From Gemmatimonadota bacterium (GTDB lineage: Bacteria; Gemmatimonadota; Gemmatimonadetes; Gemmatimonadales; Gemmatimonadaceae): a DNA stretch of 43,279 nucleotides. The position numbers and the translations under genes are program-made. The stretch is taken from assembly GCA_021299375.1 (NCBI GenBank), contig JAJTGR010000064.1, positions 1 through 43,279 of the forward strand, in the 5' to 3' direction. How positions within the stretch are numbered: position 1 is the stretch's first letter; each line of letters begins with the position of its first letter. Shown here piece after piece: positions 1 to 43,279 of the stretch. Under the pieces are notes generated by a model, which was given only the letters and a program-made list of their open reading frames with translations, did no database searches and was not told the DNA's origin.

Positions 1-1
1 C

Positions 2-1954
2 ACCGGCTGGCGCGTGATTCTGTACAACGGCGGCGGCGGCGAGGGTTACGATACGCGCGTCCTGTCGGGGCTCATCCCGGCCACGTGCGGCAGCCGCGGG
101 GTGGTCGTGCTGGACTACCCCAGCAACGGCATCCAGAACGGACCTGACGGCCTGGCGCTCGTCGACGCCAGCAACACGGTGATCGAATTCCTGTCGTACG
201 AAGGCACGTTCGTGGCCACCGACGGCCCCGCCGCCGGCAGCACGTCGGTGAACATGGGCGTGTTCGAGCAGAGCTCGCCGTACGGCTTCTCGCTGCAGCG
301 CAACGCCGCCGGCACCGCGTGGGCCGCGCCGGCCGCCGCCACCTTCGGCGGGTGCAACGGCACCGGCATCGCGCCGCCGCAGCCGGGCTTCCTGGACTTC
401 TTCGGACGCACGCCGCCGGGTGGCTCCGATGGCGACCCGCCACTCCCGGCGGGGTTCCAGGGCCAGATCTTCGCCACGCCGCGCACCTCACTCGGCACCG
501 CCACCGGTGAAACCGTCGTGTGGTCGTCGGACACGCCGGACCTTGCCACGATCGACAGCAGCGGCGTCATCACCGGCGTGAGCGCCGGGTCGGCCGTGTT
601 CCGCGCCACGACCCCCACGGCCTCCGGCACTTACACGCTCCCCATCACGGTCGCCGCGGCCAGCAGCACGGCATCGTATCTCGGCAACGCGGAGTTCGGT
701 GAGCCAGCCGACGGCACACCGACCGACGACTACATCGTGCGCCGCGCCGAGTTCACCGCGTCGTGGAACGAGCCCAAGGGCATCCCCAACTGGGTGAGCT
801 ACAACCTCGAAGCGACGCACTTCGGCGCCGAAGACCGCTGCGACTGCTTCACCTTCGATCCGTTGCTGCCGTTGAGTTTCCAGCGCTATACGACCGCCGA
901 TTACACCGGCGCATCGGCTGTGGCTGGGTACAACATCGCCCGCGGGCACCTCACGCGGTCGGCTGACCGCACGGCGAGCAACCTCGACAACGCGAACAGC
1001 TTCCTGTTCACCAACATCTTTCCGCAGTCGTCCGAGATGAACAGTGGCCCGTGGGCGCTGTTCGAGAACTACCTCGGCGATCTCGCCAAGACGGGGACGC
1101 ACGAGATCTACATCATCACCGGTACCGCAGGCAGCCAAGGCACGGTGAAGAACGAAGGCCGCATCACCATTCCGTCGCATGCGTGGAAGGTGGCGGTGAT
1201 CCTGCCGCGCAACGTCGGCCTGGCCGGCGTGACCGACCGCAACACCGCCGACGTGATCGCGGTGATCATGGCCAACAATGCCGGCAGCTCGGGTGGCTGG
1301 GAGCAGTACCGCACGACGGTGGACGCCGTGGAAGCGCTGAGCGGCTACGACCTGCTGGCGCTGCTGCCGGATGCCATCGAGGCGCAGATCGAGCGTGGCA
1401 ACCGCTTCCCGACGGCGGTACTCGACGGGCCCTTCAGTGGCACCGAGGGCAGCGCGGTCGCCATGAGCGCATCCGGCTCGAGCGATCCCGATGCAGGCGC
1501 GACGCTCACGTACGCGTGGAGCTTCGGTGACGGCACCACCGCCACTGGCACCACGGTAAACAAGACGTACGCGCAGGATGGTACGTACACGGTCACGCTC
1601 ACGGTGACCGACCAGTTCGGGGCCACGCATACCGTGACGAGCACGGCGACGGTGGCCAATGTAGCACCGGCGGTGACGCTGGTGCCGGCGGCAGCGTGGA
1701 AGGCTGGCGTGGCCGGCTCGCTCGGCGTGCACTGGACCGATCCGGCGGGTACGCGTGATGCACCGTACACGGTGCGCATCAATTGGGGCGATGGCTCGGC
1801 CATCACACAGTTCTCGTCGCTCACGGTGCCCGTGAACCCGCTGGCGCGGCTCAAGAGCTATGCGGCCCCAGGCCAGTACACCGTGACCGTGACCGTCACC
1901 GACCGCAATGGCGGCGTCGGGACGCAAACACTGCTGCTCACCGTGGCGCCGTAA
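2..1954 (+). CDS. Secreted LTD / Ig-like / non-specific endonuclease / PKD protein, 5' partial
   Basis: The frame is open to the window edge, so the start lies upstream. Counting from base 2, residues 1-120 look like a lamin-tail domain (GLALVDASN, IEFLSYEGTF). About 150-220 is a bacterial Ig-like (Big_2) domain (WSSDTPDLATIDSSGVITG). About 225-460 is a DNA/RNA non-specific endonuclease of the NUC family: the RGHLTRSADRT motif near residue 314 carries the catalytic His, and TNIFPQSSEMNSGPW carries the metal-binding Asn. The usual DRGH reads ARGH here. Two PKD-like modules follow (about 470-555, with YAWSFGDGT, and 560-650, with INWGDGS). Known NUC enzymes cut DNA and RNA with Mg2+; the adhesive modules imply an extracellular or surface enzyme, perhaps for nucleic-acid scavenging. 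No C-terminal membrane anchor is seen. The domain order is read from motifs only. Confidence 0.8.
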   Translation, partial: TGWRVILYNGGGGEGYDTRVLSGLIPATCGSRGVVVLDYPSNGIQNGPDGLALVDASNTVIEFLSYEGTFVATDGPAAGSTSVNMGVFEQSSPYGFSLQRNAAGTAWAAPAAATFGGCNGTGIAPPQPGFLDFFGRTPPGGSDGDPPLPAGFQGQIFATPRTSLGTATGETVVWSSDTPDLATIDSSGVITGVSAGSAVFRATTPTASGTYTLPITVAAASSTASYLGNAEFGEPADGTPTDDYIVRRAEFTASWNEPKGIPNWVSYNLEATHFGAEDRCDCFTFDPLLPLSFQRYTTADYTGASAVAGYNIARGHLTRSADRTASNLDNANSFLFTNIFPQSSEMNSGPWALFENYLGDLAKTGTHEIYIITGTAGSQGTVKNEGRITIPSHAWKVAVILPRNVGLAGVTDRNTADVIAVIMANNAGSSGGWEQYRTTVDAVEALSGYDLLALLPDAIEAQIERGNRFPTAVLDGPFSGTEGSAVAMSASGSSDPDAGATLTYAWSFGDGTTATGTTVNKTYAQDGTYTVTLTVTDQFGATHTVTSTATVANVAPAVTLVPAAAWKAGVAGSLGVHWTDPAGTRDAPYTVRINWGDGSAITQFSSLTVPVNPLARLKSYAAPGQYTVTVTVTDRNGGVGTQTLLLTVAP

Positions 1955-1963
1955 CGGCGCCAC
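1943..1963 (+). terminator. Hairpin overlapping the nuclease stop codon
   Basis: GTGGCGCC and GGCGCCAC form a perfect 8-bp stem around the loop GTAAC, which contains the TAA stop. The following bases are only weakly T-rich. It could terminate or slow transcription before the PEP-CTERM gene, but it lacks a proper U-tract. Confidence 0.35.
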
Positions 1964-1991
1964 GCGACACTTCTTCACCAGGATTTCTTCG

Positions 1992-2693
1992 ATGTCCCTT
2001 TCCCGCATCTCCCGCCGCCTCGTGGCCGCGTGCGCCGCGACCACGCTTGCGGCGGCCCCGCTGTCGGCGCAGTCGTTTACCCAGGCCCCCGACGGAGGCC
2101 CGCTGTACGGCTTCGGTGCCGGCACCTCACCGACCATCGGCCAGTCGTTCGTGGCCAGCGGTCCGTTCCTGACTGGCTTTTCCTTCTGGCTCTCGAACGA
2201 GGCCAGCCTCGGCACCGGGAACAACACCCCCAGCGCCGACCAGATCACCTTTCAGGCGTATCTGGCCGAGTGGGATGGCACGGCGGTGGTCGGCCCGCTG
2301 CTTTTCGGAAGCGGCCTGTACAACGGTCCGTTGTCGCTGTCTCAGGAGTACACGTTCACCATGGCCCCTCTGGCGGTGACCAGCGGGTCGTCGTACATCG
2401 CCTTCCTGGTCGCCTCGAACCTCAGCCCGGTCGACGCCTCGGCCGCCGTGCTCCTGTCGGGCGCGGATGTGAGCGGTGGTCAGGGCTTCTTCGGGTTCTC
2501 CGGCGACATCAACGCGCTGGCGACCGGCGGTGCGGCCGAGTGGCAGGACCTCGGCGGCCTGCAGTTGGGCTTCGCCGCCACCTTCAGCCAGTCCGCCACG
2601 GTACCCGAACCATCAACGGGCGCGCTGCTCGCTGGAACGGTGGTGCTCCTCGTAGCCGCCGCACGGCGGCGCCAGGCCGCGACGCGCGCCTGA
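1992..2693 (+). CDS. PEP-CTERM sorting domain protein
   Basis: A 233-residue exported protein. The N-terminus (MSLSRISRRLVAACAATTL, ending near LSAQS) is a signal peptide. The C-terminus has the PEP-CTERM layout: VPEPS, then a hydrophobic helix (TGALLAGTVVLLVAAA), then an Arg-rich tail (ARRRQAATRA). Proteins of this kind are recognised by exosortase in organisms that make exopolysaccharide. The middle is a Gly/Ser/Thr-rich beta-type domain I do not recognise. I chose ATG 1992 over an in-frame upstream start at 1908 because the signal peptide begins there and AGG lies about 9 nt upstream. The next gene upstream is the secreted nuclease in the same direction. Confidence 0.85.
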   Translation: MSLSRISRRLVAACAATTLAAAPLSAQSFTQAPDGGPLYGFGAGTSPTIGQSFVASGPFLTGFSFWLSNEASLGTGNNTPSADQITFQAYLAEWDGTAVVGPLLFGSGLYNGPLSLSQEYTFTMAPLAVTSGSSYIAFLVASNLSPVDASAAVLLSGADVSGGQGFFGFSGDINALATGGAAEWQDLGGLQLGFAATFSQSATVPEPSTGALLAGTVVLLVAAARRRQAATRA

Positions 2694-2706
2694 CGGAGGG
2701 GACGCA

Positions 2707-2759
2707 GGAGCAGTCGACGGCCCGATGGCGAGCGATCGCTGTCGGGCCGTCACTGCTCC
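2707..2759 (+). terminator. Long hairpin after the PEP-CTERM gene
   Basis: The left arm 2707-2725 (GGAGCAGTCGACGGCCCGA) pairs with the right arm 2742-2759 (TCGGGCCGTCACTGCTCC) with one bulged base. The loop contains the palindrome AGCGATCGCT. It starts 13 nt after the stop codon. No T-run follows, so it is a factor-dependent terminator or 3'-end stabiliser rather than a classic intrinsic terminator. Confidence 0.5.
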
Positions 2760-3072
2760 CGTGAGCACGTGGCGTCGCGGCGGGGCAACCGTGCGTTGAC
2801 GTCGTTGCGACCGGCTACGCGCTGGTCAATGGCGGCGCGAAGCGGTGGCACCTGCCCAAGCGGCCGGTCCCTCCCCGTTTCGTCGTGTCCCCCACGAATG
2901 GGCCGAGCCGCTGACGTCCCAGCCGGATGAGGCAACGTGCCAACAACGGGACTGCCGTTTTCCCGGCCAGCGGCCGATACTCCTCCCGTGGGTCTTCTCC
3001 ATTCACTACCACGAGCCACCGACTTTCCCCATGTGGAACAACCTCTGCGATGACGCCCACGAGGCGCACGCG
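2760..3072. other. Intergenic stretch without a convincing gene
   Basis: Together with the hairpin before it this is a 379-bp gap. In-frame upstream extension of the next small gene is possible (ATG 2845 or 3031), but its Pro/Arg-rich residues do not look like a real N-terminus. No clear promoter was found. Confidence 0.4.
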
Positions 3073-3231
3073 ATGAAAGTGATCAACCGGGCCATCGTCA
3101 CGATCGCCCTGTGCTTCTTCGGGTTCGGCGGGATCGCCATCGCCACCCGTCTTGGTGCCGACGCGCCGCCGGCCTCGGCGACCTACGGGAGCGAGCAGCC
3201 CGCCGAGGACGCCGCCGTATTTGGCGACTGA
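3073..3231 (+). CDS. Small single-pass membrane protein, unknown function
   Basis: 52 residues: a short basic start (MKVINRA), one hydrophobic helix (IVTIALCFFGFGGIAIA), then a Ser/Ala/Glu-rich acidic tail. ATG 3073 was chosen because GAGG sits 8 nt upstream; ATG 3031 would add 14 residues. A perfect terminator follows 28 nt after the stop, which supports real transcription of this short frame. No family recognised. Confidence 0.5.
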   Translation: MKVINRAIVTIALCFFGFGGIAIATRLGADAPPASATYGSEQPAEDAAVFGD

Positions 3232-3259
3232 ACCGGCACGCAGCACCCGATGCAGCATG

Positions 3260-3297
3260 GGGGGGCCGATCGATGCGATCGGCCCCCCGTTCTGTTT
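3260..3297 (+). terminator. Strong intrinsic terminator
   Basis: A perfect 13-bp stem (GGGGGGCCGATCG at 3260-3272 and its complement at 3276-3288) closes a 3-nt loop (ATG). It is followed by GTTCTGTTT, a T-rich tail on the plus strand. It ends the small membrane protein gene and also shields it from the convergent holin-like gene. Confidence 0.85.
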
Positions 3298-3350
3298 CGC
3301 CCCGTCGGGTGAACGCCCGGCGGCGTGCGCGGTCTGCGCGTCAGCTGGTA

Positions 3351-3713
3351 TCAACTCGTGGCGTCGTCGTCGGGCTTGAGCACACCGAGCACCGCGCTCA
3401 CCACGCTGATGACGAGCGCCCCCAGGAAGGCACTCCCAAAGCCGTCCACGGCAAAGCCCCACCCGGACGCCAGCCACGCCGTGAGCAGCAGCATGCCGGC
3501 ATTGATCACGAAGGTGAACAGGCCGAGCGTGAGAATCTGCACCGGCAAGGCCAGCAGCTTGAAAACCGGCTTGATGGTGACGTTGACGACACCGAACACG
3601 AAGGCCACCAGCAGCAGGCGGATGAGGGTGTCGGGCAACGTGATGCCCGAGACGACGCGCGCGGCCACCCAGAGGGCGGCGGCGTTGATGAGCAGCGAGA
3701 TGAGCAGGCGCAT
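3351..3713 (-). CDS. Phage holin family 4 / YvlD-like membrane protein
   Basis: 120 residues, nearly all membrane: four hydrophobic helices (about 2-22, 28-50, 53-78, 88-110) and an acidic C-terminal end (KPDDDATS). The segments LLLVAFVFGVVNVTIKPVF and LPVQILTLGLFTFVINA are typical of the Phage_holin_4_2 (YvlD) family. These are widespread chromosomal membrane proteins and rarely phage holins in practice; the role is unknown. GGAG lies about 9 nt before ATG 3713. Confidence 0.85.
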   Translation of the reverse strand: MRLLISLLINAAALWVAARVVSGITLPDTLIRLLLVAFVFGVVNVTIKPVFKLLALPVQILTLGLFTFVINAGMLLLTAWLASGWGFAVDGFGSAFLGALVISVVSAVLGVLKPDDDATS

Positions 3714-4040
3714 GGCACTGGACTCCGAACTGCTGAAGGTGATGATCGCGGTGTTGCGAGGTGAGTTGCCCGCATACGGTGCCGTCGAGCAGGCCGAACG
3801 GCGGGTGGGTCGGTGACGAACCGCAGGCCGTTCCGCGACCGCACCGCTCGATCAGCGCCACCACGACCACCCGCTCGTCTGGCGGCGTCGGCGAGAGCGG
3901 GCATGGCCCAAGGTACTGCAGGGCCGGATGCTCGCCTATCCGGCGGCGTGCAGGCGACATGCCACCGCCGGTTTGTTGCTCGCCCCCGTCCGAACAGGCC
4001 GGTCGCCGGCAACCGCGCGCCGGCCGGATCGGTCACCACC
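3714..4040. other. Intergenic stretch, nothing recognised
   Basis: 327 bp between two minus-strand membrane protein genes. Frames running through it are rich in Arg, Pro and Cys and look like shadows. No strong hairpin or promoter was found apart from the Shine-Dalgarno-like GGAG next to 3713. Confidence 0.4.
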
Positions 4041-4481
4041 TCACGCCGTCCAGCGCGCCACCAGCTGTTCCCACGGAATGACCGCCGACGCCAGCGCCAG
4101 TGTGGCGACGGTACCCACCAGCGCCGTGCGCGCCTTGGCCGCCGATCCCTGTGCCTTGCGCACCAGCACGCCCGACACGGTGGCAGCGATCACGGCCAGC
4201 ACCATGAGCGTGGGGTGCTCCACGACCACGCGCCGCAACGCCGGGTCCCTCATGGTGTCACCCATGCTCTGGCGCGCTTGCTGCACGGTCGGGCTCACGA
4301 ACCAGAGCGCCAGCCCGGCCACCAGCTGCAGGTGCACGAACAGCGTCAGCCGCCGCACCCACGACGTGTCGGCGTTCGACCAGCGCGTCCGCACCTGCAG
4401 CGCGCGGACCACCACGAACAGGCCGGTGCCGAGCACGGCCCATGCCAGCAGGTTGTGCACAGTGAGAATTGGTCCGTACAT
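4041..4481 (-). CDS. Four-helix membrane protein, cytochrome b-like, unknown function
   Basis: 146 residues with hydrophobic helices at about 6-26, 45-66, 90-107 and 118-137. Conserved-looking His residues sit near helix ends (TVHNLLAW, LFVHLQLV, VEHPTLMVLAVI). This resembles a small family seen in Bacteroidota and relatives that is sometimes labelled cytochrome B, with the HP(L/T)xM signature. Haem binding is not shown. ATG 4481 has AAGG 7 nt upstream. Confidence 0.6.
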   Translation of the reverse strand: MYGPILTVHNLLAWAVLGTGLFVVVRALQVRTRWSNADTSWVRRLTLFVHLQLVAGLALWFVSPTVQQARQSMGDTMRDPALRRVVVEHPTLMVLAVIAATVSGVLVRKAQGSAAKARTALVGTVATLALASAVIPWEQLVARWTA

Positions 4482-4579
4482 CGCATTGCCTTGGGCTGAA
4501 GGAATCGCGCCGGTCGCGATTTGCGTCCGAGCATGGAAACATCACGTGTCGGCCGCGCGGGCGGGAGGGCCTGCGGTGG

Positions 4580-6190
4580 CTACCAATCGGTGGGCCGGTA
4601 GTCCTTGAGGAACTGCCCCCACACGTGCCCCCCCGTGTTCGCGCCGTCAATGATGGGGTCGACGATGCGGGCGGCCCCGTCGACGATGTCGAGCGGTGGA
4701 TGAAACCGGTGGTTCACCACCTTGCGCGCGGCCAGCTCGGCGACGTCTTCGTCGGTCACCCAGCCGGTGTCCACGCTGTTCATGTGAATGCCATCCTGCT
4801 GATAGTCGGCGGCCGAGGTACGCGTCATCATGTTGAGGGCAGCCTTGGCCATGTTGGTGTGCGGATGCCGCGTGGTCTTGTTGTGCCGGTAGAACTGCCC
4901 TTCCATGGCCGACACATTCACGATGTGCTTGTCGCGGTTGTCCGTACGCAGCATGAGCGGCTTGAGCCGCGCATTGATGAGGAACGGTGCGATCGCGTTC
5001 ACCAGCTGCACCTCGAGCAGCTCCACGCTTGGCACCTCGGCCAGCAGCAGCCGCCACGAATTGCGGTCGCGCAGGTCCACCTGCTGCAGGTCCTGGTCGA
5101 GCCGTCCTTCGGGGAACAGCGCCGACGACGCCAGCTGGTCCTCCGGCAACAGCGCCACCTGTGACAGCGCGGCGGCCTGCGAGAGGCCGATCGCATCGGC
5201 CACCGCCGCCGCCGGCAGGGCCGGCGCGTCGTTCATGGGGCTCCCGGTGTCGGACGCCTCGGGCAGCAGGTGCGCGCCGCGCAGCCCTTCGTACGCCCCC
5301 AGCACCGCGCGGGCCGCCGGGGGCAACGCCGACAGCGGCGCCCGTTCTCCCTCCATCATGTGCGCATAGAACGCCGGCGGCCGACGCACCGTCTGACAGG
5401 CGTTGTTGATGATGAAGTCGAGGCGCGCCTCCTGCTTCAACAGCACCTGGCAGAACGCTTCCACACTCGGCGTGTGCCGCAGGTCGAGACCGAACACCTC
5501 GAGGCGGTCGCGCCATGCCTCGAAATCTGGTTCCGCCGCGTAGCGCAGCGCCGAGTCGCGCGGAAAGCGCGTGGTCACCAGCAGGCGGGCGCCTGCGCGC
5601 AGCAGCTTGAGCCCCGCCTGGTAGCCGATCTTCACCCGCCCGCCGGTGAGCAGCGCCGTGCGACCGCGCAGATCGGCCAGCTCGGTGCGCTTGGCGTAGT
5701 TGAAGTCACCGCAGGCGAGGCACATCTGGTCGTAGAAGTGGTGCACCGTGGTGAACTTCTGCTTGCAGATGTAACAGTGCTGCGGCACCACGGCCTCGCC
5801 GAGTACACTCGCGGACGGCTCGACGGACGGCTCTGGCGGGTACACGTTGGGGGTCGTGAACACCGGCCGCCGACGCAATTCGCGGATGCCCGTCTGCCCG
5901 AGCACCTGATCGTCGCGCGCCGCGGCGGCGGCCTTGCGTTCGCGTGACGTCGCCTTGACCATGGCGCGCCGAGCGCGGGCATCGGGGTGGAACACCTGCG
6001 CCACCGCGTCGAGAAACGCATGTCGATCCGGGGCGGACACCGGCACCAGCAGGGAGCGGTCGGCGGCAATGCGAGCCAGGAACGCGGTGACCCCACGGAG
6101 CTGCGCGGTGAAGTCAGGCGCATCGGGCGGCGCGGCAGTGTGGTCCGTGCGCGCGGCGGCGATCAGGTCGGGGATTTCATGAGCGGTCAC
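4580..6190 (-). CDS. Zinc-ribbon SDR-type oxidoreductase with altered active site
   Basis: 536 residues, about twice a normal SDR. A helical N-terminal region (1-135) is followed by a zinc-ribbon-like pair of CxxC motifs (C139/C142 and C157/C160). The Rossmann SDR domain comes next: the nucleotide loop reads TGGRVKIG at 182-189 where TGxxxGIG is usual, and IINNAC at 260-265 replaces NNAG. An insertion rich in Ala/Leu/Pro spans about 270-385. The catalytic block has S427, then THTNMAK-like residues in which T445 stands where Tyr of YxxxK should be; K449 is present. A GTG start at 6190 is supported by a TAGATT box 6 nt upstream. Substrate unknown; catalysis may differ from classic SDRs. Confidence 0.75.
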   Translation of the reverse strand: MTAHEIPDLIAAARTDHTAAPPDAPDFTAQLRGVTAFLARIAADRSLLVPVSAPDRHAFLDAVAQVFHPDARARRAMVKATSRERKAAAAARDDQVLGQTGIRELRRRPVFTTPNVYPPEPSVEPSASVLGEAVVPQHCYICKQKFTTVHHFYDQMCLACGDFNYAKRTELADLRGRTALLTGGRVKIGYQAGLKLLRAGARLLVTTRFPRDSALRYAAEPDFEAWRDRLEVFGLDLRHTPSVEAFCQVLLKQEARLDFIINNACQTVRRPPAFYAHMMEGERAPLSALPPAARAVLGAYEGLRGAHLLPEASDTGSPMNDAPALPAAAVADAIGLSQAAALSQVALLPEDQLASSALFPEGRLDQDLQQVDLRDRNSWRLLLAEVPSVELLEVQLVNAIAPFLINARLKPLMLRTDNRDKHIVNVSAMEGQFYRHNKTTRHPHTNMAKAALNMMTRTSAADYQQDGIHMNSVDTGWVTDEDVAELAARKVVNHRFHPPLDIVDGAARIVDPIIDGANTGGHVWGQFLKDYRPTDW

Positions 6191-6196
6191 CTCGGG

Positions 6197-6202
6197 AATC
6201 TA
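6197..6202 (-). promoter_or_regulatory. -10 box for a leaderless SDR gene
   Basis: TAGATT on the minus strand, 6 nt before GTG 6190. Transcription would start at or next to the first base of the start codon. The spacing matches six other sites in this window. Confidence 0.45.
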
Positions 6203-6261
6203 GTAAGATCAACGACTCGGAGCCCCGAGCGGACACCATGCGCAACCGATCAGGAACGACG

Positions 6262-7524
6262 ATGGCAGACGACCAACGCTGGCGGGACCTCACGGGCGGC
6301 CTTGCGGCACTCGCCCTGTGCGCCACCATGGTACCGGCGCTCTCCGCCCAGCCCGCGCCGGTCACACGCGCCTTCACCGGCTTCACACTCATCGACGGCA
6401 CGGACCGCGCGCCGGTGTCCGATGCCACACTGCTCGTGCGCGACGGACGCATCATCGCCGTCGGGCCGGCGGCGCAGGTCGCGGTGCCGGCGGGCGCCGA
6501 TCGCATCGACTTGCGTGGCAGGTTCATCGTCCCGGGGCTCATCAACGCGCACGGGCACGCCGCGAGCACCGCCAACCTCGCCACCTACGCGGCGTACGGC
6601 GTGACCACGGTGTTCTCGCTGGGCGACGAACCGCCCGAGGTGTTCACGGCCCGCGACGCGCAGCGCATGGTCGCCCCGCCGCATGCGCGGGTGTATGTGG
6701 CCGGCCCTGTGCTCACGCCGACGTCGCCCGACGACGCCCGCACCCAGGTGGCAGCGGTGGCCGCCCGCGGCGTGGACATCGTGAAGATCCGCGTCGACGA
6801 CAACCTGGGCACGGCCCGCACGATGACACCGGAGGTGTATCGCGCCGTCATCGACGCCGCGCATGCGCGCGGGCTGCGGGTGGCGGTGCACCTCTACTAC
6901 CTCGAGGACGCCAAGGCTCTGCTCGCGGCCGGGGCCGATTTCATTGCCCACAGCGTGCGCGACCTCCCCGTCGACGACGCCTTCGTGCGTGCGCTCGTCG
7001 CCTCCAACGTGTGCTACACGCCGACGCTCATGCGCGAGGTATCCACCTATGTCTACGAGTCGACGCCGGCGTTCTTCGGCGACTCGCTCTTCCTGGCCCA
7101 CGCCAACCGCGAGTGGATAGCCACCGTGTCGCAGCCGGCGCGGCAGGAGGCCACGCGCACGAGCGCGAGCGCCCAGCGCTACAAGGCGCAGCTCCCGGTG
7201 GCGATGCGCAACCTCGGCACGCTGCACCGCGCCGGTGTGCCGATTGCGATGGGCACCGACACCGGCCCGCTCGGGCGCTTCCAGGGCTACTTCGAGCTCA
7301 TGGAGCTGGAGATGATGGTGGACGCCGGCCTCACACCCGCGCAGGCGCTGCGCAGCGCGACGCGTGACGCCGCCCGCTGCCTGCAGCTCGATCGGGAGCT
7401 CGGCACGCTGGAGCCAGGCAAGGCGGCCGACCTGCTCGTGCTCGAGGCGAATCCACTCGAGCGCATGGCGAACATCCGGCGCCAGCACTCGGTGTGGATC
7501 GGCGGCACGATGGTGCAGCGGTGA
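6262..7524 (+). CDS. Secreted amidohydrolase family protein
   Basis: About 420 residues. A signal peptide (LAALALCATMVPALSAQ) precedes a urease/dihydroorotase-fold hydrolase. The N-terminal strand domain holds LIDGTDRAPV and VRDGRIIAVG; the metal motif is INAHGHA. Further ligands follow: Lys in IVKIRVDD, His in VAVHLYY and IAHSVRD, and Asp in MGTDTGP. The C-terminal signature is LGTLEPGKAADLLVL. It probably cleaves an amide or cyclic bond in the periplasm; the substrate is unknown. ATG 6262 has AGGA 6 nt upstream; ATG 6238 in the same frame would add 8 residues. It is divergent from the zinc-ribbon SDR. Confidence 0.85.
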   Translation: MADDQRWRDLTGGLAALALCATMVPALSAQPAPVTRAFTGFTLIDGTDRAPVSDATLLVRDGRIIAVGPAAQVAVPAGADRIDLRGRFIVPGLINAHGHAASTANLATYAAYGVTTVFSLGDEPPEVFTARDAQRMVAPPHARVYVAGPVLTPTSPDDARTQVAAVAARGVDIVKIRVDDNLGTARTMTPEVYRAVIDAAHARGLRVAVHLYYLEDAKALLAAGADFIAHSVRDLPVDDAFVRALVASNVCYTPTLMREVSTYVYESTPAFFGDSLFLAHANREWIATVSQPARQEATRTSASAQRYKAQLPVAMRNLGTLHRAGVPIAMGTDTGPLGRFQGYFELMELEMMVDAGLTPAQALRSATRDAARCLQLDRELGTLEPGKAADLLVLEANPLERMANIRRQHSVWIGGTMVQR

Positions 7525-7537
7525 GCCGACGGCGCCG

Positions 7538-7845
7538 TCAGCCGCCGAGCAGTCGCATCGCCGTGCCCGACGGATCGGTGAAGTAGCCGAACGTCGCCAT
7601 CCCCGGCACCGCCATCGGCTCGCTGAGCCGCTGGCCACCGTGGGCTTCGATTGCTGTCAACGTGGCAGCTACGTCGTCGGCGTAGACATACGCGAGTCCG
7701 CGGGTCGCCGGGGTGTGCGACTGGAAGACGCCGCCGATGCCGGCGCCGGGGTCGAACATGAGAGACTGCGGCATGGTGGGCAGTGTCCCCAGCCGAACTG
7801 CGAGCTGAAGAACTCGGCCGGGACCTCGAGGATGCCGGCGTGCAT
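7538..7845 (-). pseudogene. Frameshifted VOC (glyoxalase-fold) protein
   Basis: The downstream frame encodes a good VOC half: SLMFDPGAGIGGVF, LAYVYADDVAATLTAIEAHGG, FGYFTDPSGTAMRLL. The beginning of the domain is in another frame: MHAGILEVPAEFFSSQFGWG, starting at ATG 7845. Joining the two near 7785-7790 restores a plausible protein, so one indel separates them. About six residues also seem missing after VPA, compared with the usual spacing before the FGW motif. The gene is likely dead, unless the reported base string contains a sequencing error. Confidence 0.65.
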
Positions 7846-8069
7846 CTCGAGGGAGCACACCGCGCCGTTGGGTGGCCGCGGCGCATCACCGAACGGCGCC
7901 GGAATGTGCGGGAGTGATGCGCCACTCGGCGCGGTCGCCACCCCGTAGACGGTGCCCGCAAGGTGACCGTGGGCCCGGCCGGGGCGATGGCAGTCACGAG
8001 GCCCGCGGGGTGGACGATGAGGCCACGAACATGGCGCCGATAGCGCGGCTCGGCTACTCCAGCCCGACG

Positions 8070-8783
8070 CTACGCCGAGGTCGTTTCCGTGACGGCCGGG
8101 ACGCCGCCGTAGCGCCGCTCCCGTCTCGCGAAGTCCGAGAAGACCCCGTCGAGATCGGTGGTGGCGAGATCGGGGAAATGCACGTCGAGGAAGGCGAGTT
8201 CGGCGTACGCGCATTCCCAGAGCAGGAAGTCGGACAGGCGGCGCTCACCGCCGGTGCGCACCAGCAGGTCGACCGCTGGCAGCAGCGCCGTCTCCGTCCC
8301 GTCACCGCCCTCGGTAAAGGCCCGCGCAATCGCGGCCCGGCTCGAGTAGTCGATGGCCACACGCACATGCAGCTGGGTGCCAGCCGCCGTGCGAGCCTCC
8401 GCCATGGCGATGGCATCCACCAGCGTGGGCGGCAACCGGTCGCGCCGCCCGATGACGGTGAAGCGAATGCCATTGGCGACCAGTGACGCGAGTTGCCGCT
8501 CGATGTGCGAGGCGAAGAGATCGAACAGGAAGCCGACCTCCTCGCGCGGACGTTTCCAGTTGTCGCTGGAGAAGGCATAGAGCGTGAGGTCACGTACCCC
8601 CAGGCGGGCGCAGTGCGCCACGACCTCGCGCACCGTGTGTGCCCCGCGTACGTGCCCCATCCAGCGCGGATGTCCGCGGCGCGTGGCCCAGCGGCCGTTG
8701 CCGTCCATGATGATCGCCACGTGGCCGGGCACGCCGGGCGGCACCGTGGTGCGTGGTGGCGTGGTGCGTGGTGGCGCGCTCAT
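8070..8783 (-). CDS. uppS: Isoprenyl transferase (undecaprenyl diphosphate synthase type)
   Basis: 237 residues. HVAIIMDGNGRWA (D27 binds Mg2+ in the family), GHPRWMGHVRGA, YAFSSDNWKRP and RTGGERRLSDFLLWECAYAE are the standard cis-prenyltransferase motifs. The enzyme adds isopentenyl units to farnesyl diphosphate to make the lipid carrier for peptidoglycan and glycans. The first 18 residues are a Pro/Thr-rich extension. ATG overlaps the stop of the upstream winged-helix regulator (ATGA), so the two are translationally coupled. Pairing of uppS with a regulator rather than with cdsA/dxr/rseP is unusual. Confidence 0.93.
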   Translation of the reverse strand: MSAPPRTTPPRTTVPPGVPGHVAIIMDGNGRWATRRGHPRWMGHVRGAHTVREVVAHCARLGVRDLTLYAFSSDNWKRPREEVGFLFDLFASHIERQLASLVANGIRFTVIGRRDRLPPTLVDAIAMAEARTAAGTQLHVRVAIDYSSRAAIARAFTEGGDGTETALLPAVDLLVRTGGERRLSDFLLWECAYAELAFLDVHFPDLATTDLDGVFSDFARRERRYGGVPAVTETTSA

Positions 8784-9184
8784 GCGCCCCCCACGCGCCG
8801 GATCAGCGCTTCCATGTGCGCCAGGTACCGCTCGAGCGCCGCACGGCCCTCGTCGGTGAGGCGATACACCGTGCGCGGGATGCGCCCATCGAACCCTTTC
8901 GTGCAGGTGAGATACCCGGCCTCCTCGAGCTTGCGTGCATGCACCGAGACGTTGCCGTCGGAGGTCTCGATCAGCGCCTTGAGTTCGTTGAACGTCAGCG
9001 CGTCGTGCACCGCCAACGCACTCACGATGGCCAGCCGCACCCGCTCGTGAATGAGCCGGTCGAGCGTCAATGGCAGGGCGGCGTCTCCTTCGATCACGGC
9101 CAAGGCGGTCTTCTCCTCGCGGGTGGCGTCGCCTGCCTGCGGACGGGTCGTGGCGCGCACGGCACTCCCGTCGCGTTTAGCCAC
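8780..9184 (-). CDS. Winged-helix transcriptional regulator (HTH_27 / ArsR-MarR-like)
   Basis: 134 residues with a C-terminal winged helix (about 40-125): HERVRLAIVSALAVHD, LTFNELKALIETSDGNVSVH (recognition region), LEEAGYLTCTKGF, TVYRLTDEGRAALERY. GTG 9184 was chosen because it overlaps the stop of the upstream gene (GTGGCTAA); an ATG at 9229 would give a 53-bp overlap. It is the middle gene of a three-gene operon and probably controls the divergent membrane-protein operon or its own through the palindrome at 9848-9864. Confidence 0.85.
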   Translation of the reverse strand: MAKRDGSAVRATTRPQAGDATREEKTALAVIEGDAALPLTLDRLIHERVRLAIVSALAVHDALTFNELKALIETSDGNVSVHARKLEEAGYLTCTKGFDGRIPRTVYRLTDEGRAALERYLAHMEALIRRVGGA

Positions 9185-9809
9185 CGTGCCTCCGCGCAAT
9201 GCGGAGGCCGAAGCCCACCTGCAGCCCACCGAAGCCCAGCGCCATCATGAGGTCTCCGTCGACGAAAGGAACGAACAGGGCAATGAGGCCAAGGGCGATG
9301 AAGCCGAGGCCCATGAGCGGGACCGCGCGAATGGAGAAGGCCCCGGCGGTGGTGACGCCAACGCCGTAGAGCAGCAGCCAGAGCCCCGGCAGCACCCGCG
9401 TCGTGACGCGCGCATCGATGCCAGGCGTGTACGGATCGACCAGCGCCAGCGTGAGGGCTGCTCCAGCGATCACGGCGGGCCAGAAGCTGAGCAGGAACTT
9501 CCGCGCCGGCACGCTCAGCCGGAGCGGAGCGTCGGCGCCGATGCGGCGGCGCATCTTGTGCGCCATGGCCGTGCCGCCCGCGGCCACGGCGACGGCCGCG
9601 GTGGCGACCCACACCCAGAGCCAGCGCACGGGTGTCGGTTGCGACGCCGCCACCGGCGCCGCGGCCAATGCCAGACCGCCAACGGCCACGAGCCCCCACC
9701 CCGGCACATCGGTGAACGACGCCGCGCCTTCCATGGTGCGCCGGATGAACGACAGGTCCTGCAGGGCGCGGTCATGCAACGCGGGCGGATCGGGTATGGG
9801 GAACGCCAT
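9177..9809 (-). CDS. Integral membrane protein paired with the regulator
   Basis: About 210 residues. A short cytoplasmic helix (ALHDRALQDLSFIRRTMEGA) is followed by five to six transmembrane helices and an Arg-rich end (RIARRHGG). Small proteins of this layout often precede a DUF/HTH_27 regulator in acidobacterial and gemmatimonadotal genomes; the function is not known. ATG 9809 is preferred over ATG 9845, because the latter would begin directly beside the operator palindrome and adds only Pro-rich residues. TACTCC lies 5 nt upstream, a weak leaderless-type box. Confidence 0.7.
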   Translation of the reverse strand: MAFPIPDPPALHDRALQDLSFIRRTMEGAASFTDVPGWGLVAVGGLALAAAPVAASQPTPVRWLWVWVATAAVAVAAGGTAMAHKMRRRIGADAPLRLSVPARKFLLSFWPAVIAGAALTLALVDPYTPGIDARVTTRVLPGLWLLLYGVGVTTAGAFSIRAVPLMGLGFIALGLIALFVPFVDGDLMMALGFGGLQVGFGLRIARRHGG

Positions 9810-9836
9810 GGGTGGGAGTATCGGCACAGGCGGGGG

Positions 9837-9864
9837 TTGCGTCAAGTACTTTGCACTGTAAAGT
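9837..9864 (+). promoter_or_regulatory. Sigma70-like promoter of the tandem membrane-protein operon
   Basis: TTGCGT (9837-9842), a 16-nt spacer, then TAAAGT (9859-9864). A good Shine-Dalgarno (GGGAGGA, 9874-9880) and ATG 9888 follow. Confidence 0.5.
9848..9864. promoter_or_regulatory. Palindromic operator candidate
   Basis: ACTTTGCA-C-TGTAAAGT: 8-bp arms around one base, one mismatch. It covers the -10 box of the plus-strand promoter and lies between two divergent operons, one of which encodes a winged-helix regulator. Binding by that regulator is inferred. Confidence 0.55.
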
Positions 9865-9887
9865 TAGGCGCACGGGAGGAGCACACC

Positions 9888-10397
9888 ATGTACCGCTGGA
9901 TGAGGCGCGTCCGCGCCGCTGTCGTGATGGGCGTGACCTGGGCCCTGGCGTGGGCCCCGGTCGGCGTGCTGGTGGGGCTCGTCGTCGACCCCGACGGATC
10001 GCTGGACGAGATGTGGTTCCTCATTTTCGGCTATCCCGGATTCCTTGGCGGCGTGGTCTTCTCGATCGTCCTCGCGCGCCGCGGGCGGCGTTGCCGAGTG
10101 GACGAGCTGTCGGTGACGCGGGTGGGTGGGTGGGGCGCGGTGGCCGGCCTGCTCGTGGGGACGCTGCCCTTCTTGGTGGGGTCCCCGACCAACCGCATTC
10201 CCCTCTGGCTGCTGGCCAGCACGGTGGTCAGCAGCACGACGCTGCTGAGCGCCCTGTCGGCGGCAGGCACGCTGGCGATCGCGCGCCGCGGCGTGCGGCC
10301 CGGCGTGCCGATCGTCACGCCCGATGAAAACGCGGTACTGCAGGCCCACACCGACGCGCGCGCGGTCCTCGCGGGCCCAAGAGGTGCCGACGCATGA
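9888..10397 (+). CDS. Four-helix membrane protein, first of a tandem pair
   Basis: 169 residues with four hydrophobic segments (about 8-30, 42-62, 80-100, 108-135) and a hydrophilic tail. It shares MGxTWAxxWA, VDPxGxxxxMW, PGFLGG, ELSVxR and GWGAxxGLL with the next gene, so the two are paralogues from a tandem duplication. The start is firm: GGGAGGA 7 nt before ATG. Function unknown. It is divergent from the regulator operon and likely under its control. Confidence 0.8.
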   Translation: MYRWMRRVRAAVVMGVTWALAWAPVGVLVGLVVDPDGSLDEMWFLIFGYPGFLGGVVFSIVLARRGRRCRVDELSVTRVGGWGAVAGLLVGTLPFLVGSPTNRIPLWLLASTVVSSTTLLSALSAAGTLAIARRGVRPGVPIVTPDENAVLQAHTDARAVLAGPRGADA

Positions 10398-10864
10398 CGT
10401 CGTGGCTCAGGCGCCTGCGCGGCGTGTTCGGCATGGGACTCACGTGGGCGGTGGGGTGGGCCGTGGTCGGCGGCGCCATCATGGAAGGGATCGTCGATCC
10501 GCACGGTCGCCTCCTCGACATGTGGCCGCAGACGCTGGCCATTCCGGGGTTTCTGGGCGGCCTGACGTTCGGCACACTCCTGTGGCTTGCCGAAGGGCGC
10601 CGGCGGTTCGAGGAACTGTCCGTGCCGAGGTTGACTGGGTGGGGCGCACTGGTGGGGCTGTTGCTCGGGGTGTTGGCAGTGACGACGGGCATGGGCCGAG
10701 AGGTGCTGCCGTTCTGGTCGCGCGCGTTCGTGCTCGTGACACCCCTCACGCTCAGTGGCGCGTTGTCAGCGTCGGCAACGCTGGCCGTCGCGCGCGTGGC
10801 TGCGCGTCGCGAGCGGTTGCCGTTCGGCGGCCTACGCACCATTGCCGACGGCGAGCCCGCCTGA
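10394..10864 (+). CDS. Four-helix membrane protein, second of a tandem pair
   Basis: 156 residues, paralogous to the preceding protein along its whole membrane part (FGMGLTWAVGWAVVGG, IPGFLGGLTFGTLLWLAEG, ELSVPRLTGWGALVGLLLG). Its ATG overlaps the previous stop by 4 bp (ATGA), so both are made together and may form a hetero-oligomer. No enzyme motif seen. Confidence 0.8.
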   Translation: MTSWLRRLRGVFGMGLTWAVGWAVVGGAIMEGIVDPHGRLLDMWPQTLAIPGFLGGLTFGTLLWLAEGRRRFEELSVPRLTGWGALVGLLLGVLAVTTGMGREVLPFWSRAFVLVTPLTLSGALSASATLAVARVAARRERLPFGGLRTIADGEPA

Positions 10865-10942
10865 CGCGCCGGTTGCGCCCGGGGCACCAAAGCGCATCCT
10901 CCAACGCCATCGTCACCGCCCCCACCCACCCCAGAGGTCGTC

Positions 10943-11920
10943 ATGCCGATCACCGAGGTCATCTCGAATGCGCAGGAGCTCACGCTCACCGTCATCGCCG
11001 ACTATCCGGTGCCGGTGGAACGGTTGTGGGATGCCTACGCCGACCCGCGGCAGATCGAGCGCTTCTGGGGGCCAAAAGAGTGGCCCGCAACCTTCACGCG
11101 CCACGACATGGCCGTGGGTGGGGAGTCGCACTACCACATGACCGGGCCCGATGGCCACGCCTCGCGCGGCCGATTCCGCTACCTGGCGGTGGAACCGAAC
11201 CACCGCATCGAAGTCGAGGACTGCTTCGCCGACGAGACCGGTGCGCCCAACGAGGCCCTGCCGAGCATGCACATGGTGTTCCGCTTCGAGGGCACCCCGA
11301 CGGGCTCGCGCTTCACGAGCATCACGACGTTCCCGAGCCTCGAGAGCATGGAGCAGCTCGTGCAGATGGGCATGCTCGAGGGCACGCGCTCGGCGATGGA
11401 GCAGATCGACGACGTGCTCGCCGACCTCGCCTCCTTCGCGGCCGGCTGCAGCACCGAGGCGCAGCTGCTGAACGATACGCAGGTGCGCGTCAGCCGCGTC
11501 ATTCGTGGCACGGTGGAGCAGGTCTGGCGCGCGCACCACGAGCCCGCGCTCATGCCGCGCTGGCTCACCGGGCCCCACGGCTGGACGATGCCCGTGTGCG
11601 AGCTGGCCCGCGCCGTGGGCGATCGCTACCGCTTCGAATGGGCAAGCGACGACGGCAGCCAACGGTTCGGCTTCGAGGGCGCGTTGCTGGAATCGATGGC
11701 GCCGGTGCGCGAAGTCACCACCGAGCGCATGATCGGCACCGATGGCCCGGCCACGCGCAACGAACTCACGCTCGTGCCGCTGCGGGAGGGCACGTTGCTC
11801 AGCCTGCTCATCACGTACCCCAGCAAGGAGCTGCGGGACATGATCCTCGGCACGGGCATGACCACCGGCATGGAAGCGAGCTATGCGCGGTTGGAGCAAC
11901 TCGTGGAGTCAGCGCCGTAA
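10943..11920 (+). CDS. Double SRPBCC (AHSA1-like) domain protein
   Basis: 325 residues containing two START/SRPBCC domains in tandem. The first (about 8-150) has VPVERLWDAYADPRQIERFWGP and DGHASRGRFRYL. The second (about 165-320) has VIRGTVEQVWRAHHEPALM, PRWLTGPHGW and TLLSLLITYPSKE. The Trp/Pro signature and C-terminal helix fit the Hsp90-ATPase activator homologue 1 family, whose bacterial members are hydrophobic-ligand-binding proteins often encoded beside small HTH regulators. Such genes are usually single-domain; a fused double copy is less common. AGAGG sits about 7 nt before the ATG. Confidence 0.85.
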   Translation: MPITEVISNAQELTLTVIADYPVPVERLWDAYADPRQIERFWGPKEWPATFTRHDMAVGGESHYHMTGPDGHASRGRFRYLAVEPNHRIEVEDCFADETGAPNEALPSMHMVFRFEGTPTGSRFTSITTFPSLESMEQLVQMGMLEGTRSAMEQIDDVLADLASFAAGCSTEAQLLNDTQVRVSRVIRGTVEQVWRAHHEPALMPRWLTGPHGWTMPVCELARAVGDRYRFEWASDDGSQRFGFEGALLESMAPVREVTTERMIGTDGPATRNELTLVPLREGTLLSLLITYPSKELRDMILGTGMTTGMEASYARLEQLVESAP

Positions 11921-11960
11921 CCGGGTGCCGAGCGGCCAGCCGCTGCCGACTTGCTGCGCG

Positions 11961-11987
11961 GCCGGTCATGCTTTCTGCATGACCGGC
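11961..11987 (+). terminator. Perfect hairpin between SRPBCC and M20-like genes
   Basis: GCCGGTCATGC (11961-11971), loop TTTCT, and the exact complement at 11977-11987. No T-run follows. It lies 40 nt after the SRPBCC stop and covers a possible ATG (11979) of the next gene. Confidence 0.5.
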
Positions 11988-12074
11988 ACGCCACCAGTGG
12001 ACCAAGATGGATCGCGGCATCGCCCGAGCTGCGATCCGCCGCTGCTGCGCTTGTCCGTCCTCGGTGGACTGCAG

Positions 12075-13307
12075 GTGGAGCCGCTCGAGACACGCTCGCT
12101 CGACACCGCCGACACCGACCCCTCGCTGGCGGTGCCGCAGGTCCGGGCCGCGCTGGCCGATGCGTCGGTGCAGCGCACGCTCGCCGTGCTCGATCGTGCC
12201 GCTCCCGCCATGGCCGCCGGCCTCGTGCGCCTCGGCGCGATCGAATCACCATCCGGCCGCGAGCACGAACGCGCCGCCGAAGTGCTGCGCCGATTCAGGG
12301 CGCTTGGCATCGCCGACGTGCACATGGACAGCACGCCCAACGTCATCGCCCGCATTCCCGGTCGCTCGGGGCGCGCGATCGTGTTCGTGTCCACGCTCGA
12401 TGACCTCGCGTCCATTCCGCCGCTGCAGCGGGCAGCGGGGCGCCCCCCGTATGTCGATGGTGACCGCGTGGTGGGGCCAGGCACCAACACGTCGGCCACC
12501 ACCGAGGCGATGCTGGCGGCGGCGCAGGCGTACATCGCCTCGGGAAAGCAGCCGCTGCACGACCTCGTGTTCGCCGCCGTGGCGCAAGAGGAAACCGGGC
12601 TGGTGGGCATGAACGCGCTGTATGCCGCGTACCGCGATCGCGCCCTCTCCTTCGTGGACATCCTCGGCGATGGGCGCTCCATCACGTATGGCGCCCTCGG
12701 CATTCACTGGTGGCGCGTGGTGGCGCGCGGCCCCGGCGGGCACTCGCTGGGCGGTGGCACGCCCAACGTGAATCAGGCCATCGGGCGCGCCGTCGACCGC
12801 ATCCTGTCGCTGCCGCAGCCGCCGGCCAGCGACAATCCGCGCCGCACCATTCTCAACGTGGCCATGTTGCAAAGCGGCGCCGTGTTCAACCACAAGCCCG
12901 ACAGCGGGTGGTTCTCGGTGGACATCCGGTCGCTGGACGCCGACGCGATTGCGGCGAACGAAGCCGCGGTGCGGGGCATCCTGGACGACGTGAGCCGCGA
13001 GACGGGACTGTCGCTCACCATGCAGCCGGTGAGCCGGACCCCGGGCGGCCAGATCGCCGGGGCCGACACGTCGCTGCTGGTGCGGGCGTCCGTGGCCATC
13101 GGGGAGTCTTTGGGGCTGTCCCCGCGGCTTGGCAATGCGGGATCGGCGAACCTCAACGTGGCCATCGGCGGCGGTACGTTCGCCATCGGCCTGGGCGGCG
13201 AACGCGGCGGCGCCCGCGGGCAGCCGGGCGAATTCGCCGACATTCCGGCGATGGTGCGCACGGCCACGCATGTGTTTCTGCTGGCGGTGGTGATGGGAGA
13301 TGCTTGA
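12075..13307 (+). CDS. M20 peptidase-like protein lacking most metal ligands
   Basis: About 410 residues with the M20 (ArgE/DapE/CPG2) fold: IESPSGREHERAAEVLRRF, VAQEETGLVGM, ARGPGGHSLGGGTPN (dimerisation lid), FSVDIRSLDADA. Zinc ligands are altered: the HxD motif reads STLDD (codons from 12390), so His is Thr; the bridging Asp in GPGxxD is missing (GPGTNTSATTE); the last His (AHS/T in relatives) is Arg in GARGQPGEF. The catalytic EE pair is kept. It is therefore probably not a normal di-zinc peptidase. The start is uncertain: GTG 12075 follows GGTGG by 7 nt; ATG 11979 lies inside a hairpin and gives a Pro/Cys/Arg-rich leader. No signal peptide is present in frame, although relatives are secreted. 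Confidence 0.7.
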   Translation: MEPLETRSLDTADTDPSLAVPQVRAALADASVQRTLAVLDRAAPAMAAGLVRLGAIESPSGREHERAAEVLRRFRALGIADVHMDSTPNVIARIPGRSGRAIVFVSTLDDLASIPPLQRAAGRPPYVDGDRVVGPGTNTSATTEAMLAAAQAYIASGKQPLHDLVFAAVAQEETGLVGMNALYAAYRDRALSFVDILGDGRSITYGALGIHWWRVVARGPGGHSLGGGTPNVNQAIGRAVDRILSLPQPPASDNPRRTILNVAMLQSGAVFNHKPDSGWFSVDIRSLDADAIAANEAAVRGILDDVSRETGLSLTMQPVSRTPGGQIAGADTSLLVRASVAIGESLGLSPRLGNAGSANLNVAIGGGTFAIGLGGERGGARGQPGEFADIPAMVRTATHVFLLAVVMGDA

Positions 13308-13446
13308 AGATGACGGATATCTCTCGCCAGTATCTGATCATCACCAGCATTTAATACCGCCACTAATGTCATTTGTTGGGGCGGCGTAACGTGCGTACTT
13401 CTGATCACCACCCGAACCGAACGACGCGCTCCGGAATGCTACAGCG

Positions 13447-13486
13447 TTGACAAATGCAATGCCGACAGATTCTGTTGCAATACTCT
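13447..13486 (+). promoter_or_regulatory. AT-richer promoter region of the TonB receptor gene
   Basis: A consensus TTGACA (13447-13452) and two direct TGCAAT repeats (13455-13460 and 13476-13481, 21 bp apart, two helical turns) sit 30-60 nt before the receptor ATG. A matching -10 is not clear. The 200-bp gap holding them is notably richer in A/T than its surroundings. Confidence 0.35.
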
Positions 13487-13508
13487 TAGTTGAAACCCTC
13501 TCTCAACC

Positions 13509-15812
13509 ATGTTCATGTCGTTCCGTCGTGCCTTCGTGCACTGCGCGGTGCCCGCCGCTGCTGCCGCCCTCCTGTCCTGTGTCGTGTCTCCACGCCCTGC
13601 CGACGCACAGCCAGCCGCACCGGGAGCCCTCGCTGATTCGACCGCCCGTCGCCCGCGCGCCGACACCGTCCGCCTCCCCGGCGTCTCGGTCATGGGCACG
13701 GTCGACCGGCTGGCCCGCATCCCTGGCTCGGCCGACCGGGTGGACGCCGCCCAGCTCAAGGCGAGCCGGGTGTTCACCACCAACGAGGCGCTGCGCAAAG
13801 TGCCCGGGCTGGTGGTGCGCGACGAGGAGGGATTCGGCCTGCGCCCCAACATCGGCGTACGCGGCCTCAACCCCACGCGCTCCACCAAGGTGCTGCTGTT
13901 GGAAGACGGCATCCCCTTCACCATCGCGCCCTACGGCGACAACGCCGCCTACTACCACCCGCCCATCGAGCGCATGGAGTCCATCGAGGTGCTCAAGGGC
14001 GCCGGGCAGATCCTCTACGGCCCGCAGACGGTGGGTGGGGTGATCAACTATCTCACGCCGGCCATTCCGCGCACACCGAGCGCCGGGATCTCGGTCAGCG
14101 GCGGCACGCGCGCCTTCACCAACATCCACGCCAAGGCGGGCGGCACCTTCGGCGAAGCCGGCGGCACCGGCCTGCTGGCCGACTACATCCGCCGTAGCGG
14201 CGACGGCGCCCGCGCCAACACCTTCTCGGAGGTGGACGATGCCTCGTTCAAGCTGCTGGTGCCACTCAGCCCCTCGCAGCAGCTCACCTTTCGTGGAAAC
14301 GCCTTCCGCGAGCGATCGGTTGTGACGTACTCGGGTCTCACCGAGGCCGAGTACGCCGAGGACCCGCGGCAGAACCCGTTCGCCAACGACGGCTTCGACA
14401 TCACGCGCGTGGGCGGCGCCATCGCGCATCGGGTGGGGCGCCACGAACGGCGCAACCTCACCACCACGCTCTACGGCTATCGCATCAACCGCGACTGGTG
14501 GCGGCAGAGCTCCAACTCCACCCAGCGACCGAACGACCGCAACGACCCGACCTGCGGCGGCATGGCCAACCTGCTCACCGCCTGTGGCAACGAAGGGCGG
14601 CTGCGTGAGTATGTGGTCGTCGGCCTCGAGCCGCGTGCCACGTGGCAGTGGGTGCGCTCGCGCGCGATCGTGGAGCTCGATGCCGGTGCTCGGGTGCACC
14701 ACGAGGGCCAGGAGCGGTTGCAGGTGAACGCGTCATCGCCCCGCGGGCGTACCGTGGGTGCGGCGGGCAACGTGAACGCCGGCCTGGTGGAGGACAACCG
14801 CCGCACCACCGAGGCGCTTGCCTCGTACGTGCAGGCGCGCGTGGCGACCGGCGCGTTCACGCTCAGCGGCGGACTCCGCGGCGAGGCACTCCGCCTCACG
14901 CGCCTCAATCGCCACCCGGCCGCGAATGCCCCGGACGGCGTGCAGGGCACGACCACACTGCAGGCGCTCATCCCCGGCGTGGGCGCCACCGCAACGCTGC
15001 GCGAGGGACTCACCGCCTTCGCCGGCGTGCACCGCGGCTTCGCGCCGCCGCGCCCGGAAGACATCATCAGCAACAGCACCGGCGGCGTGGTGGAGCTCGA
15101 CGCGGAGCTCAGCTGGAACAGTGAGGTGGGCGTGCGCTGGCTGCCGGCGCGCCCGGTGCGCATCGAGGCCACGGTGTTCAACCTCGACTTCAGCAATCAG
15201 ATCGTGCCCGCCAGCGTGGCGGGGGGCGCCGGGGCCACGCTCACGAGCGCCGGCCGGACGCTGCACCGCGGCGCCGAGCTGTCGGTGCGCGCCGAACCCG
15301 CGCGGCAGGTGGCGGGCGTCCGCCTGTTCACGGAGCTTGCCGCCGCGTGGACGCCGGTCGCCCGCTTCGAAGGGGCGCGCTTTGCCTACATCGGCACCGG
15401 CGGCAGCGATGTCGTGGGCAAGGTGTACGGCGAGCAGAACGCCGGTGGCACCCGTACGCGCCAGTCGGTGACGGGCAATCGGCTGCCCTACGCCCCCGAG
15501 TACACGTTCACCACCACTGTGGGCGCGCGGCACCGCTCGGGCACGGAACTGCGCGTGGAAATGGTGGCGATCAGCGAACAGTTCGGCGACGCCGCCAACA
15601 CCCGCCTACTGGTGGCCGACGGTCAGCAGGGCACGCTGGCTGGCAACGCGCTCTGGAACGTGACCGCCAACGTGCCGGTGCCGCGCACGTCGCTGTCGGC
15701 GTGGGTGGCGGTGAAAAACGTCACCGACCGCACGGTGGTGGTGGACCGCACACGTGGCCTGCTGCCGGGGCTGCCGCGGTTGGTGCAGGTGGGGCTGTCG
15801 CACGGGTGGTGA
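13509..15812 (+). CDS. TonB-dependent receptor, FecA-like
   Basis: 767 residues: signal peptide (cleavage near ADAQP), plug domain about 55-190 (LPGVSVMGT, NEALRKVPGLVVRDEEGFGLR, NIGVRGLNPTRSTKVLLLED, EVLKGAGQILYGPQTVGGVI), then a 22-strand barrel ending in VQVGLSHGW, whose terminal aromatic residue is the outer-membrane sorting signal. The plug motifs match FecA/siderophore-type receptors; iron chelate import is likely, the ligand unknown. A TonB box was not clearly seen. ATG 13509 or 13515 are both possible. Confidence 0.9.
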   Translation: MFMSFRRAFVHCAVPAAAAALLSCVVSPRPADAQPAAPGALADSTARRPRADTVRLPGVSVMGTVDRLARIPGSADRVDAAQLKASRVFTTNEALRKVPGLVVRDEEGFGLRPNIGVRGLNPTRSTKVLLLEDGIPFTIAPYGDNAAYYHPPIERMESIEVLKGAGQILYGPQTVGGVINYLTPAIPRTPSAGISVSGGTRAFTNIHAKAGGTFGEAGGTGLLADYIRRSGDGARANTFSEVDDASFKLLVPLSPSQQLTFRGNAFRERSVVTYSGLTEAEYAEDPRQNPFANDGFDITRVGGAIAHRVGRHERRNLTTTLYGYRINRDWWRQSSNSTQRPNDRNDPTCGGMANLLTACGNEGRLREYVVVGLEPRATWQWVRSRAIVELDAGARVHHEGQERLQVNASSPRGRTVGAAGNVNAGLVEDNRRTTEALASYVQARVATGAFTLSGGLRGEALRLTRLNRHPAANAPDGVQGTTTLQALIPGVGATATLREGLTAFAGVHRGFAPPRPEDIISNSTGGVVELDAELSWNSEVGVRWLPARPVRIEATVFNLDFSNQIVPASVAGGAGATLTSAGRTLHRGAELSVRAEPARQVAGVRLFTELAAAWTPVARFEGARFAYIGTGGSDVVGKVYGEQNAGGTRTRQSVTGNRLPYAPEYTFTTTVGARHRSGTELRVEMVAISEQFGDAANTRLLVADGQQGTLAGNALWNVTANVPVPRTSLSAWVAVKNVTDRTVVVDRTRGLLPGLPRLVQVGLSHGW

Positions 15813-15849
15813 TGACGGAACCGGGACGTTCCAGTCACCTGCGGACCGT

Positions 15850-16275
15850 TCAGGGTCGCGTGGCGCGCGCCGCGATGTCGCTGCCCTGACGATGGAAGTG
15901 CTTCAGGTTCCACGTGTAGAGCGCGTCGACCTTGGCCTTCATGGCGCAGCGTGCCAGCAACGCGTCGTAGATGCCGCCGCCCACCACCCCACGTGCCGCG
16001 GCGGCGGCCATCGCCGTCACGTAATCGTCCTCGGAGAGGGACACGATCGTGAGTCGCGCGCGCACATCCGCCAGGAACAACAGCGCCTCGTCAGCACTCG
16101 CCCGGTCTTTTCCGGGCATGCCCGTGAGCACCGCGTACACCTCGGCCAGACAGTGGGCCGCCGTGCACCCCGACTTCCTGCTCAACCCGGTGAAGAGCCG
16201 GATACTCGCGTCATGGTGCTGGTGGTCACCGTAGAACGTGGCCACCAGAACGGACGAGTCGAGGAATGCCTTCAC
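15850..16275 (-). CDS. vapC: VapC-like PIN-domain toxin
   Basis: 141 residues with the PIN-domain acidic residues: D6 (FLDSSVLV), E45 (LAEVYAVLTG), D104 (GGIYDALLARCA), and N123 in TWNLKHF at the fourth position. PIN toxins are Mg2+-dependent ribonucleases, often cutting tRNA. Its ATG overlaps the antitoxin stop (ATGA). It is convergent with the TonB receptor gene. Confidence 0.88.
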   Translation of the reverse strand: MKAFLDSSVLVATFYGDHQHHDASIRLFTGLSRKSGCTAAHCLAEVYAVLTGMPGKDRASADEALLFLADVRARLTIVSLSEDDYVTAMAAAAARGVVGGGIYDALLARCAMKAKVDALYTWNLKHFHRQGSDIAARATRP

Positions 16276-16550
16276 TCGCCGACGGCGCGATCGTCGCGCG
16301 CACGTTGCGCACGGATGTCGTCAAGCACCCGGTTGGTCGTTTCCGCCGCGATCGCTGAACCACCTCGCCGGAAGACCCACACGCCGCGCTCCTTTCGCAA
16401 GGCGGAGCCGGAGCGCACGGGCCGCAACGTCATCTGCTCGCCTTCGGCTTCGAGCTCGAGCGTGTCGCCCGCCTCGAGGTGCAGTGCGTCGCGTAGGGCC
16501 TTCGGGACGATGATCCGTCCGGCTTTGTCGATGGTGACAGTCGTGGTCAT
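16272..16550 (-). CDS. vapB: VapB antitoxin, SpoVT/AbrB-type
   Basis: 92 residues. The N-terminal swapped-hairpin DNA-binding domain is clear (VTIDKAGRIIVPKALRDAL, AGDTLELEAEGE). The C-terminal half (about 50-92), ending ETTNRVLDDIRAQRARD, is the toxin-binding tail. ATG 16550 has no Shine-Dalgarno but a TATATT box 6 nt upstream. The pair likely represses itself through the two palindromes upstream. Confidence 0.88.
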   Translation of the reverse strand: MTTTVTIDKAGRIIVPKALRDALHLEAGDTLELEAEGEQMTLRPVRSGSALRKERGVWVFRRGGSAIAAETTNRVLDDIRAQRARDDRAVGE

Positions 16551-16556
16551 GGTGGG

Positions 16557-16562
16557 AATATA
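16557..16562 (-). promoter_or_regulatory. -10 box of vapBC, leaderless type
   Basis: TATATT on the minus strand ends 6 nt before ATG 16550, so transcription should begin at the A of the start codon. TTGCTG about 15 nt further upstream could be the -35. Confidence 0.5.
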
Positions 16563-16591
16563 AATGGCATTCCGCCACAGCAAATGCCATT
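16563..16591. promoter_or_regulatory. Paired operator of vapBC
   Basis: AATGGCATT (16563-16571) and AATGCCATT (16583-16591). Each is itself palindromic (AATG-N-CATT), and the two are inverted copies spaced 20 bp centre to centre. They adjoin the -10 box, fitting cooperative autorepression by an AbrB-type VapB. Confidence 0.6.
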
Positions 16592-16680
16592 CATCCTCCG
16601 AACCAACCGTGCTCCCGACGACGCGGCGAGAGACGTCTGGCGTCCCCCGCGGAACAGCGCAGGTATCGGCGCAACCGCGC

Positions 16681-18171
16681 TCACCGTATCCGCTGCCCCG
16701 CCTCGAAGTCGTACAGCGTGAGCCGCCGCACCCGGTAGTACACATCCCAGTAGCCACGCAGCGCCCGCACGTACGCCTCGAGCGCCTGGTCCTTCTCGGT
16801 CTGGGCGATGTACAGGTTGCTGATGTCGATGCGACCGATGCTGTAGCGGTTGCGCGCCACCTCGAAGCGCTTGGCACCCACGGTGTCGGCCTTGGCCGCC
16901 GTTACCAGCTGGCGGCTGGCCTGTTCGAGTTCGAGTGCGGCGAACCGCGCGTCCTGCACGCGGCGCTCCCGCAGCACACGGACATCGGTCTCCACACGCT
17001 CCTGATCGGCACGGGCGGCCTCGATCTGCGCCTTCCGCGCCCCCCACTGCACCAGCGGCATCTCCACGCCCACCGAGAACTGCTGACTTTGCAGCGGTGA
17101 GCGATAGGCATCGTTGAACGTCTCGGCGGTCTGGTTGTAGCCCACGGCAGCCGTCACCGTGGCCCCGAAGCCGGTGTTGCGCCGCGCTTCGGCCACCCGG
17201 CGCTTCTGTTGCATGACCTGCAGGTCGGCATCGCGCAGCGCGGCGCCGTTCCGCAGCGCCTCGGCCACCGCCACCGCGGTATCCACCACCACCACTGGGA
17301 CGGCGTTCGTCACCGCAAGCGCCACGAGCGCACCGGCGGGCAGGCCGAGGTGCAGTTGCAGCGCCGCTTCCGCCCGCTGGGCGTTGAGCCGCGCCGCGTC
17401 GAGGGCATTCCGCGCCCGCAGCACCTGCAGCTCGCTCTGCAGCAGGTCATTCTCCCCGATGCGCCCCACCTCGAAGCGTCCGCGATTGACGGTGAGCAGC
17501 GTGTCATTCACATCGGTGTTGGCCTGTGCGTTGGCGAGCGCCGTGCGGGCGGCAAAGAGATCGAAGTAGAGCGCGGCCGTCTGCTGGGCAATGGACTCGC
17601 GCGCCTCGAGATACTGCTGCTCGGCAGCGTCGATGCGCAGGTCCTGCTCACGATTGTCCCACGACAACGCATTGAGCCGGAAGATGGGCTGCCGGATGCC
17701 CAGCTGCACCGGGTTGGTCCGCCACAGCCGCGTGTCCTGCTGGCCAAGAATGTTGATGTTGGTAACGCCGGACTGGATGAACAGGTCGCCGCCAGTGAAG
17801 GGGAGCCGCTGGCCAAGCTGGAGGCCAAGCGACGACTGCCGCTGCTGCTGGGCGGCGAAGCGCGTGTTGCCGTCGGGCTGCAGCACGGGAATGATGGCCC
17901 GGCTGTACGAGGGTGCATCGCCGGTGAGCGACAGCTGGGGCAGCAGCCCCGCGTTGTACGCCCGGTCCCGGGAACGGGCCGCATCGCGCGCGCGCTCGGC
18001 GGATCGGGCCGAGGGGCCTCGCTGCTGGGCCATGGCAATCGCCGCCTCGAGCGTGAGGGGCGGCGTATTGGCGCCCGACTGGGCGCCCAGCGGCCCCCCG
18101 CGTGGCACGCCCATGACGAGCAGCGCCGGCAACAACGTGGCGAGGGCGCATCCGCGAAGTCGTCGCATCAT
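16681..18171 (-). CDS. TolC family outer-membrane efflux protein
   Basis: 496 residues with a signal peptide (ending near LGAQSG) and the two-fold OEP repeat. Repeat 1 has LTLEAAIAMAQQRGPSARSAE and repeat 2 VAEALRNGAALRDADLQVMQ; long alpha-helices carry the NRGRFEVGRIGENDLLQSE and RNRYSIGRIDISNLYIAQ pattern typical of TolC channels. It is the last gene of an efflux operon; its ATG overlaps the permease stop. It would form the outer-membrane duct. Confidence 0.9.
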   Translation of the reverse strand: MMRRLRGCALATLLPALLVMGVPRGGPLGAQSGANTPPLTLEAAIAMAQQRGPSARSAERARDAARSRDRAYNAGLLPQLSLTGDAPSYSRAIIPVLQPDGNTRFAAQQQRQSSLGLQLGQRLPFTGGDLFIQSGVTNINILGQQDTRLWRTNPVQLGIRQPIFRLNALSWDNREQDLRIDAAEQQYLEARESIAQQTAALYFDLFAARTALANAQANTDVNDTLLTVNRGRFEVGRIGENDLLQSELQVLRARNALDAARLNAQRAEAALQLHLGLPAGALVALAVTNAVPVVVVDTAVAVAEALRNGAALRDADLQVMQQKRRVAEARRNTGFGATVTAAVGYNQTAETFNDAYRSPLQSQQFSVGVEMPLVQWGARKAQIEAARADQERVETDVRVLRERRVQDARFAALELEQASRQLVTAAKADTVGAKRFEVARNRYSIGRIDISNLYIAQTEKDQALEAYVRALRGYWDVYYRVRRLTLYDFEAGQRIR

Positions 18172-19562
18172 TCGTACCTCAGGCAGACCACGGGGTCCTG
18201 TCGCGCGGCCCGCCAGGCGGGCAGGATGCCGAACACCAACCCCACGGTGATGGACACGCCGAAGGCGACGATCACCGACAGCGCCGACACGATCGTCCTG
18301 ATGTCGGCGACGCGTTCGATACCGAAGCTGAGGGCGCCGCCGACGAGAATGCCCGCCACCCCGCCAGCGAGGCTGATCAGCATGGCCTCGGCGAGAAACT
18401 GGGCGAGGATCTCGCGCTGGGTGGCCCCGAGTGCCCGTCGCACACCGATCTCACGAATGCGTTCGAGGACCGACGCCAGCATGATGTTCATGATGCCGAT
18501 GCCGCCCACGATCAGCGAGATGGAGGCGATGGCACCCAGCACGAGATTGAAGATCGTCCGCGTGCGCTGCTCCTGCCGCAGCAGCTCCTCGGGCACCGTG
18601 ATCTCGAAGTCCACGACATTGTTGTGGCGTCGCTCCAGCATGCGACGGACGACGTCGGCGGTGGTGGTCACCGCCTCCGCTTCGCGCACGCGCACGATCA
18701 GACGGTCGAGCTGGTGATAGTTGCGCTTTTCGGCCAGCCGGTCGGTGTCCTCGCTGGAGCCGGTGCTGGCGGCAACGATCACCTCGCCGTCACTGGACGC
18801 CTGCTCGATGTCGCGCGCACTGATGCGGGCCCGGTCGCGGTAGCGCAACAGCATGGTGGGCATGGGCACGTACACATCGAGATTGGCGTCGCGAATGCCG
18901 AGGCGCTGCGCGGTCTGCTCGCTCAGGGTGCGGTCGGCGAGCACGCCCACCACGGTCAGCCAGTTCTCGCCCACCTTGATGGTGCGGCCGATGGGGTTTT
19001 CGGTGGTGAAGAAGCGCGCCTTGACCCCGGCGCCGATGATGGCCACCGGCCGTGCCCCATTGATCTGGGGCGGCGTGAAGAGGTGCCCATCGGCGAGGTC
19101 CAGATTGAGCAACGCGAAGTACGCCGTATCCACACCCACCAGCTTGCCGCTGCGGCGGCGCCCCTCGCGGGTGATGAGCGTGTTGAGCACGATCTCTCCC
19201 GAGGTCTTCTCGACCTCCGGAATGATGCGGCCGATGCTGTGGCCGTCGCGGGCGGTGAGCCCCGGGGTGTAACGGCGGGGTTGCTTCTCGCCGGCCGCCT
19301 GGGCGGCTTCATCCTTCTGCTCGACGATGGGGCGCACGATGATGTTGTTGCTGCCGAGCAGCCGCATCTGGGCGAGAATCTCCTGCTCGGCCCCGCGCCC
19401 GATGGCGAGCATGGCAATGACGGAGGCCACGCCAAAGAGGATGCCCAGCGACGTGAGGCCAGCGCGCAGCGCATTGTGGGAGAGCGCCTCGATGCCGGCC
19501 CGCAGCGCGAACGTGGCGATGGCACTGAACGCGCGCCACCGCCCGGGAGTCGGGTCCGCCAT
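18168..19562 (-). CDS. MacB-type ABC transporter permease (no ATPase domain)
   Basis: 464 residues. A first transmembrane helix at about 34-56 (LTSLGILFGVASVIAMLAIGR), a large periplasmic domain (about 60-340) and a C-terminal FtsX domain with three helices (LGAIASISLIVGGIGIMNIML, REIGVRRALGATQREIL, VSALSVIVAFGVSITVGLVFG). This is MacB without its N-terminal nucleotide-binding domain. No ATP-binding gene lies in the operon. It starts 2 nt after the HlyD-family gene. Confidence 0.9.
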   Translation of the reverse strand: MADPTPGRWRAFSAIATFALRAGIEALSHNALRAGLTSLGILFGVASVIAMLAIGRGAEQEILAQMRLLGSNNIIVRPIVEQKDEAAQAAGEKQPRRYTPGLTARDGHSIGRIIPEVEKTSGEIVLNTLITREGRRRSGKLVGVDTAYFALLNLDLADGHLFTPPQINGARPVAIIGAGVKARFFTTENPIGRTIKVGENWLTVVGVLADRTLSEQTAQRLGIRDANLDVYVPMPTMLLRYRDRARISARDIEQASSDGEVIVAASTGSSEDTDRLAEKRNYHQLDRLIVRVREAEAVTTTADVVRRMLERRHNNVVDFEITVPEELLRQEQRTRTIFNLVLGAIASISLIVGGIGIMNIMLASVLERIREIGVRRALGATQREILAQFLAEAMLISLAGGVAGILVGGALSFGIERVADIRTIVSALSVIVAFGVSITVGLVFGILPAWRAARQDPVVCLRYE

Positions 19563-19564
19563 GG

Positions 19565-20890
19565 TCAGGGTGCTCCGACCTTCCGGGTACCCACGGCGGT
19601 GTCACCACGCGGCACCGGCCTGGCCGACGGCGGCAGGGCCTGCAGCGACAGCTTGAGGCCGTCGGCCGGCGCCGACAGCAGCACTCGGTCGGAGGCGGTG
19701 AGGCCGGCGGCGATGACCACTTCGTCGTCGTTCATCACACCAGTCACGACTTCCTGGCGCACGATACCGCTGCCCGTGCGCTTGTACACGAACGTCGTGG
19801 TGCTATCGCCATGCACGGCCTCGAGCGGCACAGAAAGCGCGTTCTTGATGGTGTTGGTGAGCACGGCATTCGAGGTGGTCATGCCGGGGCGCAGCGTGGT
19901 GTCGGGCTTCGTGATGTTCACATGCACCTCGAACACCTTGGCGTCGGAGTTGGGGCGCTGCTCACCCACGTTGGCCACCTGGCTGACGACGCCCTCGAGC
20001 ACCTTGGTCGGATCGGCATCGAGCGAAATGCGCACCGGCTGGTTCACCGCCACCTTGCGCACGTCGATCTCGTTGAGATAGGTGACGGACTCCATCTGCG
20101 ACAGGTCGGGTAGCGTGGCCACAGTCGGTTCCCACGGCGTGATCTGGGAACCGGCCGTCTTCTTGCGGCCGTTCCACTCCTTCACGTAGATGACCATGCC
20201 GTCGGACGGCGCGCGGATGGTGAACCCTTCCATGACCGCCTGGATGATACCGAGGCGATTGCGCTGGCGGTCGAGGTCGGAGCCCACTTCACGCATCTTG
20301 GCCGCCGCCTGCTCCTGCTTGGTCTTGTAATCGGTGGTGGCCTTGGCCAGCGCCCGGGTGGCCTTTTCGAGGTCGATCTCCGCCTGTCGCCTCACGCTGG
20401 GGGCCTCGAACTGTGCCTGGTCCTTGGCGATGCGCTTCTCCTCGAGCTGCAGCTGCATGTTGCGCAGGTCTTCGCGCGCCTGCGACAGCGTGAGCGTGGT
20501 GTCGAGCTGTGCCTGCGTGTGCTGCGCCTCGGCCTTCTGCAGCGCGAGGGTGACCTCCTGCATCTTGCTCGCGAGGGGGGAGCGATCGAGATCGGCCACG
20601 ACATCGCCAGTCTTCACGACCGTTCCCTCGGGCACGATGGTCTGGATCTTGAGCTGGTACGCCTCGGCCTGCTGCGTGTTCTGCGGCAGCGTGATCTGCA
20701 CGAACTTGCGGGCGCGCAGCTCACCGGCGGTGGTCACCACGACGGTGAAATCGCCCTGAGTGACGGGCACGATGCTGGCCGCGGCGCCGGCGCTGTTGCC
20801 ATCGCGCGCAAACACCAGGGCAGAGACACCAGCGAGCAGGACACCGACAGCGAGAGCAACTCGCCCGCGAGACGCAAGGAATCGACGCAT
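19565..20890 (-). CDS. HlyD/MacA-like periplasmic adaptor
   Basis: 441 residues: N-terminal anchor helix (about 8-28), barrel-sandwich hybrid split around residues 80-105 (VPEGTVVKTGDVVADLDRS) and 222-240, a coiled-coil hairpin at about 110-215, then beta-barrel and membrane-proximal domains. It links an inner-membrane pump to TolC. First gene of the operon. ATG 20890 was chosen because the membrane anchor begins there; an upstream ATG at 20950 is possible. No clear Shine-Dalgarno. Confidence 0.88.
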   Translation of the reverse strand: MRRFLASRGRVALAVGVLLAGVSALVFARDGNSAGAAASIVPVTQGDFTVVVTTAGELRARKFVQITLPQNTQQAEAYQLKIQTIVPEGTVVKTGDVVADLDRSPLASKMQEVTLALQKAEAQHTQAQLDTTLTLSQAREDLRNMQLQLEEKRIAKDQAQFEAPSVRRQAEIDLEKATRALAKATTDYKTKQEQAAAKMREVGSDLDRQRNRLGIIQAVMEGFTIRAPSDGMVIYVKEWNGRKKTAGSQITPWEPTVATLPDLSQMESVTYLNEIDVRKVAVNQPVRISLDADPTKVLEGVVSQVANVGEQRPNSDAKVFEVHVNITKPDTTLRPGMTTSNAVLTNTIKNALSVPLEAVHGDSTTTFVYKRTGSGIVRQEVVTGVMNDDEVVIAAGLTASDRVLLSAPADGLKLSLQALPPSARPVPRGDTAVGTRKVGAP

Positions 20891-20978
20891 GGACAGGGCA
20901 TTGGAGGAACCGACCGATTCGCGACCTCGCCAACATGTTGCATGGCTCACGGGCCGGCAGGAGCCCGGCGCATCATTT

Positions 20979-21000
20979 CATTGAGTGTTCATTGAGTGTT
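20979..21000. repeat. Perfect 11-bp tandem repeat in a divergent promoter region
   Basis: CATTGAGTGTT occurs twice without gap (20979-20989, 20990-21000). The period equals about one helical turn. It lies between the efflux operon and a divergent outer-membrane-type protein gene, so it may be a regulator binding site. Confidence 0.55.
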
Positions 21001-21148
21001 AATGGAAACATCATGTATTGGGACAAGTCGCATCCGGCGAGACCTGATCGTGTCGAGGCGTGGCGCGGCGTACATCCTGTCAGGGAATTCCATGATGCGT
21101 GCCAGGCCGGACGAGCACATACTGGGTGTCTCACCGCTGGGAGAACAC

Positions 21149-21811
21149 ATGCCTCTGTCGCGTCCTGGGTGGCGTTGCCGTTCCACCGTGAGTATGCTGC
21201 TGCTCGCCGCCCTGCCCGCCATCGCGTGGGCGCAGGACCGCGCCACGGTGGCGCCACGACCCGCGATCCCGCCGTCAGCCACTCCGGCGGTGCGCATCAC
21301 CGGTGGTGTCGGTCTGCTGTACATGCACCTGCCGGCCTTTTCCTACACCGAGGGCAGCGCGCGTCGCCCGGTCATGAACCCGGCTCAGGAAGCGACCAGT
21401 CTCGCGTTGGGCGCGGGGCTGGAGGGCTACCGTGGCCGTGCCGTCGTAGCCGGACGGTTTCTGTCGGCGTTCGACGTGCTCGACGATCGCTGGGCGTACG
21501 TGGGCATGGTCACCGCCGGTCTCGCTGTGCACGGCGCCCGCAGTCTGCTCACCCTCGCCGCCGGACCAACCCTTGTCTCCCGAGAGCGGGTTCCGGACTC
21601 CTTCCTGAACTTTCGGGGGCTCTGCTATGCCGGTGGCTGCGACAACGCGGCCAACAACGACGGCGGGACGCTCACCACGGGCGGCGCGGCACTGACCGCG
21701 TCGGCTGAGTATCGTTTGCGCGGCGTGGTCGGCTTCGGAGCGGAGGTCATGGCGGCCACCGGGGCGCAGCGGTACGTCGGCGGTGGGATGCGCATCACGA
21801 TCGGGCGATAG
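21149..21811 (+). CDS. Exported beta-barrel-like protein, unknown function
   Basis: 220 residues. A signal peptide (about 13-31, LLLAALPAIAWAQ) is followed by alternating hydrophobic/polar strands typical of a small outer-membrane barrel (ITGGVGLLYMHL, LALGAGLEGYRG, VTAGLAVHGARS, VVGFGAEVMAATGAQRYVGGG). One Cys pair (GLCYAGGCDN) may form a loop disulfide. GGGAG about 7 nt upstream supports ATG 21149. It is divergent from the efflux operon. Confidence 0.65.
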   Translation: MPLSRPGWRCRSTVSMLLLAALPAIAWAQDRATVAPRPAIPPSATPAVRITGGVGLLYMHLPAFSYTEGSARRPVMNPAQEATSLALGAGLEGYRGRAVVAGRFLSAFDVLDDRWAYVGMVTAGLAVHGARSLLTLAAGPTLVSRERVPDSFLNFRGLCYAGGCDNAANNDGGTLTTGGAALTASAEYRLRGVVGFGAEVMAATGAQRYVGGGMRITIGR

Positions 21812-21852
21812 CATCCGACCGCGACGCGCGCCGCTCCGTCAGGCGGGGTCCG

Positions 21853-22908
21853 TCAGGCGTCACTAGTGAACCCGTAGGCGGTCGCCAGTTCCGGATCCTT
21901 GCGCGCCACGAGCCGGGCCAGGTCCACCATCACCTTCGCCTGTTTCCAGGTCGCGTCATCCTGCATCTTGCCGTCCACCATGGCCACGCCCGTGCCGGTG
22001 GGCAACGCCGCAAGAATGCGCTTCGCGAACAGCACCTCCTTCACGTCGGGGCTGAACACCCGCCGGGCGATATCGATCTGGTTGGGGGCCAGCGACCAGG
22101 CGCCCGTGCATCCCAGGATGAAGCAGTTACGGTACTGCGCTTCGCAGCCGGCCTCGTCGTGAATGTCGCCGAAGGGGCCGTAGAACGCGCGCAGCCCGTG
22201 CGACACGCAGGCATCGACGATGCGCGACACGCTGTAGTGCCACAGGTCCTGCTGCACGAACGTGCGTGAGGCCTCGCGCTCCACGGGATCGCCAAGCACA
22301 CCGTAGAACGGATGCCCGCCCCCCACGCGCGTGGTTTTCATGCCGCGTGACGCCGCCAGGTCGGCCGGACCGAGACTCATGCCGTGCAGGCGCGGGCTCG
22401 CCACCGCGATCTGGTCGACGTTCTTCACGCCCTCGGCGGTCTCGATGAGCGCATGCAGCAGAATGGGCCGCGTGATGCCGTAGCGGGCCTCGAGCAGCGC
22501 GACGTACTGATCCACGAAGTGGATGTCCCACGGCCCTTCGACCTTGGGAATCATCAGCACGTCCACCTGGTTGCCGGCATCACGCACGATCTGCTCGAGA
22601 TCGTCGAGAATCCATGGGCTGTTGAGGCAGTTCACGCGCACCCAGAGCGCCGTGTCGCCGAACACATTGGCCTTCGCCACCTCGATGAACCCGGCGCGCG
22701 CGGCGGCCTTGTCCTCGACGGGAATGGCATCCTCGAGATTACCACACAGCACGTCGCACATCCGGATGAACTCGGGGATGCGGGCACGAATCTTCTCCAG
22801 GTGCGGCGGGAAGAAGTGCACCATGCGCTCGGCGCGCAGCGGCATCTCGCGGAACGGCGCCGGGGCACCGAGAGCGAGGGGCTTGAAGAAGTTGCGAGGG
22901 AGTCGCAT
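21853..22908 (-). CDS. mcl: Malyl-CoA / beta-methylmalyl-CoA / citramalyl-CoA lyase
   Basis: 351 residues, HpcH/HpaI-citrate lyase fold. The stretches [68 protein letters not shown] and [14 protein letters not shown] agree almost residue for residue with the Chloroflexus enzyme as I remember it (348 aa). That enzyme cleaves malyl-CoA to acetyl-CoA and glyoxylate and also acts on beta-methylmalyl-CoA and citramalyl-CoA. ATG 22908 fits the family N-terminus ([14 protein letters not shown]); an upstream ATG at 22986 adds an unrelated leader. It lies 81 nt after smtB in the same operon. Confidence 0.88.
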
Positions 22909-22989
22909 GTGATGAATGGATTGGGGAGGCGTATCAGAATGCGAGGTGGGAGCGCGGAGGTTGGCCGACGTCGGAATCCAGACCACGCA

Positions 22990-24246
22990 TCATACCACCC
23001 GCTTCCGACGCAACTCGGCGATCTCGGCATCACTGAGGCCGAGCAGTTCCTGAAGCACGTCGTCAGTGTGCTGGCCGAGGCGTGGGCCGAGCGAGCGGAT
23101 GGTGCCCGGGGTCTCGGACATGCGCGGCACCGGCGCCGGCACGATTACCGTCTCGCCAGTCTCGGTCTCGTCGACGGCCACGAGGTTGCGGCGGGCGTGG
23201 AACTGCCGGTCGGCGAAAATGTCGTTGATGTTGTTGAGCGGGCCGGCGGGCACGTCGTGGGCGTAGCAGCGGGTGAGCACTTCCTCACGCGTGAGCGCCC
23301 CGCACCAGTCTCGCACGATCTCGTTCACGTCGTGCTTGTGTTCCAGCCGGATCTTCTGTTCACCGTAGATGCTGTGCGACGCCAGCTCGGGGCGCCCCAT
23401 GGCGGCGGCGAGGCGCGCGAACAGTTTGTCGGTGGCACACGACACGGCCACCCACTTGCCGTCGCGGGTGGCGAAGTGGCCGTGGGGTACGGCATAGTCG
23501 TTGTGCGACGACCCCTGCCGCTCGCGCACAATGCCATACATGCCGTAGGCCGGGGCCAGCTCGTCGGTGCAGCGAAACACCGACTCGTACAGCGCGGCAT
23601 CCACGTACTGCCCTTCACCGGTGAGGTCGCGGTGCCGCAACGCCAGCAGCACACCGATGGCGCCGTACAGCCCCGTCATGTAGTCGCCGAGCGTGGTGGA
23701 GCCCGGCGTGACCGGCGTGCCCTTGGGCATGCCGGCGAGGTAGGCAATACCACCCACGGCGTGCGCCACCCGCGCGAACCCCGGGCGATCGGCATAGGGA
23801 CCGTTCTGCCCGTAGCCGGTCACGCGCAGCATCACCAGCCGCGGGTTGATCTGCCGCAGCTGCTCCCACCCCAGCCCCCACTTCTCGAGCGTGCCGGTGC
23901 GGAAGTTCTCGCACAGCACATCGGTTTCGGCGATGAGCGTCCTGAAAATCGCCACCCCCTCCGGCTGGCGCAGATCGAGCGTGAGGGAGCGCTTGTTGCG
24001 CGCTTCGCTGAGCCACGTGTAGGTGTCCGCGCGCTGCGACGGCGTACCGAACTTGCGCAGCCCGTCACCGCCGAGCGGGTGCTCGACCTTGAGGACATCG
24101 GCGCCGAACTCACCCAGCAACGTGGCGGTGAACGGGGCCGCAATGATGGTGGCAATGTCCATCACGCGAATGCCGGCGAGCGGCAGCAACTTCGGCGCAG
24201 GCTCCGCCGTCGGCGTGGTCTCGTGCATTGGGGTTCCGGTGCTCAT
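22990..24246 (-). CDS. smtB: Class III CoA-transferase, probable succinyl-CoA:malate CoA-transferase beta subunit
   Basis: 418 residues, CaiB/BaiF family: [98 protein letters not shown] (the catalytic Asp is in GDY). Its ATG overlaps the stop of the adjoining homologous gene (ATGA). Two co-translated class III transferases beside mcl are the SmtAB arrangement, in which CoA moves from succinyl-CoA to malate. Which gene is alpha and which beta is by recalled similarity. Confidence 0.75.
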
Positions 24247-25508
24247 ATGATGCGCTGCTGGCGGAGCCGCGCGATCTCGCCGGCGGCGAGGCCAAGCAGG
24301 TCACGCATGACAGACTCGGTCGCATCACCGAGGCTGGGCCCGAGGTTGGTGATACGCCCTGGCGTGGCCGAGAGCGTGGGCACCACGCCCGGTACCACCA
24401 CCTCACCAGCCACCGGGTCGGTCAGGTGCTGCAGGTTGCCGCGGGCCTCGAACTGCGGGTCGGCGAAGATGTCGGCGATGTTGTTCACCTTGCCGGCAGG
24501 CACCTCTTCCTCGAGACACCTCTGCAGGACCTCGTCGCGGGTGAGGGACCCCACCCATTCGATCACGAGCTGGTTGACGAGATCGCGCGCGGCCAGTCGC
24601 TTGCGCTGCTCACCGTAGAGCGTACTCGACGAGAGGTGCGGCTGCCCCATGGCCACCGACAGGCGTTCGAACATCTTGTCGGTCGTGCAGGCAATGGCGA
24701 TCCACTTGTCGTCGCGGGTGCGGAAGTGGCCGTGCGGCACCGCCACGAAGCTGCCCGAGCCTTCCCGCTCGCGCACCGTGCCCTGCGCGCCGTACACGCC
24801 GGCGATCTCCTCGAGCACGCGGAACACCGCTTCGTAGATGCCCACGTCGATCATCTGGCCGCGGCCGGTGGCGTCGCGGTGGCGGAGCGCCACCAGAATG
24901 CCGATGGCCCCGAACAGGCTGGCGATATAGTCACCAAGCGGCACCGTGCCGGGCAGCGTGGGCGTCTCGCCGGGAAAGCCACACAGGTAATTGAGCCCGC
25001 CGAATGCCTGTGCGATGTGGGCGAACCCTGCACGGCGGCGATAGGGCCCCGTCTGGCCGTAGCCCGACACCCGCAGCATCACGAGCCTCGGATTGGCGGC
25101 GTGCACCGGCCCCCAACCCAGCCCCCATTCGTCCATCGTGCCTGGGCGGAAGTTCTCGATGAGGACATCGGACTTCTCCACGAGACGCAGGAAGAGCTGC
25201 ACCCCCTCGGGCTGCCGCAGGTCGATCGTGACCGACTTCCGGTTGCGCCCTTCGCTGAGCCACTTGAGGGTGGCGTCCGGCCGCCTGGTTGGGGTGCCGA
25301 AGCGCCGCATCGGGTCCCCCGCGAGCGGGTGCTCGACCTTGAGCACCTCAGCCCCGAACTCGCCGAGGATGGAGGCCGCGTACGGGCCGGCGAGGAAGTT
25401 GCCGACATCGATGACCCGGATGCCGGCGAGCGGCAGCGAACGCGCGTCGCCACGTGCATGCTGCGGTGCCGACGCGTCGGACGGGGAACTGGCCTGATCG
25501 TTCGTCAC
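24243..25508 (-). CDS. smtA: Class III CoA-transferase, probable succinyl-CoA:malate CoA-transferase alpha subunit
   Basis: 421 residues, CaiB/BaiF family. [92 protein letters not shown] and [20 protein letters not shown] match the Chloroflexus SmtA sequence as I recall it. The acceptor is likely malate (citramalate and itaconate are also used by the known enzyme). The start is GTG 25508 with GGAG 4 nt upstream. First gene of the smtA-smtB-mcl operon. Confidence 0.8.
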
Positions 25509-25631
25509 GGGGCTCCACGGGTGGTCACAGGGTGGCCGCCTATAGTAACGCCTCGGTGGACATGTCGCCGGCCAGCTGCGTAGGCCTACGGGATGGGGCG
25601 GGCACTCCTGCGGGAGAGCGTGTCGCGCCAG

Positions 25632-26153
25632 TCAGCGGCGGGAGTCCGCGACGCGACGGAGGGTGAGCCGCTGCAGACTGCGCGTACCCAGCGAGAGCGG
25701 CCCCTGAACGGCAGGGCGGTCATCGACCGTGAGAATCTCCTCTTCCAGGAGGTCGCCACGAAGTCGCATGGTCGTCACCAGAAGCAGGGCGTCGTACTTG
25801 AACGACGCCACGAGTGCATCCCCCAGCCATCGGGCAGAAAGGGTGAGGCCACCGCCCTCATCGACGTACCAATCCTCGGGGCCTCGCCCGCGACAGAGTC
25901 GGTAGTCCTTCACCCCCCGCACCACCCCCGCCTCGCGATACGTCGTGCGCAAGGCGGCACAACTCGAGTCCGCCGTCGGCAACACCCCGATCTCTCGAGT
26001 GACCTCAACCGGCACGGCATCGCGCCGTCCCGGGAAGTTGACGAGGGTGCCCTGCCAGGTGCCGTGCCACGCGTCCGGCGTCGACGGCGTCTGGGCAAGG
26101 GCTGGTGCCACTGGCGCGCACAGGATGAAGACGGCAGCGATGAGTCGGCGCAT
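25632..26153 (-). CDS. Small exported protein, unknown function
   Basis: 173 residues with a signal peptide (MRRLIAAVFILCAPVAPALAQ). The mature part begins WHGTWQGTLVNFPGRRDAVPVEVT and continues with beta-strand-rich segments (YRLCRGRGPEDWYVDEGGGL, ARWLGDALVASFKYDALLLV), suggesting a lipocalin-like barrel; not assigned. Two Cys may pair. A TACGTT box 5 nt before ATG 26153 suggests leaderless expression. Confidence 0.65.
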   Translation of the reverse strand: MRRLIAAVFILCAPVAPALAQTPSTPDAWHGTWQGTLVNFPGRRDAVPVEVTREIGVLPTADSSCAALRTTYREAGVVRGVKDYRLCRGRGPEDWYVDEGGGLTLSARWLGDALVASFKYDALLLVTTMRLRGDLLEEEILTVDDRPAVQGPLSLGTRSLQRLTLRRVADSRR

Positions 26154-26158
26154 ACCGG

Positions 26159-26164
26159 AACGTA
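26159..26164 (-). promoter_or_regulatory. -10 box, leaderless type
   Basis: TACGTT on the minus strand, 5 nt before ATG 26153; no Shine-Dalgarno is present. Confidence 0.4.
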
Positions 26165-26224
26165 TCTCGTCGATGCGCCAGCCGCACACGCCCGCCGGTG
26201 ATCGCGAGTCCTGCCGCCGATCGC

Positions 26225-26767
26225 TCACCCCTCGATGCGGAAACGCATGGTCACCCCTGTGCCGAGCACCTGCCCCATGGCGTCGCGGTCCACGTGAAGG
26301 AGAGTGAGAGGCCGGGTGGGCACGGTCACCTGCAGCGACTGCCAGCCGTGGGCATCGGCGCTGCCCACACCTACCCGCATTCCCGGTTCTTGCAACGTAA
26401 GGACGCGGCGCAGGCGGTGTACCCACTCGGCGCTCTCCGTGGCGACCGATGGAAATGCGTTGGTATCGCCCGCGAGGCGGTCCGCCGCACTCGGCATGGC
26501 TGGTCCGGATTCCATCGTCCACGTGCCGGGTACGGTCATCGTATGGGAGTCGTGCACCAGCTCCACGACACCGGGCCAGCGCCAGTGTGTCTGCCGCGCC
26601 CGGGCACGGGGACGCTCGGGCACGTCGAGCGCGCGGTCTGCGGCACTGTCGTGATCGTGCGGCGCACGCCCCCGGCCACGCACGGTTCGCGTGGCACGCG
26701 TCGCGCGCGATGGGGAGGCCGATGCACCGAGCAGCAGGGCCAGCAACGTCGAAACCAGTCGCCGCAT
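26225..26767 (-). CDS. Exported hypothetical protein
   Basis: 180 residues with a signal peptide (MRRLVSTLLALLLGASASPS). The mature part begins with a His/Asp/Arg-rich stretch, then a folded-looking region (WPGVVELVHDSHTMTVPGTW, VHRLRRVLTLQEPGMRVGVG, LTLLHVDRDAMGQVLGTG). No family recognised. A TATCTT box ends 6 nt before ATG 26767. Confidence 0.6.
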   Translation of the reverse strand: MRRLVSTLLALLLGASASPSRATRATRTVRGRGRAPHDHDSAADRALDVPERPRARARQTHWRWPGVVELVHDSHTMTVPGTWTMESGPAMPSAADRLAGDTNAFPSVATESAEWVHRLRRVLTLQEPGMRVGVGSADAHGWQSLQVTVPTRPLTLLHVDRDAMGQVLGTGVTMRFRIEG

Positions 26768-26773
26768 GATGCG

Positions 26774-26779
26774 AAGATA
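26774..26779 (-). promoter_or_regulatory. -10 box, leaderless type
   Basis: TATCTT on the minus strand, 6 nt before ATG 26767; no Shine-Dalgarno between them. Confidence 0.45.
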
Positions 26780-27190
26780 GCGGCGCGGTCGCGAATGATG
26801 GACCCGCAGAGCCACGGACCCACTGCCACGGTCGTTTGGCAGGTGGCCGCCCTCCTGCACCGCAGACGCAGCACGGTGACATCACCGGCGGCTCGCTGGA
26901 GCAGTTCGCCCATGTTGACCGGCGGCTCCGGCATGCTAAGCTGCACGGCGTGATCCCCGTGTTCCCCCCCCCGCACCCCAACGAGGCCCCACCGGCTGCG
27001 GGTACCCCGTTCGACCGGCGCGCCGTGGCGACACCATGGACGCGCTTCGCGGCTTCTCCACGATGCTGACCCGGCCGTGGGACATGGCCGGCAGGTGCCC
27101 GCCCGCCTTCGACCGGGTGCCCGACGGGCCCGCGGACACCGCGTGCCGGCTGCTGGCGCAGGCAGCGGTGGTGGTCGGGCAGCCGGCGCG
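26780..27190. other. Intergenic stretch with a possible promoter and a doubtful short frame
   Basis: TTGACC (26915-26920), 16 nt, TAAGCT (26937-26942) could be a plus-strand promoter. A 53-codon frame from ATG 27036 to TGA 27197 overlaps the next start codon, which would allow coupling, but its residues show no clear fold. Nothing else was found. Confidence 0.3.
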
Positions 27191-28174
27191 GTGCTGACCG
27201 TGGAACGGTACGAGCTGCCTGGTGTTCTCCGGCCCAGCGGGGCACCACAGTCGGTGTTGCCGATGGCCGAGTGGCGGGCCCGCGCTGCCGCGCACCTCGA
27301 GCGGGTGGAGGCGTTCACGCGCCCACGTCGGGAGCGACGGGCGCGCGGGGCGTCGCATCCGGTGTACGACTTTCTCTTCCAGTACTACAGCTATTCCGCG
27401 GGCAAGCTGGAGACGTGGCACCCCGGCCCGCACGAGTGGCTGGAAGACAGCCCCGAGGCCCGCGCGCGTTTCACCGCGCCGGCCTACGTGGCAGCCAACG
27501 GCCTGCTGGTGCGCACACCCGGCGCCATGCCTGCCGCCGAACGGGCGACTCTGGTGGATGTCCTGGGTGTACTGCGCGCGACCCACGAACGGCCGGCGCA
27601 CTTCGGGTGCTACGGCATGCACGAGTGGGCCATGGTGTACGGTGGCCACGACCTGCGCCATGCCCGGGTCGCGCCGCTACGGCTGCCGCAGCCGCAACTC
27701 GATGCGTTCGTGGAGAGTCGGCCGGTCGTGTGCACTCATTTCGACGCCTTTCGTTTCTTCGCCCCGGCCGCCAAGCCGCTGAATCGCCTGCCGCTCCGGT
27801 GGGACACGCGTCATGACACCGAGCAGCCTGGATGCATTCACGCCAACATGGACCTGTACCGGTGGGCGTACACGAGCATGCCGTGGATTGGCAGCGACCT
27901 GCTCTGGCCGTGTTTCGCGCTGGCCGTGGCGTTGCGCCTCCTCGACATGGAGGCTGGCCCCTACGACTTGCGGGCCTTCGGCGTCGAGCCCGTGCCGGTA
28001 GAGACGCCGGAGGGCCGAGCGGAGTACCAGCGGCGGCAGCGGGCATTGAGTGCGCGTGCCCAGTGGCTGCGGGGAGCGTTGATCGAGACGCTGGGGGCGG
28101 TGCTCTCGGCTGGGGCGGGGGACGGTGATGCCAGCGCGAACAGCGTCACGCCACCGCTGCCGCGAAGGCCGTGA
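27191..28174 (+). CDS. Conserved protein of unknown function
   Basis: About 327 residues. Distinct stretches are VYDFLFQYYSYSAGKLETWH, HFGCYGMHEWAMVYGG, FDAFRFFAPAAKPLN and GCIHANMDLYRWAYTSMPWI. I recall actinobacterial homologues labelled 3-methyladenine DNA glycosylase, but no glycosylase motif (HhH-GPD or AAG) is visible, so that label is not adopted. The many His/Glu/Cys in conserved-looking segments hint at a metal site. The start is probably GTG 27191 (or 27200). It overlaps the 3' end of the convergent helicase gene by 29 bp. Confidence 0.7.
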   Translation: MLTVERYELPGVLRPSGAPQSVLPMAEWRARAAAHLERVEAFTRPRRERRARGASHPVYDFLFQYYSYSAGKLETWHPGPHEWLEDSPEARARFTAPAYVAANGLLVRTPGAMPAAERATLVDVLGVLRATHERPAHFGCYGMHEWAMVYGGHDLRHARVAPLRLPQPQLDAFVESRPVVCTHFDAFRFFAPAAKPLNRLPLRWDTRHDTEQPGCIHANMDLYRWAYTSMPWIGSDLLWPCFALAVALRLLDMEAGPYDLRAFGVEPVPVETPEGRAEYQRRQRALSARAQWLRGALIETLGAVLSAGAGDGDASANSVTPPLPRRP

Positions 28175-31100
28175 ACAGATCGCCCGGCAGCGGCGTGTGC
28201 AGGCGCCAGGTAATGGCCATGGGCATCTCGCCAGCGTGAGAGACGTACGTGGCCGGTCCGAGAAAGGTGAACGCGCGCTCGGCCGCGTTCAGGCGGGCGA
28301 AGAGCCACACCTGGCTACCACGGGCCACGTGCTGCTGATACCGCTGCCCGGTGGGGCTGGCAGCGCGCGTGGTGGACTGGCTTTCCCAGTGAATCAGCTC
28401 ACGGCTGATGGCGTAGTCACGGTAGCGGGTGGTCGGAGAGAACTGCCCGTCGGTCTTGTCGAGCGTGAAGACGAACAGGTCGGCTGGCAGCTGATCGGCG
28501 TACAACACCCCCTCACGCCATGGGCGCCCCACAATATCCTGGCTCACGCCAGTGGCCACCAGTATCTCACGGCGTGTGTAACGCGCGTGCACCCGGAGCG
28601 GCACGCACGCATGGTCCGGTAGCGGCGCCGACAGGTGCCGCATGCGCGACACCAGTACGTCGCACAGCGCCGCCAGCTCGCCGCACACCGCCGGATGGGC
28701 GCGCAAGAGTGCCGCGCCATCGGCGAAGGTGGTGACATGGTGGGCGAGCGGCTCGAACAGCTGAGCCAAGAGCATGGTCGCGAGCCTGCCCTCACGACGG
28801 TCGCTGCCCATCGGCTCTGCATGTGGCGTAGCCAGCCAGCGGCGCCACATGTCCAGTCGCTCGCGGTCGTCCACATGCAACAGCCGGCCAATGGCGCGCC
28901 GCAGCACCTGCTCCATCGGCCCTGCGGCCAGCACCGGCAGTCCGGCCTGCGCGCGCAGCGCCGTCCACGAGTCGGTGGGCTGCGCGTACAATTCCTCCAG
29001 CTCCAGCCCTGTCTCCTCAAGGTATTCGCCAAGCGTGATGCCGGGGCGCTGCGCCGCAAGCACGGCCAGCTCCCGCGCCCGCTCGGCACGTCGCGAGGGG
29101 ACACTCTGGCGAATGCTCGCGAGGATGCGTTCCCGGGCCACCGGCTCGAGCTGCATCTGGCACCCGGCGGGCAGAAACGGAAAGCCGAGGTCTATCTGCT
29201 CCTGGATCTGCTTCCGTCCGCCCGGCAGGAGCCCGCCCAGCCGCCGATCGAAGCGAAACTCGCGCCGGTGCTGCCCCACGAAGTCCAGCACCGTGCACAG
29301 GCTCTTGCCGTGCGCCTTGCGCAGGCCACGGCCCAGCTGCTGCACGAACAGCAGGGCACTGTCCGTCGGGCGGAGCATGAGCAGCGTGTCCACCGACGGC
29401 ACGTCCACGCCTTCGTTGAAGAGATCGACGGAGAACACCACATTCACGGCGCCACTGGCCAGTGCGCGCAGCGCCTCTTCACGCTCGGCGGCGGGCGTGT
29501 GGCCGCTCACGGCCCGCGCGGCCACGCCATGCTGCGTGAAGATGCGCGCCATGTAGCGCGCGTGTTCGACGCTCACGCAGAAGCCGAGTGCCCGCATGGC
29601 ATTCAGCGGACCGAGGTAGTCGGCGCACTGCCGAAGGACCTGCCGCGCCCACACATCGGTACTGATGATGACCCCGGTCAGCACCGTGGTGTCGTAGCCT
29701 CGGCCGCGCGTCCACGGAATGTCCGTGAGATCGAGCGAGTCGGCGATGCCGAAGTAGGCGAATGGCACCAGCCGATGCTGGTCGATCGCGTCCCATAGCC
29801 GAAGCTCGGCGGCGATGCGGTCATCGAACCACTGCACGATGGGCAGTCCGTCGCTGCGCTCGGGGGTCGCCGTGAGTCCCACCAGCTCGCGTGGCTGCAG
29901 CCGCGCGAGCACCCGCTCATACGACGCCGCCGCCGCGTGGTGGAACTCGTCCACGATGACCACATCGAAGTGTGCCGGTTCGAGATGCTCGAGGCTGTTG
30001 GCAGCGAGTGATTGGATCGACGCGAACACATGCTCGAAGCGCAGGGGGCGCTCGCCGGACACCCACCGCTCCCCGAACGAGGGGTCCTGCAGCGCGTGCG
30101 CGAAGGTGGCCTGGGCCTGCATGAGGATCTCATCCCGGTGCGCAATGAACAGCAGTCGCGAGCGCGGCAGGGTTGTACGGAGGCGCGCATAGTCCACCGC
30201 GGCCATGACGGTCTTGCCAGTGCCGGTGGCCGACACGAGCAGGTTGCGATGATGCCCCTGGTCACGAGACAGGGCGATCTGTTCGAGCAAACGCTCCTGG
30301 AACGGCTCCAGCCGAATTTCCGTGGGTGGCAGATGCAGGCTGAAGGCGGGCCGCTCCCGGGTCATGGCGCTGTCGAAGCGAACGCGGTCGTACGGCTCGA
30401 AATCCCGCTGCTGCCAGTAGCTCTCGAACACGGCCGTCAGCTTCTCGATGACGGCACGATTGCGGGCTTCGGAGACGCGCACGTTCCACTCGAGGCCACT
30501 CACTTGCGCGCTGTGCGTGAGGTTGGACGAGCCCACGTAGGCCGTGCTGAACCCGCTGGCGCGGTGGAAGAGCCACGCCTTGGCATGCAGCCGTGTGCTG
30601 CTCGTGTCGTAGGATACGCGAATGTCGGCGCCCAGCTGCTGCAGCAGTTCCAGTGCATCAGCCTCGGTCGAGCCGGTGTATACCGTCGTAAGCACGCGCA
30701 GCGCGCGCCCTGCCTGCGTATGCTGCCGCAGAGCGTCGCGCAGCGGCCGGATGCCGGACCGGCGAATGAACGCCATCACCAGGTCGATGCGGTCGGCCGA
30801 GTGCACCTCGGCGAGCAGTTGGCGCTGCACGTTGGGCTCACCAGGGGCGTTGGTGAGCAGCGTGGTGTCGAGAAGGGGAATGAGCGGCTGGGCGATGTCT
30901 TCGCTGCGGCCATCCGGGAGCGCGGCCCTGATGGCGCACAGCAGTTCGGGTGGGTCGACTGGCGCCTCATCGGCAAATCCCGTGAGGGCGCCCTCACGGG
31001 CGAGATCGGCGATCAGGCGGCGCGTGAGCGTGGCACCGGCGCGAGCGCGTTGCTCCCGAGGGAGCGCCTCGATGGCACGTTCCACCACCCGTGCCAGGTG

Positions 31101-31238
31101 CAGCGCGAGACGATCGGCCGCGTCGGCGTCGCGGAGCGCGGCGCGGACGGCGGTGAACTGCGATTCGAGCGCCGCCAAGTCCCGATCGAGGAGGCGGGTA
31201 ACGAGGCGTTCGTGGAGGCCGCGGGGCAATGGGGTCAT
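28146..31238 (-). CDS. PLD-like nuclease / SF2 helicase / DUF3427 protein
   Basis: 1030 residues. An N-terminal helical part is followed by a phospholipase D-type (HKD) domain with the half-motif RLHAKAWLF (H218, K220) and GSSNLTHSA. The SF2 helicase has Walker A SATGTGKT (336-343), DEFH box (430-433), LTATPER (455-461), the Q-rich motif QQLGRGLRKAHG (633-644), then a C-terminal DUF3427 region (about 670-1030). Proteins of this architecture are linked to restriction or anti-phage roles; here it stands alone. ATG 31238 was chosen because the upstream extension to 31340 is a shadow-like Pro/Cys/Arg stretch. Confidence 0.88.
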   Translation of the reverse strand: MTPLPRGLHERLVTRLLDRDLAALESQFTAVRAALRDADAADRLALHLARVVERAIEALPREQRARAGATLTRRLIADLAREGALTGFADEAPVDPPELLCAIRAALPDGRSEDIAQPLIPLLDTTLLTNAPGEPNVQRQLLAEVHSADRIDLVMAFIRRSGIRPLRDALRQHTQAGRALRVLTTVYTGSTEADALELLQQLGADIRVSYDTSSTRLHAKAWLFHRASGFSTAYVGSSNLTHSAQVSGLEWNVRVSEARNRAVIEKLTAVFESYWQQRDFEPYDRVRFDSAMTRERPAFSLHLPPTEIRLEPFQERLLEQIALSRDQGHHRNLLVSATGTGKTVMAAVDYARLRTTLPRSRLLFIAHRDEILMQAQATFAHALQDPSFGERWVSGERPLRFEHVFASIQSLAANSLEHLEPAHFDVVIVDEFHHAAAASYERVLARLQPRELVGLTATPERSDGLPIVQWFDDRIAAELRLWDAIDQHRLVPFAYFGIADSLDLTDIPWTRGRGYDTTVLTGVIISTDVWARQVLRQCADYLGPLNAMRALGFCVSVEHARYMARIFTQHGVAARAVSGHTPAAEREEALRALASGAVNVVFSVDLFNEGVDVPSVDTLLMLRPTDSALLFVQQLGRGLRKAHGKSLCTVLDFVGQHRREFRFDRRLGGLLPGGRKQIQEQIDLGFPFLPAGCQMQLEPVARERILASIRQSVPSRRAERARELAVLAAQRPGITLGEYLEETGLELEELYAQPTDSWTALRAQAGLPVLAAGPMEQVLRRAIGRLLHVDDRERLDMWRRWLATPHAEPMGSDRREGRLATMLLAQLFEPLAHHVTTFADGAALLRAHPAVCGELAALCDVLVSRMRHLSAPLPDHACVPLRVHARYTRREILVATGVSQDIVGRPWREGVLYADQLPADLFVFTLDKTDGQFSPTTRYRDYAISRELIHWESQSTTRAASPTGQRYQQHVARGSQVWLFARLNAAERAFTFLGPATYVSHAGEMPMAITWRLHTPLPGDLFTAFAAAVA

Positions 31239-31584
31239 TGAGGCTGGGAAGCGCGTCGTACGTGCGGCCGTCAATCGGTGTGGCGGGACGCAATGGCATC
31301 GTACGGCTGGCGCGAAAGTATCGCCAGGGGCCGGCAGCACTCATCAGCCACGCACTGGCTCCGTCGCGCTCAATCAGGACGATGAACATGAAGACAGCCG
31401 CCCCATCGCCAGCCACCCCGAAGTCGTTCACAGCGCGACGCGCGGCCGAGGCGATGGGCGTCCACGGCCCGGCTCCACCGCTCCGCCTTCCCTGTCCACT
31501 TGGCCAGTGGTCGCGCCCGCACCATCCGGGGAGACTTCCCGCGTTGCCGATGCATGGCGCATCGGCCGGTTCCGGAGTCTCCGC
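31239..31584. other. Divergent intergenic region
   Basis: 346 bp between the helicase gene and the protease operon. It should hold both promoters, but no consensus pair stands out. GGAG at 31574-31577 is the ribosome binding site of the next gene. Plus-strand frames through it are shadow-like. Confidence 0.4.
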
Positions 31585-32556
31585 ATGTCACACAGTACCC
31601 CCAGCAGTTCCGACGCCACTGCGTCGCCGACGTTGGCCGCCGTCTCCGAGCAGCTTGCCACCACCGTCGAACAGGCGGCCCGCAGCGTGGTGGCCGTCCA
31701 CGCCCGTGATCGATTGGCCAGCACCGGGGTACACTGGCGTGATGGCCTCATTGTCACCACCGCGGCGACGGTTCGCCGTGACACCAATATCTCCGTCACC
31801 GTCCCCAGCGGCACCCGCCATGGCGCGACGCTCGTGGGGCGGGATCAGGCCTGCGACGTGGCCGTGCTGCGGCTCGAGGGGGACGTGCGCCTGCCACCCG
31901 CTGCGCTCGGCGACCCCGCGCACTTGCGACCGGGACACCTCGTGCTGGCCGTGGCGCGCCTCGACGACAGCGGGCCCCGCGTGGCGTTCGGGGCCGTGAG
32001 CAGCGTGAGCGGCGCGTGGCGCAGCTGGAAGGGCGGCGAGTACTCGCGCCTGCTGCAGTCCGGGCTCACGCTGTACCCCGGCTTCGGTGGGACACCGCTG
32101 GTGGACGCGGCCGGTCGCGTGCACGGCCTCAACTCGGGTGGGCTGAGCCGGCACTTCGCGACCACGATCCCCACCCCCGACGTGGAGCGTCTCCTCTCGC
32201 AGCTCCTGGCCACCGGCTACGTGCCGCGTGGCTGGCTCGGTGTGGCCATGCAGGCCGTGCGCTTCCCCGATGCCGACACGCGGCGCGCAATGGGGCGTGA
32301 CGGGGGGCTGCTCGTGGTGGGACTTGCCGACGGTGGACCAGCCGCCCGTAGCGGCATGCTGGTGGGCGACATCCTGCTCGCCATGGATGGTGGCGAGGTG
32401 CACGAACCGGGCGACGTGCTCGATGCGCTCGAGCGTACCGCCCCGGGGCGCACCGTGGCGTTCACCCTGCTGCGCGGTGGCACCCGCGTGACGCAGTCGG
32501 TGCTCGTGGGGGAACGGCCGCAATCCACCGGCCGCTCCCGACGGCGGTCCGCATGA
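31585..32556 (+). CDS. HtrA-like protein with inactivated protease domain plus PDZ
   Basis: 323 residues. The trypsin-fold region (about 30-215) aligns with HtrA/DegP, but catalytic His is replaced (TTAATV, T62 at the His site) and the GNSGGP loop reads PGFGGTP (Gly168 at the Ser site). Asp91 (CDVAVLRL) is kept. VPRGWLGV leads into one PDZ domain (about 216-310): DGGLLVVGLADGGPAARSGM, VGDILLAMDGGEV. There is no signal peptide or membrane helix, so it is cytoplasmic. GGAG lies 7 nt before ATG. Its stop overlaps the next gene (ATGA). A regulatory or substrate-presenting partner of the active protease downstream is likely. Confidence 0.85.
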   Translation: MSHSTPSSSDATASPTLAAVSEQLATTVEQAARSVVAVHARDRLASTGVHWRDGLIVTTAATVRRDTNISVTVPSGTRHGATLVGRDQACDVAVLRLEGDVRLPPAALGDPAHLRPGHLVLAVARLDDSGPRVAFGAVSSVSGAWRSWKGGEYSRLLQSGLTLYPGFGGTPLVDAAGRVHGLNSGGLSRHFATTIPTPDVERLLSQLLATGYVPRGWLGVAMQAVRFPDADTRRAMGRDGGLLVVGLADGGPAARSGMLVGDILLAMDGGEVHEPGDVLDALERTAPGRTVAFTLLRGGTRVTQSVLVGERPQSTGRSRRRSA

Positions 32557-33218
32557 CGGGCGGCATGACGGACCGCGTGCGCGATGGTGTGGTGCAGGTG
32601 CACGTGGCGCCCGACCCGCGTGCGCGAGGCCGTCATGCACCGCGGCGAGCGGCGGAGGCCAGCTCGCGTGGCGCGGGCGTGGTGTGGGCGCGCGACAACG
32701 GCAGCCGCTGCCTCGTGGTCTCCAACGCGCATGTGGTCACGGGCCACGCGGTCACGGTCGTGGGTATCGACGGTGTGGCGCGCGACGGCGAGCTGCTTGC
32801 ACGCGACACGGCACGCGATTTGGCCCTGCTTCGGGTGGACAACGTACCCCGCCGCTGGCAGCCCGTACCGCCGGCCACCGTTCCGCTGCGCGCGGGCAGC
32901 GTGGTGATGGCGGTGGGGCATCCACTGGGGGTGGCACACGCCATGACCAGTGGGGTGGTGCACAGCGTGGGCCCGCTGCGGGCGGCCATGCCGCTCCCTG
33001 AGACGGCGCGCACCCTGCCGTGGCTCCAGATGGACGTGCGTCTGGCACCAGGCAACTCCGGCGGGCCCGTGGTGGACGCCTGCGGCCACCTCGTGGGCGT
33101 GAGCACCATGATCGTTGGCGGGCTGGGGCTGGCCATTCCGGTGGCCGATGTCGACCGGTTCGTAATGGACGTACATGGCCCGTCGCATCTTGCCCATGGC
33201 TGGACGCGCGCGGCCTGA
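32553..33218 (+). CDS. Compact trypsin-like serine protease, intact triad
   Basis: 221 residues, HtrA-type protease core only: H60 (VVSNAHVVTGH), D89 (ARDLALLRV), S169 (APGNSGGPVVD), and the substrate-pocket strand LGLAIPVADVDRFV. No PDZ domain, no signal peptide and no membrane segment. With the preceding gene it looks like an HtrA split into an active core and a dead core plus PDZ. Its end overlaps the regulator gene by up to 44 bp. Confidence 0.88.
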   Translation: MTGGMTDRVRDGVVQVHVAPDPRARGRHAPRRAAEASSRGAGVVWARDNGSRCLVVSNAHVVTGHAVTVVGIDGVARDGELLARDTARDLALLRVDNVPRRWQPVPPATVPLRAGSVVMAVGHPLGVAHAMTSGVVHSVGPLRAAMPLPETARTLPWLQMDVRLAPGNSGGPVVDACGHLVGVSTMIVGGLGLAIPVADVDRFVMDVHGPSHLAHGWTRAA

Positions 33219-33648
33219 ACGGACCGGTGTGGCGTCGCGCCTGAGGGTGTTCGTGAACGTCGCGGACCCCATGGCCCGGCGCACGCTGCGCGACGCGCTC
33301 GCGCGTGAGACGACGCTGCGTTTCGTCGGCTCGGCCTCGGCAGCGGACATCATCGTGGAGGACGCGGGCGGGGGGACCTGGCCGGTGCTGGCGCCCGATG
33401 GCGCGAGGGAGCGCGACGCGGATACCGCCCGGGGTGAGAGCAACACCGGGGTGACGCTCACCGGGCGCGAGCAGGACGTATTGCAGGCGCTGTCGGAAGG
33501 GCTGAGCAACCGCGCGATTGCCGAGCGGTTCGGCATCTCGCGCAGCACCGTCAAGTTCCACCTGCACGCCGTGTTCGAAAAACTCGGAGTGCACGGCCGC
33601 GCAGAAGCCGTGACCGCCGGCGTACGCCGCGGCCTCGTCTTGCTGTAA
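33175..33648 (+). CDS. LuxR-type DNA-binding protein with shortened receiver-like domain
   Basis: 157 residues. The C-terminal LuxR/GerE helix-turn-helix (about 92-155) is clear: LTGREQDVLQALSEGLSNRA, IAERFGISRSTVKFHLHAVF, KLGVHGRAEAV. The N-terminal part (LRVFVNVADPMARRTLRDAL, ADIIVED) resembles the first half of a response-regulator receiver, but it is too short for the full fold and lacks a clear phospho-acceptor context. The start is uncertain: ATG 33175, ATG 33196 and GTG 33229 are in frame. It is the third gene of the protease operon and may be a substrate or target of the proteases. Confidence 0.85.
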   Translation: MARRILPMAGRARPERTGVASRLRVFVNVADPMARRTLRDALARETTLRFVGSASAADIIVEDAGGGTWPVLAPDGARERDADTARGESNTGVTLTGREQDVLQALSEGLSNRAIAERFGISRSTVKFHLHAVFEKLGVHGRAEAVTAGVRRGLVLL

Positions 33649-33707
33649 CCGGCGGAGCGGGGCTGGGTGTTGGCGCGGGGCGCGCGGGATCGGCGAAGGC
33701 CGGCGCC

Positions 33708-34178
33708 TCAGGGCAGCGGCTCGAAGCGCGTGATGGTCACGCTGTAGCCGCCGTCGGCGAGGTTCGGCCTCGACGTCACGCTGAACTGCTTCGGGTAGCC
33801 GTACCGGGCGTCGAAGGTGGCCTCCACACGCGCCACCCACCCACCGGGCTGCAGGATCTGCACGAACAGCGAATCGATCGGGAGCCGCGGCGGCGTGGAG
33901 AAGGGATACACCCGCCCGTCCGGGTAGCGCGCGTCCACGACCGCGCCGTTCCGAACCTCAGCCACGATGGGCTGCGTGTACTCGGCCGGGCAGAAGCAGA
34001 TCACGGTGCTTTCGTAGCGATAGTGCGCGGGCCGCTGCCTGGTCCAGAGAGCCTGCGCCGCCATGGCGTCGCGCTCGACGGTGGTGGACAGTGACCCGTC
34101 CGCGTCGGCGCAAGCGGTAAGCAGCAGGGCGGCGAGCAGGGCGACGGCGATGCGACGGGGTGACGGCACGGTGGACAT
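33708..34178 (-). CDS. Lipoprotein, DUF6174-like
   Basis: 156 residues with a lipoprotein signal (AVALLAALLLTACADAD, lipobox LTAC). The mature part has WTRQRPAHYRYESTVICFCP, then VVDARYPDGRVYPF, IDSLFVQIL and a C-terminal beta strand. The pattern W..xxYRY...CFCP fits DUF6174, of unknown role. ATG 34178 was chosen because it starts the lipoprotein signal. Convergent with the protease operon. Confidence 0.75.
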   Translation of the reverse strand: MSTVPSPRRIAVALLAALLLTACADADGSLSTTVERDAMAAQALWTRQRPAHYRYESTVICFCPAEYTQPIVAEVRNGAVVDARYPDGRVYPFSTPPRLPIDSLFVQILQPGGWVARVEATFDARYGYPKQFSVTSRPNLADGGYSVTITRFEPLP

Positions 34179-34476
34179 GTCGGGCCATACCCCGCGCTGC
34201 GCTCCGCGGTCACACGGGCTCGGGACCTGCATGCGGGGGACGGGGGAAAAGCGTGGTCACACGTTCTCTGCCTTCCGTGGTGCTGCAGCTGGTCGGGCGC
34301 TCACCCTCCCCGCCGCGTGCACCGCAGCGGATGCGACATGCCGGCCTTCGCGGCGATCGACCGGCGCATACGCCGACGCCGGGTGCTGCCCGCGCGGAGG
34401 GTAGCCACCGCCCGCGCCGCCACGTACTGCCGCCGGCCCGTTTCTGCGCGACGTCGGAGACCGTTGGAGGCGCGAC
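34179..34476. other. Intergenic stretch, nothing recognised
   Basis: 298 bp between two minus-strand genes. TATGGC lies 5 nt before the lipoprotein start and could be a weak -10. No hairpin or gene was recognised. Confidence 0.35.
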
Positions 34477-35997
34477 CTACCGGTGATGCCTGATCACCTG
34501 CGTACCTTCCGCAACGAGCCCCTCCACCAGCGCTGCCAGCTGCGCGACGTCCGTCCGCGGATTCATCACCGTCACCCGCAACACCCGCCGCCCGTCGAGC
34601 GTAGTCGCCGTGATCCATCCCCGCCCGCTGCGGTTGTAGCGCTCGCGCAGCGCATCGGTCAGCGCATCACGATCGGCAGCATCGGCACCGGGCGGGTTCC
34701 AGGCAAAGCACAGGATGTTCGACTCGGGCACGTGCAACGGCGTGAACTGTGCATGCGTCGCCAACCGCCCATGCAGATGCACGGCCATGGCGCACAACCG
34801 CTCGTACAGCGCCGCCAGCGCGTCGGCCCCATATCGCTCGAACGCGACCCACACCTTCAGCACATCCGCGCGCCGCGAGCACTGGAACGATCGCGGCCCC
34901 ATGTCCCAGGCCTTGGCGTCCAGGTTCGCGTTGAACAGGTACGGGGCCTGCTGCGCAAACGCGCGCTCCAGGTCGTGCTCCTCGCGCATCAGCAGCAGCC
35001 CGGCCGCCAGCGGCAGCAGCAGCGTCTTGTGCGGGTCCCACGCCACCGAGCGCGCACGCGCGAGCCCGGCCACGCGATGTTTGTGCGCCGCCGACAGCAT
35101 CGCCGCCCCGCCATGCGCGGCATCGACATGCAGCCACAACGGGCCCAGCTCGTCGGCACACTCGTCACAGGCGTCGGCCACGGCATTCAGATCGTCGAAC
35201 GTGCCGGTGCTCGTGCACCCCGCCGTGGCCACCACGGCCATCACGCGCCTGCCCTCGGCGCGCAGCGCCGACAGCCGCTCGCGCAGCGCCGCCACACTGA
35301 GCCGATGATCGGCGCTTGGCACCACCACCACATTCGCCAACCCCAGCCCCATCTCTCCCGCCGCGCGCGACACGGCGTAGTGCGCGTGTTCACCGCACAC
35401 CAGCACCGGCGGGTTTGCCCCCACGCCGTCGCGCCACGCGTTGGGCAGCACCCGCGCCCGCGCCGCCAGCAGCGCGGTGAAGGTGGCCTCGGTGCCGCCA
35501 CTGGTCATGGTGCCACCGGCGCGGGCGTCCCACCCCACCAGATCGGTCATCCACTCGATCACCTGATGCTCGAGCGGCGTGAAGCTCGGCGACATCTCGC
35601 GCACGGCCATGGACTGGTTGAACGCACTCACCACCGCGTCCGTCCACACCGCGGCCGGCAGCGGCGCCGACACCTGGTGCCCGATGTACATGGGGTGCGC
35701 CAGCCGGTTTACATCCTGCAGCAGCAGCGACGACAGCCGTCGCGCGACATCGGCCAACGGGCGCGCGCGCCGCGGCAACGGGGCCGCCAGCCGGTCGGCG
35801 ATGACCTCGGCGCTGTGCCAGGTGGACACCGGCCCCTCGCCGCTCCGCGTCTCGGTCAGGTACTCTGCCGCCAACGCCAGAATGGGCTGCGCCGCCTCGA
35901 GCGTGGTGTCCGACTCGAGCAGCGCCAGCGCGTCGGCGCCGCTGATGGGAGCCTCGATGGGCGGGCCACTCAGCCCCGGGCGGATGTCAGGTGCCAT
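34477..35997 (-). CDS. PLP-dependent group II decarboxylase
   Basis: 506 residues, fold type I. YIGHQVSAPLP, SFTPLEHQVIEWM, MTSGGTEATFTALL (phosphate loop 164-177), EHAHYAVSRAA (stacking His near 204-206), LHVDAAHGGAAML (D292 pairs with the pyridine N), SVAWDPHKTLLLPL (Schiff-base K324). The family includes glutamate, tyrosine, aromatic amino acid and 2,4-diaminobutyrate decarboxylases; the substrate cannot be told from these motifs. It starts 9 nt after the DUF1835 gene, so both form an operon. Confidence 0.88.
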   Translation of the reverse strand: MAPDIRPGLSGPPIEAPISGADALALLESDTTLEAAQPILALAAEYLTETRSGEGPVSTWHSAEVIADRLAAPLPRRARPLADVARRLSSLLLQDVNRLAHPMYIGHQVSAPLPAAVWTDAVVSAFNQSMAVREMSPSFTPLEHQVIEWMTDLVGWDARAGGTMTSGGTEATFTALLAARARVLPNAWRDGVGANPPVLVCGEHAHYAVSRAAGEMGLGLANVVVVPSADHRLSVAALRERLSALRAEGRRVMAVVATAGCTSTGTFDDLNAVADACDECADELGPLWLHVDAAHGGAAMLSAAHKHRVAGLARARSVAWDPHKTLLLPLAAGLLLMREEHDLERAFAQQAPYLFNANLDAKAWDMGPRSFQCSRRADVLKVWVAFERYGADALAALYERLCAMAVHLHGRLATHAQFTPLHVPESNILCFAWNPPGADAADRDALTDALRERYNRSGRGWITATTLDGRRVLRVTVMNPRTDVAQLAALVEGLVAEGTQVIRHHR

Positions 35998-36006
35998 GCC
36001 GCGACC

Positions 36007-37035
36007 TCACGCGCCGCAGATGACGAGCGCATGGCGATGCGGATCCCACCGCCAATGCCGCGAGACGTTGCACTGCACCCCGCCGATCCAGCGATCAATG
36101 CCGTTGAGACGCACATGGTCGGCCCGGTCGCGCACAACATCGTGTCCGAGCGGTGTGAGCTGCACGGGGCGCTCCCAGAAGGCCTTGCCATCGGCCTCGC
36201 GCAGCGGGGCGATGACCCGCGACCCGTTGGTGTGCACCACCAGCGGGTGTGCGCAATCGCTCAGTCGCTGCACATACCACGCAAAGCTCCAGTCGCCAAG
36301 CCAGACCCACGATTCGGCGGTCTGCTGGGCAGCGAAGAGCTTGGCCAGCGTGATGGTGCCGGGGGCCAGCGCTTCGCACAACTGCCGCTCGCTGCGCGAG
36401 AGCCCGGCCTTGGTGTCCGGGTACTCCTCGAGCTGGCGGCGCAGCGCCGCCACGAGGTGGGGCAGCCGCTCAGCGTCGTCGTACGCGTAGGCCCGCGCCT
36501 TGACCTCGAGGTCGAGGCGGTCGGTGATGGCGAGCAGCGCGTCCGGCGTGGCCGCCGTGAACGCCTCCCAGGCTGACGCGGCAATCGCGAGGTCGGAGTC
36601 CTGCATGGGGCGCCGGTTGCGGTACAGCGGCGCGAACTTCTCGGGCGCAAGCGGACCCAGGTAGCAATCGGCCGGCGCGATGGTCAACGCCGGCCGGGTA
36701 TGGGCCGGACGCCCGGCCAGTCGCGCGAGCACCTGCAGCAGCTGCAGCTGGTCGTACAGGTCGGGCTCGAACCAGAGCACGACTTCGTCGCCGGCCCCCA
36801 CCTCGTCGAGCCGGGCATCGCGCTCCTCGAAGTCGGCAATGAGCGCCGACTGGCTCATCCAGCCGCGGCTGGAGAGGAATTCCCCCCGCGCACGGCGAAA
36901 GGCCACGCGATCGCGGTCCGAGGGAACCGGACCATCGTGCAGCAGGTCGCGCCAGGACAGGATGTCGCCGGGCAGCCCCGAGCGGGCGAGCGCCGAGGCG
37001 GCGTGGTCGCCGTTGGTGAGGTGCAGGGTCAGCAT
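36007..37035 (-). CDS. DUF1835 domain-containing protein
   Basis: 342 residues. The start LTLHLTNGDHAASALARSGLPG, then LSWRDLLHDGPVP and DEVVLWFEPDLYDQLQLLQVL, are characteristic of DUF1835. The central part has YLGPLAPEKFAPLYRNRRP, and the C-terminal part ends in RWIGGVQCNVSRHWRWDP. Function unknown. ATG 37035 begins the conserved block. It precedes the PLP decarboxylase in an operon and is divergent from the guanylyltransferase gene. Confidence 0.8.
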   Translation of the reverse strand: MLTLHLTNGDHAASALARSGLPGDILSWRDLLHDGPVPSDRDRVAFRRARGEFLSSRGWMSQSALIADFEERDARLDEVGAGDEVVLWFEPDLYDQLQLLQVLARLAGRPAHTRPALTIAPADCYLGPLAPEKFAPLYRNRRPMQDSDLAIAASAWEAFTAATPDALLAITDRLDLEVKARAYAYDDAERLPHLVAALRRQLEEYPDTKAGLSRSERQLCEALAPGTITLAKLFAAQQTAESWVWLGDWSFAWYVQRLSDCAHPLVVHTNGSRVIAPLREADGKAFWERPVQLTPLGHDVVRDRADHVRLNGIDRWIGGVQCNVSRHWRWDPHRHALVICGA

Positions 37036-37161
37036 GGGTTGACGTATGTTGGTCGTATCTTGTTCGCGAGCGAGCGGTTGCGCCAGTCGGATCCCGCACC
37101 CGGGTCCAACACCGCCGCAACGCACCATCTGCCCATTTCCCTTCGAGAAGGCCGCCGACCG

Positions 37162-38355
37162 ATGCCTGATCCTCGCGTCGTGAGTCCGAATCCCCCGTCG
37201 TTGGTCACGGATGTGCCCGACGCCGCCGCCGGCACGCTCGAGGAGTTCGAACCCGATCCGCTGCTCGACACCGGCGTGGCGATGTGGGCGGTGGTGTTCG
37301 CAGGCGGCATCGGTACGCGCTTCTGGCCGCTCAGTACGCCGAAGCGTCCCAAACAGCTGCTCGCGCTGGTCAACGAGCGGCCACTCATCGCCGAGACCAT
37401 CGCGCGACTGGCTCCGCTGGTGCCCGCCGAGCGGGTGCTGGTCGTCACCAGCGCCGACATCGCCGACGCGCTGCATGAGGCCATTCCCGAGGTGCCGCGG
37501 GCCAACATGCTCGTGGAACCGCGCCCGTTGGGTACGGCCGCTGCACTCGCCTGGGGCGCCCACGAGGTGGCGCGCCGCGCGGGTCCCGACACGGTGTTTG
37601 TGGCGCTGCATGCCGACCTCGCCGTAGGCTACCCCGACGTGCTGCGCGATACACTGCGCCGCGCGGCGGCACTCGCGTCGGCCGAACCGCTGCTGGTGGC
37701 GCTGGGGGCCACGCCCACGCGCGCCGAGACAGGGTTCGGCTACCTCCAGCCGGCGGCGCTGGTCGACCCGATGGTCTCGCGCGCCGAGGGGGGCGCCTGC
37801 CATGTGGACCACTTCGTCGAGAAGCCGAGCGCGGCGCTGGCCGACGTCCTCATCGAGCGGGGCGCCCTCTGGAACACGGGCATCTTCGTGTGGCGCGCCC
37901 GCGTGGTGCTCGAGGAACTGGCCGCCCATACGCGCGAGCTGGAACACGGCCTGCCCAAGCTGGGGACGGGAGACATGACCGCCTTCTCCGAGCTGGTCAC
38001 GTCCATTTCCATCGACCGCGGGCTGCTGGAGCGGAGTGGCAACGTGGTGGTGCTGCCGGCCGACTTCGACTGGGACGACGTTGGGACGTGGGCCTCACTG
38101 CGCCGTGTGCGTGAGCTCGACGACACCGGGAACGGTGTGATGGGCGAGGTCCACTGCGTCGACTCGTCGGGCAACGTGATCCACGCCGACGGCTGTTGTG
38201 TGGTGGCCTACGGCATCTCGGGGATGATCGTGGTGAGCATTCAGGGGCTCACGTTCGTGACCACCCAGGAACGCGCGCTCGAGCTGGGCCCGCTGCTCAA
38301 CGCACTCCCCGGCAGCCTGCGCTTCAATCCCGGTGGGCTGTCCCCGGAGCGCTGA
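37162..38355 (+). CDS. manC: Mannose-1-phosphate guanylyltransferase
   Basis: 397 residues. The nucleotidyltransferase signature is complete (FAGGIGTRFWPLSTPKRPKQ at 46-65), with EPRPLGTAAALAWGA, DHFVEKP, WNTGIFVWRA, and the C-terminal ADFDWDDVGTWASLRRV and GLTFVTTQERALELG. It makes GDP-mannose from mannose-1-phosphate and GTP for glycan synthesis. There is no fused phosphomannose isomerase domain. The 40-residue acidic leader before MWAVVFAGG is unusual; an internal start at ATG 37282 would remove it. Confidence 0.9.
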   Translation: MPDPRVVSPNPPSLVTDVPDAAAGTLEEFEPDPLLDTGVAMWAVVFAGGIGTRFWPLSTPKRPKQLLALVNERPLIAETIARLAPLVPAERVLVVTSADIADALHEAIPEVPRANMLVEPRPLGTAAALAWGAHEVARRAGPDTVFVALHADLAVGYPDVLRDTLRRAAALASAEPLLVALGATPTRAETGFGYLQPAALVDPMVSRAEGGACHVDHFVEKPSAALADVLIERGALWNTGIFVWRARVVLEELAAHTRELEHGLPKLGTGDMTAFSELVTSISIDRGLLERSGNVVVLPADFDWDDVGTWASLRRVRELDDTGNGVMGEVHCVDSSGNVIHADGCCVVAYGISGMIVVSIQGLTFVTTQERALELGPLLNALPGSLRFNPGGLSPER

Positions 38356-38373
38356 CTACGCGCTCGGTCAGCC

Positions 38374-39165
38374 CTAGCCCCCGCGAAACACCGGCGCGCG
38401 TTTCTCCCTGAACGCCGCCATGGCCTCGCGCACGTCGGCGCTCGCGAAGCAGGTCTTGATGTGCGTGAGCTCCTCGCGCAGCTGCGCGTCCAGCGACGCC
38501 TCGCTGCTGCCCAGCATGAGGCGCTTGGTGAGCGCCATGGCCAGCGGCGGACCCGCGGCCAGCGTCGCGGCGAACGTGGCCACGCGGCTCGTGAACACGT
38601 CGTCGGCATACACCGCCGACACGAGGCCGACGCGCTCGGCTTCTTCGGCCGTGATGTCGCGCCCGGTCAGTGCCAGGTCCATGGCCCGAGCCTGTCCTAC
38701 GAGGCGCGGCAGGAACCAGGAGACGCCCGCATCGGGCGAGAGCCCACGGCGCACGTAGCCGGCTGTGCACACCGCGCTGGCCGCCATGAGCCGCAGGTCA
38801 CAGGCCAGCGCCAGCCCGAAGCCGGCGCCAGCTGCCGCGCCATTGATGGCGGCGATGACCGGCTTCTCGCACGCCACGACACCGTGCACCCACCGCCCCA
38901 CCCAGTGGTACGGGTCGAGCGTCGCGGCGCGCGTGGAGCCGAGCCCCGCGGGCTCACTCAGATCGAGTCCGGCACAGAAGCCGCGCCCCGCCCCGGTGAT
39001 GACCACCACCCGCACGGCATCATCGGCTGCGGCCTCGTGCATGGCGCGCGGCAGCGCCTCGGCCAGCGAAGGGTTCACGGCGTTGAGTCGGGCCGGCCGA
39101 TTGAGGGTCACTGTGCACACGCCATCCGGCGACGTGGCGATGAGGAGCGGAGCGGGATCGGTCAC
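38374..39165 (-). CDS. Enoyl-CoA hydratase/isomerase family protein
   Basis: 263 residues from GTG 39165. LNRPARLNAVNPSLAEALP, GAGRGFCAGLDLSEP (oxyanion loop), AINGAAAGAGFGLALACDLR, LSPDAGVSWFLPRLVGQARA, LTGRDITAEEAERVGLVS and FREKRAPVF at the end are standard crotonase features. The catalytic position has Asp in SPDAG rather than the two Glu of classic crotonase, as in PaaG-type isomerases/hydratases. Probable role in fatty or aromatic acyl-CoA breakdown. Convergent with manC, gap 18 bp. Confidence 0.88.
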   Translation of the reverse strand: MTDPAPLLIATSPDGVCTVTLNRPARLNAVNPSLAEALPRAMHEAAADDAVRVVVITGAGRGFCAGLDLSEPAGLGSTRAATLDPYHWVGRWVHGVVACEKPVIAAINGAAAGAGFGLALACDLRLMAASAVCTAGYVRRGLSPDAGVSWFLPRLVGQARAMDLALTGRDITAEEAERVGLVSAVYADDVFTSRVATFAATLAAGPPLAMALTKRLMLGSSEASLDAQLREELTHIKTCFASADVREAMAAFREKRAPVFRGG

Positions 39166-39337
39166 GGGACGAAGGCGTGGCAGGGCGATGAGGCCGGCAT
39201 GCGGTGGTTCGCTCTCACGAACATACCGCGCGTCCCCCACTTCCACCCGTACGGGTCCGCTGACTAGATCACAGGAGCAGTCCCCTCTGCGGCACGCACG
39301 TCGCTCGCCCGACCTCTTCAGTCTCCCTCCCCGTCTC

Positions 39338-39817
39338 ATGGCCAGTTCCCGCTCCGCCACCGCCACTCTCGATGACGCGTCGTTCTCGACGCAGGCGCCG
39401 ATCGCCTGCAGCGACGCGCTGGCCCGCACGGCCGCCGAGACCTGCCGACAGCACGAGCGGCTCTCGAAGCTGATGACGCTTGCCGTGGGCAAGGGGGAAC
39501 TCGGCGCGGCGCACGCGATGGTGGACACGATCGATCTCGCGCTCGCCGAAGCGGTGCAGGAGTTCGAACGGAAGTGCGCCAAGGCACCGGTCTCGGAGCA
39601 GCCCGACGTGCGGATGGCCGCCAACGCGATGTGGCTGTCGGCGCGCGAGTACCTGCGGCGGCACAGCATCGCCGAGCGGGCCTCGCGGCAGATCGGGCCG
39701 GGCGGCGACTCGCTGGGTGACCTGCACTTCGAGTACGAGCTGGAAGCGTCGGCACTGCTCGGGCTCAAGCAGGCCACCGCCTCCTATCAGAAGTTGCGGC
39801 CGGAGACGAAGAGCTGA
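39338..39817 (+). CDS. Hypothetical helical protein
   Basis: 159 residues, soluble and probably all-alpha (CSDALARTAAETCRQHERLS, MVDTIDLALAEAVQEFERKC, MWLSAREYLRRHSIAERASR). No family recognised. ATG 39338 was chosen because upstream in-frame sequence reads as a shadow of the opposite enoyl-CoA hydratase. The stop lies within a 12-bp perfect palindrome (CTGAGATCTCAG, 39814-39825). Confidence 0.6.
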   Translation: MASSRSATATLDDASFSTQAPIACSDALARTAAETCRQHERLSKLMTLAVGKGELGAAHAMVDTIDLALAEAVQEFERKCAKAPVSEQPDVRMAANAMWLSAREYLRRHSIAERASRQIGPGGDSLGDLHFEYELEASALLGLKQATASYQKLRPETKS

Positions 39818-39837
39818 GATCTCAGGGCGCAGGGGTA

Positions 39838-39996
39838 GAACGGAGACGGCGATGGACGAATTGCGACGCCGAGCGACGAAAGCATGGCGAGCACCGAGTA
39901 CGTCATCCGCGGGGTCCATTCGCGCGGAGGGCGTGCTCTGGCGCTCGCCGTCTTGGGTGGCTCAGCGTCTCAATGCCTCTATCGCCGTCTCGGTTC
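39838..39996. repeat. 159-bp imperfect palindrome between convergent genes
   Basis: Two 74-nt arms (39838-39911 and 39923-39996) are inverted copies with about 14 mismatches and one compensating 1-nt shift, roughly 80% identical, around an 11-nt loop (GGGTCCATTCG). The outer ends match best (GAGACGGCGAT / ATCGCCGTCTC), as do the inner CCGCG / CGCGG. GAGAT..CAGGGC-like words occur on both sides (39816-39828, 40028-40038), which might be a decayed target duplication. Options: a miniature mobile element, a large bidirectional terminator, or a structured RNA. Confidence 0.75.
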
Positions 39997-40031
39997 GGCG
40001 GACTGGGTTCTGCGTGGCGTAATCCGGGAGA

Positions 40032-40583
40032 TCAGGGCTCCGGCGACGAGAGTCGAGAGCCGAGCGCCAGGGTGAGCAGCCGCGTGCTCGGTTGCGGGTC
40101 TCGCGTCAGGTACACCTGCAGCGTCTCGATGCGCGCCGGTGCCGTGACGCGCAGCGCCAGCAGTGCACGTTCCCGTTGCGGGGTGAGGGTGGGATAGAAG
40201 CTCAGTGTGCAATGGGGCGAGAACAGAAAGCGCGCCTGCTTGAACGGGAGTCCGCTGCGGGCGATGCGTTCGTGCAGCGTGCGCAGGGGGCCGTGCGGAT
40301 CGAGCGGCAGGGACACGATGTCCGTCTGCATGAACCGGTGCGGAGCCCCGAACGGCAGGGCCATCGGCGCCGTGGTGGCGGCGATGGGCTCGAGCGCCTC
40401 GCGGATGCGCGCGACCGGGGTGTCCGTGGGGATCGGCCCCACCCCGGACGAACCCACCAGGGTGATGTGCGGGGGGGTGAGCCGCGCGAGCTTGGGGTCG
40501 TAGCGCTGCTGGATGGCCCGCACCATGTCGCCGGCTTCCCCGGGAAGCTCGGCCAAGACGAAGATTCCGAAGGACGCCGCCAT
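40032..40583 (-). CDS. 2H phosphoesterase (2'-5' RNA ligase family)
   Basis: 183 residues with the two HxT motifs of the family: PPHITLVG (H39, T41) and SPHCTLSFY (H124, T126), in the expected symmetrical layout. Relatives hydrolyse 2',3'-cyclic or 2'-5' phosphodiester bonds, or act as cyclic phosphodiesterases. TACATT lies 6 nt before ATG 40583, suggesting a leaderless message. Divergent from the DUF2007 operon. Confidence 0.88.
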   Translation of the reverse strand: MAASFGIFVLAELPGEAGDMVRAIQQRYDPKLARLTPPHITLVGSSGVGPIPTDTPVARIREALEPIAATTAPMALPFGAPHRFMQTDIVSLPLDPHGPLRTLHERIARSGLPFKQARFLFSPHCTLSFYPTLTPQRERALLALRVTAPARIETLQVYLTRDPQPSTRLLTLALGSRLSSPEP

Positions 40584-40589
40584 GCAGGG

Positions 40590-40595
40590 AATGTA
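40590..40595 (-). promoter_or_regulatory. -10 box of the 2H phosphoesterase gene, leaderless type
   Basis: TACATT on the minus strand, 6 nt before ATG 40583. No Shine-Dalgarno. Confidence 0.45.
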
Positions 40596-40638
40596 GCCAG
40601 GCCGAGCGGGACACCTCACGGCGGACGCCGCGGCGGCG

Positions 40639-40644
40639 TATGTT
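40639..40644 (+). promoter_or_regulatory. -10 box of the DUF2007 operon, leaderless type
   Basis: TATGTT on the plus strand, 6 nt before ATG 40651. It is placed back-to-back with the phosphoesterase promoter in a 67-bp gap. Confidence 0.45.
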
Positions 40645-40650
40645 CGCCGC

Positions 40651-40917
40651 ATGGGCGAGGCCATGGTGGTGATTCGGGAGTACGTGAACGAGATGGAAGC
40701 CCTCGTGTCACGCAGTGTGCTCGAAGCGCACGACATCCCAGCGGTGGTGCTGCGCGACGACGCCGGCGGCATGCTGCCGGCGATGCGCATGCTCTTCCCT
40801 GTCCGATTGGCGGTGCGGGCGACCGATGCGGTGCAGTCGCTGCGCATTCTCGATGCGCCGTTCGAGGGCAGCATGGATGATGTGCCGTACGGGGCTGATT
40901 CAGCCTCCGAGCCCTGA
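40651..40917 (+). CDS. DUF2007-like small protein
   Basis: 88 residues. VIREYVNEMEALVSRSVLEA, HDIPAVVLRDDAGGMLPAM and LFPVRLAVRATDAVQSLRIL follow the DUF2007 (putative signal-transducing, GlnB-like fold) pattern. Start 40651 is supported by the TATGTT spacing; ATG 40663 is possible. First of three closely spaced plus-strand genes. Confidence 0.78.
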   Translation: MGEAMVVIREYVNEMEALVSRSVLEAHDIPAVVLRDDAGGMLPAMRMLFPVRLAVRATDAVQSLRILDAPFEGSMDDVPYGADSASEP

Positions 40918-40946
40918 CTCGGCCATGCCGACACGGTGAGGCGGCG

Positions 40947-41759
40947 ATGAGCGGCGCATTCGGCGGGCAGGTGGTGCTCATCACCGGCGCGTCGTCGGGA
41001 ATCGGGGCCGAATTGGCGCGGCAGTGTGCGGCCGCAGGGGCCAGGGTGGCGCTGGCGGCCCGCGACGCGGACGCGCTTGCGCGGGTGGCCGAGGAGTGCC
41101 GGACGCATGGTGGCGAGGCGCTGGTGGTGCCCACGGATGTCACCGTGGAAGCGCAATGCCGGGCCATGGTCGACCGGACCGTAGCGCACTTCGGTCGCCT
41201 CGACATGCTGGTGAACAACGCCGGCATGAGCATGAGCGCCCGGTTCGATGAGATCAGCGACCTGTCCATCTTCGAGCGACTGCTTCGCCTGAACGTGCTG
41301 GGCAGCATCTGGAGTACGGCCTTCGCGCTGCCTCACCTCAAGCAGACGCGCGGACGCATCGTGGCCATCTCCAGTCTGGCCGGCCTCACCGGGGTACCCA
41401 AGCGCTCGGCGTATTGCGCATCCAAGCACGCGATGGCGGGGTTCTTCGACGCCTTGCGCGTGGAGCTGCGGGACAGCGGCGTAAGCGTGACCGTGGTGTA
41501 TCCGGGCTTTGTCCGCAGCGAGATCAACCGGCGCGCGCTGGCCGCCGACGGCACGCCGTTCGGTGAGCGTGCCTACCTGCGCCAGCCGCGCGAGGCCATG
41601 GAGACCGCAGCGTGTGCCCGCCAGATCCTGCGGGCCGCGGCGGGACGAAAGCGCGACCTGATCATGACCGTGCAGGGCAAGGTGGGGCGCATCCTCAAGT
41701 GGCTCACCCCGGGCCTCGTGGATCGGCTGGCGTTCAACGCGACCGCCAGCCGACAGTAG
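40947..41759 (+). CDS. Short-chain dehydrogenase/reductase
   Basis: 270 residues, classical SDR: LITGASSGIGAELARQ (cofactor loop), NNAGMSMSARF, ISSLAGLTGVPKRSAYCASKHA (Ser and YxxxK catalytic residues intact), VYPGFVRSEINRRALA. The C-terminal hydrophobic part (VGRILKWLTPGLVDRLAF) resembles the DHRS7-like group. Arg/Asp after the loop (ARDADAL) leaves NADPH likely but unproven. GAGG (40938-40941) is 5 nt before ATG. Confidence 0.9.
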   Translation: MSGAFGGQVVLITGASSGIGAELARQCAAAGARVALAARDADALARVAEECRTHGGEALVVPTDVTVEAQCRAMVDRTVAHFGRLDMLVNNAGMSMSARFDEISDLSIFERLLRLNVLGSIWSTAFALPHLKQTRGRIVAISSLAGLTGVPKRSAYCASKHAMAGFFDALRVELRDSGVSVTVVYPGFVRSEINRRALAADGTPFGERAYLRQPREAMETAACARQILRAAAGRKRDLIMTVQGKVGRILKWLTPGLVDRLAFNATASRQ

Positions 41760-41782
41760 GCCGCTTCCGTCGGGAGGCCGCT

Positions 41783-41788
41783 TAGCTT
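41783..41788 (+). promoter_or_regulatory. -10 box before the Sua5 gene, leaderless type
   Basis: TAGCTT, 5 nt before ATG 41794. The gene could be expressed from it alone or with the SDR gene 34 nt upstream. Confidence 0.4.
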
Positions 41789-41793
41789 TGGGG

Positions 41794-42831
41794 ATGCCGG
41801 TCGTTCCCGTCGATCCTGTCCATCCCGACCCAGCCATCATCACCGACGCCGCGGTACGCCTGCGGGCCGGGGAGCTGGTGGCGTTCCCCACCGAGACGGT
41901 CTACGGGCTGGGCGCCAACGCACTCGACGCCGCGGCGGTGGCGCGCCTGTACGCGGCAAAGGGGCGGCCGGCCTGGAACCCCGTGATCGCCCATGTACCG
42001 GACCACGAGGCGGCTCGGGCCCTCGCGCGGGCGTGGCCCGCAGCCGCCGAGCGGCTGGCGCAGGCGTTCTGGCCGGGTCCGCTCACTCTGGTGGTGGCCA
42101 AGGCAGCCCATGTGCCCGATGTGGCAACGGCCGGCCTCGACGCCGTGGCCGTCCGCGTGCCGGCGCATCCGGTGGCCCTCGCGCTACTGCGAGCCGCGGC
42201 GGTGCCCGTGGCGGCGCCTAGCGCCAACCGGTTCACGCAGGTCAGCCCCACCACTGCGCAGCATGTGGTGCGCTCGCTCGGCGATCGGGTGCCGCTCGTA
42301 CTGGACGGCGGCCCCTGCGCCGTGGGCATCGAGAGCACGGTCGTGGACTGCACCGGCGAGGACGTGCGGATCCTGCGGCCGGGGATGATCGGGCGCGAGT
42401 CCTTGCAGGACGCGTTGGCCCCGATCGGAATCCACGTGCGCCATGGCGCCCGCGGCACGGTGGCGCACGGCGCCACGCAGCTCGCACCCGGTGACGTCCC
42501 ACGCGCCCCCGGTATGGCCGACCGGCACTATGCCCCACAGGCCGAGGTCTGGCTGTTCCCGGCGGAACAGCGCGAGGAGATCGTGAGCGCCCTCAACGAA
42601 CGGGCAACCGGCGGACGGCCGGTGGTGGCGCTGCTGCGGACGGTGACGCTGCCGACGCCGACGCAGGTCACGGCGATGCCGAGCGAGCCGGACACGTATG
42701 CCCGGGTCCTCTACGCGGCGCTGCACGACGCCGATACCGCCGAGGCCGGGCTGGTGCTGATCGAGGCGCCACCGGAGGGCGATGCGGCATGGGACGGGGT
42801 CAGAGACCGTCTGTCGCGGGCGGCGCGGTGA
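41794..42831 (+). CDS. L-threonylcarbamoyladenylate synthase, Sua5 type
   Basis: 345 residues with both domains: the YrdC/TsaC core (about 10-205: ELVAFPTETVYGLGANAL, KGRPAWNPVIAHV, FWPGPLTLVVAKA, VAVRVPAHPVALALL, VAAPSANRFTQVSPTTA, ESTVVDC) and the Sua5 C-terminal domain (about 230-345, beginning PRAPGMADRHYAPQAEVW). It makes threonylcarbamoyl-AMP for the t6A37 modification of tRNAs reading ANN codons. ATG 41794 was chosen over TTG 41788. Confidence 0.95.
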   Translation: MPVVPVDPVHPDPAIITDAAVRLRAGELVAFPTETVYGLGANALDAAAVARLYAAKGRPAWNPVIAHVPDHEAARALARAWPAAAERLAQAFWPGPLTLVVAKAAHVPDVATAGLDAVAVRVPAHPVALALLRAAAVPVAAPSANRFTQVSPTTAQHVVRSLGDRVPLVLDGGPCAVGIESTVVDCTGEDVRILRPGMIGRESLQDALAPIGIHVRHGARGTVAHGATQLAPGDVPRAPGMADRHYAPQAEVWLFPAEQREEIVSALNERATGGRPVVALLRTVTLPTPTQVTAMPSEPDTYARVLYAALHDADTAEAGLVLIEAPPEGDAAWDGVRDRLSRAAR

Positions 42832-42902
42832 GACGACAGGCCTGAGACGTCAGACGGCAGGGGTCGGACGTCTGTCGGGGCGGTACCGACAAGGGCGGCA
42901 CC

Positions 42903-42995
42903 CTGACGGCGTCATGTGTAACGGCGTGAGCGGGTAAGCGGGGACGGCGCAGGGGACGCCTCCACTGATCACGTCGTTAGACATGACGCCGTCAG
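42903..42995. repeat. 15-bp perfect inverted repeat inside the macro-repeat
   Basis: CTGACGGCGTCATGT (42903-42917) and ACATGACGCCGTCAG (42981-42995) flank 63 nt. The same pair recurs at 43136-43150 and 43214-43228. The right arm is itself a variant of the 15-bp unit that follows. Confidence 0.8.
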
Positions 42996-42997
42996 CG

Positions 42998-43102
42998 GTG
43001 CCGTGGTCCGAGGTGCCGTGGTCAGCGGTGCCGTGGTCAGCGGTGCCGTAGTCCGAGGTGCCGTGGTCAGCGGTGCCGTGGTCAGCGGTGCCGCCGTCAG
43101 AC
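42998..43102. repeat. Array of seven 15-bp units
   Basis: Units of GTGCCGTGGTCAGCG alternate with GTGCCGTGGTCCGAG variants; the last unit is degenerate. The pattern starts again at 43231 in the second macro-repeat copy. Units abut directly, with no spacers. Confidence 0.85.
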
Positions 43103-43279
43103 GTCTGTCGGGGCGGCACCGACAAGGGCGGCACCCTGACGGCGTCATGTGTGACGGCGTGATCGGGTAAGCGAGGACGGCGCAGGGGACGCCTCCACTG
43201 ATCACGTCGTTAGACATGACGCCGTCAGCGGTGCCGTGGTCCGAGGTGCCGTGGTCAGCGGTGCCGTGGTCAGCGGTGC

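Follow-up and report, generated by a model that had tools for sequence, protein, structure and literature searches.

The window (the whole stretch of DNA analysed, 43,279 nucleotides from a Gemmatimonadota bacterium) carries three co-directional open reading frames, P1, P2 and P3, at the positions given by an earlier sequence-only reading of this DNA. P1 (31585..32556, 323 aa) encodes a catalytically dead HtrA-type protein with one PDZ domain (32218..32514, residues about 212-310, identified by Pfam PDZ_2 and PDZ_6 and by alignment), P2 (32553..33218, 221 aa) encodes a trypsin-like protease with an intact triad and no PDZ domain, and P3 (33229..33648, 139 aa from a GTG at 33229) encodes a LuxR/NarL-type protein with a GerE match and a truncated receiver remnant. 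The C-terminal tail of P3, V-L-L-COOH (33637..33645), has the signature [ILV]-x-[LV]-COOH of a predicted PDZ ligand. All of these features are on the plus strand; a predicted operator, the 18-bp palindrome CCTGTCCACTTGGCCAGT (31491..31508, not assigned to a strand), lies 76 bp ahead of the start codon of P1. In existing annotation such genes appear as S1C family protease and as LuxR-type or response regulator. The three genes had been read as overlapping. The stop codon of P1 and the start codon of P2 do overlap, as ATGA, and this overlap (ATGA or GTGA) is present in 24 of the 34 loci that carry P2, but the proposed overlap of P2 with P3 depends on an ATG at 33175 that the orthologues do not back; in these the aligned P3 starts fall at GTG 33229, directly past the P2 stop, and for this reason the GTG appears the more likely start. 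The divergent neighbour of P1 (28146-31340, minus strand) encodes a 1064-aa PLD-nuclease/helicase/DUF3427 protein that strongly matches the PADLOC type IV restriction model (818 bits); the predicted operator lies in the intergenic region between this neighbour and P1, and the neighbour is not conserved at other loci.

P1 matches Pfam Trypsin_2 (1.3e-20) and PDZ_2 (9.4e-12) and so has the HtrA/Deg (S1C) architecture of a trypsin-like fold followed by a PDZ domain, and it matches TIGR02037 at 3.7e-42, which is under the curated cut-off of that model. Foldseek searches with its AlphaFold2 model (pLDDT 89.9) gave DegQ, DegP, MucD and HtrA as best matches, and the PDZ domain carries a carboxylate-loop-like motif, RGWLGV. 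The His-Asp-Ser triad that characterizes HtrA/Deg proteases reads A61, D91 and G168 in P1, with only the Asp retained. P2 (Trypsin_2, 3.1e-26; AlphaFold2 pLDDT 88.9) lacks a PDZ domain and has its triad intact (H60, D89 and S169). The sequence-only reading, which had described P1 as a protease-like domain with a PDZ that has lost its His and Ser, and P2 as an active-type trypsin-like core without one, is thus borne out on both proteins. It had also placed the module in the cytoplasm for want of signal peptides, and simple hydropathy agrees with this: the P1 and P2 orthologues start without an evident hydrophobic segment of the signal or membrane type, so that P1 and P2 depart from the export signal and envelope location that are usual (although not universal) for S1C proteins.

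Among 395 sampled Gemmatimonadota genomes, 45 carry members of the P1 family, at 46 loci in all; these genomes belong to two families of one order, and the P1 members scored at least 333 bits compared with at most 221 for all other HtrA relatives. Five of these loci stop at a contig end. At all 41 where the contig continues P3 comes after P1; 40 of these P3 genes are complete and one (L119, 4098-5066) loses its frame within the HTH, through either an organismal frameshift or a sequencing error. Close P3 orthologues were found only together with P1 in the genomes searched and, within the genus of the window, the P1-less genomes (G020, G028, G015 and G004) hold no P3 orthologue whereas the P1-bearing genomes hold P3. 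P2 sits between P1 and P3 in 34 loci, with an intact triad in all of them, but is missing from nine of the 43 assessable loci, and it was not found elsewhere in the genomes of those nine. At two loci (L134, 4932-6146, and L137, 5875-7920) P2 has about 100 additional C-terminal residues, possibly a PDZ domain of its own. Judged from these neighbourhoods the invariant core of the module is P1 plus P3, a pair that recurs in dozens of genomes, and P2 is a frequent yet dispensable member. As the neighbourhood is kept in dozens of genomes and the genes flanking it are not, the arrangement exceeds what chance would give. A wider conserved operon was ruled out, with only the antisense frames of the module and lineage-local neighbours recurring. 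Identity as a defence system was likewise rejected: PADLOC matches to P1, P2 and P3 are weak and partial, and of RT-Protease_XI (reverse transcriptase fused to protease) it is the protease part alone that matches P1 and P2, weakly. No relative of the module was found in the viral contigs searched, and phage records searched with a Bradyrhizobium P1 as query gave only distant, ordinary HtrA-like matches.

Across the 46 Gemmatimonadota loci the P1 proteins are of two kinds. In 35 of them His, Asp and Ser are retained, the Ser within GFSGG, whereas the other 11, including that of the window, have A or G in place of the His and G in place of the Ser. These 11 form a single clade in the tree (support 100/98) and the canonical HtrA outgroups are active, which argues that the loss of catalysis is derived. 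Pairwise dN/dS is 0.14-0.25 in the protease domain of dead P1, against 0.20-0.33 in the active P2, and on these ratios the dead clade is a conserved pseudoprotease under purifying selection. It had been anticipated that homologues might keep the His and Ser and that this copy would then be a lone decay; the sister clade does keep them, but the loss is common to 11 loci and dN/dS is low, so lone decay of the P1 in the window is ruled out. Four loci of the dead clade (L035, L113, L114 and L115) are without P2. Ordinary HtrA genes are present elsewhere in all of the P1-bearing genomes, and a distant active partner for a dead P1 is therefore possible.

The P1-P3 pair also occurs outside Gemmatimonadota. 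In Paraburkholderia sprentiae a plasmid encodes a triad-intact P1 (44% identity to the P1 of the window) followed by P3, and plasmid pBPHY01 of Paraburkholderia phymatum carries a P1-P3 pair with the frames broken in both genes (L186, 5962-7334); apparently the P. phymatum copy is decaying and the P. sprentiae copy intact. On a conjugative Bradyrhizobium plasmid the P1 gene, whose product has Glu at the His site and Gln at the Ser site, overlaps the gene for a LuxR protein of 125 residues in which the receiver is truncated. When 398 Pseudomonadota genomes were searched using an alignment led by this Bradyrhizobium P1 (an earlier cut-off of E 1e-75 had given none), 16 further dead-P1 loci were found, with Glu at the His site and Gln or Glu at the Ser site, and a LuxR gene follows P1 in 16 of 16. 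With the Bradyrhizobium plasmid this makes P3 follow P1 in 17/17 loci of a group that we label alphaproteobacterial after its Bradyrhizobium member. Nine of these (type A, the plasmid included) have a truncated LuxR protein and no protease gene within about 1.5 kb, and eight (type B, L202-L209) have a longer LuxR protein together with an HtrA gene that is transcribed divergently and intact (GNSGGP). Intact HtrA genes also lie divergently beside P1 at L142 and L143. The dead P1 proteins of Gemmatimonadota and of the alphaproteobacterial group separate in the best tree and differ in their replacements (A/G and G versus E and Q/E), although a single origin of the catalytic loss across both groups is not rejected (AU p 0.27).

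P3 had been read as a LuxR-type DNA-binding protein with a truncated receiver-like part, and it has the C-terminal GerE/LuxR HTH of LuxR/NarL response regulators (2.2e-18); in the window its receiver is down to about 60 residues, a truncation seen throughout the window clade. Full-length P3 receivers at other Gemmatimonadota loci lack the usual phospho-acceptor Asp, so a receiver with that residue, which a response regulator of this type would have, is absent from P3 of the Gemmatimonadota set, and the 25 commonest families for the 15 members do not include Response_reg. The Paraburkholderia P3 retains an Asp in its receiver. With most P3 members devoid of a phosphorylation site, the signal to P3 must arrive in another way.

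A candidate binding site for P3 lies upstream of P1, where the aligned DNA of four loci shows one conserved palindrome. Palindromic motif searches gave CCTGkCCrnnyGGmCrrT ahead of P1 at 11/11 dead-clade loci (score 88.6 versus 25-35 for shuffles), CTCnCCCGwwCGnCCGAT in 26 of 28 active-clade loci (183 versus 29-37) and CCTGrCCAnnyGGCCAGT-like sites in all 17 alphaproteobacterial loci (81 and 104 versus about 25), these shuffle controls taking no account of the phylogenetic kinship of the loci. When the whole window (43 kb) is scored with a matrix built from the alphaproteobacterial sites alone, 31491-31508 takes the top rank, so that the operator prediction made across phyla is independent of close relatedness. 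The exact pattern occurs as a single copy in 11 alphaproteobacterial genomes of 6-8 Mb and as two copies in a twelfth, and in all 12 the P1 match has a copy upstream of it at a distance of up to about 110 bp. At type-B loci the site falls between the divergent HtrA gene and P1 and may for that reason control both. Two active-clade loci (L038 and L127) have a CTG-type operator in place of that of their clade, and the operator at L136 is weak; at L034 (8647-8709) several tandem operator-like palindromes with 15-bp spacing are found upstream of P1. In the recognition helix of P3, the position just ahead of the invariant H holds F, Y or H where the operator is of the CTGnCC type and mostly T, A or S where it is of the CTCnCC type, a covariation that is largely clade-wise, with exceptions at L130-L132. 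Attempts to derive a regulon in the window genome gave two further (looser) matches, both within long open reading frames, and match counts equal to those of a reversed-pattern control. From the position and co-distribution of these sites P3 very probably binds the palindrome and regulates the operon in which it is encoded, other targets being few or absent; P3 may act as repressor or as activator, both being compatible with the sequence.

The operator evidence would by itself explain the linkage of P1 and P3, and this gives weight to the view that P3 is an operon autoregulator only and makes no contact with P1, which would serve other proteins as a chaperone-like holder or would tune P2 or another HtrA. 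There is precedent for such tuning in the dead HtrA MamO, which promotes MamE-dependent proteolysis (PMC4794232), and the intact HtrA genes that lie divergently beside P1 at type-B loci, L142 and L143 would provide candidates for it. What this explanation, which we regard as distinctly unlikely, leaves without a reason is the C-terminus of P3. Every one of the 58 complete module P3 proteins (40 from Gemmatimonadota, one from Paraburkholderia and 17 alphaproteobacterial), each encoded by a gene adjoining a PDZ gene, ends in [ILV]-x-[LV]-COOH, as against two of 56 LuxR paralogues taken from seven genomes (Fisher p about 1e-30, a statistic that ignores kinship of the sequences). HtrA PDZ domains bind C-terminal ligands of this form. 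An ending of the type G-hydrophobic-x-L resembles internal sequence of many LuxR proteins, where the module P3 stops exactly at that point, and because many LuxR proteins hold a similar internal ending the tail may instead aid folding or dimerization. The tail could also be a degron for a housekeeping protease, with P1 protecting P3 or competing for it and the dead domain sensing a small ligand or a metal. Metal binding by the dead domain of MamO (PMC4794232) lends this some plausibility but no ligand site was identified in P1, and we consider it highly improbable.

The reading we prefer is that P3 is the autoregulator and P1 its partner, because the operator and the P3 tail both point there. 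The PDZ domain of P1 would bind the tail of P3 and set P3 activity, a proposal drawn from the tail signature that we hold with about as much belief as doubt. Cytoplasmic clients with exposed hydrophobic C-termini would then compete for P1 and release P3, and the released P3 would adjust the amount of P1, and also that of the active protease at loci that have one (P2 in the window); this titration of P1 by client load, a feedback proposed by analogy with that of DnaK on HspR, is a tentative extension and somewhat doubtful. Loss of catalysis would leave P1 as a pure sensor or holder, with cleavage by P2 or another HtrA, so that execution in the window would fall to P2, produced under P3 control, while a triad-intact P1 may itself degrade P3 or clients.

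A different use of the same proteins, near to what the sequence-only reading had in mind, would be regulated proteolysis, with P1 and P2 joined in a mixed HtrA assembly where the PDZ domain of P1 takes hold of the P3 tail and P2 (or an active P1) cleaves P3. The apparent division of labour between a P2 without PDZ and a dead P1, the ATGA coupling of P1 and P2 with its suggestion of balanced synthesis, and the intact catalysis of P1 in the sister clade all favour it, as does the plant Deg protease DEG9, which controls the response regulator ARR4 (PMC6963811). However, at 13 dead-P1 loci (four from Gemmatimonadota and the nine of type A) neither the operon nor the genes adjoining it include an active protease. 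Cleavage by a module protease therefore cannot be essential, and the idea in the sequence-only reading that the dead subunit presents and the active one cleaves is not supported as the core mechanism. Proteolysis of this kind is thus not general but could hold in the window; we rate it unlikely, though of appreciable probability, and give no better prospects to its implication that the lifetime of P3 is set by the very module that P3 regulates.

Returning to the preferred reading of P1 as partner of the autoregulator P3, the case for the three genes forming a self-contained, autoregulated, cytoplasmic HtrA-type module seems to us evenly balanced on the sequence data. The recurrence of gene pair, tail and DNA switch in distant groups suggests an undescribed protein-quality sensor circuit. 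In its broadest form, to which we would give slightly less than an even chance, the proposal is that a LuxR-family regulator is governed by a (pseudo)protease-PDZ protein that recognizes the regulator's C-terminal residues, PDZ binding taking the place of phosphorylation, with a dedicated operator kept in Gemmatimonadota and Alphaproteobacteria and a related pair in betaproteobacteria; this would be a widespread proteostasis sensor, not previously described, in which catalysis was lost once or twice and the circuit kept. New here are the predicted PDZ-ligand-like tail of P3 and the 18-bp palindrome upstream of P1. If the proposal is true the HtrA fold would serve as a non-catalytic cytoplasmic sensor for a receiver-less LuxR-family regulator in a stress-type circuit, and pseudoprotease biology would reach beyond MamO. 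The predictions for tail peptide, PDZ and operator are each accessible to short constructs.

The sequence-only reading knew of no described system with such a composition, and in keeping with this no description of a dead-HtrA/LuxR module was found among the open-licence papers searched. P3 shares the GerE HTH and a receiver remnant with NarL/FixJ-type response regulators but differs from them in that the Gemmatimonadota set is without the usual phospho-acceptor Asp, has a fixed PDZ-like tail and has no kinase identified with it. In the DegS/RseA/sigma-E and AlgW/MucA systems an HtrA PDZ domain recognizes hydrophobic C-terminal peptides, which serve as the stress signal; those systems are periplasmic and cleave a membrane anti-sigma factor, whereas the module is predicted to be cytoplasmic, its regulator itself carries the tail and P1 is dead. 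DEG9/ARR4 of Arabidopsis is similar in that a Deg/HtrA-type protease controls a response regulator (PMC6963811), although DEG9 is an active plant protease. MamO is a catalytically dead HtrA-type protein retained for binding and for promoting its partner protease MamE (PMC4794232), and a conserved dead HtrA encoded with an active one is likewise found in P1 with P2, though not at every locus. Unlike the proteins of the module, MamO and MamE belong to the magnetosome, MamO binds metal (PMC4794232) and includes a transporter domain, and no LuxR partner or shared operator is known for them, while P1 and P2 have no evident signal or membrane segment. By sequence P1 and P2 fall outside the MamO/MamE group, the MamE model scoring 71.5 on P1 and 59.3 on P2 against a cut-off of 800 bits. 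HspR, a MerR-type regulator of the actinobacterial heat shock response, forms with DnaK what is, by analogy, the nearest documented circuit. There HspR regulates the operon that encodes DnaK, and DnaK binds HspR in its C-terminal region (PMC10415612); as in the module a regulator and a quality-control protein share one operon with an inverted-repeat operator before it (PMC10415612), a feature for which the module has sequence evidence. The two differ in that DnaK is an Hsp70 chaperone, whereas the module would pair an HtrA fold with PDZ and a LuxR-family regulator through an interaction to which the tail signature points.
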